A DNA stretch of 44,984 bases, from contig JAAFIA010000037.1 of assembly GCA_013298545.1 (NCBI GenBank), positions 1 to 44,984 of the forward strand. The letters are read 5' to 3'. Position 1 is the first letter of the stretch; the number at the start of each line of letters is the position of its first letter. Below are positions 1 to 44,984 of the stretch, in pieces. The notes under the pieces were generated by a model. That model was not told where the DNA came from and did no database searches. It worked only from the letters and a program-made list of their open reading frames with translations. The position numbers and the translations under genes were made by a program. Source of the stretch: Bacteroidota bacterium (GTDB taxonomy: Bacteria > Bacteroidota > Bacteroidia > Palsa-965).

Positions 1-1040
1 GCTTTTGCACCGAAGGCAAAGAGCATGGTTACCGCCGTAGTGCGTTTAGTTGAAAGCAGAAAGGATTGCGAAACAAGACAAGGCCCGCGTCCGATGCGTT
101 TTTTGTTTTCTGTAATTAAATCGGGAAGTTTTGGATTTGTTCCATGGTCTTCATACAAACTATACGCAACAGGCGATGATAGACTTCCGATGGCGCAATA
201 AACATCGGTTGTTTGCATCACTGATGAATTGGAGGAAAGTGTCGTTGGAAAATTTTGATCAAGGCTTTCGACAAAACGTTGAACTTGTTTTCCATCGGCA
301 TTGACATGTGGAATTTTACCCGTTACCTGTTCTTTCAGGTTTGGGCGAAACGCAATAAAGGCTTCTTGAACAGAATCATACGCAACTGCAAATCCATTTT
401 TCTGATCATCAGCCCAATCGGCGCCAGGATCAAATTCGGGTGTTTCATTGCATGGCGCAACATTGGCCACATGAACAAGCATGAGTTCCGAGATGTTCTT
501 TGTACCTCGATTTGTAACATAAAACATACGGCGCAAAATATCTTTTGTAGGATCGACCCAGTCGGTGCAAACCACATCAACACCAAGCGTTTCATTTTTA
601 AAGCGTGTGATCACAATGGGCGAATCGTCGGATGCGTAGGCTTGTATAGCATTCCATTCTGAGTTGCGCAGCCAAGAGATTGTTTTCTTACCATCAAGCG
701 TATATTGAATGCCTGCAAAAGCACCTTGATTTTCGGCAGCATTGAAATAAGGATTGTAATCTTCTGCTTTCCAGGAAGCAGGAACTTTATACAAGGTGCG
801 GTAGTTGAGGTGATCATAAAAATTGGAACAGGGCCAACGCAAACTAACCACTTCGCCATACTTTGAAAGACAAACCGTAAGGCCACCATTACCAACAACG
901 GCATTGCCGGATGATGCGCCAAACAATTTTTCCATGATGGGAAGTTTTGTTGATGGAACACCATCTTTATTTCCTGCTAAAAGAAAAAAAACGGGTATCA
1001 AAAAAAACAGCACACGTGTTATTCTACGAAAAAAAATCAT
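1..1040 (-). CDS. Partial secreted protein, GH15/glucoamylase-type N-terminal domain (C-terminus beyond left edge)
   Basis: The frame is open from an ATG at 1040 to the left edge (346 codons, no stop), so the 3' part is outside the window. Residues 1-22 form a signal peptide (MIFFRRITRVLFFLIPVFFL) with a possible lipobox-like end. The visible part looks like a beta-sandwich: residues 45-60 (GNAVVGNGGLTVCLSKYGEV) resemble the start of the N-terminal domain of GH15 glucoamylase/glucodextranase proteins, where a 'GNG.L.v.ld..G.i..l..P' pattern is common, followed by a stretch on residues such as WLRNSEWN and RRMFYVTN that fits the same fold. The catalytic barrel would lie outside the window, so no active-site residue can be checked. 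The family call is inference from pattern memory; a different secreted carbohydrate-active or binding protein is possible. It is divergent from the aminotransferase-like gene to the right. Confidence 0.55.
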   Translation of the reverse strand, partial: MIFFRRITRVLFFLIPVFFLLAGNKDGVPSTKLPIMEKLFGASSGNAVVGNGGLTVCLSKYGEVVSLRWPCSNFYDHLNYRTLYKVPASWKAEDYNPYFNAAENQGAFAGIQYTLDGKKTISWLRNSEWNAIQAYASDDSPIVITRFKNETLGVDVVCTDWVDPTKDILRRMFYVTNRGTKNISELMLVHVANVAPCNETPEFDPGADWADDQKNGFAVAYDSVQEAFIAFRPNLKEQVTGKIPHVNADGKQVQRFVESLDQNFPTTLSSNSSVMQTTDVYCAIGSLSSPVAYSLYEDHGTNPKLPDLITENKKRIGRGPCLVSQSFLLSTKRTTAVTMLFAFGAK

Positions 1041-1189
1041 CGTTTGATTCTGTGTTAGGAGGTAAATGATTTATTGAAAACGTTTTATCCGTCAAGATTC
1101 ATGCCGCATAAAAATAAGCAAAACATAATTCGTATCGCAATTCATTTCAATGCACTTACCTTTGTTGCTTTCATCTTCCTATCTATTGT

Positions 1190-2170
1190 ATGTTTAATCT
1201 CAACACATTAGTCAGCGAGCATATTCAGCAGTTTGTCGAAACACATGCGGCAGAAGCTTCAACACACGCAGAAAAAGGGACTCCTGATTCCGCACAGCGT
1301 TTACTCAAAGAGAAAATAGCAACCATTAAAGGCATTGCTCCTGCTTCCATTTTTCTTGGTCATGGAAAAGATCAGGTCATCGATTTACTACTACGCATCG
1401 TTTGTAAACCCGAAACCGACAACATCATTATTTTTCCACCAACCGAAACGGCTTACAAAACACAAGCCCAACTTCATGCTGTTGCGGTACGCGAAATTGC
1501 TTTAACAGGGGCATTTCAACCCGACTTGGATTTATTGCAAGAGCATGTTGATGCACATACAAAAATTATTTTTTTCTGTTCGCCAAACCCATCAACTACA
1601 AATACCATTGATCGGGAAGCGATTGAAATTGTCTTGAATAATTTTGATGGGTTGGTTGTTGTAGATGAAATGTGCATCAATTATTCGCGGCATAAAAGTT
1701 TCATTCCAGATTTAGCCGATTATGCCAACTTGGTGGTTCTTCAAACATTTTCTGAAGCCTGGAAGCTGCCGCATTTGCAGGTGGACATGGCTTTCGCTTG
1801 GCCCGATTTGATTAGCATTTTAAATACCATCAAACCGAAATACAACATCAACACGCCTACACAAGAACGTTTGCTCGATGCGCTCGAAAAGATAGACGAT
1901 GTCAATGCTGAAATTAAAGAAACGGTTCGCCTACGCGAGCAGCTACGCAAAGAACTTGCAACGTGCTCACTTGTAAAAAGGGTTTATTCCTCAGACACCA
2001 ATGCGATTTGGGTAGAAGTAACGGAATCGTTGTCAGTCTTCGAAGCGTTACGCCATGCGTCCATTGCGGTTTCCATTCAAAACGAAGACAACTGCAAAAA
2101 TCATATTCGCATTCCGGTTGGCACGGTGGAGGAAAATGCGTTAGTACTTGATGTGCTGAAAAAAATCTGA
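1190..2170 (+). CDS. HisC-family (PLP aminotransferase fold) protein lacking the catalytic lysine
   Basis: A 326-aa protein with the layout of histidinol-phosphate aminotransferase: a 'FLGHGKDQVIDLL' segment (family: GNGSDE.IDLL), 'IIFPPTETAYK' (family: PTY.MY), 'FFCSPNPSTTN' (family: C.PNNPTGN), 'VVVDEMCINY' (family: VVDEAY.DF), 'LQTFSEAWKLPHLQV' (family: TFSKAWGLAG.RLG) and 'HIRIPVGT' near the C-terminus. Against this pattern the Schiff-base lysine is Glu189, the PLP-contacting Asn is Pro134, the PLP-contacting Tyr is Cys162 and the phosphate-binding Arg is Gln197. Asp159 and Arg307 are kept. The start ATG at 1190 is the only sensible one. The protein is slightly short for HisC (about 350 aa) and lacks the usual N-terminal NENP motif. 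No his genes are near. The fold assignment is firm; loss of transaminase chemistry is inferred; the actual role is unknown. Confidence 0.8.
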   Translation: MFNLNTLVSEHIQQFVETHAAEASTHAEKGTPDSAQRLLKEKIATIKGIAPASIFLGHGKDQVIDLLLRIVCKPETDNIIIFPPTETAYKTQAQLHAVAVREIALTGAFQPDLDLLQEHVDAHTKIIFFCSPNPSTTNTIDREAIEIVLNNFDGLVVVDEMCINYSRHKSFIPDLADYANLVVLQTFSEAWKLPHLQVDMAFAWPDLISILNTIKPKYNINTPTQERLLDALEKIDDVNAEIKETVRLREQLRKELATCSLVKRVYSSDTNAIWVEVTESLSVFEALRHASIAVSIQNEDNCKNHIRIPVGTVEENALVLDVLKKI

Positions 2171-2182
2171 AGCCGCAATCCT

Positions 2183-3928
2183 TTACCGAAATTCATAATT
2201 TACGCCTGGCGTAATTTGCGTGAGCAATGTTGCGGGCGCATCTGTTGCTACGGCACGCCCTTCTTGCACCGGCGCAATAGGCGATTTGAGCTTCAAGTAT
2301 CCTTCAATGGCTTGATGTGTGGTAACACCCGTATCGCGGCGATTTTTCACATCTTTTATCCGACACATCACCGAATCGGGATCGCCTTCGCGCTCGCATG
2401 AAACAATGGTGTATGTTTTTTGCAAATCAATTTTTTTCTTGCCAACCTTTACCGATTCTAAACGACTGCCCATGGGCTTGTTGATGGCGAAACGAATATT
2501 CATACCTTGAAAACGAATGAGCCAACCCCCAAAACGGCGCGATGGATCCGAGGCAAAAACATTTTCCAATTCGCGCTCCAACCAATTCCAGATTTGTTGT
2601 CCGGTTACTTCACCTTTTACAAGTGGCGAATCGAGCGGAAAAATGCTCCATAAATAATCGCGGGTGATTTGTGCTTCGCCTGTTGTTGGATCGGGCACGA
2701 GTGGCGGACCAAAACGAAATCCGTTTGAGAGTGCGATATCTGGTTTGCAAGCCAACATCACCGCATCCGTAATCATGTTATCGGTTGGTGTTTCGATGAT
2801 GTAGTAACGCATCAAGGGTGTTTTGGAACGACCAATAACCGTGTTGAGATTTTCGGCAAATGGTTTATAGGTTTTCTGAATTTCGGCAAGCGTTTCTGCA
2901 TCGGGGCGGTATTTCTCTGGATCAACATCGAGCAATGCGTAATTGGTGTCAACCACTTTTCCGTTCTCTATCGTTAAATCGAGTTTGCTGATGAACGATG
3001 CAAATGCGCCTGGCTCGGTAACTTTCGCATATTTCCCAACCATAGGCTCGCGCACACGTTCGTGTGTATCGGCACCTAAAATAAAATCGATTCCTTCCGC
3101 ATGCGGTTGATTGGCGAGGTTTAATTGTTGCGCAAACCCCATGTGTGTAAGCGCGAAAACGAGTGTACATTGCTCGCGATCGCGAAGCAAACGAACATAT
3201 TTTTGCATGTTTTCAACCGGATCAGAAAATTTAATTCCCTTGCTATAATCCGGCGCTTGACGTATTGGTGTAAGTGGGTCGTTGTAGCCAACAAAACCAA
3301 TTTTCACACCACCAATTTGAAAAATCTGATACGGCGGAAAAAGTAAATCGCCACTTTGTTCGTCAAACATATTGCCACAGACTTTTGGTGCGAGGTAGCC
3401 GCCCATATCTTTCAGCAACATTTGTTTTCCATAAGCGACTTCCCAATTTCCGGGCAACATCAAATCGTATTGCAACCGGTTGACGAGTGGAATGATGGCC
3501 TGACCGAGTGTAAGCGAAGCAATCGCGCTTCCTTGAAAACAATCGCCGCCATCAAGCAATAACGTATTTCCTGGATTTTGTTTTTTGAGTGCATTGACCA
3601 TCGTGTGTAAACTGGCCAATCCGCCACGTTGACGAAAAACCGGTTTTCCGTTTTCCATGAAAAATTCATCGTGCGGGAGCAATTGTGCGTGCATATCGCC
3701 TGTATGCAAAAGCGTGATCGTTGTTGCTTTTCCCGATTTTACGGTTTGCGTATTTCGCATTTCTTCGGCATTTCCCGAATTGGTTTGGCTGAATGCAGGC
3801 AATGGACTTAGACCAACAGCGGCAGCACCGAGTCCAAGCGTCTTTAAAAATTTTCGACGATCGGAAGCCGATGCTTCGTGTGCGCCGCAAGTGCAGCCGG
3901 GCAAGTGTTCTATTTTCTGATCAGGCAT
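2183..3928 (-). CDS. SoxB-like thiosulfohydrolase / 5'-nucleotidase-family metallohydrolase, Tat-exported
   Basis: A 581-aa protein starting at the ATG at 3928, one base after the stop of the cytochrome gene; the longer open frame up to 4105 would overlap that gene and is not used. A twin-arginine signal (DRRKFLKTLG, Arg24-Arg25) follows a short Cys-containing leader (GCTCGAHEA). The metallophosphoesterase motifs are HTGDMH (Asp78, His80), LLLDGGD (residues 123-129), GNWE (161-163), THMG (His262) and ADTHE (His289). Trp in GNWE instead of His, and the following VAYG, match SoxB (GHWEFTYG) rather than classic 5'-nucleotidases. The C-terminal half has NGFRFG, as in the nucleotidase/SoxB C-domain. 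SoxB hydrolyses sulfate from a SoxY-bound thiosulfate adduct in the periplasm. No SoxYZ, SoxAX or SoxCD is visible here, so the substrate carrier is open. It could be a nucleotidase. Confidence 0.75.
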   Translation of the reverse strand: MPDQKIEHLPGCTCGAHEASASDRRKFLKTLGLGAAAVGLSPLPAFSQTNSGNAEEMRNTQTVKSGKATTITLLHTGDMHAQLLPHDEFFMENGKPVFRQRGGLASLHTMVNALKKQNPGNTLLLDGGDCFQGSAIASLTLGQAIIPLVNRLQYDLMLPGNWEVAYGKQMLLKDMGGYLAPKVCGNMFDEQSGDLLFPPYQIFQIGGVKIGFVGYNDPLTPIRQAPDYSKGIKFSDPVENMQKYVRLLRDREQCTLVFALTHMGFAQQLNLANQPHAEGIDFILGADTHERVREPMVGKYAKVTEPGAFASFISKLDLTIENGKVVDTNYALLDVDPEKYRPDAETLAEIQKTYKPFAENLNTVIGRSKTPLMRYYIIETPTDNMITDAVMLACKPDIALSNGFRFGPPLVPDPTTGEAQITRDYLWSIFPLDSPLVKGEVTGQQIWNWLERELENVFASDPSRRFGGWLIRFQGMNIRFAINKPMGSRLESVKVGKKKIDLQKTYTIVSCEREGDPDSVMCRIKDVKNRRDTGVTTHQAIEGYLKLKSPIAPVQEGRAVATDAPATLLTQITPGVNYEFR

Positions 3929-3929
3929 G

Positions 3930-4973
3930 TTATTTTTTGTGTGCTTTATCGATTGGTCCAAATGGCCCATACTTATGTTGGAGCATAGGAAATGAATCGC
4001 TGAATGGTCCAAACGGATGATCGGATGGCTTTTTGCTGATGTCGGGCCAGTCTGCCGAAATATCTTTATTGGGGTGTGGTTGTGAATTGACGAATGCTGC
4101 AACATCCCAACATGCTTCGTCAGACAATTGTGGCGTATCCCAATTCACACCAAAAGGCATATTTGCTTTTACATATCCGGCAAAGCGCGAAAGGCGATAC
4201 AGCCCTGCACCAATGTTATAACTGTGATCGCCCCAAAGAGGCGGATACTGATACGTTGCGGCATCTGCTTTTTTTCCTTCGCCGTTATTGCCGTGGCAGG
4301 AAGCACATTTCGCGGCATAAATTATTTTTCCTTTTTGTGGGTCGGCAGGACGGCTCATTTTTTTGAGGACATAAATTCCAGAACCTGCGGGCGATTTTCC
4401 TTTGGGCACTTCGCTTCCAACCCAAGTGATGTATGCCACAAGCGCAAGCATTTCGCGATTGAGGCTGTCTAGTTTTGTTCCGTTGAGGCTGCGTTCAATG
4501 CAATCGTTAACGCGTTTGGTAATTGATTCCATTGCTCCCGAGCGGGCACGAAATTTTGGATAGGTTGCAGCAACAGCAACATAATTATTTCCCCAAGGTT
4601 TCGTTCCTGCGTCGAGGTGGCAGTTTTGGCAATTCATGCCGTTTGTTATTTTAGCAACAACGCCTTCTGGTCCGAGGTAATACGCAGTATTGGCAACCAA
4701 CTTACGGCCATAACGAATGCGCTCGCCCAATTCGTTGTGTGGAATTTTGGAGGTGTCGGGCGCATGCCAAAACGTATCGACTGGAGGTTTCGCAATGTCG
4801 GCTACTTGCTTTTTTTTGCCTGTTGGATTTGTTGTTGCTGAAAACAAATCGGGTGGACCAACAAGGAGCAACCATAACAGCAGGACAATCACTCCAAGCA
4901 GAAATGCAACGAGCAAAGTCAATGCACGAATGGATTTGACGAGTGATTGAAATGAATTATCGTTTGTGTTCAT
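3930..4973 (-). CDS. TsdA-like dihaem cytochrome c (thiosulfate dehydrogenase family)
   Basis: A 347-aa protein with an N-terminal membrane anchor (residues about 17-38) and two c-type haem motifs, CQNCH and CASCH. The first domain contains YPKFRARSG and VNDCIERSLNG, and the second PPLWG, SYNIGAG, NMPFG and AAFVNSQP; all are typical of the TsdA family. The Cys of NDCIERS lies 39 residues after the first haem His, which fits the unusual Cys axial ligand known for TsdA, and the Met of NMPFG lies 45 residues after the second haem His, which fits the Met ligand of haem 2. TsdA oxidises thiosulfate to tetrathionate or the reverse. It is the first gene of a two-gene operon with the SoxB-like gene (1-nt gap). 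The membrane anchor differs from soluble TsdA and suggests electron delivery at the inner membrane. Confidence 0.8.
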   Translation of the reverse strand: MNTNDNSFQSLVKSIRALTLLVAFLLGVIVLLLWLLLVGPPDLFSATTNPTGKKKQVADIAKPPVDTFWHAPDTSKIPHNELGERIRYGRKLVANTAYYLGPEGVVAKITNGMNCQNCHLDAGTKPWGNNYVAVAATYPKFRARSGAMESITKRVNDCIERSLNGTKLDSLNREMLALVAYITWVGSEVPKGKSPAGSGIYVLKKMSRPADPQKGKIIYAAKCASCHGNNGEGKKADAATYQYPPLWGDHSYNIGAGLYRLSRFAGYVKANMPFGVNWDTPQLSDEACWDVAAFVNSQPHPNKDISADWPDISKKPSDHPFGPFSDSFPMLQHKYGPFGPIDKAHKK

Positions 4974-5067
4974 TTTTCTGGCAGATGCAAGATATTATTA
5001 AAACACGAAACAGAATAAAAATAAATAGCTATACGAAGTTGAGCAATGTGTTGCGTACCTTTAAGCC

Positions 5068-5229
5068 ATGCGAAAACTCACCAAAATTGGCATCAATGGA
5101 TTAATTTCCGTTGCTGCTATTTCTCTACTGATATGGATTTTGGGATATTCCCCAATTTATACTGCACCTTTGGCTTTACCTTTTTTACTGCTTTTACTCA
5201 TTTCATTTTCGAATAACCCACGAAATTAA
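5068..5229 (+). CDS. Small (53 aa) membrane protein
   Basis: An ATG at 5068 opens a 53-codon frame ending TAA at 5227-5229, one base before the ATG of the following outer-membrane protein gene. The product begins MRKLTKIGINGL and has two hydrophobic stretches (residues about 11-27 and 33-47) separated by GYSPIY, ending SFSNNPRN. The positive N-terminus, double transmembrane pattern and one-base spacing to the next gene support a real short gene, probably cotranscribed with it. I recognise no family. It is divergent from the TsdA/SoxB pair, with about 95 bases between the start codons. Confidence 0.55.
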   Translation: MRKLTKIGINGLISVAAISLLIWILGYSPIYTAPLALPFLLLLLISFSNNPRN

Positions 5230-5230
5230 C

Positions 5231-6085
5231 ATGCGTTTTAACCTTATTCTTCTCGCTCTGCTTGCTGCACTTTATGCCCAAGCGCAGCAAGATTCTTTAG
5301 CCATTGCTGGATTTATCAAGAAAAGTAAACAGGTGCGCGGTGCGTTCTATTTCGGATGGGGTTATAATAAAGACTACTATTCGAAATCAGATATTCATGT
5401 ACACGGCGATACAAAAAAAGGGCCTGTTGACTTTATGCTGTATGACATGGAAGCAAAAGACCGTACAGGCTTCCGCGATATTTTGCGTACAGATTTAACG
5501 ATTCCACAATATGGGTATCGGATTGGTTGGTGGATGCCCAATGGTGTGTGGGGCGTAGAACTAAATTTCGATCATCCGAAATACATCGTTACAGATTATC
5601 AGACGGTTCATCTTAAAGGAAGCATTTATGGAAAAGAATATGATGTAGATACCTTAATCGATCCGGTTGATTTCATGCACCTGGAACATACTGACGGCGC
5701 AAACTTTTTGGTGGCGAATATTATGTACCGCAAAAAAATATTCAGTAGGCCAAACTTGCGTGTTTTTGGCATGGCGAAAGTTGGCGCAGGCATTGTTATT
5801 CCGCGCTCAAACGTGCATTTATTTGGTGATCATTTCGATCATAATTTTCATGTTGCAGGGCAAGTTGCCTCCATTGAAACAGGCTTGCACATCGATCTAT
5901 TTCGTCATTTCTACATAGAACCAACAGTAAAAGGAGCTTTTGCCAATTATCCAAATGTTTTAGCGGTTGACGATGCGTTGATCAGCCATCATTTCTGGGC
6001 TGGAATGATCGAGTTACATGTAGGCATTCAGTTTCCGATGGGCCGCGCGAAACCTGAATTTTGGGATTTCTTGCGTAAAAACTAG
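5231..6085 (+). CDS. Outer-membrane beta-barrel protein of unknown function
   Basis: 284 aa with a signal peptide (MRFNLILLALLAALYAQAQ, residues 1-19). The mature part is rich in alternating aromatic/polar strands, for example YGYRIGWWMPNGVWGVEL, LRVFGMAKVGAGI and HFYIEPTVKGAFANY, and ends with a probable final strand and the tail FWDFLRKN. This is typical of small Bacteroidota outer-membrane barrels. It follows the 53-aa membrane protein by one base and is probably in the same transcript. No catalytic motif is recognised. Confidence 0.7.
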   Translation: MRFNLILLALLAALYAQAQQDSLAIAGFIKKSKQVRGAFYFGWGYNKDYYSKSDIHVHGDTKKGPVDFMLYDMEAKDRTGFRDILRTDLTIPQYGYRIGWWMPNGVWGVELNFDHPKYIVTDYQTVHLKGSIYGKEYDVDTLIDPVDFMHLEHTDGANFLVANIMYRKKIFSRPNLRVFGMAKVGAGIVIPRSNVHLFGDHFDHNFHVAGQVASIETGLHIDLFRHFYIEPTVKGAFANYPNVLAVDDALISHHFWAGMIELHVGIQFPMGRAKPEFWDFLRKN

Positions 6086-6169
6086 GCGCAATTCCGGTTT
6101 TTATCACACAATTCAGGGCCGATTTCGTCGTTTAAGAGGAAACTCCTACCTTGTTCTAAATCTTTGCCC

Positions 6170-6496
6170 ATGAAAATTATTGCAATCGACCGGATTCTCC
6201 CAACTGCATCGGAAGAAAAAATTCGCGGTGTGGTTATTCGCGAAGCCTTACATATCTGGACGTTATACACCAAAGATGTCTTGCGCGAGCTTTATTTCCG
6301 TAAAGATCGCCCCGGCGTGGTAATGGTTTTGGAATGCGAATCGGCTGCTGAGGCCAAAAAAATTCTGAATACATTTCCACTCGTTAAGTCGGGTGTTATT
6401 GAGTTTGATGTGATTCCGGTAGGCCATTTTGTTCCGTTTGGCACCTTAATCGATAAAGATTTGCTGGAACAATACCACGACAACCAACCTTTTTAA
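6170..6496 (+). CDS. Small ferredoxin-fold protein, muconolactone isomerase-like/YciI-like
   Basis: 108 aa from the ATG at 6170; a TTG two codons upstream (6164) is also in frame but the ATG gives the natural start MKIIAIDRILP. The sequence has the beta-alpha-beta-beta-alpha-beta rhythm of the dimeric alpha-beta barrel/muconolactone isomerase-like families: GVVMVLECESAAEAKKILNT followed by a hydrophobic strand IEFDVIPVG and the closing PFGTLI. No catalytic residues can be assigned. It is a single gene closed by the hairpin at 6522-6550. The family-level call is moderate; the function is unknown. Confidence 0.6.
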   Translation: MKIIAIDRILPTASEEKIRGVVIREALHIWTLYTKDVLRELYFRKDRPGVVMVLECESAAEAKKILNTFPLVKSGVIEFDVIPVGHFVPFGTLIDKDLLEQYHDNQPF

Positions 6497-6521
6497 TTTT
6501 GAACGCGTAAGAATTTTAACA

Positions 6522-6550
6522 AAAGAGGAATGGTTATTTCATTCCTCTTT
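6522..6550 (+). terminator. Intrinsic terminator after the isomerase-like gene
   Basis: Perfect 11-bp stem (AAAGAGGAATG / CATTCCTCTTT) around a 7-base loop, 25 bases after the stop at 6496. The T-rich 3' arm and following TTTCTT fit a terminator for the upstream gene. Confidence 0.6.
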
Positions 6551-6552
6551 CT

Positions 6553-6560
6553 TAGATTTG
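6553..6560 (+). promoter_or_regulatory. Candidate -7 box (TAGATTTG) for the first small T9SS gene
   Basis: Matches the Bacteroidota TAnnTTTG box, 35 bases before the ATG at 6596 and directly after the terminator hairpin. A good -33 TTG is not seen at the expected distance, so this is tentative. Confidence 0.35.
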
Positions 6561-6595
6561 TCGGTATTCAAAATAAAACACATAAAACCATCTCG

Positions 6596-7204
6596 ATGAA
6601 AGCAAAACTTTACATTCTATCTCTTATGGCTGGTCTTGGCTTTGCAGTTGCTGCGCAAGCACAATGTACCGCTACCATTAACTCACTCACCGTTGTGGGC
6701 GCAACAGTAACCGCTGTTGGTTCTGGAACTGGCGCACTCGGATTTCCGGTTCTTGGCTGGGATTGGGGTGATGCATCTTCTCCTTCTGTTGGTGCCAATG
6801 CTACGCATACGTATGCAACCAATGGTACTTATCAAATCTGCTTGACTTATTTTGATGCGTTGGATACAGCGAATTGCTTTACCTCAACATGTTCTTCAAT
6901 GACCATCAGCGCAGTTGGTGTATCGCAGTTAGCTGCTTTTGAAGCAAAGATGGCTATTTCTCCAAATCCTTTTGGAAACACAACCAATTTCAATTTATCG
7001 TTGAATCAGGCTTCTAAAGTTGAGATGGCTGTTTATGACATGACCGGAAAACAAGTGGCTATGGTGTATGAAGGCGAACTCAATGCTGGTCTTCACAACA
7101 TTGCTTGGACTCCTGAAAACCTTGCCGATGGCGTTTACTTCATCCAAGTAAAAGCTGGCGACAAAATGATTACGCGTAAAATTGTTCACACAACGAACAA
7201 CTAA
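6596..7204 (+). CDS. Secreted PKD-domain protein with type A T9SS sorting domain
   Basis: 202 aa from the ATG at 6596, chosen because it opens directly on a signal peptide (MKAKLYILSLMAGLGFAVAAQAQ); the frame open from 6530 adds a non-signal extension. Residues about 60-110 form a PKD-like domain (WDWGDASSPSV ... ATHTYATNGTYQICL). Residues about 125-202 form the C-terminal sorting domain: ISPNPFGN, VYDMTGKQV, LNAGLHNIAW, GVYFIQVKAGD and the basic ending TRKIVHTTNN. The type IX machinery should recognise this tail after Sec export, cleave it and attach or release the protein at the cell surface. The gene at 7397 is a close paralogue of the same length and layout. A strong terminator follows. 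Confidence 0.85.
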   Translation: MKAKLYILSLMAGLGFAVAAQAQCTATINSLTVVGATVTAVGSGTGALGFPVLGWDWGDASSPSVGANATHTYATNGTYQICLTYFDALDTANCFTSTCSSMTISAVGVSQLAAFEAKMAISPNPFGNTTNFNLSLNQASKVEMAVYDMTGKQVAMVYEGELNAGLHNIAWTPENLADGVYFIQVKAGDKMITRKIVHTTNN

Positions 7205-7224
7205 GGCTTCGCTCAACATCCCCG

Positions 7225-7255
7225 AAAACGGCTGCTCCATTCGAGCAGCCGTTTT
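7225..7255 (+). terminator. Strong intrinsic terminator
   Basis: 13-bp perfect stem (AAAACGGCTGCTC / GAGCAGCCGTTTT) with a CATTC loop and a T tract, 20 bases after the stop at 7204. Confidence 0.85.
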
Positions 7256-7396
7256 TATTTTGTGTAAAAAGAGAAAGCTGAATTGTATCAAAAAAAAAAT
7301 CAAACGTAAGATTCTAACGACATCGCTTTGTGCCTTGGTGTTAGTTGTTGGATGTTTGTGGTGTTCAAATTAATTATTCATTTAAAAACAACAACC

Positions 7397-7978
7397 ATGA
7401 AACTCAAAAACTACATTGCCGTAGCAGTATTGTCTGCTGTTACCGCATTCACAGCCCAAGCACAATGCTCGGTTAGCATTACATCCATTACATATTCTGG
7501 AGTGTCTATCACGGCTACGATGAACCCAAGTGGAATTGGCACGTATGGCTGGGATTGGGGCGATAGTAATTATAGTTTTGGACTAACAGCAACGCATACT
7601 TATTCTGCAAACGGGACTTATCTTGTTTGTGCATCGTTCATCGATTCGCTTCAGTGCATCGCAACTTCATGCGATACGGTTCCTTTCTTTTTAGGTGTAA
7701 ATGATCAACAACAAGTTCAAGTTGGTTTAAATACGTCTCCCAATCCATTTACAAATGAAGCACAGTTTAACATTTCGCTTTCTCAGGCTTCCGATGCGGA
7801 AGTTCTTGTCTATGATTTACAAGGCCGCGAAGTTGCCGAAATTTACAAGGGCGAATTGAATGCTGGTCTTCATAAAATGACTTGGACGCCAGAAAATTTG
7901 TCGGCTGGAATTTATATGGTTCAAATCAAAACGGGCGGACAAGTGATTACGCGTAAAATTGTGCATACTACGAATTAG
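7397..7978 (+). CDS. Secreted PKD-domain protein with type A T9SS sorting domain (paralogue of the preceding gene)
   Basis: 193 aa from the ATG at 7397, which begins the signal peptide MKLKNYIAVAVLSAVTAFTA; the upstream in-frame start at 7328 adds 23 unlikely residues. The middle has a PKD-like core (YGWDWGDSNYSF ... THTYSANGTYLVCA). The C-terminal sorting domain has TSPNPFTNEAQF, VYDLQGREVAEIY, LNAGLHKMTWTPENLSAGIY and ends TRKIVHTTN, nearly the same as the tail of the 6596 product. The N-terminal thirds are less alike, so this is an old tandem duplication with the sorting tail conserved. Partner or substrate is unknown. It has its own terminator at 8001-8030. Confidence 0.85.
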   Translation: MKLKNYIAVAVLSAVTAFTAQAQCSVSITSITYSGVSITATMNPSGIGTYGWDWGDSNYSFGLTATHTYSANGTYLVCASFIDSLQCIATSCDTVPFFLGVNDQQQVQVGLNTSPNPFTNEAQFNISLSQASDAEVLVYDLQGREVAEIYKGELNAGLHKMTWTPENLSAGIYMVQIKTGGQVITRKIVHTTN

Positions 7979-8000
7979 ATTTTAAAACAATGCCCCATGG

Positions 8001-8030
8001 AAAAGCTGCTCCTAAAAGGAGTGGCTTTTT
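8001..8030 (+). terminator. Intrinsic terminator
   Basis: AAAAGC and CTCCT arms pair with AGGAG and GCTTTT around a short A-rich loop, with one two-base mismatch, followed by a long T tract. It lies 22 bases after the stop at 7978 and between convergent genes. Confidence 0.7.
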
Positions 8031-8055
8031 TTGTTGTTTTTATCTTTTTGCTACA

Positions 8056-11000
8056 CTATTGGCCTTTGATTATTTTTTGAGTATGTACTTTATCTTGATC
8101 AAAAACTTGAATCCAATAAACACCAGCAGCATACTTCGACATATCCAGTTGATTATTTTTCGATGCGAATTGTACTGTTTGAAGTCGCTGCCCGCGAGCA
8201 TCTAAGAGAACGAGCGTATAAACTTCTGAGCATGACGTGCAATTGATCTGTGCTTCATTTGCAATCGGATTGGGACTTATCTGTATTCCCCAAGGCGTTG
8301 TTTGACTTGATAAATCATTACAAATATCGACATTGATATAACTGTATGCTGTTTCGGAACAACCATTGCTATCTGTGTATTGGTAGTAGATGATATGATA
8401 ACCTAATCCAGCAGTTAATGGATCAAAGATATTTCCGTTGATAACACCTTGCCCTGAGAAAACGCCACCAGAAGGCGATCCACCAGTAAGTTGAATTGTG
8501 CCTAAGTAATAACACAACGTATCAATCGGAGAGAGATCGAGCGTAACCGTTGGCCTTGGATTTACAAAAATGGTTAGACTATCACGTCCACTACAGGTAT
8601 TCGTTCCAACCACAGTATAGGTAAGTGTTCCATACGCAGTCCAATAAAAAGTATCGCCCACGATCATGTATGGCTCCCATAGGTAGGAAGAAGCTCCGGT
8701 AGCGTATAGTGCAAACGGTGTTCCATCGCACAAGGTATCTGACGATGCTGTATTGTATATGTTTATTCGCGGAATGGTATCAGTTGCAACAGTATGTGTT
8801 GCTGCTCCGACACATCCATTCAGATCAGTTGCATTTACTGTATAAGTAAACGTTGTTTGTGGTGTTGCGGTATAGGTTTGTCCAACAACGGCATTGGGTT
8901 GCCAAACATACGATTGCCCACCATTGGCTGTCAAAACCGTACTATCGCCAAGACAAACAACAGATGCTCCTGCAATAGAAATTGTTGGTGCTGGATATGT
9001 ATTGATTGGAATAGTTTGTATGCTTGAATCGCCATTGGCATCGCTGATCACACACGTGTATGTTGTAGTTGCTGCTGGGCAAATTGATGCAGATGCAGTA
9101 CTCATATTACCTGGCATCCAATGATAGGAATAGGGAGGTGTTCCATAAAACCCTTGCGCCGACACAGTTGTGCAAGTATTCGGACAAACAGTAGTTGCGG
9201 CACTTGATACGGAAGCAACAAGTGGATAATAACAAGTAGCTGGTGCACAATTTCCTGAAATGGAGAATTTGGAGACGAAGAGGTTATTTGCTCCAGTTGC
9301 AATCGTTGTATTTCCAAAGGTCGTTGCGCCATTCGATTGGCCGATTAAAGCAACTTGATCGCAATTAAATGGAGCCATTACCAGAGCATTTTCTTGATTG
9401 ACTCCTTGATAACTCCTTGCCCACAATAGATTTCCAGCATTCGAATAGGAGAAGATAAATGCGTCAATGTTTCCTTGCGATGGGAAACCATAGAGTGTGC
9501 CATTGGTTGATGCAAGCGTTGCAAAATCCGTGATCGGAATATACGGCGGCGGAGTATCTCCATAACCAACAACTTGTCCATTGGTGAGGCTTACAAGGCT
9601 TCTAACATTGATCGCCGAAGTTGTCGCGTTGACCCAAAGTGGTGTTCCACTAGGTGAAAACTTGGCAATGAATGAATACTGTGTACCCGAATAAACATTT
9701 GCTCCCACGGTAGTAGTTTCTGGATAATAGCTCGAATTATGTGACCAAGCCCAGTAAAAATCGCCTGTGAGGTCAACGGCAAAAACAGGAATTGTACCAA
9801 AGTATGCCGTAGTAGAAAATGCGTGAAAAGCGTCCGTCCACGTTTGTGTATTCATATTCAATTTAGCAATAAAGCCAGCGATTCCACCTTGATTCGACAC
9901 CGTATGATTTCCGAAAACCAACGTATTTCGGATCACACCAGCCACATATAAATTATTGGCCTGAATCGCTAATCGTGGGCCAACGTAGGCGATCCGATTG
10001 GTATTGTAGGATTGATAACTTGGATTTAAATCGTACATCAAGGGTTCTGGATTACTCGAACTTTGCGGGACTGAGACAAAACTTAGCAATGCTCCAGATG
10101 CATTGAAATGGGCTATACTAATATAATCGCCAAAGAATTGCGTGTTGTTTGGAAAACGGTACGAGATATACCCTGATCCAACTGCTGAGAAATAAATATC
10201 GTTGTTGTTTCTACAAACCAAATCGGTTACTCCTGTTGACACAGGGCCATTCGCATATCCTTCGATTGCCCACTGAGGTTGACCTGCGGCATTGAATTTC
10301 ACAATAAAACCACGCATCGCAGAATTATAATTTGTTGTTGCTAAAGTCAATGAACCAATCGTTAAATCGTATGAAGAAAAATTTCCGCCAACGTAAAAAT
10401 TGCCCAACGAATCGACACAGATCGAGGTTCCAAATGAATTGCCATAACTATTGGGAAAATAGTTGAATGGATTTTGCTTATGCGACCAAACCAAATTTCC
10501 GGCAGCATTGAATTTCAAGATCACCAAATTATATTGTTGTCCATACCAAGACGAGTCAAAATATCCCGTAGCGTATGTATTGCCATTGATGTCTGTGCAA
10601 TAATCTAAAATTTCGTACCCTGTATTGCCATTGCCGTAAGCAAACGTATAATTCTGATTCATGCACAATGTACCAGGCCCAACAGCAGGCATAGCACTCG
10701 CTTGGATGTTGAGGGTGTCATAACTCACACATCCGTATGTCGAATTGGCTTGAAGAATAATTTGCTGCGTTCCGGTTGTTGTATATGTTACTGAAGGCGC
10801 ATTTGCCGTAGAAGTAGCAGGCAAGGCATTTGGGCCAAAATTCCAAACATACGAATTTGCGACAGAGTTGTTAATCATATTCAAACTCGTATTGGTATTG
10901 ACATTGTAAAATGTATTTCCAATATCTGCTTGCGCTATACTGACCACTACCGTCGGAGTGGTCAATAATTGTGCTTGGCATCCTTGTCCATTTACACCGA

Positions 11001-12702
11001 GAATATTAAATGTAGTTGTTGCAGCCATAGCACCCGTTGGAAAGTAAAGTGTTCCGCCGTTACCCGCACGTGTGGCACCAACAGGTGTATTCCCTACCCG
11101 TAAAGTATAGTTAACACCACTTATTGAATTAGACAAGACGATTGAATCCGTTCTGCTCGAACAAATCGTATCGTGAAGTGCAAAAACCGGAAGTGCCTGA
11201 TTGACATTATTCACCACAAGGTTAAGTGTTGATGAATTGACCACATTAGTTCCACATCCATTCGTGGAAGTGGCTTGCATGACAAGTGAAGATGTCTGCA
11301 TTATTCCTGTAACATAAAAATATAAAGTTCCGGTATTGCCGATGAGAGGTGCGCCATAAGGAACATTATTGATGAGTAATTGATAACCCCAAGATGGTTG
11401 CGAGTTTGTTACCTGAGCATTTGTCCCTCCTGTGGGGCAAATGCTGAGTGGTGTTGCCGTAAAAGCAATACCGCCAAGTTGAGGAACGGTATTTACTGTA
11501 ATGTTAATTGCTGCTGAGGTATCGCGGTATGTGCCGTTGAAGGCAACTAATTTAACTTGGTGATTTCCTCCATTCGGAAATGCTAGCGTTGCATTATACG
11601 TGGTTGCGGTCGTTACATTATCTAATAGCCATTCGTATGTCCATGCAGGATTGCCGTAATTTGAAAATCCGAGCGTTCCGTTCTGGCAGACCGTTGTTCC
11701 CGAACTTGCTGCACATAGCGATACAGGCGCAAGTACATTACCACCGGCATTTCCAGTTTTTAAAACAACACCATTATTTCCTACGGCATAGGCACTATCT
11801 GTATTGTCTAAAAAGTCTATATCATTCAAGATATATCCTACCGTTGAAGGAAAATAATTCCACCAAGTTCCTCCATTGGTCGAATAGTACATTCGATTTC
11901 CAGTTGTCAAATAAATGGTATCTAAGCCATTCCCTGTTAATTCGTACACATCATACGAAATCGGATTGCGCACACTTGTCCAAGTTGTACCACCGTCAGT
12001 TGTTTTATAAAAAACGCCCACCAAACCATTTGTTCCAGCAGCATACCCGATACTCGAATTGTAAAACCAAATTTCTTTGAAAAATACGCCAGGGAAAAGT
12101 GTGGAAGACCAGCTTAATCCCGCATTGGTAGTTTTTAGAATTCGACCATTTGCGCCAATGAAGGCGGTTGTTGAAGAAGGTGAAACAACCGTATAGAGTT
12201 CGGCTGTTGTACCAGAGTTTTGTACAGTCCAAGAGACACCAGCGTCAGTAGTTCGAAGAATAACCCCATTCGAGCCAACAGCATATCCGTCGGTAGCATT
12301 TGAAAAGGAAAATTTATGAATCTCACGGGGATAATTCCCCGCATTGGAGGCATAGGGTGCAGCCCAATTTAATGCGGCATTGGTTGTTCGCAAAACCATT
12401 TGGGTATTGCCCGATAATACACCTCCAGAGGAAACACCAGTTGTAGGTGAAAAGAAAAAAGCATCGTATAGTGTTGTCCCTAAATAAGGTGAATTAGCAA
12501 GATTGACAATGGGTTGATGCATCCACGAAACTCCGCCATTATTCGTGAGGGTCATATCGCTTGTGCGGCTAATAAAAATATTGTTGGCGTCGTAATAATG
12601 GACACCGCGCAAATTATTTGTAGTGTTGATATTTTGTAATGTCCATTGTGCCGATAGTAAACTTGGCAGACATACAAAGAGGAAGAAGAAGAATCGGCTC
12701 AT
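8056..12702 (-). CDS. Very large secreted mosaic protein: YCF48/BNR-like repeats, Ig/PKD-like and SBBP-like repeats, T9SS type A tail
   Basis: 1,548 aa from the ATG at 12702 (MSRFFFFLFVCLPSLLSAQ, a clear signal peptide). Domains in order: about 20-330, YCF48/BNR-like propeller repeats with recurring motifs such as GANGRILKTTNAGLSWS and GNNGVVLKTGNAGG; about 335-690, Ig/PKD-like modules; about 690-1150, SBBP/Kelch-like repeats (NGNTYATGYFDS, DSLGNFYVGGNF); about 1155-1460, further Ig-like and gliding-protein-like modules (VVCLGDSTVLTANGG, SPSGGVFSGQGVI); about 1470-1548, type A sorting domain (ISPNPIANEAQI ... TQKIIKGQ). It is most likely surface-exposed or released. The substrate is unknown. 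A TATTTTTG box at 12726-12733 (minus strand) may be its promoter. No frameshift is seen. Confidence 0.8.
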   Translation of the reverse strand: MSRFFFFLFVCLPSLLSAQWTLQNINTTNNLRGVHYYDANNIFISRTSDMTLTNNGGVSWMHQPIVNLANSPYLGTTLYDAFFFSPTTGVSSGGVLSGNTQMVLRTTNAALNWAAPYASNAGNYPREIHKFSFSNATDGYAVGSNGVILRTTDAGVSWTVQNSGTTAELYTVVSPSSTTAFIGANGRILKTTNAGLSWSSTLFPGVFFKEIWFYNSSIGYAAGTNGLVGVFYKTTDGGTTWTSVRNPISYDVYELTGNGLDTIYLTTGNRMYYSTNGGTWWNYFPSTVGYILNDIDFLDNTDSAYAVGNNGVVLKTGNAGGNVLAPVSLCAASSGTTVCQNGTLGFSNYGNPAWTYEWLLDNVTTATTYNATLAFPNGGNHQVKLVAFNGTYRDTSAAINITVNTVPQLGGIAFTATPLSICPTGGTNAQVTNSQPSWGYQLLINNVPYGAPLIGNTGTLYFYVTGIMQTSSLVMQATSTNGCGTNVVNSSTLNLVVNNVNQALPVFALHDTICSSRTDSIVLSNSISGVNYTLRVGNTPVGATRAGNGGTLYFPTGAMAATTTFNILGVNGQGCQAQLLTTPTVVVSIAQADIGNTFYNVNTNTSLNMINNSVANSYVWNFGPNALPATSTANAPSVTYTTTGTQQIILQANSTYGCVSYDTLNIQASAMPAVGPGTLCMNQNYTFAYGNGNTGYEILDYCTDINGNTYATGYFDSSWYGQQYNLVILKFNAAGNLVWSHKQNPFNYFPNSYGNSFGTSICVDSLGNFYVGGNFSSYDLTIGSLTLATTNYNSAMRGFIVKFNAAGQPQWAIEGYANGPVSTGVTDLVCRNNNDIYFSAVGSGYISYRFPNNTQFFGDYISIAHFNASGALLSFVSVPQSSSNPEPLMYDLNPSYQSYNTNRIAYVGPRLAIQANNLYVAGVIRNTLVFGNHTVSNQGGIAGFIAKLNMNTQTWTDAFHAFSTTAYFGTIPVFAVDLTGDFYWAWSHNSSYYPETTTVGANVYSGTQYSFIAKFSPSGTPLWVNATTSAINVRSLVSLTNGQVVGYGDTPPPYIPITDFATLASTNGTLYGFPSQGNIDAFIFSYSNAGNLLWARSYQGVNQENALVMAPFNCDQVALIGQSNGATTFGNTTIATGANNLFVSKFSISGNCAPATCYYPLVASVSSAATTVCPNTCTTVSAQGFYGTPPYSYHWMPGNMSTASASICPAATTTYTCVISDANGDSSIQTIPINTYPAPTISIAGASVVCLGDSTVLTANGGQSYVWQPNAVVGQTYTATPQTTFTYTVNATDLNGCVGAATHTVATDTIPRINIYNTASSDTLCDGTPFALYATGASSYLWEPYMIVGDTFYWTAYGTLTYTVVGTNTCSGRDSLTIFVNPRPTVTLDLSPIDTLCYYLGTIQLTGGSPSGGVFSGQGVINGNIFDPLTAGLGYHIIYYQYTDSNGCSETAYSYINVDICNDLSSQTTPWGIQISPNPIANEAQINCTSCSEVYTLVLLDARGQRLQTVQFASKNNQLDMSKYAAGVYWIQVFDQDKVHTQKIIKGQ

Positions 12703-12981
12703 GTTGGAGTTATTTAAATAATAAACAAAAATACAAATAGGCACCTATTTCCTATGGCACGACTTGTACACATTTTTAACGATTTACAGTTTCCGTATCT
12801 CCATTTTTCTCTTATTGATAGTAGATCTGTATGCGTTCAATAAAAAAAACAGGGAGAATAGCATGGTCATAAACCAATTGCAGTACACTTTTCAGCAAAC
12901 AACTTTAGGACACAGTAGAGATAAAAATGGTTTATGTTTTCCGTCAAATTGGTATTATCTTCGCCTTCGGACAACCCCGCT

Positions 12982-14283
12982 ATGAAAGAAATCACTTTTC
13001 TCAAGCAAAATCACCAGAAATGGCAAGAATTTGAAGCGATGCTCAATTCTGGTTCGGGTGGTAAGCCGGATGTACTGGCTGATTTGTTTGTGCAGCTTAC
13101 CGATGATCTTTCGTATGCGCGGACGTTTTATCCAAACTCCAATACAGAACAATATTTAAATGGTTTGGCTGCGCGGGTGCATCAAGAAATTTACAAAAAC
13201 AAAAAAGAGCGGCGAAGTCGTTTGGTTACTTTTTGGACGAACGAGTTTCCCGATTTGATGGGCAAGCAGCGTGGAAATTTATTCTTGACATTTTTGATTT
13301 TTGTGCTTTCGGTTTTTGTGGGTGTTATTTCAGCGCATCACGACGAAACATTTGTGCGTGTTGTGTTGGGCGATGCATACGTTGACAAAACATTGCAGAA
13401 TATGTTGGACAATGATCCACTTGGTATTTACAAAAGTGAAAATCAATTTTCGATGTTTTTGTTTATTGCCTTGAACAATGCGCGCGTGGCTTTATTTTGT
13501 GTGCTAGCCGGATTGATTTTCTGTTGGGTGGGCGTTGCATTTTTGCAATTTACCAATGGGGTGATGTTGGGTTCGTTCATGTATTTCTTATACGATCATG
13601 GGTACATACACGAGGCTACCTTAACCGTTTGGATTCACGGCACGTTGGAAATTTGGTGCATTCTTGTTTCGGGCGCGGCGGGTATTGCGTTGGGGCGCGC
13701 GGTTTGGTTTCCGGGCCCGTGGCCGTGGAGCGAGTCGGTAAAGCGCGGGGGGCGCGATGCGTTGAAAATTGGCTTTGCCTTAATTCCGTTTATTTTTCTC
13801 GCTGCATTCTTCGAAGGTTTTGTAACACGCTATACCATGATGAATGATATGGGCCGCTGGGCAATCATTCTTTCTTCGCTTGCATTTGTCTTGTGGTATT
13901 TTGTACTCCTCCCGATTTTTCGCGAATGGCGCGAACATCAATTCGGACCTTTGGCCTATTTGGCGAACAAACACAACAGCAAATTCGCTAAAAAAATCTT
14001 AAAAGCTCTTGGTGGCGACCAACGGATTGCATTTATGTATATTCTGGGAACGCTTTGCATTGTGTTGCCAACGATCAATTTAATTATGCAAATTGTAACA
14101 GAAACAAAAGCCGAATCCATGACGTATTGGTTCTTTGGTCTTGTTACTTCAATCGGTGTATCGTGTTTTATTTTCGGATCGATTTGGATTGGTCGTACCG
14201 AAGAAAAGGACTTAACCATCGAACGTAAATCCACCTCTAAATCTGCTGACTATGAACGTAAGGCCCGTGCCGTTAAGGCTTGA
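12982..14283 (+). CDS. Stage II sporulation protein M (SpoIIM) family membrane protein
   Basis: 433 aa from the ATG at 12982 (MKEITFLKQN); the extension back to 12934 is not typical of the family. A soluble N-terminal helical part (about 1-90) is followed by several membrane segments: FLTFLIFVLSVFVGVI, ALFCVLAGLIFCWVGVAFLQ, and later IALIPFIFLAAFF and IILSSLAFVLWYFVLLP. The conserved SpoIIM features NNARVALFC, GLIFCWVG and HGTLEIWCILVSGAAGIALGR are present. It is the first gene of a six-gene operon with MoxR and DUF58 genes; this arrangement recurs in Bacteroidota. In non-sporulating bacteria the role is unknown, probably in envelope complex assembly. It overlaps the next gene by 32 bases. 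Confidence 0.85.
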   Translation: MKEITFLKQNHQKWQEFEAMLNSGSGGKPDVLADLFVQLTDDLSYARTFYPNSNTEQYLNGLAARVHQEIYKNKKERRSRLVTFWTNEFPDLMGKQRGNLFLTFLIFVLSVFVGVISAHHDETFVRVVLGDAYVDKTLQNMLDNDPLGIYKSENQFSMFLFIALNNARVALFCVLAGLIFCWVGVAFLQFTNGVMLGSFMYFLYDHGYIHEATLTVWIHGTLEIWCILVSGAAGIALGRAVWFPGPWPWSESVKRGGRDALKIGFALIPFIFLAAFFEGFVTRYTMMNDMGRWAIILSSLAFVLWYFVLLPIFREWREHQFGPLAYLANKHNSKFAKKILKALGGDQRIAFMYILGTLCIVLPTINLIMQIVTETKAESMTYWFFGLVTSIGVSCFIFGSIWIGRTEEKDLTIERKSTSKSADYERKARAVKA

Positions 14284-15229
14284 ACGCTTACGCAATTTTG
14301 GTGAAGTCTTTTCTGATGCGATGAAATTTATTCGCCAGAATTTTGGCGCGTTTTTTAAAACGGTCTTGTTTCTTGTTGGACCATTCTTGGTTTTATCCTC
14401 AGCGGCGAGCATGTATTTTCAGATCGAAGCGTTGGACATTGATCCGTATGAACGCATGAATCGCTTTGGTTCGTTGCTTGCAAAGAGTGCCTTGATTGAT
14501 CGTTCTGCATGGCTTTTCAATGGTTTGATTACGGCCCTAGTCATCAGTCATTTTTTCAAAGTCTTCAAACAAAAAGGCGCAGGAAAATTTACGGTGAGCG
14601 ATGTTGTTACATCTATTTTCAGCGACTTTTTAAATACGGCATTGACCTTTATTGTTGTTGCTTTTTTGACCGTAGCTTTTGGCGCCTTGATTTTTGTCAT
14701 CATTTTTGGCATGGCTTCTAGCGCGAATGTAGGTGGCAGCGTTTTACTGGTCATGGGTGGTGGTATTGGTTATTTGATTTTAGCATTTCCTGTTTGGTAC
14801 TGGATGTTTTCTGTGTTTTTTGTGCGTGCGATGGACGAAGATATTGGCGTATTTAGCGCCTTGTTATACGCCCAACGCATCATCAGTGGGCAATTTTGGA
14901 AAACGTGGGCAATCTTTTTTTGCTTCTGGCTATTGTTGTATGTTGTTGCGATGTGTATTTCTATTCCGTCAACGATTGCGTCGGGACTTGCGGGCGTATG
15001 GTCTGACCAGAATTTCTTTGAGGATGCGGATAATTACAGAGCCATGCAATTGATTTTTTCTTCCATTGCTTTATTTGGTCGTGCTATGGTTTATAGTTCA
15101 TTCATGGTTCCTGTTGCCTTACATTTCTTTTCCTTGCGCGAATCGGAAGAGGGTGATGGTATTCGAAAACAAATTGAAGAAATTGGCAAACGTCAAGCAG
15201 AAGAAGATCGCATTGAACTGATGTATTAA
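14252..15229 (+). CDS. Polytopic membrane protein of the SpoIIM-MoxR-DUF58 operon
   Basis: 325 aa, start ATG at 14252 overlapping the end of the SpoIIM gene by 32 bases. The N-terminus (LRNFGEVFSDAMKFIRQNFG) is a conserved amphipathic opening for this gene position, followed by about six membrane segments (for example FKTVLFLVGPFLVLSS, LTFIVVAFLTVAFGALIFV, VLLVMGGGIGYLILAFPVWYW, WAIFFCFWLLLYVVAMCIS) and a charged cytoplasmic tail (RKQIEEIGKRQAEEDR). No enzymatic motif is seen. The conserved location suggests a partner of SpoIIM and DUF4129 in a membrane complex. Confidence 0.7.
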   Translation: MNVRPVPLRLERLRNFGEVFSDAMKFIRQNFGAFFKTVLFLVGPFLVLSSAASMYFQIEALDIDPYERMNRFGSLLAKSALIDRSAWLFNGLITALVISHFFKVFKQKGAGKFTVSDVVTSIFSDFLNTALTFIVVAFLTVAFGALIFVIIFGMASSANVGGSVLLVMGGGIGYLILAFPVWYWMFSVFFVRAMDEDIGVFSALLYAQRIISGQFWKTWAIFFCFWLLLYVVAMCISIPSTIASGLAGVWSDQNFFEDADNYRAMQLIFSSIALFGRAMVYSSFMVPVALHFFSLRESEEGDGIRKQIEEIGKRQAEEDRIELMY

Positions 15230-15232
15230 TTG

Positions 15233-15982
15233 ATGAAGATGATTCGATATACTGTTGTCCTACTCTTGAGTTTGCTTTTTATAGCAAGCTCGGTGGCTGC
15301 GCAACCAGATATTGATACGACCAAACAACCGCAAAAAGTCATACTCGATACAATTCGCCGCGAACTGCGGCAACCGGATGCTCAAGTACAAGAGGATGCT
15401 TATGCGAATGAAGATTACAATTATGTGCGCGATCCTAAAAACACGGAAGCCGAGGAAACGGTTTTCGATCGCATCTTCAATCGCTTTTTAGAAGGTTTGG
15501 GAAAATCTGTAATCAAAGAAGATCAGCGCAATTGGTGGAATATATTCTTCATCATTCTTGCAATCATTCTTATCGTATTAATTGCGATGCGTATTACGAA
15601 TACGGGATTCAATACCATTTTTAGCGGCAAAAGTAGAGCGGCTGAACCGATTGATGCGACGGCAAAAGATGTGGATATTCATGCTATTGATTTCGAACAA
15701 CAGATCATTGATGCTAAAAAACGAAACGATTATCGTTTAGCGGTCAGGCTGTGGTTTTTGCGTACACTCAAACAGCTTACAGATGCCAACCACATTCGCT
15801 GGAAAGCGGACAAAACCAATACCGATTATGTTTTCGAATTAACCAATACGAAACATGTGTATGGCTTTCGTGAAGTAGCACTCATTTACGACCATATCTG
15901 GTATGGTGAATTTCCGGTTGATGGTCAGGTATATGATCAGGCCGAAGATCGTTTCCGTTCATTTTATCAATCCATTCGTTAA
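15233..15982 (+). CDS. DUF4129-domain membrane protein
   Basis: 249 aa from the ATG at 15233, three bases after the previous stop. A signal peptide (MKMIRYTVVLLLSLLFIAS) is followed by a periplasmic acidic region, a membrane segment (WWNIFFIILAIILIVLIAM, about 100-120) and a C-terminal DUF4129 domain (IIDAKKRNDYRLAVRLWFLR ... VALIYDHIWYGEFPV) with conserved Trp, Tyr and Arg residues. DUF4129 is often fused to transglutaminase domains or placed beside MoxR/DUF58 genes, as here. The function is unknown; an envelope role is inferred. Confidence 0.8.
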   Translation: MKMIRYTVVLLLSLLFIASSVAAQPDIDTTKQPQKVILDTIRRELRQPDAQVQEDAYANEDYNYVRDPKNTEAEETVFDRIFNRFLEGLGKSVIKEDQRNWWNIFFIILAIILIVLIAMRITNTGFNTIFSGKSRAAEPIDATAKDVDIHAIDFEQQIIDAKKRNDYRLAVRLWFLRTLKQLTDANHIRWKADKTNTDYVFELTNTKHVYGFREVALIYDHIWYGEFPVDGQVYDQAEDRFRSFYQSIR

Positions 15983-15984
15983 TC

Positions 15985-17226
15985 ATGTTTCGCAAAAACT
16001 GGATCTATATCCTTATTCTGCTCTGCGTTTTGTTTGCGCTGGTGGGTGTTGCGCGAAAGGGTGCGAAACGGGATGTGCGTTGGGAAAATGATTATACTGC
16101 CGGACGAAAAATGCCTTATGCTTGCAAATTGACGCATGCGTTTTTGAATGACATGATGGATGGCGATTTAGAAGATGTTCGGCAAACGGTTTACCAACAG
16201 CTTTCACAAAAAACGTGGAAAAATCGTAATTATGTGTTCATCAATTCGCAGTTTAATCCATCGCCGGAAGATGTTCATGAGTTGATGCGTTTTGTGCGCG
16301 AAGGCAATACGGTTCTTATTGCCGCACAATATATCGGTGGCGAACTTGTTGATTCGTTAGACATTGAAATCACCGATCCGATTTATCTGGATTATAAACA
16401 TTCGTTGCATCGCGATTCTTCTTTTCAAGGTGTGCTCGTGAATCAAACCGATTTTGTGGAGGCAAACTTTTTGAATCCGGCATTGCATTACCGTAGCAAC
16501 TACCGTTTCGATCGTACGCATTATGCGGGTGTGTTTAACAAAATCGACACGGCCAATAGCACCGCATTGGGCACAGATAAGCATGATTACATCAACTACA
16601 TTGAAGTCAATCGTGGTAAAGGGAAATTCCTGGTTCATACGTTGCCCGAAGCGTACACGAATTATTACGCTTCGTCGCGCATCACATCGCCTTATCTTTT
16701 TCGTGCGCTGTCGTATTTGCCGCAACAGGAAACATTTTGGGACGAACATTATAAAGATGGTTTGTTGTTTGATGTGAACACGGATCGGCGGCGTTACATC
16801 ATGGGCGAGCCTGCGCTGAAACGTGCGTATCAACTCATCATTGGATTGGGCTTTTTGCTTTTGCTATTTGGTATCAAACGCCGTCAACGCGCCGTTCCGG
16901 TTGAGAAGCCACTGGAAAATTCTACGCTTGAATTTGTCGAAACGGTTGGTGCGCTTTATTATCGTCAGGGAAATCACAACGATATTATGCGCAAAAAAAT
17001 AAATTACTTCCTCGAATCGATTCGTTCGCGTTTTCAAGTGCAGACAGATGTTTTTGACGAATCGTTTGTACGACGTATCAGCCGCTTGTCGGGCGTTCCC
17101 GATTTCGATGTGCAACAGCTATTTGTTTTTATTGGCATGCTTCGTTCATCGAACAATATGGATGAGCAAAATCTCAAAAAACTCGAACAGCAAATCTGGG
17201 AGTTCAACCAAAAAAGTAAACGTTAA
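15985..17226 (+). CDS. DUF4350-domain membrane protein
   Basis: 413 aa, two bases after the DUF4129 gene. The N-terminal membrane segment (WIYILILLCVLFALVGVA) is followed by a DUF4350 domain (about 40-260; FVREGNTVLIAAQ is the glutamine-amidotransferase-like flap of that family), a second membrane segment (LIIGLGFLLLLFGI, about 279-292) and a C-terminal region rich in helices (LEFVETVGALYYRQGNHNDI). The N-terminal region matches the family that pairs with MoxR-type ATPases. No nucleophile is recognised; it is probably structural or sensory. Confidence 0.75.
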   Translation: MFRKNWIYILILLCVLFALVGVARKGAKRDVRWENDYTAGRKMPYACKLTHAFLNDMMDGDLEDVRQTVYQQLSQKTWKNRNYVFINSQFNPSPEDVHELMRFVREGNTVLIAAQYIGGELVDSLDIEITDPIYLDYKHSLHRDSSFQGVLVNQTDFVEANFLNPALHYRSNYRFDRTHYAGVFNKIDTANSTALGTDKHDYINYIEVNRGKGKFLVHTLPEAYTNYYASSRITSPYLFRALSYLPQQETFWDEHYKDGLLFDVNTDRRRYIMGEPALKRAYQLIIGLGFLLLLFGIKRRQRAVPVEKPLENSTLEFVETVGALYYRQGNHNDIMRKKINYFLESIRSRFQVQTDVFDESFVRRISRLSGVPDFDVQQLFVFIGMLRSSNNMDEQNLKKLEQQIWEFNQKSKR

Positions 17227-17249
17227 TTTATATTCAATACGCCACAAAC

Positions 17250-18233
17250 ATGGAGAATCAGAATCCATTATTTACCAACCGCGTTCCGTTGAGCGATTTG
17301 CTTCAGGCGGTTGCCGAAGTGCGCACCGAAATTGGCCGCATCATCGTTGGTCAGGAACGCAGCATTGATTTACTCATTGCCGCCATTCTTTCCGACGGTC
17401 ACGTATTGATTGAAGGTGTTCCGGGTGTTGCCAAAACACTTACAGCCAAACTCATTGCGCGAACGATCAATGTTGGTTTTTCGCGTATTCAGTTTACGCC
17501 CGATTTGATGCCTTCGGATGTTATCGGCACGAGTATTTTCAACCTCAAGAGCAATGAGTTTGAATTTAAAGAAGGTCCGATTTTTTCGAATATTGTGTTG
17601 ATCGACGAGATCAACCGTGCTCCAGCAAAAACACAGGCGGCACTCTTCGAAGCGATGGAGGAACGGCAAATTACTGTTGATGGCAAAACACGCATGTTGC
17701 CACCGCCATTCATGGTTGTAGCGACACAAAATCCGGTTGAGCAGGAAGGCACCTACCGTTTGCCCGAGGCGCAGCTAGATCGTTTTCTGTTCAAGATCGA
17801 AGTGGAGTATCCAACGCTCGACCAGGAAACAAAATTGCTCACCGATTTTCATGCGCGCAAAAATGTGATCGACCTCAATTCGGTGAAAGCCGTTTTATCA
17901 GCAACGCAAATCAAAGCGTTTCGTGAAAAGGTTTATGGCTTGCATGTTGAACCGAACTTGATCCGTTACATTGCGCAACTGGTGAATTTCACGCGCAACA
18001 ATGCTTCGCTTTATTTGGGAGCTTCTCCCCGCGCCTCTTTGGCAATCCTCACGGCATCGAAAGCAATTGCAGCCATGCAAGGTCGCGATTTTGTAACGCC
18101 TGATGATGTTAAGTATGTAGCGGTTCCGGTTTTGCAACACCGCGTCATGCTCACTCCCGACAAAGAAATGGAAGGCTTGACGGCACAACAAATTATTCGT
18201 CAGATTATCGAACAAGTTGAAATTCCCCGCTAA
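17250..18233 (+). CDS. MoxR-family AAA+ ATPase
   Basis: 327 aa. The Walker A variant GVPGVAKT (residues 56-63), Walker B LIDEINR (117-123), the sensor-1 motif VATQNPVEQEGTYRLPEAQLD and the arginine-finger region (GASPRAS) identify a MoxR ATPase. These chaperone-like ATPases insert metals or assemble multi-subunit envelope complexes together with von Willebrand A or DUF58 proteins. It lies 23 bases after the DUF4350 gene and 5 bases before DUF58. Cytoplasmic. Length is standard for the family. Confidence 0.93.
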   Translation: MENQNPLFTNRVPLSDLLQAVAEVRTEIGRIIVGQERSIDLLIAAILSDGHVLIEGVPGVAKTLTAKLIARTINVGFSRIQFTPDLMPSDVIGTSIFNLKSNEFEFKEGPIFSNIVLIDEINRAPAKTQAALFEAMEERQITVDGKTRMLPPPFMVVATQNPVEQEGTYRLPEAQLDRFLFKIEVEYPTLDQETKLLTDFHARKNVIDLNSVKAVLSATQIKAFREKVYGLHVEPNLIRYIAQLVNFTRNNASLYLGASPRASLAILTASKAIAAMQGRDFVTPDDVKYVAVPVLQHRVMLTPDKEMEGLTAQQIIRQIIEQVEIPR

Positions 18234-18238
18234 CGCTC

Positions 18239-19576
18239 GTGCTTAAATTTTTCAAATCGATCTACCTCAGCAATCGTCTTTATTGGACGATCTTTCTGCT
18301 TGTACTTTTGTACTTGTGGGCGTGGTATTGGCCGATTTTATTGCCCATTGCAGAGATTGCGTTATGGGCGCTTCCAGCACTTGCGGTGGTTGATTTGATT
18401 TTGCTTTGGAGTCGTGGCGGAAAAGGTGTGGTGGCGCATCGTGAGGTGATGGATAAAATGTCGAATGGCGATATGAACGATGTACATGTTATTTTAGAAA
18501 ATCGTTATCCATTTCCGGCGCGGCTGGTGGTATTGGATGAATTGCCGGTTCAGTTTCAGGCGCGCGATTTGCGTTTTCCGGTTTTATTGATGCCGTTTAA
18601 AAGTAAACGTCTGACGTATCGTGTGCGGCCTGTGCGGCGGGGCGAATATATTTTCGGACGCTTGAATGTGTATGCGCAGTCGCCATTGGGGTTGATTGAA
18701 CGGCGGTATAAATTTGAGCAAGAACAACGTGTTCCGGTTTATCCATCATTTATACAAATGCGCAAATTTGAATTGCTTGCCGCCACCAATCGGTTGAATG
18801 AAGCGGGCATCAAAAAGATCAGACGCATTGGTTCTAATTTAGAATTTGATCAAATCAAAGAATATGTTGCAGGCGATGATCCACGCACGGTAAACTGGAA
18901 AGCCACCGCGCGTCGCAGCCGGTTGATGGTCAATACCTATCAGGACGAAAAATCGCAACCAGTCTATTCGTTGATTGATATGGGACGTGTGATGCGTATG
19001 CCTTTTGAAGAAATGAGTTTGCTCGATTATTCAATCAATGCGAGTTTAGTCATTTCCAATATTGCAATGCTGAAATACGACAAAGCCGGCGTGATTACAT
19101 TTTCGCACAAAGTACATCAAGTGCTTCCAGCCGAGCGTCGCGGTTTGCAATTGCAGAAAATTTTAGAATTGCTTTTTGGTTCTAAAACAGGTTATCTGGA
19201 ATCGGACTACGAACGTTTGTATGCAACTATTCGGCAACGTATTACGCAGCGGAGTTTATTGCTTTTATTTACTAATTTCGAGAGTTTATCGGGCATGCAG
19301 CGACAGATGAAATACTTGCGCCGCATTGCGAAAGATCATTTGTTGGTGGTTATCTTTTTTGAAAACACAGAGCTTCGTAGTTTTTTGGATGAGAAACCGA
19401 AAACCACACAAGAGATTTATTACAAAACGGTAGCGGAAAAATTTACGTACGAGAAAAAATTAATTGTGCGCGAATTGGAGAAGTATGGCATTCACACGAT
19501 TTATACTGCGCCACAAAACTTATCGGTTAATACGATCAATAAGTATTTGGAGTTGAAAGCGCGGGGCTTGATTTAG
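18239..19576 (+). CDS. DUF58-domain protein
   Basis: 445 aa with a GTG start at 18239; no ATG lies before the two N-terminal membrane segments (LYWTIFLLVLLYLWAWYWPI and IALWALPALAVVDLILLW), so the GTG is preferred. The DUF58 domain (about 190-330) contains GDDPRTVNWKATARRSRLMV and VYSLIDMGRVM, the MIDAS-like strand of the von Willebrand fold, plus AGVITFSHKVHQVLP. It is the last gene of the operon and the usual partner of the MoxR ATPase. The downstream heptanucleotide array starts 14 bases after its stop. Confidence 0.9.
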   Translation: MLKFFKSIYLSNRLYWTIFLLVLLYLWAWYWPILLPIAEIALWALPALAVVDLILLWSRGGKGVVAHREVMDKMSNGDMNDVHVILENRYPFPARLVVLDELPVQFQARDLRFPVLLMPFKSKRLTYRVRPVRRGEYIFGRLNVYAQSPLGLIERRYKFEQEQRVPVYPSFIQMRKFELLAATNRLNEAGIKKIRRIGSNLEFDQIKEYVAGDDPRTVNWKATARRSRLMVNTYQDEKSQPVYSLIDMGRVMRMPFEEMSLLDYSINASLVISNIAMLKYDKAGVITFSHKVHQVLPAERRGLQLQKILELLFGSKTGYLESDYERLYATIRQRITQRSLLLLFTNFESLSGMQRQMKYLRRIAKDHLLVVIFFENTELRSFLDEKPKTTQEIYYKTVAEKFTYEKKLIVRELEKYGIHTIYTAPQNLSVNTINKYLELKARGLI

Positions 19577-19590
19577 AAGTTACAAAGGGT

Positions 19591-19884
19591 AAGTTTTAAG
19601 TTCCAAGTTTCAGATTCCAAGTTCCAGTTTCCAAGTTCCAGTTTCCAAGTTCCAAGTTTCAGATTCCAAGTTCCAGTTTCCAAGTTCCAAGTTTCAGATT
19701 CCAAGTTCCAGATTCCAAGTTCCAGTTTCCAAGTTCCAGTTTCCAAGTTCCAGTTTCCAAGTTCCAGTTTCCAAGTTCCAGTTTCCAAGTTCCAGTTTCC
19801 AAGTTCCAGATTCCAAGTTCCAAGTTCCAGTTTCTAAGTTCCAAGTTACAGATTCCAAGTTCCAAGTTCCAAGTTTCAGATTCC
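19591..19884. repeat. Perfectly phased 42-unit heptanucleotide repeat array
   Basis: 294 bases made of 42 consecutive 7-base units with no insertion or deletion. By eye there are four main unit types: AAGTTCC (19 copies), AGTTTCC (9), AGATTCC (7), AAGTTTC (4), plus three single-base variants (AAGTTTT, AGTTTCT, AAGTTAC). Order is not random: AGTTTCC always follows AAGTTCC, and AAGTTTC is always followed by AGATTCC. The minus strand reads open through it as a Trp/Leu/Glu heptad (WNLE, WKLE), but this is a by-product of the 7-base period, not evidence of a gene. It sits between the DUF58 stop and the terminator/hairpin region. Confidence 0.9.
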
Positions 19885-20045
19885 AACGAGTAAGAAATTA
19901 TTGTGGTTTTCTCCGTGCTCAATTCATACGCAGATACGAGACTGGCTAGCTTCAGAGTAGAGCGATAGTTCTCGTACCAAACTCTTCGCACTGTTTCTCT
20001 TGCTGCATTTCGTATGCTGTCTAAAAAATAAAAACGTGAATTATA
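19885..20045. other. Intergenic stretch, no gene recognised
   Basis: The minus strand keeps an open frame from about 19991 into the repeat array, with residues such as RRVWYENYRSTLKLASLVSA. I see no family signature, and a relic of a short gene is the most that can be said. No tRNA fold is seen. Bases 20100-20204 also show nothing clear. Confidence 0.3.
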
Positions 20046-20099
20046 AGAGCCTGTTTAAAATTTGTCCCGAGGCTTCCGAACAAATTTTAAACAGGCTCT
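20046..20099. repeat. 54-bp perfect inverted repeat (hairpin/MITE-like)
   Basis: Two 20-base arms (20046-20065 and 20080-20099; left arm starts AGAGCCTGTTTAAAA) are exact reverse complements around a 14-base loop. The first 15 bases recur at 22699. It has no T tract placed like a terminator. It is more like a small transposon end or dispersed repeat unit. Confidence 0.75.
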
Positions 20100-20204
20100 A
20101 AATCTCAACGCAAAAACACTCGCGTTCTAAGTTCCAAAGCACTTACGAAATACCAATCAATGTGATTTATGGTTACAATTGCAACATCGTGCTCATAAAA
20201 AAAC

Positions 20205-20234
20205 AAACGGACCTGAATTTCTTCACGTCCGTTT
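20205..20234. terminator. Bidirectional intrinsic terminator
   Basis: AAACGGAC (20205-20212) pairs with GTCCGTTT (20227-20234); inside, TGAA/TTCA also pair after a G-G mismatch, leaving a GAAA-type loop when read on the minus strand. T-rich runs follow on both strands. It can end the SRPBCC operon (70 bases after its stop, leftward) and rightward reading from the DUF58 side. Confidence 0.7.
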
Positions 20235-20304
20235 ATTTTTTGTATAAACTGTGCTTATTGCTTGTTCCTGTTTCCGAATTGGGTTAAGCTATTCTGCTTG
20301 TGCG

Positions 20305-20847
20305 TTATTTACTTTCAGTAGCTTTCTTGAGCAAATCTAAACCTTGTTGATTGGTTTTTTCCATTTCTTTTTTTGCACCAAATAACCACATAAAGAAGGC
20401 ATCTACAATTCCGGATTGTACCTTGAAATCTTGTGTAACCTCGATGCCATTTTTTGTTTCCTTAAATGTATAATCGAATGTTGGTTTAGCAACAAATGGT
20501 TTCTGAATATCGCATTGCATGCCTACGAAATTAAACGTATCAATTTTTACGATTTCTTGGTAACCAATATCTTTACCGTTGTTGCCATTCCAATGATATT
20601 GCGCTCCGATAGCTCCGTCTGTACCTTTCACTTCATATTTTTGTGCTGGATCTTGCGCCAAAAATGGCGACCATTTGGGGAAGTTTTTGAGATAGCGAAC
20701 CATATCAAACGTTTCTTCTTTTGAAGCATTGATGGTTACCGATTTAACAATCTGGATGTTTGTGAGTTTGCTGGCGTTATAAAAGCCCAATGCGAGGAAT
20801 GCAACGAGTACGATTGCGAGTGCTGTGAGTATCATTTTCTTATTCAT
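20305..20847 (-). CDS. SRPBCC (START-like) fold protein, membrane-anchored
   Basis: 180 aa. An N-terminal membrane anchor (MNKKMILTALAIVLVAFLALGF) precedes a SRPBCC/polyketide-cyclase-like domain beginning IVKSVTINASKEETFDMVR, with the family's FPKWSPF and a final long helix (KKEMEKTNQQGLDLLKKA). Such proteins bind hydrophobic ligands in a deep cavity. It is cotranscribed with the YciI-like gene upstream (37-base gap), a pairing common in Bacteroidota. Ligand unknown. Confidence 0.85.
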   Translation of the reverse strand: MNKKMILTALAIVLVAFLALGFYNASKLTNIQIVKSVTINASKEETFDMVRYLKNFPKWSPFLAQDPAQKYEVKGTDGAIGAQYHWNGNNGKDIGYQEIVKIDTFNFVGMQCDIQKPFVAKPTFDYTFKETKNGIEVTQDFKVQSGIVDAFFMWLFGAKKEMEKTNQQGLDLLKKATESK

Positions 20848-20884
20848 TTTAAGTTGTTTTTATCTTTTTATTTTTCGTTTCTAC

Positions 20885-21232
20885 TTACATGGGCTGAATT
20901 GCTCTTACTTCAACTGATCCACCCATCCATAGAATAGGGCAGTTTTTCGCCATTCCAACAGCTTCGTCAATGGTCATGGCTTTTACAACCATATTTCCAC
21001 CAAGCATTTGCTTTTCTGAAACATGTATGCCTTCCTGAATGGTCTGGTCTGCAAAAACCTGTTTCCCTTCAAAGCCAAGTTGATGTGTGCTGACAAGTTT
21101 TTCTTGAATGGCAATGTTGCCAATGAAAGCGCCCCATTGTTGGTGCATTTCTTTCAATTCTGTTTCTGTTGGCTGATAGTCGTTGCTTGGTTCGTAGCGA
21201 AACAAGAGCATGTATTCATTTTTCTGTACCAT
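20885..21232 (-). CDS. YciI-like (YCII/DGPF family) protein
   Basis: 115 aa, first gene of the operon with the SRPBCC protein. It has the YCII layout: a first strand EYMLLFRYE, a helix with TETELKEMHQQWGAFI, then GGNMVVKAMTIDEAVGMAKNCPIL and the ending GSVEVRAIQPM, as in the DGPF subfamily. These ferredoxin-like-fold proteins act as small hydrolases or dehalogenase-like enzymes in a few cases; most are uncharacterised. A promoter and palindromic operator candidate lie upstream (21264-21309). Confidence 0.85.
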   Translation of the reverse strand: MVQKNEYMLLFRYEPSNDYQPTETELKEMHQQWGAFIGNIAIQEKLVSTHQLGFEGKQVFADQTIQEGIHVSEKQMLGGNMVVKAMTIDEAVGMAKNCPILWMGGSVEVRAIQPM

Positions 21233-21263
21233 GTTGTTTTGTTTTTGTTTGTTATTGATGGTA

Positions 21264-21309
21264 CAAATGTATAGGGGCGCTATCAGCCCAATCTTGTCCT
21301 AGGACAAGA
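21264..21309 (-). promoter_or_regulatory. Promoter with Fnr-like palindromic operator upstream of the YciI/SRPBCC operon
   Basis: Read on the minus strand: an 18-base perfect palindrome TCTTGTCCTAGGACAAGA (21292-21309, with the 5-4-5 form TTGTC-N4-GACAA), immediately followed by TTG (21289-21291), 17 bases, then TACATTTG (21264-21271), a match to the Bacteroidota TAnnTTTG box. The palindrome centre lies about 40 bases before the predicted transcription start, the usual place of an activator such as Crp or Fnr. Confidence 0.55.
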
Positions 21310-21321
21310 AATGCAATTCGC

Positions 21322-22032
21322 TCAATTTTTCTTCATTTTCTGAAAAATGGCCCAATGCAAAAACAATATAGTTGGAGGTGCGAATGCTGGAATAATGCAG
21401 AATGGAAATACAGCCAACGTATCAACGCCCATCGATCCGGTATTGATCGATATTTTGGTGATGACATTTGCGGCAATGGCTGTAAACAAAATATCGAGTG
21501 CGCCAAAAGCATTCCAACAATAGGCCAGTTTCCGCGCATACGTCTTTTTATGTTGAATCGCCTTTACAACGAAAATACTGCTAATTGCAGTCAATACATC
21601 TCCCATTCCGGCAATGAACGCGAAGGGTTTGGGCAAAGCATCATGCACAGCAAGCAGGATAAAAAATACGCCAATAACACGAAACACATGCAATTTAATT
21701 AGGCTTTCGAGCGATGCGTTTTCTAAAATATTTTTGAAGGACTTGGTCTTTAATACGAGAACGAAAAGCAGAAAGCCATACGGAAACGTGGTGTACAAAA
21801 GCACTTTGGGCGGAAAAAAAACTTCATTGAACCAGCCGTTAAAACAAGCAATGGTGATGTACGCTAAGTATAAAATAAAAAAAGCAACAACAATTTTTAA
21901 AACCGATTTGTCTGTTGATTTTTCAGCTACGTTGCGAACGAAAAGCGTGATTAAGATAAACGGCAATGGAATAGCAATGAGAAAAGAAATTGAAATCCAT
22001 TGTGGGACGATGTATTGCGCGAGTTCATTCAT
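21322..22032 (-). CDS. Polytopic membrane protein, unknown function
   Basis: 236 aa with about seven predicted membrane segments, among them WISISFLIAIPLPFILITLF, VLKIVVAFFILYLAYITIA, VLLYTTFPYGFLLFVLVL, VFRVIGVFFILLAVHDALP and FPFCIIPAFAPPTILFLHW. Its start overlaps the stop of the upstream Crp/Fnr regulator by four bases (ATGA), so the two are translationally coupled. No domain is recognised. The coupling suggests it acts in, or is controlled by, whatever the regulator senses. Confidence 0.75.
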   Translation of the reverse strand: MNELAQYIVPQWISISFLIAIPLPFILITLFVRNVAEKSTDKSVLKIVVAFFILYLAYITIACFNGWFNEVFFPPKVLLYTTFPYGFLLFVLVLKTKSFKNILENASLESLIKLHVFRVIGVFFILLAVHDALPKPFAFIAGMGDVLTAISSIFVVKAIQHKKTYARKLAYCWNAFGALDILFTAIAANVITKISINTGSMGVDTLAVFPFCIIPAFAPPTILFLHWAIFQKMKKN

Positions 22033-22610
22033 TTTGTATCAACGATTTCTTTTCTGATTCTACTTAACGAAGTATCTGTTACGCCCAAATAGGTTGCAAT
22101 TTGTTTGAGTGGAACATTTTGCACAATATCGGGTTTGGTTTTTAAAAGGTTTAAGTACCGATCCTTTGCAGGATCGGCAATGATGGAAACGGAATGATTC
22201 TTCAATTCGAAATAATTGTTAACCAAACGTGTACGGCCAACTTCTCGAAAAGCTTCGATGTTGAACAACTTCATAAAGTCGTCAAACGTTATTTTCCATG
22301 CAACACAAGGTGTAATGGCTTGTATATTCTCGCGGCATTTTGTTTTTAAAAAATAAGAATGCCAATCAATGACAATATCTTTTGAGCTAAAAAACTTTGT
22401 ACTAATATCATTCCCTTCTAAGTCGATCACATAGGATCTTGCAAAACCGCTCTCCATGAAGTAATAAAAATTTGCAGTCGTTTCTTCTCGGATTAAGAAA
22501 TCATTCTTGGCAAATTCAAGACGTTGGTATTGGTTTAGAATTGTTTCTAAATCTTCTTTTTTGAAGTTTGCTTCATTAAAGATATTTTTCAGAAAATGAT
22601 TATCGTTCAT
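22029..22610 (-). CDS. Crp/Fnr-family transcriptional regulator
   Basis: 193 aa. An N-terminal cyclic-nucleotide-binding-like beta-roll (about 20-110, FLIREETTANFYYFMESGFA) is followed by a long dimerisation helix and a short C-terminal winged helix with LKQIATYLGVTDTSLSRIRK (about 168-187), the recognition element of Bacteroidota Crp-like proteins. The cAMP pocket motif (RGELFGE...RTA) is not conserved, so it probably does not bind cAMP in the E. coli manner; no Fe-S cysteine cluster is seen. It is coupled to the membrane protein gene and lies two genes upstream of the YciI/SRPBCC operon that has a Fnr-like palindrome. Confidence 0.85.
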   Translation of the reverse strand: MNDNHFLKNIFNEANFKKEDLETILNQYQRLEFAKNDFLIREETTANFYYFMESGFARSYVIDLEGNDISTKFFSSKDIVIDWHSYFLKTKCRENIQAITPCVAWKITFDDFMKLFNIEAFREVGRTRLVNNYFELKNHSVSIIADPAKDRYLNLLKTKPDIVQNVPLKQIATYLGVTDTSLSRIRKEIVDTK

Positions 22611-22634
22611 GCCGTACTATTTTATTTTTATATC

Positions 22635-22647
22635 GCTCTAATAGAGC
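22635..22647. promoter_or_regulatory. 13-bp palindrome upstream of the Crp/Fnr gene
   Basis: GCTCTA-A-TAGAGC is a perfect palindrome around one base, 24 bases upstream of the regulator's start codon. Possible autoregulatory operator or leader hairpin; it differs from the TTGTC-N4-GACAA site. Confidence 0.3.
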
Positions 22648-22698
22648 AAAGCATTTGCAAAAAGAAAACGAATATAGTTTTTTCTTTAACGTCAGTTT

Positions 22699-22790
22699 AG
22701 AGCCTGTTTAAAAAAAAATTGAGAATTGTTATGATGGCTTTTTGTACCAGACGAGGCGCGTTTTGAAGGCCATAGCAGCGCGCCTATGGT
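22699..22790. repeat. Remnant of a GAGCCTGTTTAAA-ended element
   Basis: The first 15 bases (22699-22713) equal the outer bases of the 54-bp hairpin at 20046. It continues into a GC-rich segment with local hairpins: AGGCGCG (22754-22760) with CGCGCCT (22779-22785), and CCATAG (22770-22775) with CTATGG (22784-22789). No matching right end is found before the methyltransferase stop at 22834, so it looks like a truncated copy. Confidence 0.45.
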
Positions 22791-22833
22791 CAAAAAATGG
22801 ATCGTAAAATTGATGCTGCCGAAAAACAAGGCA

Positions 22834-23601
22834 TCAAAACGTCAACACGAAATGTTGCTTCGGCTGTTCTCGTCTAAAAAACACAAGACCAAAATCAAAC
22901 ACATCAATACTCACACGAACTTGTGGATGTGCCGCAATTTCATTCCAAGCTCGTTCCATCTCTTCCGACCAATGAATGTCATCGAAGATAAAAACGGTAT
23001 CGTTGTGAATGTGTGGTAAGCAAGCATGGAAATAATCGAGCGTTGGTTGGTAGCGGTGGTTGCCATCAAAAAAAACAAAATCGAGTTGTGGTAAATCGCG
23101 TAAGGTATCGGGAAGTGTTTGTTTGAATTCGCCCACCCGCACATCTACCCCCAAAGCCTCCACATGCTCACGCGCCCGCATGGCCGTCTCCGCGCACCCT
23201 TCGAGCGAAATGAATGTTTTGAAATCTGCTGCAGTAGCAATATACGCCGTTGTAATTCCCAACGATGTCCCCAACTCCAACACATACCGCGGCTTGACAT
23301 GCGATGCGATGCGATGCAACAATTGTCCCTGCGCCGCTTGCTTGGCCGCATGTTTGGCAATATCAGCAATTTTTCGTGGACCAGAATTGCCCGTTCCAAA
23401 ATCGGTAACGGTGATGCTTGCTGTGTTTGCTAAAAATTCTCGGCGTTGAACTTCGGCAGGATGATTTTCAAATGATTGATTTTTTGCATTGGGAAATACC
23501 CGTGTAATCAATTCAAACACAAAAGGCGAATGCACACCATGCTTAGAATGAGCCGCTCTGCGGTAATTCCACCATGCACGAAATCGAAATAAGACCGACA
23601 T
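22834..23601 (-). CDS. Class I SAM-dependent methyltransferase (Methyltransf_24/O-methyltransferase-like)
   Basis: 255 aa from the ATG at 23601 (MSVLFRFRAWWNYRRAAHSK); the longer frame to 23682 would overlap the neighbour's end and begins without a family-like sequence. The SAM motif VLELGTSLGITTAYIATA (motif I) is clear, followed by an acidic strand end SLEGCAE (motif II) and LDFVFFDGNHRYQPTLDYF (motif IV region), typical of Methyltransf_24 proteins acting on small molecules or sugars. It is separated by 38 bases from the transglutaminase-like gene. Substrate unknown. Confidence 0.85.
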   Translation of the reverse strand: MSVLFRFRAWWNYRRAAHSKHGVHSPFVFELITRVFPNAKNQSFENHPAEVQRREFLANTASITVTDFGTGNSGPRKIADIAKHAAKQAAQGQLLHRIASHVKPRYVLELGTSLGITTAYIATAADFKTFISLEGCAETAMRAREHVEALGVDVRVGEFKQTLPDTLRDLPQLDFVFFDGNHRYQPTLDYFHACLPHIHNDTVFIFDDIHWSEEMERAWNEIAAHPQVRVSIDVFDFGLVFFRREQPKQHFVLTF

Positions 23602-23639
23602 GCCGCGAAGATAAGAAGTCTTAGGTAAGCGTTGTTGCT

Positions 23640-24206
23640 CTATTGCGCTAATGCGGCAATACACGCTTCGCGTATGGCCCAAATTTCAGGCATGGTGTAA
23701 GGAATTTCTGGATGATCGGCGAGCCACGTTTCAATATACTGCTGATGGTAGAGCGGCTTGTATTCGCGAATTTGTTTGGGTACAATTTCAATTTCGTGAA
23801 TTAAATCGGGCAGGAAATTTTGTTCCGAAAAATTCACGCCTGTACAATCGATCAAGGTGTTTGCACTTCTTAAGTAGGTGTGCGCTTCTGGAATTGCGAT
23901 GAGTTTATGTTCCGCTAAAATAGCCGCCACGCGCGGCGTATTGTGTGCATGCATCATAAAAATACCGAGCATCAACCGCACACGTTTTACTTCTTGCTCC
24001 AAGGCCAGTTCGGCCAGTAAGGCATGTTTGGTGCTGCATGTTCCAAAACCCTCTTGCAACACAATATCATTTTGGTGTTTGTCCGAATTTCGTGCATACG
24101 GAAGTAAGCGAACAAAATCGCAAGCCGACGCGTAATCGGAAATACCTATCTGCAAAAACTGCTTTGAAATTGGGCCAAGTGGGTGAATCGAAAAGTTAAC
24201 GATCAT
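23640..24206 (-). CDS. Conserved protein with transglutaminase-like Cys-His-Asp pattern
   Basis: 188 aa. The segment GFGTCSTKHALLAELALEQ places Cys57 at the start of a helix as in transglutaminase-like cysteine proteases; PEAHTYLRSANTLIDCTG provides His109 and Asp120 in the right order and spacing for the catalytic triad. There is no signal peptide, so it is cytoplasmic. The call is inference from the residue pattern; a database search for a transglutaminase-like superfamily hit would settle it. It sits between the methyltransferase and the surface-protein gene (12 bases after that gene's stop). Confidence 0.55.
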   Translation of the reverse strand: MIVNFSIHPLGPISKQFLQIGISDYASACDFVRLLPYARNSDKHQNDIVLQEGFGTCSTKHALLAELALEQEVKRVRLMLGIFMMHAHNTPRVAAILAEHKLIAIPEAHTYLRSANTLIDCTGVNFSEQNFLPDLIHEIEIVPKQIREYKPLYHQQYIETWLADHPEIPYTMPEIWAIREACIAALAQ

Positions 24207-24218
24207 GGATAATACCTG

Positions 24219-26477
24219 TTACCGCACGAGGGAAACGTGGCCCAATAATCTACTCTTTTTATTTCGTGAATCGGAATAACTGATTCTCCAGACATAAACG
24301 TCTTCTTGACATTTGTTGCCTTTGTATGTACCGTCCCATCCTTTAGTGATATCGCGAGTTTGGTAAATTAAATTTCCCCAGCGATCAAACACTAACATTT
24401 CAAAATTCTCGACGTTTGTTCCAACGGGTGCAAAAAACTCGTTGCGTCCATCGCCATTCGGTGTAAACGCATTGGGTACATAAATCGTTGTTTCTTCTTC
24501 AACTACAACTGTGAGGTAGGTTGTATCGGCACATCCGCTGGCGTTGGTTACAATTAACATAGACGTATATGTCCCTGGGCCTGGATAGGTGTGTGTAACG
24601 TTACCGAAATTGCAAGTGTTGATGGAATCGCCATCGCCGAAATACAGAACACAGTTTGTTCCGCCAACAGATAAATCACTGAAGACAATATCTGGAGAAA
24701 GTTCGCTTACTGTTGTGGTATTGGAAGTCATATCCGCAATCGGATCGGGATAAACTGTAACCGCAGCTACAAATGTAAACGTGTCGATACAAGTACCGCC
24801 GTTGCTGGCAATGAGGACCACATCATACGTCCCGGGTAAATTGTAAAGATGTGATGGATTAGTTTGTACCGAACTATTATTTCCACCAGAAGCAGGATCA
24901 CCAAAATCCCAAACGTAAGTGGTTGCACCAACCGTAGTGTTCGTAAACTGAATGGTAGATGGTGCACACGATCCTTCACTTGCTGTAAATACAGCCGTTG
25001 GTGCTGGACTCACCACAACGGTAAACGCCACAACGGTATTGCATCCATTTGCATCGGTTACGGTTGCATTATACGTTGTTGTTGATACTGGAGAAACAGT
25101 TTGCGATGTTCCGTTAGGTAAGTTGTTATCCCACGTTACGGTATAAGGACCAGTTCCACCAGATGGTGCAGCAGTAATTGTTGCTGTTGATCCGGCGCAA
25201 ATTGTATCATTGCCTGTCAACGCAAGTGCAATAGGTGTTGGTTGTGTAATGACGATGGTTTGTGTACTTGAACAACCAGTACTGTCTGTAATGGTAACAG
25301 AATAACTTCCTGCACACATACCGGTTGCAGAATTTGTAGCGCTAATATTGGGCGACCAGACGTATGCATACGGTGGAACACCAGCAGTTGGCGTAAGCGT
25401 AGCCGAAGCGTTGCAATCGCCAGCACAACTTGCGTTCACTTGTTGAATATTTGCGGTTACTGCATTTGCAGCAGCAACATTGACAATGAATGTATCGGGT
25501 ATGCCACAGGAATTCGCGTCGGTTACTAAAACCGAATACGTTCCGGCACACAAGCCAGAAGCTGTTGCAGCATTGCCACCACTTGGTAGCCATTGGTAGG
25601 AGAATGGCGGATTGCCACCATTTACAGTAACCGTAGCCGTGCCATTGCATTGATTACAAACATCGGGCGTATGGGCTGTTGTTGCGGTAAAACTCGTAGC
25701 GCATTGCAGCAGGTCAATGAAAACACCCGAATCGAGAATGCAGTCGCTTGCATCGGCAATGGCTATTTTGAAATGGTAGCTTTGACAAGGAACCAATCCA
25801 ACACCAGCCGTAATCACAACCGTCATACCACTATACACAATAGTTGATCCATTGGTATTGTCGATGTAATATGCACAATTCATACACGGGCCAGCATTGG
25901 CGTTTCCGTTGTTGATGTTGTTGATGGTAACGGGAATATTGCCCGGAATAACGGCAATGTTTTGACTGACGTAGGGCGGGCCGTTCGGATTTGGGCCTGT
26001 AATGAAAAATCCAAAAAGGTCATTGATGGAATTGACGAAGATGGGATATTCTTCGGAGCCAAAAACAAAACGAATGGTGAGTGAATCGCATTTGGGGATG
26101 ATGTCAAATTCGAGAATACAAACATCGTTATTCGCAGTTGGGTCAATGGCAACTAAATCGGGATCGTTTAACGTTGTTCCAAAGCAAGTACTAGTTGATG
26201 TTTGCGAGAGGTTTGTATTTCCACAGGAATCGGCAGAACCGGTTGTTAAAACAATGCCGTTGCCAATACCGAGATTGGTTGTTAATCCATTTGAAAATGT
26301 CCCAGAAGCACCTGCGCCACAATTGAGTGTAACATTCGACACCTGCAAGCCGCTGCCAATAAGCGATTGCATGAGTGTATTGGCATTTGCGCCAGAATTG
26401 ACCACGAGCTGCGCACGCATAGCGAAAGGCGAGAACAGCAATAGAATTAAAATGATGCGCAATAAAACGAGTTTCAT
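24219..26477 (-). CDS. Surface protein: choice-of-anchor L domain, SprB-like repeats, PKD modules, CHU_C/type B T9SS tail
   Basis: 752 aa from the ATG at 26477 (MKLVLLRIILILLLFSPFA, signal peptide). Domains: about 25-250, choice-of-anchor L (starts NSGANANTLMQSLIG; IRFVFGSEEYPIFVNS is the conserved FGSEEYP core); about 265-490, SprB-like repeats with NGTATVTVNGGNPPFSYQW and GLCAGTYSVLVTDANSCG; about 495-660, two PKD modules; about 664-752, gliding-motility-associated C-terminal domain (VPNAFTPNGDGRNEFF ... FDRWGNLIYQ ... WDGTYKG). The type B tail directs export and surface retention through type IX secretion. It is likely an adhesin. A promoter candidate and a leader hairpin precede it. Confidence 0.88.
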   Translation of the reverse strand: MKLVLLRIILILLLFSPFAMRAQLVVNSGANANTLMQSLIGSGLQVSNVTLNCGAGASGTFSNGLTTNLGIGNGIVLTTGSADSCGNTNLSQTSTSTCFGTTLNDPDLVAIDPTANNDVCILEFDIIPKCDSLTIRFVFGSEEYPIFVNSINDLFGFFITGPNPNGPPYVSQNIAVIPGNIPVTINNINNGNANAGPCMNCAYYIDNTNGSTIVYSGMTVVITAGVGLVPCQSYHFKIAIADASDCILDSGVFIDLLQCATSFTATTAHTPDVCNQCNGTATVTVNGGNPPFSYQWLPSGGNAATASGLCAGTYSVLVTDANSCGIPDTFIVNVAAANAVTANIQQVNASCAGDCNASATLTPTAGVPPYAYVWSPNISATNSATGMCAGSYSVTITDSTGCSSTQTIVITQPTPIALALTGNDTICAGSTATITAAPSGGTGPYTVTWDNNLPNGTSQTVSPVSTTTYNATVTDANGCNTVVAFTVVVSPAPTAVFTASEGSCAPSTIQFTNTTVGATTYVWDFGDPASGGNNSSVQTNPSHLYNLPGTYDVVLIASNGGTCIDTFTFVAAVTVYPDPIADMTSNTTTVSELSPDIVFSDLSVGGTNCVLYFGDGDSINTCNFGNVTHTYPGPGTYTSMLIVTNASGCADTTYLTVVVEEETTIYVPNAFTPNGDGRNEFFAPVGTNVENFEMLVFDRWGNLIYQTRDITKGWDGTYKGNKCQEDVYVWRISYSDSRNKKSRLLGHVSLVR

Positions 26478-26490
26478 GCTTTTATGATTG

Positions 26491-26517
26491 ACCAGAATAG
26501 TTTGCCAAAATTCTGGT
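26491..26517 (-). promoter_or_regulatory. Leader hairpin/inverted repeat before the choice-of-anchor L gene
   Basis: ACCAGAAT (26491-26498) and ATTCTGGT (26510-26517) are exact reverse complements around 11 bases, 13 bases upstream of the start codon and inside the predicted 5' leader. Possible RNA hairpin affecting initiation or a protein-binding site. Confidence 0.4.
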
Positions 26518-26528
26518 ATTGAGCATGG

Positions 26529-26560
26529 TAAAGATAAGAAAATCTGTTGTATAGCAAAAA
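26529..26560 (-). promoter_or_regulatory. Promoter candidate for the choice-of-anchor L gene
   Basis: Minus strand TTTTTG (26555-26560), 18 bases, then TATCTTTA (26529-26536), close to TTG-N17..20-TAnnTTTG. The predicted start is near 26525, about 48 bases before the ATG. Confidence 0.45.
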
Positions 26561-26583
26561 CAAAGATTGACAAAGCGCTTTAC

Positions 26584-27585
26584 TCAAACGTTGATTTGTT
26601 GTTGTTCTGAGCCAGCATCTAGTTTTTGAATTTCAGGCTTGGGCAATTCGACATGTTCCATAGCATCAATTAAACCTAAATCCAATCGTGTAATACCATC
26701 GGCTTGCTGCGAAAACATGGGTAGAAATTTTGCACCAAAAATAATTTCTTCTGCACGGTAAGAAGACCTTGAATAGACTGTTTGCGAAAATGTGTCGTCA
26801 AAGGCTTTGACAAGAATGACAAATTCGGCTTTCATTTCGATGATGTCTGCTTCGTTCATTCCATAGAAAGGGCTGGCTTCGTCAATCGGATGAACGACAG
26901 TCCAACTTAAAGGAAAGAGGTTGATTTTTTTACGTTCGAGTGGAACAGCGAGGTAGTTGCGAACTGTTTTTCCGGGTTCGGTATAAGCGAGTGTAATTTC
27001 AACTTCTACCTCAATCAATTGGTTGCTGCGTTGGTTGCAAATCCGAAACATGAACGCGGTGATGTTTTTGTATGGCGCAATCACGGCTTTGGTGCTGTAT
27101 AAAATTTTGGCTTCGGGTCTTGAAAATCGGCCATATAGTAAACCCGTTGCTAATGCGAAACCGAGAAGGCCAAGCATCGACTCAATAGCAGCAACAGAAC
27201 TAGCTAAGGAACCAATAGGTGCAATGCGGCCATATCCCAAAGTGGTTAGCGTTTGTGAACTAAAGAAAAAAGCATCTAAAAATTTTTGCGTTTCGCTGCC
27301 CGCTAAATCAATACCAGCAAGATGCTCTACACCTACCCAATAATAGATCGTAGCAAAGACCAAATTCATGATGAGGTAGAGCATCAAAATTCCAAAAATG
27401 AATTTCCGCCACGACATGGAAATCAAGAGGTGATAAATCTCGTAGGGTTTGAATTTTTCTGCGCCCACACGATTCACGTTGAATGATCCGTCTTTATTGA
27501 CATTACGAGCGTTACCATCGCGCGTACCTAAGCCTAAATCGTCTGTCGTGGTAACGGGTTTATTGAATTTTCGGGAAAATGCCAT
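26584..27585 (-). CDS. Inward-rectifier potassium channel, KirBac type
   Basis: 333 aa. Residues 50-80 hold the interfacial helix and outer membrane helix; the pore has TLGYG (115-119), the K+ selectivity filter, followed by the inner helix (LGLLGFALATGLLYGRFS) and a C-terminal Ig-like cytoplasmic domain (about 150-310; RICNQRSNQLIEVEVEITLAY). These are KirBac landmarks. In KirBac proteins the cytoplasmic domain gates the pore and anionic lipids modulate it. It is 34 bases after rfbB's stop and probably in its transcript, an odd pairing with sugar synthesis. Confidence 0.92.
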   Translation of the reverse strand: MAFSRKFNKPVTTTDDLGLGTRDGNARNVNKDGSFNVNRVGAEKFKPYEIYHLLISMSWRKFIFGILMLYLIMNLVFATIYYWVGVEHLAGIDLAGSETQKFLDAFFFSSQTLTTLGYGRIAPIGSLASSVAAIESMLGLLGFALATGLLYGRFSRPEAKILYSTKAVIAPYKNITAFMFRICNQRSNQLIEVEVEITLAYTEPGKTVRNYLAVPLERKKINLFPLSWTVVHPIDEASPFYGMNEADIIEMKAEFVILVKAFDDTFSQTVYSRSSYRAEEIIFGAKFLPMFSQQADGITRLDLGLIDAMEHVELPKPEIQKLDAGSEQQQINV

Positions 27586-27619
27586 AGTTATAAAATAAGC
27601 CTACTATAAAACTAGTTGA

Positions 27620-28678
27620 TCAACGTTTGGTGTACTGCGAATCGTAATAATTTTTGTAGTCGCCGGAAGTAACTTGATTGAGCCATTCTTGATTAGCAAG
27701 GTACCAATCAACCGTTTTTTCGAGTCCTTCTTCAAACTGAAGTGAAGGCATCCAGCCCAATTCATTTTTCAGTTTTGTAGCATCAATGGCGTAGCGCAAA
27801 TCGTGTCCGGCGCGGTCTTTCACAAAGGTGATGAGCTTTTCGGAATCGCCCGTATTGCGGTTTAATTTTTTATCGAGGATGCGGCAGAGCAAACGAATGA
27901 GGTCGATGTTTTTCCATTCGTTGTGGCCACCGATGTTATAGGTTTCGCCATTTTTTCCGGTATGCAAAATAACATCAATAGCGCGCGCATGATCTTCGAC
28001 CCACAACCAATCGCGCACATTTTCGCCAGCGCCATAAACTGGAATGGGTCGGCTGTTGACGATGTTGTTGATGGCAAGTGGAATTAATTTTTCGGGAAAA
28101 TGATACGAGCCGTAATTGTTGGAACAATTCGAGATGACTACGGGCAAACCATAGGTATCGTGGTAAGCACGCACAAAATGATCGGAACTGGCTTTGGATG
28201 CGGAATATGGGCTATGCGGATCGTAAGCGGTTGTTTCTGTAAACATGCCTTCATCGCCAAGTGATCCGTAAACTTCGTCGGTAGAAACGTGGTAGAAACG
28301 GCGGCCATCCATGCGATCTTTCCAAGCGTGGCGGGCGGCATTAAGCAAATTTACGGTACCCACCACATTGGTCATCACAAATTCGATGGGATTGGAGATC
28401 GAGCGATCGACGTGCGATTCGGCAGCGAGGTGAACAACGAATTGAAAATCGTGTTCGGTAAAAAGTTGTTGCATGGCTGCGGCATCAACAATATCTGCTT
28501 TAACAAATTGGTAATTGGGTTTATGCTCGATGTCGCGTAGGTTGGCGAGGTTGCCCGCATACGTGAGTTTATCGAGGTTGACAACATGGTAATCTGGATA
28601 GTTGTTGACCAAACGCCGCACAACATGCGATCCGATAAATCCGGCTCCGCCGGTTACGAGAATTTTAATTTTGCTCAA
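27620..28678 (-). CDS. rfbB: dTDP-glucose 4,6-dehydratase
   Basis: 352 aa from a TTG start at 28678 (MSKIKILVTGG...), the length usual for RfbB; the frame continues upstream to 28819 but that would run over the divergent small gene at 28804 and adds nothing RfbB-like. It has the NAD-binding TGGAGFIGSH motif, LDKLTYAGNLANL, the catalytic VSTDEVYGSLG and YSASKASSDHFVRAY (Tyr-x3-Lys). The enzyme makes dTDP-4-keto-6-deoxyglucose, the first committed intermediate for dTDP-rhamnose and other deoxysugars. The partner genes rfbA, rfbC and rfbD are not in this window. Confidence 0.95.
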   Translation of the reverse strand: MSKIKILVTGGAGFIGSHVVRRLVNNYPDYHVVNLDKLTYAGNLANLRDIEHKPNYQFVKADIVDAAAMQQLFTEHDFQFVVHLAAESHVDRSISNPIEFVMTNVVGTVNLLNAARHAWKDRMDGRRFYHVSTDEVYGSLGDEGMFTETTAYDPHSPYSASKASSDHFVRAYHDTYGLPVVISNCSNNYGSYHFPEKLIPLAINNIVNSRPIPVYGAGENVRDWLWVEDHARAIDVILHTGKNGETYNIGGHNEWKNIDLIRLLCRILDKKLNRNTGDSEKLITFVKDRAGHDLRYAIDATKLKNELGWMPSLQFEEGLEKTVDWYLANQEWLNQVTSGDYKNYYDSQYTKR

Positions 28679-28789
28679 GGTTGGATTTTTTTCTAGGTCT
28701 GTAAAATTACAAGTTTTGAGCGGATTGGGCAACGAAACGGAATAATGTAGCGATTTGTTTAAGGTGAGAAATTGCTTGATTAAATTATT

Positions 28790-28797
28790 TAAATTTG
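28790..28797 (+). promoter_or_regulatory. Candidate -7 box (TAAATTTG) for the small gene/nucleotidyltransferase pair
   Basis: TAnnTTTG match ending 6 bases before the ATG at 28804, with a TTG at 28772-28774 (15 bases upstream, slightly short). The transcript would be almost leaderless. Confidence 0.35.
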
Positions 28798-28803
28798 TAG
28801 TGC

Positions 28804-28968
28804 ATGAAACGTTTTTCAAGTTTTAACGAACTCAAGACAAGTGAATCAAAGAGCCTTGACCCCAAGGCTAACACGATTGCGCTTGAGCAGGAATTGAAAC
28901 AATTCATGGAAGTATTGAAGCAGGCTAAAAAATCAGCGGAATTAAAGACTTATGCTAAGTCAGAATGA
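28804..28968 (+). CDS. Small 54-aa charged protein, candidate antitoxin-like partner
   Basis: 54 codons from the ATG at 28804 (MKRFSSFNELKTSES...), ending TGA at 28966-28968. The last four bases are shared with the ATG of the nucleotidyltransferase gene (ATGA overlap). The sequence is mostly helical and charged (EQELKQFMEVLKQAKKSAEL). No family is recognised. The size, order and translational coupling to a nucleotidyltransferase-fold protein are as in toxin-antitoxin pairs of that type; that role is inferred from context only. Confidence 0.6.
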   Translation: MKRFSSFNELKTSESKSLDPKANTIALEQELKQFMEVLKQAKKSAELKTYAKSE

Positions 28969-29501
28969 ATGATTTAACGGAAAATTTTCTCGTTGGCACA
29001 CCATACTCATTTCAAGATGGCATTTTAAAAGTCTGTACAGCCTTAAATACTCATGGCGTAAATTATTTGATCATTGGTGGTACGGCGTTTGCAATTTATG
29101 GCCGACACAGAATGTCTATTGAGGCTAGCGGTAAAATAGCAACGAAACATGATTTTGACTTCTGGTACGCTCCTACTTATGAAAATTACTACAAGCTTCT
29201 AAAAGCGTTAGCTTCATTAGGTATTGATACATCTGAATGGTTAGAAGAGCAAATACCTAATCCGCGAAAATCTTTTTTTAGGCAGGAGTTTGATTCTTTT
29301 AAAGTAGATTTCTTACCAGAAGTTATCGGGCTAAATAATTTCGACAATTCTTTTGCTAACCGCAAGACTTTATTGATCGCTGATACCGCAATGCACTTTA
29401 TATCCAAAAGCGATTTAATAAAAAGCAAAGAAGCAAACAATCGAGCAAAAGATATTGATGATTTAAATGAACTAAAGAATTCTTCCTCTGACGAAAACTA
29501 G
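28965..29501 (+). CDS. Nucleotidyltransferase-fold protein (MNT/AbiEii-like), candidate toxin
   Basis: 178 aa. The pol-beta-like nucleotidyltransferase pattern is visible: IIGGTAFAIYGRHR (Gly38-Gly39), HDFDFW (Asp63, Asp65) and KVDFL (Asp115), the three acidic residues expected to bind metal. The C-terminal LIKSKEANNRAKDIDDLNEL matches the helix typical of AbiEii/MNT-like proteins. There is an extra SIEASGKIATK segment between the GG motif and the first acids. It may transfer a nucleotide to RNA or protein as in related toxins; substrate unknown. It is followed by a strong terminator. Confidence 0.7.
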   Translation: MNDLTENFLVGTPYSFQDGILKVCTALNTHGVNYLIIGGTAFAIYGRHRMSIEASGKIATKHDFDFWYAPTYENYYKLLKALASLGIDTSEWLEEQIPNPRKSFFRQEFDSFKVDFLPEVIGLNNFDNSFANRKTLLIADTAMHFISKSDLIKSKEANNRAKDIDDLNELKNSSSDEN

Positions 29502-29531
29502 ATTCCCTTTTCGCTCAAAAAACCTAAAATG

Positions 29532-29563
29532 AAAAACGCCTATTTTGATGAATAGGCGTTTTT
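29532..29563. terminator. Bidirectional intrinsic terminator
   Basis: 13-bp perfect stem (AAAAACGCCTATT / AATAGGCGTTTTT) with TTGATG loop and T/A runs on both sides, between convergent genes ending at 29501 and 29585. Confidence 0.85.
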
Positions 29564-29584
29564 GCAATATTAAAATGTGGTTCA

Positions 29585-30880
29585 TTACAAACTCCAATAA
29601 TTCAATTTCTTGATTTTGCCGCGCAACATGCCTTTCACATCCACAACAATGCCATTTTTCGACATGAGGGAGGCATAGTATTTTTCATCAAAGCCAAGGT
29701 ATTCTTTGTGGTTGACAGCAACAATAACACCATCGTACCCTTTTGCAACGCGGCTGAGTCCAAAACCATATTCGTGTTTGAGTTCGTCGCTATCGGCATG
29801 CGGATCGGTAACGTGAACCGTTAGTCCGTAGGATTGCAATTCTTTGACAATATCGGCTACTTTAGAATTGCGGATGTCGCTGACATTTTCTTTAAACGTT
29901 GCGCCCATGATGAGCACTTTCGTTGATTTGGAAACATTTTTACCAGCGGCAATAATTTTCTTAACGGTATTTTTTGCAATGTAATTGCCCATCGAATCGT
30001 TTACAAAACGTCCTGAGTTGATGATGCGGGCGTGATAGCCAAGTTCCATCGCTTTATGCGTGAGGTAATATGGATCGACACCAATGCAATGGCCGCCAAC
30101 GAGACCGGGCGAAAATTTCAAGAAGTTCCATTTGGTTCCGGCAGTTTCAAGTACATCGTAAGTATTGATCTGCATGCGCGAAAAAATGATGGAGAGTTCA
30201 TTCATCAAAGCAATGTTGACATCGCGTTGTGTGTTTTCAATGATTTTTGCGGCCTCGGCAACTTTGATGGATGCTGCGCGGTGCGTTCCTGGCTCAACAA
30301 TGATTTCGTATGTTTTAGCAATTACGTCCAGGCTTTCTTTGTCGCAACCAGAAACGACTTTCAGAATTTTGGTGATGGTGTGTTCGCGGTCGCCGGGGTT
30401 GATGCGCTCGGGTGAATAACCAACTTTAAAATCTTTTTTGAATTTCAAACCCGATTCTTTTTCGAGCACAGGAATGCAATCTTCTTCGGTACAACCGGGA
30501 TAAACAGTTGATTCAAAAACAACATAATCGCCTTTCTTCAAACATTTGCCAACGGTTGTTGATGCGCCAAGCAAAGGACGCAGATCGGGCAAATTGTGTT
30601 CATCGATTGGTGTTGGAACGGCAACGATAAAGAATTTTGCTTCACGCAATTTTTCAATGGAGGCTGTAAATTCGATGTCGCAATTTTTAAAATCGTCTTT
30701 GGCTAGTTCGCTGCTTGGGTCGATTCCTTTTTTCATCATCGCAACACGTTTTTCGTTGATGTCGAAACCGATGACTTTTGCTTTGCGGGCAAAGGCGAGC
30801 GCGATGGGAAGACCGACATAGCCGAGGCCAATGACTGCGATTTTTTCTTTTTTACTGAGGAGGTCGTTGTACAAACTCAT
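29585..30880 (-). CDS. UDP-N-acetyl-hexosamine 6-dehydrogenase (WbpA/TviB type)
   Basis: 431 aa nucleotide-sugar dehydrogenase. GLGYVGLP (18-25) is the NAD site, VFESTVYPGCTEE and YSPERINPGD match the UDP-GlcNAc/ManNAc dehydrogenase subfamily rather than UDP-glucose dehydrogenase, and LVGGHCIGVDPYYL carries the catalytic Cys. With the genes immediately downstream on the same strand (WbpB- and WbpD-like), it should oxidise UDP-GlcNAc to UDP-GlcNAcA. The lead gap to the next gene start is 15 bases. wbpA is the best functional name, but tviB-like enzymes cannot be excluded. Confidence 0.9.
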   Translation of the reverse strand: MSLYNDLLSKKEKIAVIGLGYVGLPIALAFARKAKVIGFDINEKRVAMMKKGIDPSSELAKDDFKNCDIEFTASIEKLREAKFFIVAVPTPIDEHNLPDLRPLLGASTTVGKCLKKGDYVVFESTVYPGCTEEDCIPVLEKESGLKFKKDFKVGYSPERINPGDREHTITKILKVVSGCDKESLDVIAKTYEIIVEPGTHRAASIKVAEAAKIIENTQRDVNIALMNELSIIFSRMQINTYDVLETAGTKWNFLKFSPGLVGGHCIGVDPYYLTHKAMELGYHARIINSGRFVNDSMGNYIAKNTVKKIIAAGKNVSKSTKVLIMGATFKENVSDIRNSKVADIVKELQSYGLTVHVTDPHADSDELKHEYGFGLSRVAKGYDGVIVAVNHKEYLGFDEKYYASLMSKNGIVVDVKGMLRGKIKKLNYWSL

Positions 30881-30895
30881 ATCCGGTGTGGGTTG

Positions 30896-31930
30896 TTATT
30901 GCTTGCGGTTGGGTTGACGAAGGGCATAAATACGTTCGATGATATCGACTACTTTTAATCCTTCGAGGGCGTTGGTGGTAATGGAAGTTCGGCCTTTGAG
31001 TGTATCGATGACATTCTCGATCACAAAATGGTGGTTGTTTGCAGATCCTTTGTATGCGCCGTAATCATTGGCGGGTGCAGTTTCTGCCAATTGGGGCATG
31101 GTGTAATTTTCGATGTGGCAGTATTCTACTTTATCCATGTATTGTCCGCCAACTTTCACACTTCCTTTGCTGCCGACAAGGCTGATGCTGCTTTCTAAAT
31201 TTTTATCCCAAACAGCGGTAGAGTAATTGATGCAGCCCATTCCGCCATTGAGAAAATTAAAACTCACAAAACCAGAGTCTTCAAATTCGGTTAGTGAACC
31301 GTGATTGAAATCGGCAAATTTTGCTTGCACTTGATCTAAGTCGCCAAAGATCCAATAGAGCAAATCGATCCAATGCGAGAATTGCGTGAACAATGTTCCG
31401 CCATCGAGGTTTTGTGTTCCTTTCCAATTTCCTTTTTTGTAGTAGCGATCGTCGCGGTTCCAGTAGCAGTTGAGCTGCACCATATAAACATCGCCAATAA
31501 TTTTTTTCTCAACGAGTTCTTTCAACCAAACAGATGGTGGCGAATAGCGGTTTTGCATGACACAAAACACATTGCGACTAGCTTGGAGTGCTTGGTGAAT
31601 AACGCTTTCGCAATCGGCTTTACTGAGGGCCATGGGTTTTTCGCAAACGACGTGCATTCCAGCAGCGAGCGCTTTCACGGCATGTTCGGCGTGTAAGCCA
31701 TTCGGTGTACAAACATTCACAACCTGAATATCAGGATGAGCAGCGAGCATTTCTTCAATGGATGTGTAATAGTGTTCATTGATCGCATTAGGCTGCGTTG
31801 TGGCTGCTGGAAGAACATCGCAAACGGCGATGAGTTGCGCTTCGGGGTTGCGGCGAATCATTTCGGCGTGTCGTTTGCCAATATGACCTTGTCCGGCAAC
31901 AGCAAATTTTATGGGAGAATGGCTTGTCAT
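30896..31930 (-). CDS. Gfo/Idh/MocA-family oxidoreductase, WbpB/WlbA-like
   Basis: 344 aa. It has AGQGHIGKRHAEMI (Rossmann fold), VCTPNGLHAEHA and CEKPMALS (the conserved EKP motif), and WNRDDRYYKKGNWKGT plus DGGTLFTQFSHWIDLL (His in the active site region), all as in WlbA/WbpB. This enzyme oxidises C3 of UDP-GlcNAcA to give the 3-keto sugar. It is 11 bases downstream of the WbpD-like gene on the minus strand and before the WbpA-like gene. Confidence 0.9.
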   Translation of the reverse strand: MTSHSPIKFAVAGQGHIGKRHAEMIRRNPEAQLIAVCDVLPAATTQPNAINEHYYTSIEEMLAAHPDIQVVNVCTPNGLHAEHAVKALAAGMHVVCEKPMALSKADCESVIHQALQASRNVFCVMQNRYSPPSVWLKELVEKKIIGDVYMVQLNCYWNRDDRYYKKGNWKGTQNLDGGTLFTQFSHWIDLLYWIFGDLDQVQAKFADFNHGSLTEFEDSGFVSFNFLNGGMGCINYSTAVWDKNLESSISLVGSKGSVKVGGQYMDKVEYCHIENYTMPQLAETAPANDYGAYKGSANNHHFVIENVIDTLKGRTSITTNALEGLKVVDIIERIYALRQPNRKQ

Positions 31931-31941
31931 GAAAATTGCGT

Positions 31942-32523
31942 TCAGGTGGAAAGTTTAGTAACCTGTCCGTTTTCTAATTTGTATGTTTCGTTGCTTTCGG
32001 GGCAAATGGCGGTGTTGGAAGCATCGAAATTAAGGCGATGTCCGAATTCGCTCATCCAGCCCAATTGCCGCGCAGGATTGCCAACAAGCAAGGCATAAGG
32101 AGGAACATTTTTTGTAACCACAGCACCAGCGCCAATAAAGGCAAACGCGCCAATATCGTGCCCACAAACGATGGTTGCGTTGGCACCAATGCTTGCTCCT
32201 TTTCCAACATGTGTTTTGGCGTATTGTCCGCGGCGGTTTACAGCGCTGCGCGGATTGGTAACGTTTGTAAACACGCAAGATGGACCGAGAAAAACGTCAT
32301 CGTCGCAGGTAACGCCTGTGTATAAGGAGACGTTGTTCTGAATTTTGACATTGTTTCCGAGAATGACTTCGGGAGAGATGACGACGTTTTGACCGACGTT
32401 GCAGTTTTCTCCCATCACGCAGTTGGGCATGATGTGGGAGAAGTGCCAAATTTTTGTGCCTTTGCCAATTTTACAACCTTCGTCGATGATTGCAGTAGGA
32501 TGGGCATACCACTCGTTTTCCAT
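31942..32523 (-). CDS. UDP-2-acetamido-3-amino-uronate N-acetyltransferase (WbpD/WlbB-like)
   Basis: 193 aa left-handed beta-helix protein with hexapeptide repeats ([82 protein letters not shown]). This is the WlbB/WbpD pattern; it acetylates the 3-amino group to form UDP-GlcNAc3NAcA. It is the first gene of the block with the WbpB- and WbpA-like genes. Confidence 0.92.
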
Positions 32524-32570
32524 AGTGTAAGAAAAGGAGTGTAAAGGTAGTAAATCCGTGAATTATCGGG

Positions 32571-32981
32571 TTATTTCGTTGTGTTTTGCGCTTTCATTTG
32601 GCGCAACCAGTTTAGAGCCTCTTGTTCGTCAGTAAACAAACGGGTTGGAATAATGGGGCGAAAGATGCGAACATAAGCATTAGCAATACCTCGAGCCACA
32701 CGCCCACCAATTAAAAGAGCAATAGCTGCTTGGTAGTTAGAATGGTCATTGTTGGAACTATACTTCATAACACTAGGCGAAATCTGGGAGATTGATATAT
32801 TTCTACCATCGAAGAGAATATATATTTTACGGTCTTTTATAAATTCTTTGGCCTTTTGATTAAATTCCATTGCCATTTCCAATGTAATCTCAAAATCTAC
32901 TTGAGCATCGGCAAATAATATATCTGGCTCAGGCTCGTAAACGGTAGCGAGTGAAGACTGAAAAAGTAAATTGGTTTTCAT
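32571..32981 (-). CDS. SpoIIAA/STAS-like small protein, paralogue 1 of 3
   Basis: 136 aa cytoplasmic protein. It shares with the two neighbours at 33059 and 33630 the pattern D-x-R-x-I (LFDGRNISI), VMKYSSNNDHSNYQAA, a hydrophobic strand ending RIFRP and the tail PTRLFTDEQEALNWL. The general form (a five-strand sheet with a C-terminal 'F...eA..WL' helix) matches SpoIIAA/STAS-like DUF7793 proteins. No phosphorylatable serine is obvious at the STAS position. The function is unknown. Confidence 0.65.
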   Translation of the reverse strand: MKTNLLFQSSLATVYEPEPDILFADAQVDFEITLEMAMEFNQKAKEFIKDRKIYILFDGRNISISQISPSVMKYSSNNDHSNYQAAIALLIGGRVARGIANAYVRIFRPIIPTRLFTDEQEALNWLRQMKAQNTTK

Positions 32982-33058
32982 TTTGAGGCTAAGTATCCAA
33001 CAATCAAGTGTAAAATTAACAGAAGAACTTCAACATTTGCGATTTATATCAGATTAAC

Positions 33059-33487
33059 TTACAAATTCATCTTTGCATTCATACTTCTGACCCATTCCAA
33101 TGCTTTTGTTTCTTCTGTAAAAACACGTGTAGGTACTTTGGGTCGAAAAACGCGGATGTAAAAAGAGCAAACTTGCATCATGAGTTTGCTATTGATAAGC
33201 ATGGCAAAACAAGTTTGGTATTTCGCATATTCATTGTCCGAGCTATAACGCATAACTTCATTCGGAATTCGGGTAATGGTAATATTTCTAGCATCGAACA
33301 AAACGCCTTTAATTGTTTCGCCCATTACTTTTAATGCGTGTTCGTTGTGTGCTTTGACAATAGCTATGGTGAGTTCAAAATCAATGGTAACGACGACGTG
33401 TAAAATATCTTGCTCTGGCTCATAAACATCGGCCATCTGCGATCTGAAGAGAAAATTGGAAATGGATGAATTGGTAGTGGGGGGCAT
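33059..33487 (-). CDS. SpoIIAA/STAS-like small protein, paralogue 2 of 3
   Basis: 142 aa from the ATG at 33487; a TTG five codons upstream is also in frame. Contains VLFDARNITI, VMRYSSDNEYAKYQT, FYIRVFRP and PTRVFTEETKALEWV, aligning along its length with paralogues 1 and 3 but diverged elsewhere. It lies 77 bases from paralogue 1 and 142 bases from paralogue 3. Confidence 0.65.
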   Translation of the reverse strand: MPPTTNSSISNFLFRSQMADVYEPEQDILHVVVTIDFELTIAIVKAHNEHALKVMGETIKGVLFDARNITITRIPNEVMRYSSDNEYAKYQTCFAMLINSKLMMQVCSFYIRVFRPKVPTRVFTEETKALEWVRSMNAKMNL

Positions 33488-33629
33488 GAGCGAACAATTC
33501 AACCGAATGGCATTGTTTTTAAAAACAACGTATTCGATTCGTGGGACGTATCAAAATTACGATAAAGAAATCTTTTCAACTATCGTTTTTTCAAAGATAT
33601 AATTATAATCTCGATTATTACACGCAAAA

Positions 33630-34046
33630 CTACTTGTTTTCGATGCCATCTATGTATGGTTGAAGCCATTTTGTGGCTTCGCTGGCATCGGTAAAAATGC
33701 GTGTTGGTGTTTTGGGTTTAAAAACACGCAAATAAAAATTGGCAATGAGCTTTTGTGCGAGTCCTCGAATTAAGATGGCATACGCATTCTGATATTGAAT
33801 AAATTCATTATCGGCTACATAACGCATAACATCTGCAGGGTAATAGGTAAGTTCGATGTGCCTCATATCCATGAGAATAACCACCACTTTTTTATCTAAG
33901 ACTTCGGCAATACGGACATAAGCATCCTTGACCAATTCCAATGAAATTTCTTTATTGGCGGTCAGATCAACACAGACTAACCGATGCTCAATGGTAATTT
34001 TTGCCAGATCGGTTTCAAATATTTGCGCTTGTGTTTCTGCGATCAT
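33630..34046 (-). CDS. SpoIIAA/STAS-like small protein, paralogue 3 of 3, coupled to UDP-xylose synthase
   Basis: 138 aa. Contains [34 protein letters not shown] and [15 protein letters not shown]. Its ATG (34046-34044) overlaps the stop of the UDP-xylose synthase gene (34045-34043) in an ATGA junction, so it is translated after that enzyme. The coupling points to a link with this sugar branch; paralogues 1 and 2 are further along the same strand. Confidence 0.65.
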
Positions 34047-35026
34047 TTCTTAACAAACTCGCGGTGTTCTTTTTTATGTAATTCGTCGGGCGAAAGTGTT
34101 TTAAAGTAAGCGTATGTTCTTTTGAGTCCTTCTGCCCGATCAATTTTCGGTTCCCAGTTGAGTATTTTTTTGGCAAGTGTAATGTCTGGGCGGCGTTGTT
34201 TGGGATCATCGGCAGGTAATGGATGAAAAACCATTTTCTGTGCAGTTCCGGTGAGTTTGATGATTTCTTCGCCAAATTCTTTGATGGTAATTTCTTGTGG
34301 GTTACCAACATTGACCGGACTTGAATAGTCGCTCAACAACAAGCGGTAAATGCCTTCAACCAAATCATCAACATAACAAAACGAACGGGTTTGTGAGCCG
34401 TCGCCAAAAACGGTTAAATCTTCGCCACGCAAAGCTTGTCCGATGAATGCCGGAAGCACACGTCCGTCGTTGAGACGCATGCGTGGCCCGTATGTATTAA
34501 AAATGCGTACGATGCGTGTTTCTACACCATGATAGGTGTGGTAGGCCATGGTCATGGCTTCCATGAAACGTTTCGCTTCGTCGTAAACACCGCGTGGCCC
34601 AATTGGATTGACATGGCCCCAGTAATCTTCTGTCTGTGGATGAACGAGTGGATCGCCATACACTTCGGATGTTGATGCCACGAGAATACGAGCTTGTTTG
34701 GCTTTTGCAAGGCCGAGCAAATTATGCGTTCCGAGCGACGACACTTTGAGTGTCTGAATGGGAATTTTCAGGTAGTCGATTGGACTTGCGGGTGATGCAA
34801 AATGCAAGATGTAGTCGAGGTTTCCGGGCACATGCACAAATTTGGAAACGTCGTGGTGATAAAATTCAAACCGTTCGTTGCTGAACAGGTGTTCAATATT
34901 TTTAAGATCGCCTGTAATGAGGTTATCCATGCCCATGACATGGCATCCTTCGGCAATAAAGCGATCGCAGAGATGTGAACCTAAAAAACCGGCAGCACCG
35001 GTAATGAGTACTCGTTTTGCAGCCAT
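34043..35026 (-). CDS. UDP-glucuronate decarboxylase (UDP-xylose synthase)
   Basis: 327 aa short-chain dehydrogenase-type enzyme: [15 protein letters not shown] (NAD site), [36 protein letters not shown] (Tyr-x3-Lys), [11 protein letters not shown] and [10 protein letters not shown]. These match the UXS family, which turns UDP-glucuronate into UDP-xylose. UDP-glucuronate would come from the UDP-glucose dehydrogenase at 36104. The GAAGF is typical. Confidence 0.93.
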
Positions 35027-35140
35027 TCGGAATAAAATTGAAGTAAATTGGAATGGTTGCGAAGGTACAAAAAGACAGGCGATGGTGTGCAGAAAAATCC
35101 AGTCGTGCAGAAATGCCGTAGATCATACTAAACTCATCCG

Positions 35141-36082
35141 ATGCGGCATTTCTATTTTTTTGTTTTGCTTCTTTTTTCTTCAACAGCAGCTTCCGGTCAA
35201 ACGGATGCGCGTGTTCCGTTGCGGCGTAATATTCAGTTTCATTATAGCAACGATTTTTTTACGGCAACAGATCACTACTATACGCAGGGGGTGCGCTTGG
35301 AATTGGCGTTACCAGCATTTCGTTTTTTGCGCAAAACGTATTTGTTTCCGAAATTGAAATCGGGCGCAGACGAAGCGTTTACCTTGGCTTTTAATCAGCA
35401 GTGTTTTACGCCCACATCGTTATATAATGACAATATTCTTTTTGGCGATCGGCCATTTGCTGGTGCGATTTCGTTATCGGCACAACGTATTTCTACAGAC
35501 ACGTTGCAACATTTAAAATTGAGTTCGGAATTGCAATTGGGTGGTGTTGGTCCGTGTTCGAATTGCGAAGAAACGCAACGTACGATTCACGATTGGCTGG
35601 ACAATATAGACCCACATGGTTGGCAACATCAAATAAGGAATGCGCCCTTGGTGAATTATAATTTACAGCTTGAAAAAGGTTTTGTAAACGCTAAGAACTT
35701 GCGTGTTGCGGGTGTAGGCACAGCGCGGGTAGGCTCGCTTTATACAAACCTGCAAATGGGTGCGGTGATTAGGGCGGGGAGGATGAATAATTATTTTCAT
35801 CCGTGGCAAAAAGGGCGCGATTTTCGGTGCTGGATTGTCGTTGGAGGAAGTGTACTTGGTGTTGGTTACAATGCGACGATGCAAGGCGGGTTGATGGGCG
35901 AAAAAAGTGTACATGTACTTTCTCCGAATCAAATCAACAGAGTAGTTTGGCGGGCGGATTACGGCTTGGAAGTGGCCTACAAAAAATTAAATGTGCACTA
36001 TTTATTTGTGGACATTAGCCCTGAATTTAAAACAGGCTTACGCCACCGCTGGGGGCATTGCAAAATTTCAGTATCGTTTTAA
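35141..36082 (+). CDS. LpxR-family lipid A 3'-O-deacylase, outer membrane
   Basis: 313 aa with a signal peptide (MRHFYFFVLLLFSSTAASGQ, 1-20). It has the LpxR/DUF2219 features: SNDFF...TDHYYTQG (37-50), DRPFAG (103-108) and a WLDNIDPHGWQHQI segment around the position of the catalytic His in Salmonella LpxR. LpxR removes the 3'-acyloxyacyl chain of lipid A in the outer membrane. It is the only plus-strand gene in this part of the polysaccharide region, placed between UDP-xylose synthase and UDP-glucose dehydrogenase. Confidence 0.85.
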   Translation: MRHFYFFVLLLFSSTAASGQTDARVPLRRNIQFHYSNDFFTATDHYYTQGVRLELALPAFRFLRKTYLFPKLKSGADEAFTLAFNQQCFTPTSLYNDNILFGDRPFAGAISLSAQRISTDTLQHLKLSSELQLGGVGPCSNCEETQRTIHDWLDNIDPHGWQHQIRNAPLVNYNLQLEKGFVNAKNLRVAGVGTARVGSLYTNLQMGAVIRAGRMNNYFHPWQKGRDFRCWIVVGGSVLGVGYNATMQGGLMGEKSVHVLSPNQINRVVWRADYGLEVAYKKLNVHYLFVDISPEFKTGLRHRWGHCKISVSF

Positions 36083-36103
36083 GCAAACGAATTTTCAACA
36101 ACC

Positions 36104-37420
36104 TTATTCAGGAACAACAGTAGCGCGTCCGATGCTGGCGTAATAATAGCCTTGCTCGGCCATTTGTTCGAGGCTATACAAATTGCGTCCGTCGAAGATG
36201 GCCTTGTTTTTCATCGAAGCATTCATCTTATCGAAATCGGGTGTGCGGAACAAACTCCATTCGGTGCAAATGATGAGTGCGTCTGCTTGGTTCAAAATAT
36301 CATAAGCATTTAAGCCGTAATGAATTTTATTGCCGATGGTTTTGCTCACATTGTCCATCGCTTCGGGATCGTAGGCGTAAACGGTTGCTCCTGCATTGAC
36401 CAATTCGTCGATGATGTAGAGTGCAGGTGCTTCGCGGATGTCGTCGGTATCGGGTTTAAAGGCGAGACCCCAGATGGCGATTTTTTTACCGTGCAGGTCG
36501 TTTTTGAAATAGGCGTTTACTTTGGGAATGATGATTGTTTTTTGTTTTTCGTTGATGGTCATCACCGCATTCAAAATCTGCATTTCTTGATTGACTTCAG
36601 CAGCGGATTTTGCGAGTGCTTGAACATCTTTCGGGAAGCAACTTCCGCCATAGCCGATTCCGGGAAACAAAAAGCGTTTTCCAATGCGATCGTCAGAGCC
36701 AATACCGATGCGCACTTTATCAACATCAGCACCGACTTTTTCGCAGAGGTTGGCAATCTCGTTCATGAATGTAATTTTTGTAGCGAGAAATGCGTTTGCG
36801 GCGTATTTGGTCAACTCGGCAGATTTTTCGTCCATGAACAAAATTGGGTTTCCTTGGCGGACGAATGGTTTGTACAATTCTTCCATGAGCTTACGCGCTT
36901 TTTCTCCGCTGCATCCGATTACAACACGATCGGGTTTCATAAAATCATCCACAGCAAATCCTTCGCGCAAAAATTCGGGATTGGATACTACATCAAATTC
37001 TACTTGTGCATTTTTTGCAATGGCGGCATGTACTTTTTCGGCTGTGCCAACAGGAACAGTACTTTTATCCACGATAACTTTGTAATCGGTGATGAGTGTA
37101 CCGAGCTGCGCGGCAACGCCGAGTACGTACGAAAGATCGGCAGAGCCATCTTCGCCTGGAGGTGTAGGAAGAGCGAGGAAAATAATTTTCGCGTTGGCAA
37201 TGGCTTTGGCAAGATCGGTGGTAAAGCGTAGGCGACCTTGTTTGATGTTGCGTTCAAAAAGTACGTCGAGGTGTGGTTCGTAAATCGGGATGATTCCGTT
37301 TTTCATTTTCTCGACTTTGGCTGCGTCAATATCAACACAGGTTACATCGTTTCCGGTTTCTGCCAAACAGGTTCCGGTAACGAGACCAACATAACCTGTT
37401 CCTACAACTGCGATATTCAT
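36104..37420 (-). CDS. ugd: UDP-glucose 6-dehydrogenase
   Basis: 438 aa: VGTGYVGLVTGTCLAETG (NAD site), KSTVPVGTAEKV, NPEFLREGFAVDDF, GYGGSCFPKDVQA (catalytic Cys) and DDIREAPAL at the C-terminal domain. It oxidises UDP-glucose to UDP-glucuronate, feeding UDP-xylose synthase at 34043. It is 3 bases downstream of the ATPase-DUF4435 gene and in the same transcript. Confidence 0.96.
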   Translation of the reverse strand: MNIAVVGTGYVGLVTGTCLAETGNDVTCVDIDAAKVEKMKNGIIPIYEPHLDVLFERNIKQGRLRFTTDLAKAIANAKIIFLALPTPPGEDGSADLSYVLGVAAQLGTLITDYKVIVDKSTVPVGTAEKVHAAIAKNAQVEFDVVSNPEFLREGFAVDDFMKPDRVVIGCSGEKARKLMEELYKPFVRQGNPILFMDEKSAELTKYAANAFLATKITFMNEIANLCEKVGADVDKVRIGIGSDDRIGKRFLFPGIGYGGSCFPKDVQALAKSAAEVNQEMQILNAVMTINEKQKTIIIPKVNAYFKNDLHGKKIAIWGLAFKPDTDDIREAPALYIIDELVNAGATVYAYDPEAMDNVSKTIGNKIHYGLNAYDILNQADALIICTEWSLFRTPDFDKMNASMKNKAIFDGRNLYSLEQMAEQGYYYASIGRATVVPE

Positions 37421-37423
37421 AAT

Positions 37424-39061
37424 TTATTGAGTTAAAATGATTTTTTCGATTTGGGATTTGAACCAGTTAGTTTTTGCTAGTTCAATTGTTTGGATATTTT
37501 TCGGGCGGAATTCTCCACAGTATTTTTTCATGGAAAAAACCTTGTAATATGTCTCAAAATCATCGGACTTGAGCATTACGAGAATTGCAGAAGAATTTTC
37601 TTCAAATTCTTTACGGCGTTCTTGTTGCCCTTCTGCTTTGAAATAGGGGTAACTATTTCGGCTTCGATGAAGACCTAGAGCAATATCTGCAATAAGTCTA
37701 TTTTTTTCTTGCGTAATTTGTTTTTCGTACTGCTGCTTGTCAAACGTTTCACCTTTTTGTGAAAAATAAGCTACTATATTTTCGGGATGATAGAGGTAAT
37801 TTTCAAAGCAGTAATAGTTGAGCAGTAAAAACCGTTTTTTCTCAGCCATAATTTCCTCACGTTCATCATCTGTAAGGAAATCACGATCAGCAAGTCCTTC
37901 ATAAGGTTCTGTGTTTGTTCGGAAGTAAACATCGTTGCGATCAACAGCATCGACAAAAACAACATCTTGGAGCAGCATTGTATTGTAGATTTTAGCATTT
38001 GCTCGTTCTGCAAAAACAATGCGTTTATCGCTCAAGAGTGCGGCAAGGGATGCTGATGGGATTGCGATTTCAAAAACTTCGTAGCCTGCTTTTAATGCGG
38101 GTGTAATAAGTTGCGGTTTATCGAAATCTAAATTATCGAGATCAATAATTGCGGCATGATTAGACTCATTTGCATATTCAATAAATCCAAGGGAATGACT
38201 TGCTGTCCATAGTTGGCAATTATCCGGAATCCAGTTTTCGACAACTTCTTTAAGAAGTTTCTTTTGCAAGGTTGTATTCAAATGAACATCAAGTTCATCG
38301 ATAAAATAAATGGTATTTTGATAGTTCTGCTGGCGAACAAAGAAGTTTAGCAAAATATTGAATACTTCTTTCTCCCCAGTACTTAACATATTATAATGAT
38401 ACTCAGATTCACCTTTCTTAAATCGGACATCAGCTCCTTCACCTCCTCCAGAAGGAATTAAAGAACTGAGTTGTAGCGAAATATGTTCTGTGTTCCCAAA
38501 GACTCTACTAATTGCTTCATTTAATGGCTTAAGAAATTGTAAACGAACTTCTCCCGATGTTTTTTCCGAATGGTCTTGATACGCTTGCAAAAGGCGGCGA
38601 GCAATTAGTTCTAAGTCATTGTACAATCGAAAATCACGAGCGGCGTAACTTGAAGGTCTGTCTAAATCACCACTTAGTGTTGCATTAATATCAGATCGTT
38701 GATTATATCTAAGAAAAGGAACTTGTCTTAAAGCAGACCTACCATAAAACAAGGTTTCATTACTAATTCCTTTAGTTCGAATACCGGAATAACCAAAATA
38801 GTCAATGCCACTTCCATCAGAAAAACTTACAAGTATTCTGTATTCTTCTTGATTCCTTTTAGTGAAATAACCTTGTGGCGGTTTAAATTCGATTTCTCCT
38901 TTGGGGTTAACTAATTCAAACGCATCAAACACCGAACTCTTTCCACTTCCATTCGCACCAATCAGCAAGACCAATTTTGGCGGTGTTTGCAGACTCGACA
39001 AATCTATTGTCAGGTCTGTAAATCGCTTAAAATTTTGAAGTTGTAGCTTGGAGATAAACAT
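37424..39061 (-). CDS. AAA15-type ATPase fused to a DUF4435/TOPRIM-like domain (candidate single-gene PARIS-type defence protein)
   Basis: 545 aa. N-terminal ABC/RecF-like ATPase: GANGSGKSS Walker A (35-43), LSTGEKE signature (226-232), IDELDVHL Walker B (254-261), ASH His-loop (287-289). The C-terminal part from about residue 345 looks like DUF4435/TOPRIM: IVFAERANAKIY (Glu352), VDAVDRNDVYF and GLADRDF (Asp392-x-Asp394), then YYCFENYLYHPENI. In PARIS anti-phage systems an AAA15 ATPase (AriA) works with a DUF4435 nuclease (AriB), and merged single-gene forms are known. Here the acidic residue usual after the first Glu is Asn355, so the catalytic set may be altered. An OLD-family nuclease is the alternative. 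The gene is 11 bases after the DegT-family aminotransferase stop and 3 bases before ugd, inside a sugar-precursor transcript. Confidence 0.75.
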   Translation of the reverse strand: MFISKLQLQNFKRFTDLTIDLSSLQTPPKLVLLIGANGSGKSSVFDAFELVNPKGEIEFKPPQGYFTKRNQEEYRILVSFSDGSGIDYFGYSGIRTKGISNETLFYGRSALRQVPFLRYNQRSDINATLSGDLDRPSSYAARDFRLYNDLELIARRLLQAYQDHSEKTSGEVRLQFLKPLNEAISRVFGNTEHISLQLSSLIPSGGGEGADVRFKKGESEYHYNMLSTGEKEVFNILLNFFVRQQNYQNTIYFIDELDVHLNTTLQKKLLKEVVENWIPDNCQLWTASHSLGFIEYANESNHAAIIDLDNLDFDKPQLITPALKAGYEVFEIAIPSASLAALLSDKRIVFAERANAKIYNTMLLQDVVFVDAVDRNDVYFRTNTEPYEGLADRDFLTDDEREEIMAEKKRFLLLNYYCFENYLYHPENIVAYFSQKGETFDKQQYEKQITQEKNRLIADIALGLHRSRNSYPYFKAEGQQERRKEFEENSSAILVMLKSDDFETYYKVFSMKKYCGEFRPKNIQTIELAKTNWFKSQIEKIILTQ

Positions 39062-39072
39062 GTTCTGTTATT

Positions 39073-40215
39073 TTACTGATTCACAAATTCTAAAACAGCA
39101 TCAGTGATGTATTTCAAGGTTTCTTCGTTTAATTCGCTGTGCATGGGTAACGAAACAACACAGGCACATAATTTTTCTGTAACCGGAAATGCGCCGGATA
39201 CATAGCGTTCGCTTTGATAAGCTTTCTGCATGTGCAGAGGAACGGGGTAATACACCATAGACGGAATTCCTTTATCGGCAAGGTATTTGCGTAATGCGTC
39301 GCGATCTACGTTTTGTAGTTGGAGGGTGTATTGGTGAAAAACGTGCGTGGTATTTTTTGCGCGGGCTGGTGTTTTAATTTTTGGATTTCCAGCGAGTGCG
39401 TTATCGTAATAATTAGCGGCGGCATTTCGTGCGGCGGCGTATTCGTCGAGATGACGTAATTTGATGCGCAGAATAGCGGCTTGAATGCTATCGAGGCGTG
39501 AGTTAACACCAATGCTGTCGTGATAATATTGAATGCGTTGGCCGTGGTTGGCGATCATTTGCATTTTAGCGGCAAGCTCATCGTCGTTGGTGTACATGGC
39601 ACCGCCATCGCCGTAGCAACCGAGATTTTTTGATGGGAAGAAAGAGGTGCAACCGATGTGTCCAATTGTTCCTGCTTTTTGTTTTTTACCGTCGGCACGA
39701 GTATAGTCTGCACCAATGGCTTGTGCAACATCTTCGATGATGAAGAGGTTGTGTTTTTGCGCAAGTTGCATGAGGCGTTCCATATCGGCGCATTGACCGA
39801 AGAGGTGAACGGGAACGATGGCTTTGGTATTGGGGGTGATGGCTTTTTCAATAGCTTCGATGTTGATGTCGAAAGTATCGGGATAAACATCAACGAGTAC
39901 GGGAGTAAGTCCGAGCAGGGCAATGACTTCGGCAGTAGCGGCATAAGTAAAGCTTGCTGTAATGACTTCGTCGCCTTGTTTGAGGCCGAGTGCCATCATG
40001 GCAATTTGCAGGGCATCGGTTCCGTTTGCGCAGGGAATGACATGCTTTACGCCTAAATAGGTTTCGAGTTCAGCTTTAAACGATTTGACTTCTGGCCCAT
40101 TGATAAAAGCAGACGAACGAATGACGCCGAGTACTGCAGCATCAATTTCTGATTGAATTTTTTCGTACTGGCCGAAGAGATCGACCATGTGAATTTTCTT
40201 TGTTACTGACTCCAT
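39073..40215 (-). CDS. DegT/DnrJ/EryC1 aminotransferase, WbpE-like
   Basis: 380 aa PLP aminotransferase: NGTDALQIAMMALG, ITASFTYAATAEVI, VPVHLFGQCADM, EDVAQAIGADY and SFFPSKNLGCYGDGG with the PLP lysine. The last is the WbpE/WlbC signature. It converts the 3-keto UDP-sugar to the 3-amino sugar between the WbpB and WbpD steps. It is the first gene of the block with the ATPase-DUF4435 gene and ugd, about 7 kb from wbpB/wbpD-like genes. Confidence 0.93.
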   Translation of the reverse strand: MESVTKKIHMVDLFGQYEKIQSEIDAAVLGVIRSSAFINGPEVKSFKAELETYLGVKHVIPCANGTDALQIAMMALGLKQGDEVITASFTYAATAEVIALLGLTPVLVDVYPDTFDINIEAIEKAITPNTKAIVPVHLFGQCADMERLMQLAQKHNLFIIEDVAQAIGADYTRADGKKQKAGTIGHIGCTSFFPSKNLGCYGDGGAMYTNDDELAAKMQMIANHGQRIQYYHDSIGVNSRLDSIQAAILRIKLRHLDEYAAARNAAANYYDNALAGNPKIKTPARAKNTTHVFHQYTLQLQNVDRDALRKYLADKGIPSMVYYPVPLHMQKAYQSERYVSGAFPVTEKLCACVVSLPMHSELNEETLKYITDAVLEFVNQ

Positions 40216-40367
40216 ACGATTAGAAACGTTTGAATCTCGCGAAGATAGCTATTTTCGTGCTGAACAGGTTGATTTCGGGTTACTAGCGGGCGATTTGGCT
40301 TTAATTAACGTTGTTTTTACGAAAAGGATAAAAGCCGGATATTTGGAAGGAGTTTGTTTATCTTTAC

Positions 40368-41138
40368 ATGGTTATGAAAAAAGTATTTTTAGTTGCTTTT
40401 AGTTTGCTTTTGTTTGTGGCTGGTAGCTATGCTGGTCCGGGCAAAACCATTAAGGATACGGTTATTTCGTGTGGTGCGTTTTCGGCATCGTATGCGTTTC
40501 AGTTGCCGGGTGGTGATTTAGCCAAACGTTTTGGGCCAAATTCAAATGCGGGTGCATCGGCTTGGTATAAAACAGATCGCAACTTTTTTTACAATGTGAG
40601 TTGGTCGTATATTTTCGGGCAGCAGCTCACGAGTACAACGATTTTCGACAGTATTGCTACGGTTGATGGTTTTGTGATTGATCGGGAAGGGAAATATGCC
40701 GACGTGCGAATTTTCGAGCGTGGTTTTACGTTGGGCGTGAATGCCGGAAAATTATTCCCGATGCTTGGGCCAAATCCAAATTGTGGCTTGTTGACGACAG
40801 TTGGTTTGGGTTGGATTCAGCACAAATACCGCATTTATGATAATGGTGCGCGGACGCCACAATTATCGAAGGAATATTTGAAGGGGTATGATCGGTTGAC
40901 GGGTGGTTTGGCGGTTACCGAATTTGTGGGGTATTGGTTTATGAGCAACAATCGTTTTGTGAATTTTTATGCGGGGATTGAGGCGACGCAGGGATTTACG
41001 AAGAGTTTGCGTTCATGGGATTATACATTGATGAAAGCGGATACGGAGCGTCGGATGGATTTGTTGTGGGGTGTGCGTGTGGGTTGGGTGATTCCGATTT
41101 ATCAAGGTGGCGGAAAAGAGTATTACTATAATTATTAA
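40368..41138 (+). CDS. Outer-membrane beta-barrel protein upstream of kdtA
   Basis: 256 aa, ATG at 40368 with a second ATG at 40374 that gives MKKVFLVAFSLLLFVAGSYA, a good signal peptide. Mature part is strand-rich (FFYNVSWSYIFGQQ, GFTLGVNAGKLFPM, CGLLTTVGLGWIQHKYRI, LLWGVRVGWVIPIYQGG). It sits 3 bases before the kdtA gene, a conserved position. Function unknown. A TATCTTTA box lies just before the first ATG. Confidence 0.7.
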   Translation: MVMKKVFLVAFSLLLFVAGSYAGPGKTIKDTVISCGAFSASYAFQLPGGDLAKRFGPNSNAGASAWYKTDRNFFYNVSWSYIFGQQLTSTTIFDSIATVDGFVIDREGKYADVRIFERGFTLGVNAGKLFPMLGPNPNCGLLTTVGLGWIQHKYRIYDNGARTPQLSKEYLKGYDRLTGGLAVTEFVGYWFMSNNRFVNFYAGIEATQGFTKSLRSWDYTLMKADTERRMDLLWGVRVGWVIPIYQGGGKEYYYNY

Positions 41139-41141
41139 TTC

Positions 41142-42419
41142 ATGCGGGGGCTGTACACATTTAATTTATGGTTGTATTTGCTGGCAATTCGCGCAGCATC
41201 GCTCTTCAATACAAAAGCAAAATTATGGTTGCGCGGACGCAAAGGGTGGAAACATTATTTGCAGTCGCGTTTGAAAGAAGATAAGCCAACGCTTTGGTTT
41301 CATTGTGCGTCGTTAGGTGAATTTGAGCAAGGGCGACCGTTGATGGAACGTATGCGTCGTGATTATCCCGCGTATCGGATTTTACTCACTTTTTTTTCGC
41401 CATCGGGTTACGAGGTGCGCAAAAATTATGCGGGTGCAGATGTGGTGTGTTATTTACCACTTGATACACCGAGCAATGCGCGCGCGTTTATGGATATCGT
41501 AAAGCCGAAGGCTGCATTTTTTGTGAAGTATGAGTTTTGGTTTAATACGTTGCGGGAGTTGGAGAAAAGAGGAGTTCCACATTATTTAATTTCAGCCATT
41601 TTTCGGGCCGATCAACATTTCTTTAAGTCGTGGGGTGGCTGGTTTCGGAAGGCTTTGCAGGGGTATGATTTTATTTTCACGCAGGATGAAGAGTCCTTGC
41701 GTTTGCTCCGCAACATTGGTATTAAGCAAGCTGAGGCTGCTGGCGATACGCGTTTTGATCGTGTAGCGGAGATTGCGAAACAGGCGAAGGATATTTCGCT
41801 TGCGGCAACTTTTGCGGGAGAAGAAAAAAATATTGTTGTTGCTGGTAGTACCTGGCCGTCGGATGAGGAGTATTTGTTTCCGGCATTGCGGGGCGTATTA
41901 TCGGATTCTTGGAAATTGATTATTGCGCCGCATGAATTGGGCGAGGCGCATTTGGCCGCCATTGAAAAAGGCTTGCAGGAGCAGGCGGGTATAACGTCAG
42001 AAAAAATTGTGCGTTATTCGTTAGCAACGGAAGATACAGTTGGTAAGATGCGTGTTTTAGTGATTGATAATATTGGGATGTTATCGTCGTTGTATCGTTA
42101 TGGGCGCGTGGCTTATGTGGGGGGGGGATTTGGGAAGGCGGTTCACAATACGTTGGAGGCGGCGATTTGGAATATGCCTGTAATTTGCGGGCCGGCGCAT
42201 GCAAAATTTAAAGAAATAGGCGGGTTGATTTTGTGCGGGGGGGCTTTTGCGGTTTCGAGTGGTGAGCAGTTGAAATCATTCCTCGGTAATTTTTTATCCG
42301 GCGATTCAAAAGTCATTGATAATGCCGGATTTGAGGCGGGGAAATTCACACTCGATCAAACTGGTGCCACAGAAAAAATCATGCGTGTGATTGGTGGATC
42401 AATCGTTAAACACCCATGA
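41142..42419 (+). CDS. kdtA: 3-deoxy-D-manno-octulosonic acid transferase (Kdo transferase)
   Basis: 425 aa with an N-terminal membrane anchor. CASLGEFEQGRPL contains the catalytic Glu60 of the GT30 family; VKYEFWFN, GSTWPSDEE, IAPHELGEAH, YVGGGFGKAVHNTLEAA and CGPAHAKFKEI are all KdtA motifs. It transfers Kdo from CMP-Kdo to lipid IVA at the inner membrane. The 3' end overlaps the convergent porin gene by 21 bases. Confidence 0.96.
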   Translation: MRGLYTFNLWLYLLAIRAASLFNTKAKLWLRGRKGWKHYLQSRLKEDKPTLWFHCASLGEFEQGRPLMERMRRDYPAYRILLTFFSPSGYEVRKNYAGADVVCYLPLDTPSNARAFMDIVKPKAAFFVKYEFWFNTLRELEKRGVPHYLISAIFRADQHFFKSWGGWFRKALQGYDFIFTQDEESLRLLRNIGIKQAEAAGDTRFDRVAEIAKQAKDISLAATFAGEEKNIVVAGSTWPSDEEYLFPALRGVLSDSWKLIIAPHELGEAHLAAIEKGLQEQAGITSEKIVRYSLATEDTVGKMRVLVIDNIGMLSSLYRYGRVAYVGGGFGKAVHNTLEAAIWNMPVICGPAHAKFKEIGGLILCGGAFAVSSGEQLKSFLGNFLSGDSKVIDNAGFEAGKFTLDQTGATEKIMRVIGGSIVKHP

Positions 42420-44303
42420 AATACCAATCCGCAAGACAAAATCAGGTTGTGGTTGGTGCAGTGTTTCGTAATATTTTCGTCCAAATAATCCAGCGTTAAC
42501 GTGATCTGCTTTAACAAAAACACGCACGGGTTTTATTTTGATACTTACCCAAGGATCGAGGTAAACATAGTCTGTTGTTTTCTTATCGCTTTGCGAGTAA
42601 AACTGTGCGGTTGAAGGCATCCAGCCATTGACAAAATATCCGGTTCTGAAAAAATAATCGATACCAGCTTGTAGGCGTAATGCTTTTTTGAAAACAAAAC
42701 CATCGTAATAAATAGATCCGATTGCTTGAATTTTCGAAACACGCAATGCTTGATTGTCTGGAATCTCGGTATATCGAACATTGGCCCATGTATGAAAATT
42801 CTTTTTGTGAATTTCAAATCCGGCAACGAATTGTACGCCCGTAATGTCGCCATTAAACTGAACAGGCAATCCGGTTGAATCGAAATAAAGCGGCATGCTC
42901 GTATGAAATCCAACTGCACGCAACGTAAATAGTTTAAGAAAATTCAATCCAAGCGAAACACGCTCTTGGCGGACTTGTACAAAATCGTTCTGCCAACGAA
43001 AATGATTTCCTGAAAAATGTTGGTAGAGAAATTCGGCCTGTTGTCCGCTGATTTGAACTTCAGGGATAACTAAAATATTTTTTCCTAAGAAACTTGCGAA
43101 ACGCACTTGTGCTTGATAATCCCCAGCATTTGTTCCTTGAAAAATATAATCGCCATTTGCATTGAAATTGTATTTGTGTTTTTCTGAAGGCGGATTAACG
43201 ATGCGAACCGAAAGCATAAAATTATCGAATGCATTTTTGATTGTATCGTTTTTAATTTCGCCAAATTCATGACGCACGCCCACTTGTCCATGCAGGAAAC
43301 GCATTTGATTGTCTTTCGTTCGTTCGAGCAATTCAACCCAAAGTGCATTTTCAACTTTCCACAGATGTGTCGAGTCTCTTGTTTTTGTTGTGTCGTTGTA
43401 GATTGTTGCATAAAAACCGCTTGTCGGATCAAGATCGATATAAGTCCAATCTTGGTCGGTTAATTTGAATGTATGCGAAATGGCCCAAGTTGGGAAATGT
43501 AGTTTTTTTGTTTTCGTAGAATCGTCTTTATCCACAACAGTTTTCACAACAGGTCCAAAAGAAACCGATTGTTTGATCCAAAGATTGCGTTCGCGTTGTT
43601 TGGTTTGCGCACTCGATAAACTTATAGGAATAAGTCTGCGATTGGGTTGTTGTGTAACTTCAAAATCATCATCATCAATCAAACCACCATTTTCGGCATT
43701 CGCAATTCCAGTCCAAATAGCATCACCAATCAAACGATAGCGGCGATTTTTAGTAAGGTACCATCCATTCAAATTAATACTGGTATTGCTTGTGTTTTGT
43801 CTTTGGTAAAAACCTTCGCTTCGGACTCGGGTAAAACCTACAGCAATATTGGCATCTTTTCCAAGTGGGTGCGCATGAATCACCCGTACTTGTTGATCTT
43901 TCCCTTGACTAACATAAAAATCAATAGCCGTGTAAGGTCTGTCTCCAGCGTAAAAACGTTTTCTTAATGGCGAAAAACCAAATAAGCTATACGGATTAAC
44001 GGAGCGTCTGAATCCAACAGGCTGTATTTCAGGAAACGAGTAATTGATATAGGCTTGCCCACCATTTGCACCCATTAAGCGTGGACGAAAAATTTGAAAT
44101 CCATCGAGTGGATGCTGCAAGGGATAGGTTTGGTGCGCAAAAAAAGAAAATCCGTCTTCGTTAAAGGCAAGAAATTTTGTTGAATCGACGGGAAAAGAGG
44201 TGGTATCTTTTTTACCAGCGGCTACTTGTCCATAAGCAACATCAGTAAAAAAGCACAACAGCATAGCCGTAGTGATGATTTTAAAAGAGGGGAACAATTT
44301 CAA
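42399..44303 (-). CDS. Putative outer-membrane porin (Porin_10-like)
   Basis: About 634 aa from a TTG at 44303 (MKLFPSFKIITTAMLLCFF, signal peptide). Alternatives are GTG at 44312, TTG at 44321 and ATG at 44264; 44321 is disfavoured because it is part of a TATTTTTG box that looks like the promoter. The mature sequence starts with a lipid-of-barrel type N-terminal plug (PLQHPLDGFQIFRPRLMG) and continues with alternating strands up to the C-terminal PDFVLRIGISWVFND, ending in an aromatic residue as expected of a barrel. It matches putative porin family proteins of Bacteroidota. Substrate unknown. Confidence 0.75.
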   Translation of the reverse strand: MKLFPSFKIITTAMLLCFFTDVAYGQVAAGKKDTTSFPVDSTKFLAFNEDGFSFFAHQTYPLQHPLDGFQIFRPRLMGANGGQAYINYSFPEIQPVGFRRSVNPYSLFGFSPLRKRFYAGDRPYTAIDFYVSQGKDQQVRVIHAHPLGKDANIAVGFTRVRSEGFYQRQNTSNTSINLNGWYLTKNRRYRLIGDAIWTGIANAENGGLIDDDDFEVTQQPNRRLIPISLSSAQTKQRERNLWIKQSVSFGPVVKTVVDKDDSTKTKKLHFPTWAISHTFKLTDQDWTYIDLDPTSGFYATIYNDTTKTRDSTHLWKVENALWVELLERTKDNQMRFLHGQVGVRHEFGEIKNDTIKNAFDNFMLSVRIVNPPSEKHKYNFNANGDYIFQGTNAGDYQAQVRFASFLGKNILVIPEVQISGQQAEFLYQHFSGNHFRWQNDFVQVRQERVSLGLNFLKLFTLRAVGFHTSMPLYFDSTGLPVQFNGDITGVQFVAGFEIHKKNFHTWANVRYTEIPDNQALRVSKIQAIGSIYYDGFVFKKALRLQAGIDYFFRTGYFVNGWMPSTAQFYSQSDKKTTDYVYLDPWVSIKIKPVRVFVKADHVNAGLFGRKYYETLHQPQPDFVLRIGISWVFND

Positions 44304-44318
44304 TGCAGACACAGGGAA

Positions 44319-44326
44319 CAAAAATA
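44319..44326 (-). promoter_or_regulatory. Candidate -7 box (TATTTTTG) for the porin gene
   Basis: TAnnTTTG match 15 bases before the chosen TTG start on the minus strand. No convincing -33 is seen. Confidence 0.35.
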
Positions 44327-44403
44327 CATTTTGTGTTGGAGGAAAGTATGTAAAAAATGAAAAGTGCCGTTAAAAAGATTGTACTTGAATAGGTATAAAA
44401 AAG

Positions 44404-44431
44404 AAAACCCGACTCAAATGAGTCGGGTTTT
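44404..44431 (-). terminator. rRNA operon terminator
   Basis: 12-bp perfect stem (AAAACCCGACTC / GAGTCGGGTTTT) around AAAT, directly after the 5S rRNA end when read leftwards. Confidence 0.85.
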
Positions 44432-44440
44432 CGGAAAACT

Positions 44441-44546
44441 GGCAGCGACATACTCTTCCACCTTGTAGGGCAGTACCATCTGCGCGGACGGGCTTAACTT
44501 CTCTGTTCGATATGGGAAGAGGTGATCCCCGTCGCTATAGCCACCA
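44441..44546 (-). rRNA. 5S rRNA
   Basis: Reverse strand begins TGGTGGCTATAGCGACGGGG and contains CCCATATCGAACAGAGAAG (the conserved loop B/C region) and ends with GTCGCTGCC, which pairs with the start. Ends are accurate to a few bases. It follows 23S rRNA by about 54 bases; no tRNA is seen between. Confidence 0.93.
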
Positions 44547-44600
44547 TGAGGCTTTAAATAACTTTACATATTGGAAGAAAATACACTAGAAGGGTTGCTT

Positions 44601-44984
<384 letters not shown>

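Follow-up and report, generated by a model that had tools for sequence, protein, structure and literature searches.

Analysis of a 44,984-nucleotide stretch of a Bacteroidota genome (the window; contig JAAFIA010000037.1) revealed a gene, P0001, whose product probably represents an anti-phage system of a PARIS-like kind that stands alone, consists of one gene, and was acquired horizontally; in it, an ATPase would act as sensor and a fused nuclease would stop translation. PARIS consists of AriA and AriB, and fused single-gene forms are known (Rousset et al. 2022, PMC9122126; PMC12409363). A defence role of P0001 is favoured by AriB as the top structural match of its C-terminal module, by catalytic acids of the AriB family, by AriAB as the best of 5027 models, by the foreign character of the gene, and by defence-type neighbourhoods, both of some relatives (the methyltransferase in Poribacteria and the SLFN_AlbA_2/SNF2 cluster at locus L122) and of related modules (the PDC-M60 locus and a GmrSD neighbour). 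What stands out is the sharing of the module among several proteins and the confirmation of empty insertion sites, more than the single gene. The following features were assigned in the window:

37424..39061, minus strand: P0001, single-chain ABC ATPase and AriB-like Toprim protein (545 aa)
39073..40215, minus strand: upstream neighbour, DegT/DnrJ/EryC1/StrS sugar aminotransferase (PF01041, E 3.9e-120)
36104..37420, minus strand: downstream neighbour, UDP-glucose 6-dehydrogenase, ugd (PF03721/PF00984/PF03720)
38072..39061, minus strand: ABC/SMC-type ATPase, residues 1-330 (AAA_15 and AAA_21 over cut-off; structural matches with Z 17-21)
38936..38959, minus strand: Walker A GANGSGKS, residues 35-42 (sequence and alignment)
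38372..38386, minus strand: ABC signature LSTGE, residues 226-230 (sequence and alignment)
38294..38314, minus strand: Walker B TIYFIDE, residues 250-256 (D255 and E256 invariant)
38195..38197, minus strand: H-loop His289 (invariant in the alignment of relatives)
37427..38050, minus strand: AriB-like Toprim module, residues 338-545 (model with pLDDT 94.3; AriB Z 9.5/8.6; hhalign E 8e-6)
38006..38008, minus strand: Glu352, predicted catalytic, matching the first invariant Glu of the family (invariant in all rows)
37880..37888, minus strand: DRD, residues 392-394, predicted metal-binding DxD (D392 and D394 invariant)
37799..37804, minus strand: Glu420-Asn421 of FENYLYHP, the third of the conserved elements (E420 invariant; EN shared with the AriB-family set)

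The open reading frame starts with ATG and is packed, as originally predicted, 11 nt after the aminotransferase gene and 3 nt before ugd, both distances being confirmed from the sequence. Elsewhere in the sugar-gene cluster, three successive, mutually similar ORFs of 136-147 aa were located (32571-34046, minus strand), of which the one scanned (33630-34046) matched DUF7793. Furthermore, one plus-strand ORF (28965-29501) lies among the minus-strand sugar genes and revealed a weak likeness to the nucleotidyltransferase families DUF6036/DUF2204.

In regard to the N-terminal half, every motif of the predicted ABC-type ATPase (Walker A, LSTGE, Walker B, and H-loop) is present, and both Pfam domains scored over their cut-offs, AAA_15 with 56.2 bits (cut-off 32.1) and AAA_21 with 51.8 bits (cut-off 27). 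Structural matches to residues 1-330 were PtuA, SMC, and Rad50 heads, so that by structure the modelled ATPase half lies close to the heads of PtuA and SMC, and no specific likeness to AriA could be demonstrated; AriA was absent among the best 50 structural matches listed for the whole P0001 model, which leaves room for it further down. Foldseek matches of the whole protein included OLD 6p74. Since the ATPase half took up the matches in searches with the whole model, the C-terminal module was folded alone, together with 16 relatives, in AlphaFold.

Residues 338-545 alone revealed neither a Pfam match nor a match in a profile search against PDB sequences. The isolated model reached a pLDDT of 94.3 and a pTM of 0.90, with E352 at the end of strand 1, DRD after strand 3, and strand 4 before the FENYL motif, which in this predicted structure is the order of strands and motifs expected of a Toprim. 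Its best structural match among 1000 solved chains was AriB of PARIS (8ux9_A, Z 9.5 over 177 residues, 4.6 A), with a second AriB structure at Z 8.6 (8v46_D), followed at lower scores by C-terminal regions of OLD (about 5, top 5.1) and by Gabija and retron Eco8 (about 3.7). Foldseek likewise placed AriB first, with a weak E-value (0.013). The module and AriB are 15% identical over these 177 residues, and with an identity this low the substrate of the module could have changed. In the AriB-family set, which was retrieved with the PADLOC AriB model, E, DxD, and E are invariant and N is nearly so. The same pattern E...DxD...EN is kept in P0001, where E352, D392, D394, and E420 are invariant across the aligned relatives. 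Profile-profile comparison (hhalign) of the module with the AriB-family set gave an E of 8e-6 over 87 columns (probability 84%), and 6 of 17 aligned modules matched the PADLOC AriB model itself (best 2.4e-8). Based on the predicted fold, the catalytic pattern, and these AriB-model and profile-profile matches, we take the module as a divergent AriB-type Toprim. Thus, the TOPRIM-like region of the original prediction was borne out, with Glu352 and the DRD pair where it had placed them. Altered chemistry, which had been suspected from Asn355, was rejected, as this column is polymorphic, with Asp in 11 and Asn in 7 of 18 aligned proteins. The odd residue of P0001 is instead Arg353, which is N or G in all other aligned members.

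The proposal that P0001 is a merged PARIS system held in part. Its make-up of an ABC ATPase with an AriB-like Toprim stood: AAA_15 and AAA_21, of which PARIS calls for either, are both detected, the predicted model of the module has the AriB-type Toprim fold, and the AriB-family acids (E, DxD, E) correspond to E352, D392, D394, and E420. DUF4435 (PF14491, cut-off 27 bits), on the other hand, was unmatched in P0001 and throughout its genome, and just 3 of 18 aligned relatives matched it (best 2.4e-6). For fused forms, Rousset et al. (PMC9122126) used scores of 80 for AAA_15+DUF4435 and 20 for AAA_21+DUF4435. If the PADLOC and published models are the same, P0001 stays below the first with PDLC02981 (71.3 bits vs 80); with PDLC02982 it reached 24.6 bits vs 20, only over profile positions 207-287 in the ATPase part, where other ATPases of the genome reach 26.6 and 22.8. 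PADLOC AriAB was the top model for the whole protein among 5027 defence models, and the scores on PARIS models come mostly from the ATPase half. Since the DUF4435 profile is unmatched and the scores of the merged models do not decide, we describe P0001 as PARIS-like and do not file it as a member of PARIS.

No full-length relative of P0001 was found in any of the 11 other genomes of the family; one of them (G010) harbors the module only, on a different protein. As had been proposed, the aminotransferase-ugd junction was compared among these genomes, and in 10 of the 10 that hold both neighbours the two genes are adjacent without P0001, separated from stop to start by 5-28 nt in the seven genomes read exactly and by <100 nt according to match coordinates in the other three. 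The P0001 gene has a GC content of 0.365 and a GC3 of 0.28, compared with a GC3 of 0.43-0.48 in its sugar-pathway neighbours; one more distant outer-membrane gene is also low (0.32). Based on the ten empty junctions and the difference in GC3, the gene is an insertion and foreign to this operon.

Relatives of 35-45% identity over the full length were found at at least 13 other loci with invariant motifs, and P0001 is therefore a real protein, far beyond chance. The full-length relatives belong to Bacteroidota and, according to record titles, to single contigs of Acidobacteria, Planctomycetes, Verrucomicrobia, and one gammaproteobacterium; some are on small contigs from MAGs and may have been binned wrongly. 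The distribution is sporadic, as among 395 genomes of the class only 6 gave any match. The relatives occupy different sites, further ones existing besides those given here, with some neighbour genes named by eye: between a MauE/DoxX-like gene and an ABC permease gene (L002, G122, G417), between mfd and an acyl-CoA ligase gene (G320), between dihydroorotase and protoporphyrinogen-oxidase-like genes (L004), between a sugar dehydrogenase and a fabG-like gene (L007), and between hydroxyproline-epimerase-like and D-amino-acid-oxidase-like genes (L029). Among 14 other genomes bearing the permease of the first site, 11 have the pair adjacent without the gene, two could not be assessed, and G417 has the gene. 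At the mfd site, the pair is adjacent without the gene in 18 of 24 other genomes (gap of about 15-118 nt; one of the 18 extrapolated from a partial match), the remaining six being unassessable or rearranged. Together with the sugar junction, the ABC form is thus verified as a clean single-gene insert at three different stop-start junctions in three operons. Tight embedding (upstream gap <=110 nt, downstream <=35 nt) was counted at 7 of 14 sites vs 31 of 122 background genes of comparable length (Fisher p = 0.056), with thresholds and a hand count of sites chosen post hoc, after the data had been seen. A preference for operons is therefore only suggestive, and we dropped the stronger claim. Inspection of the displayed flanking sequences by eye showed neither direct repeats nor a common boundary motif that would mark a transposon or target site. 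In a poorly resolved tree of 20 proteins, the rows nearest P0001 include the Acidobacteria and Planctomycetes contigs, which would be in line with horizontal transfer and is no proof of it.

Most relatives lie outside defence islands. The most defence-island-like setting seen was L122:179-8277, where a relative is clustered with an SMC-like ATPase, an SLFN_AlbA_2 protein, and an SNF2 helicase. In addition, distant poribacterial relatives of 25-27% identity (L017, L018, L019, and L026, ~3800-7551) lie directly downstream of a methyltransferase gene, by eye apparently a type III mod; in L019, both form one open frame of 1225 aa, perhaps by fusion or sequencing error. Broken or partial copies were found at L013, L070, and L071, the one in Arachidicoccus (L013:6034-7608) being a decayed copy that is fragmented into several frames and lies immediately upstream of the S10 ribosomal-protein operon. 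A plasmid search gave one match, covering the ATPase half only, on Zymomonas mobilis plasmid pZMOB01 (L072:6001-7599, 33% identical, near toxin-antitoxin genes). A viral scan with the module alone gave no match. Phage contig IMGVR_UViG_3300036781_000838, which also carries DNA ligase and DNA polymerase genes, encodes an ATPase half only (L031:7992-8951, 320 aa, 42% identical to P0001). This copy ends immediately before the nuclease module and has Asp in place of the Walker B Glu256 and Asn in place of His260. It may represent either a remnant or a decoy that poisons the oligomer of the host protein.

Related modules, 33-37% identical to that of P0001, were found at the C-terminus of several unrelated proteins. 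An LRR-Roc-COR GTPase protein ends in the module at L015:4252-6777, with Roc, COR-A, and COR-B all over cut-off, and by inspection the same holds for proteins at L016, L020 (4087-6615), and L021 (1604-2242). At the PDC-M60 candidate locus of Mucilaginibacter sp. OK268 (L023:1606-6618), a related AriB-like module makes up the C-terminal half of the second receiver protein. Proteins of ~920 aa at L022, L075, and L123 also end in it; the two that were scanned revealed no Pfam domain, and by eye the module is preceded by a PIN-like stretch and by a coiled coil. One of them (L075:3855-8380, 920 aa), from a genome of the window's own family, is directly followed by a GmrSD-type gene. A literature search covering few names found no paper that links response regulators to DUF4435, or that brings Toprim and Roco together in the context of anti-phage defence. 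New here are the related module on LRR-Roc-COR, PDC-M60 response-regulator, and ~920-aa proteins and the ABC form as a clean single-gene insert. More tentatively, we suggest that this AriB-like module, which Pfam does not recognise, may be an interchangeable effector cassette on at least four sensors (the ABC ATPase, the LRR-Roc-COR GTPase, the PDC-M60 receiver domain, and the ~920-aa protein beside GmrSD), its ABC version possibly spreading as a promoter-borrowing single gene into core operons and acting unreleased.

In PARIS, an AriA hexamer sequesters AriB and a phage anti-restriction protein, e.g., Ocr, is the trigger; AriB is a two-metal Toprim RNase that cleaves host tRNA and is inactivated by E26A (PMC9122126, PMC12409363, PMC11455837). 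The outcome in PARIS is abortive infection. In P0001, the N-terminal ABC ATPase would serve as sensor and assembly platform, and the attached AriB-like module would be a metal-dependent nuclease kept inactive at rest. A phage product would shift the conformation of the ATPase and thereby switch on the module, which would most likely act on host tRNA and so stop translation; that RNA is the substrate at all has, in our judgement, perhaps an even chance. As the covalent link bars release without cleavage of the chain, activation would have to be conformational or by pairing of modules, i.e., by rearrangement or Toprim pairing inside the oligomer. Our analysis thus shows the domains, the predicted AriB-like fold, the conserved catalytic acids, the insertion, and the sporadic occurrence of the gene, whereas its role in defence, its trigger, its nuclease activity and substrate, and activation without release are inferred.

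Some of these observations could also be expected of an OLD- or Gabija-like defence protein, which would nick or degrade phage DNA under the control of ATP and would not stop translation. ABC ATPase and Toprim share one chain in OLD and GajA too, OLD C-terminal regions (Z about 5) are the next structural matches of the module, and OLD is found among the Foldseek matches of the whole protein. However, AriB scores far higher structurally (9.5 vs 5.1 for OLD and 3.7 for GajA), and the EN motif is conserved as in the AriB-family set; we consider this reading unlikely. Less probable still is a stress RNase or regulator without a role in defence, in which the ATPase senses an internal signal, the module cuts RNA, and the gene is retained through the expression drive of the neighbouring operon. 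Its frequent embedding in housekeeping operons and the related modules on Roc-COR GTPase and response-regulator proteins, which are signalling scaffolds, would suit such a role, but a gene with any match in 6 of 395 class genomes, absent from relatives in the genus and found in broken and partial copies (L013, L070, L071), does not, nor does the fact that one module chassis is part of a candidate defence system (PDC-M60).

Scarcely credible is a gene for the biosynthesis or regulation of surface sugars, as a functional member of the aminotransferase-ugd operon. The spacing of 11 and 3 nt packs P0001 into this operon, and the original prediction had linked it with surface-sugar synthesis, but the operon is intact without the gene in ten relatives. 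The sugar context is incidental, given that the relatives of P0001 are found in operons of other kinds (MauE/DoxX-permease, mfd-acyl-CoA ligase, dihydroorotase, hydroxyproline). A functional tie to sugar synthesis was thus rejected on the basis of the empty sites and the different insertion sites.

If the PARIS-like reading is true, nucleases of the PARIS type are commoner than current models show, since the module has no Pfam match here and mostly none in relatives. A module shared by ABC, Roc-COR GTPase, and two-component chassis would also provide a testable effector role for bacterial Roc-COR proteins, which have Roc and COR domains in common with human LRRK2. Finally, with the fused form of P0001 it could be tested cleanly whether nucleases of the AriB type have to be released from their sensor. 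This question was left open in PMC12409363, whose authors prefer the view that AriA activates AriB to one of simple release.

Among known systems, the ATPase half is matched best in structure by PtuA of Septu and retrons Ec78/Ec83 (Z about 20), but PtuA is paired with an HNH nuclease (PtuB) in place of the Toprim module. P0001 reached 46 bits with the PtuA model NF041760 (cut-off 500), and its neighbours, the sugar aminotransferase and ugd genes, include no HNH gene. PDC-M60, a PADLOC candidate, is represented at L023 by a 1176-aa PDC-M60A match, a PDC-M60B receiver protein, and the module-bearing receiver protein, of which the PDC-M60C model matches the receiver half only; its sensor is receiver/M60A-based and not ABC. 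OLD family nucleases and Gabija GajA share with P0001 the order of ABC ATPase and Toprim on one chain, but are the weaker structural matches of its module (Z about 5 and 3.7). With PARIS, P0001 shares an ABC ATPase and an AriB-type Toprim nuclease with the pattern E...DxD...EN, the predicted fold of its module matching 8ux9 and 8v46. It differs from PARIS in a nuclease module too divergent for PF14491 and in its length of 545 aa, with a short ATPase half that is not specifically AriA-like. Furthermore, in the loci examined it is carried singly in core operons, with no two-gene form seen, and its type of module is also found on non-ABC chassis.
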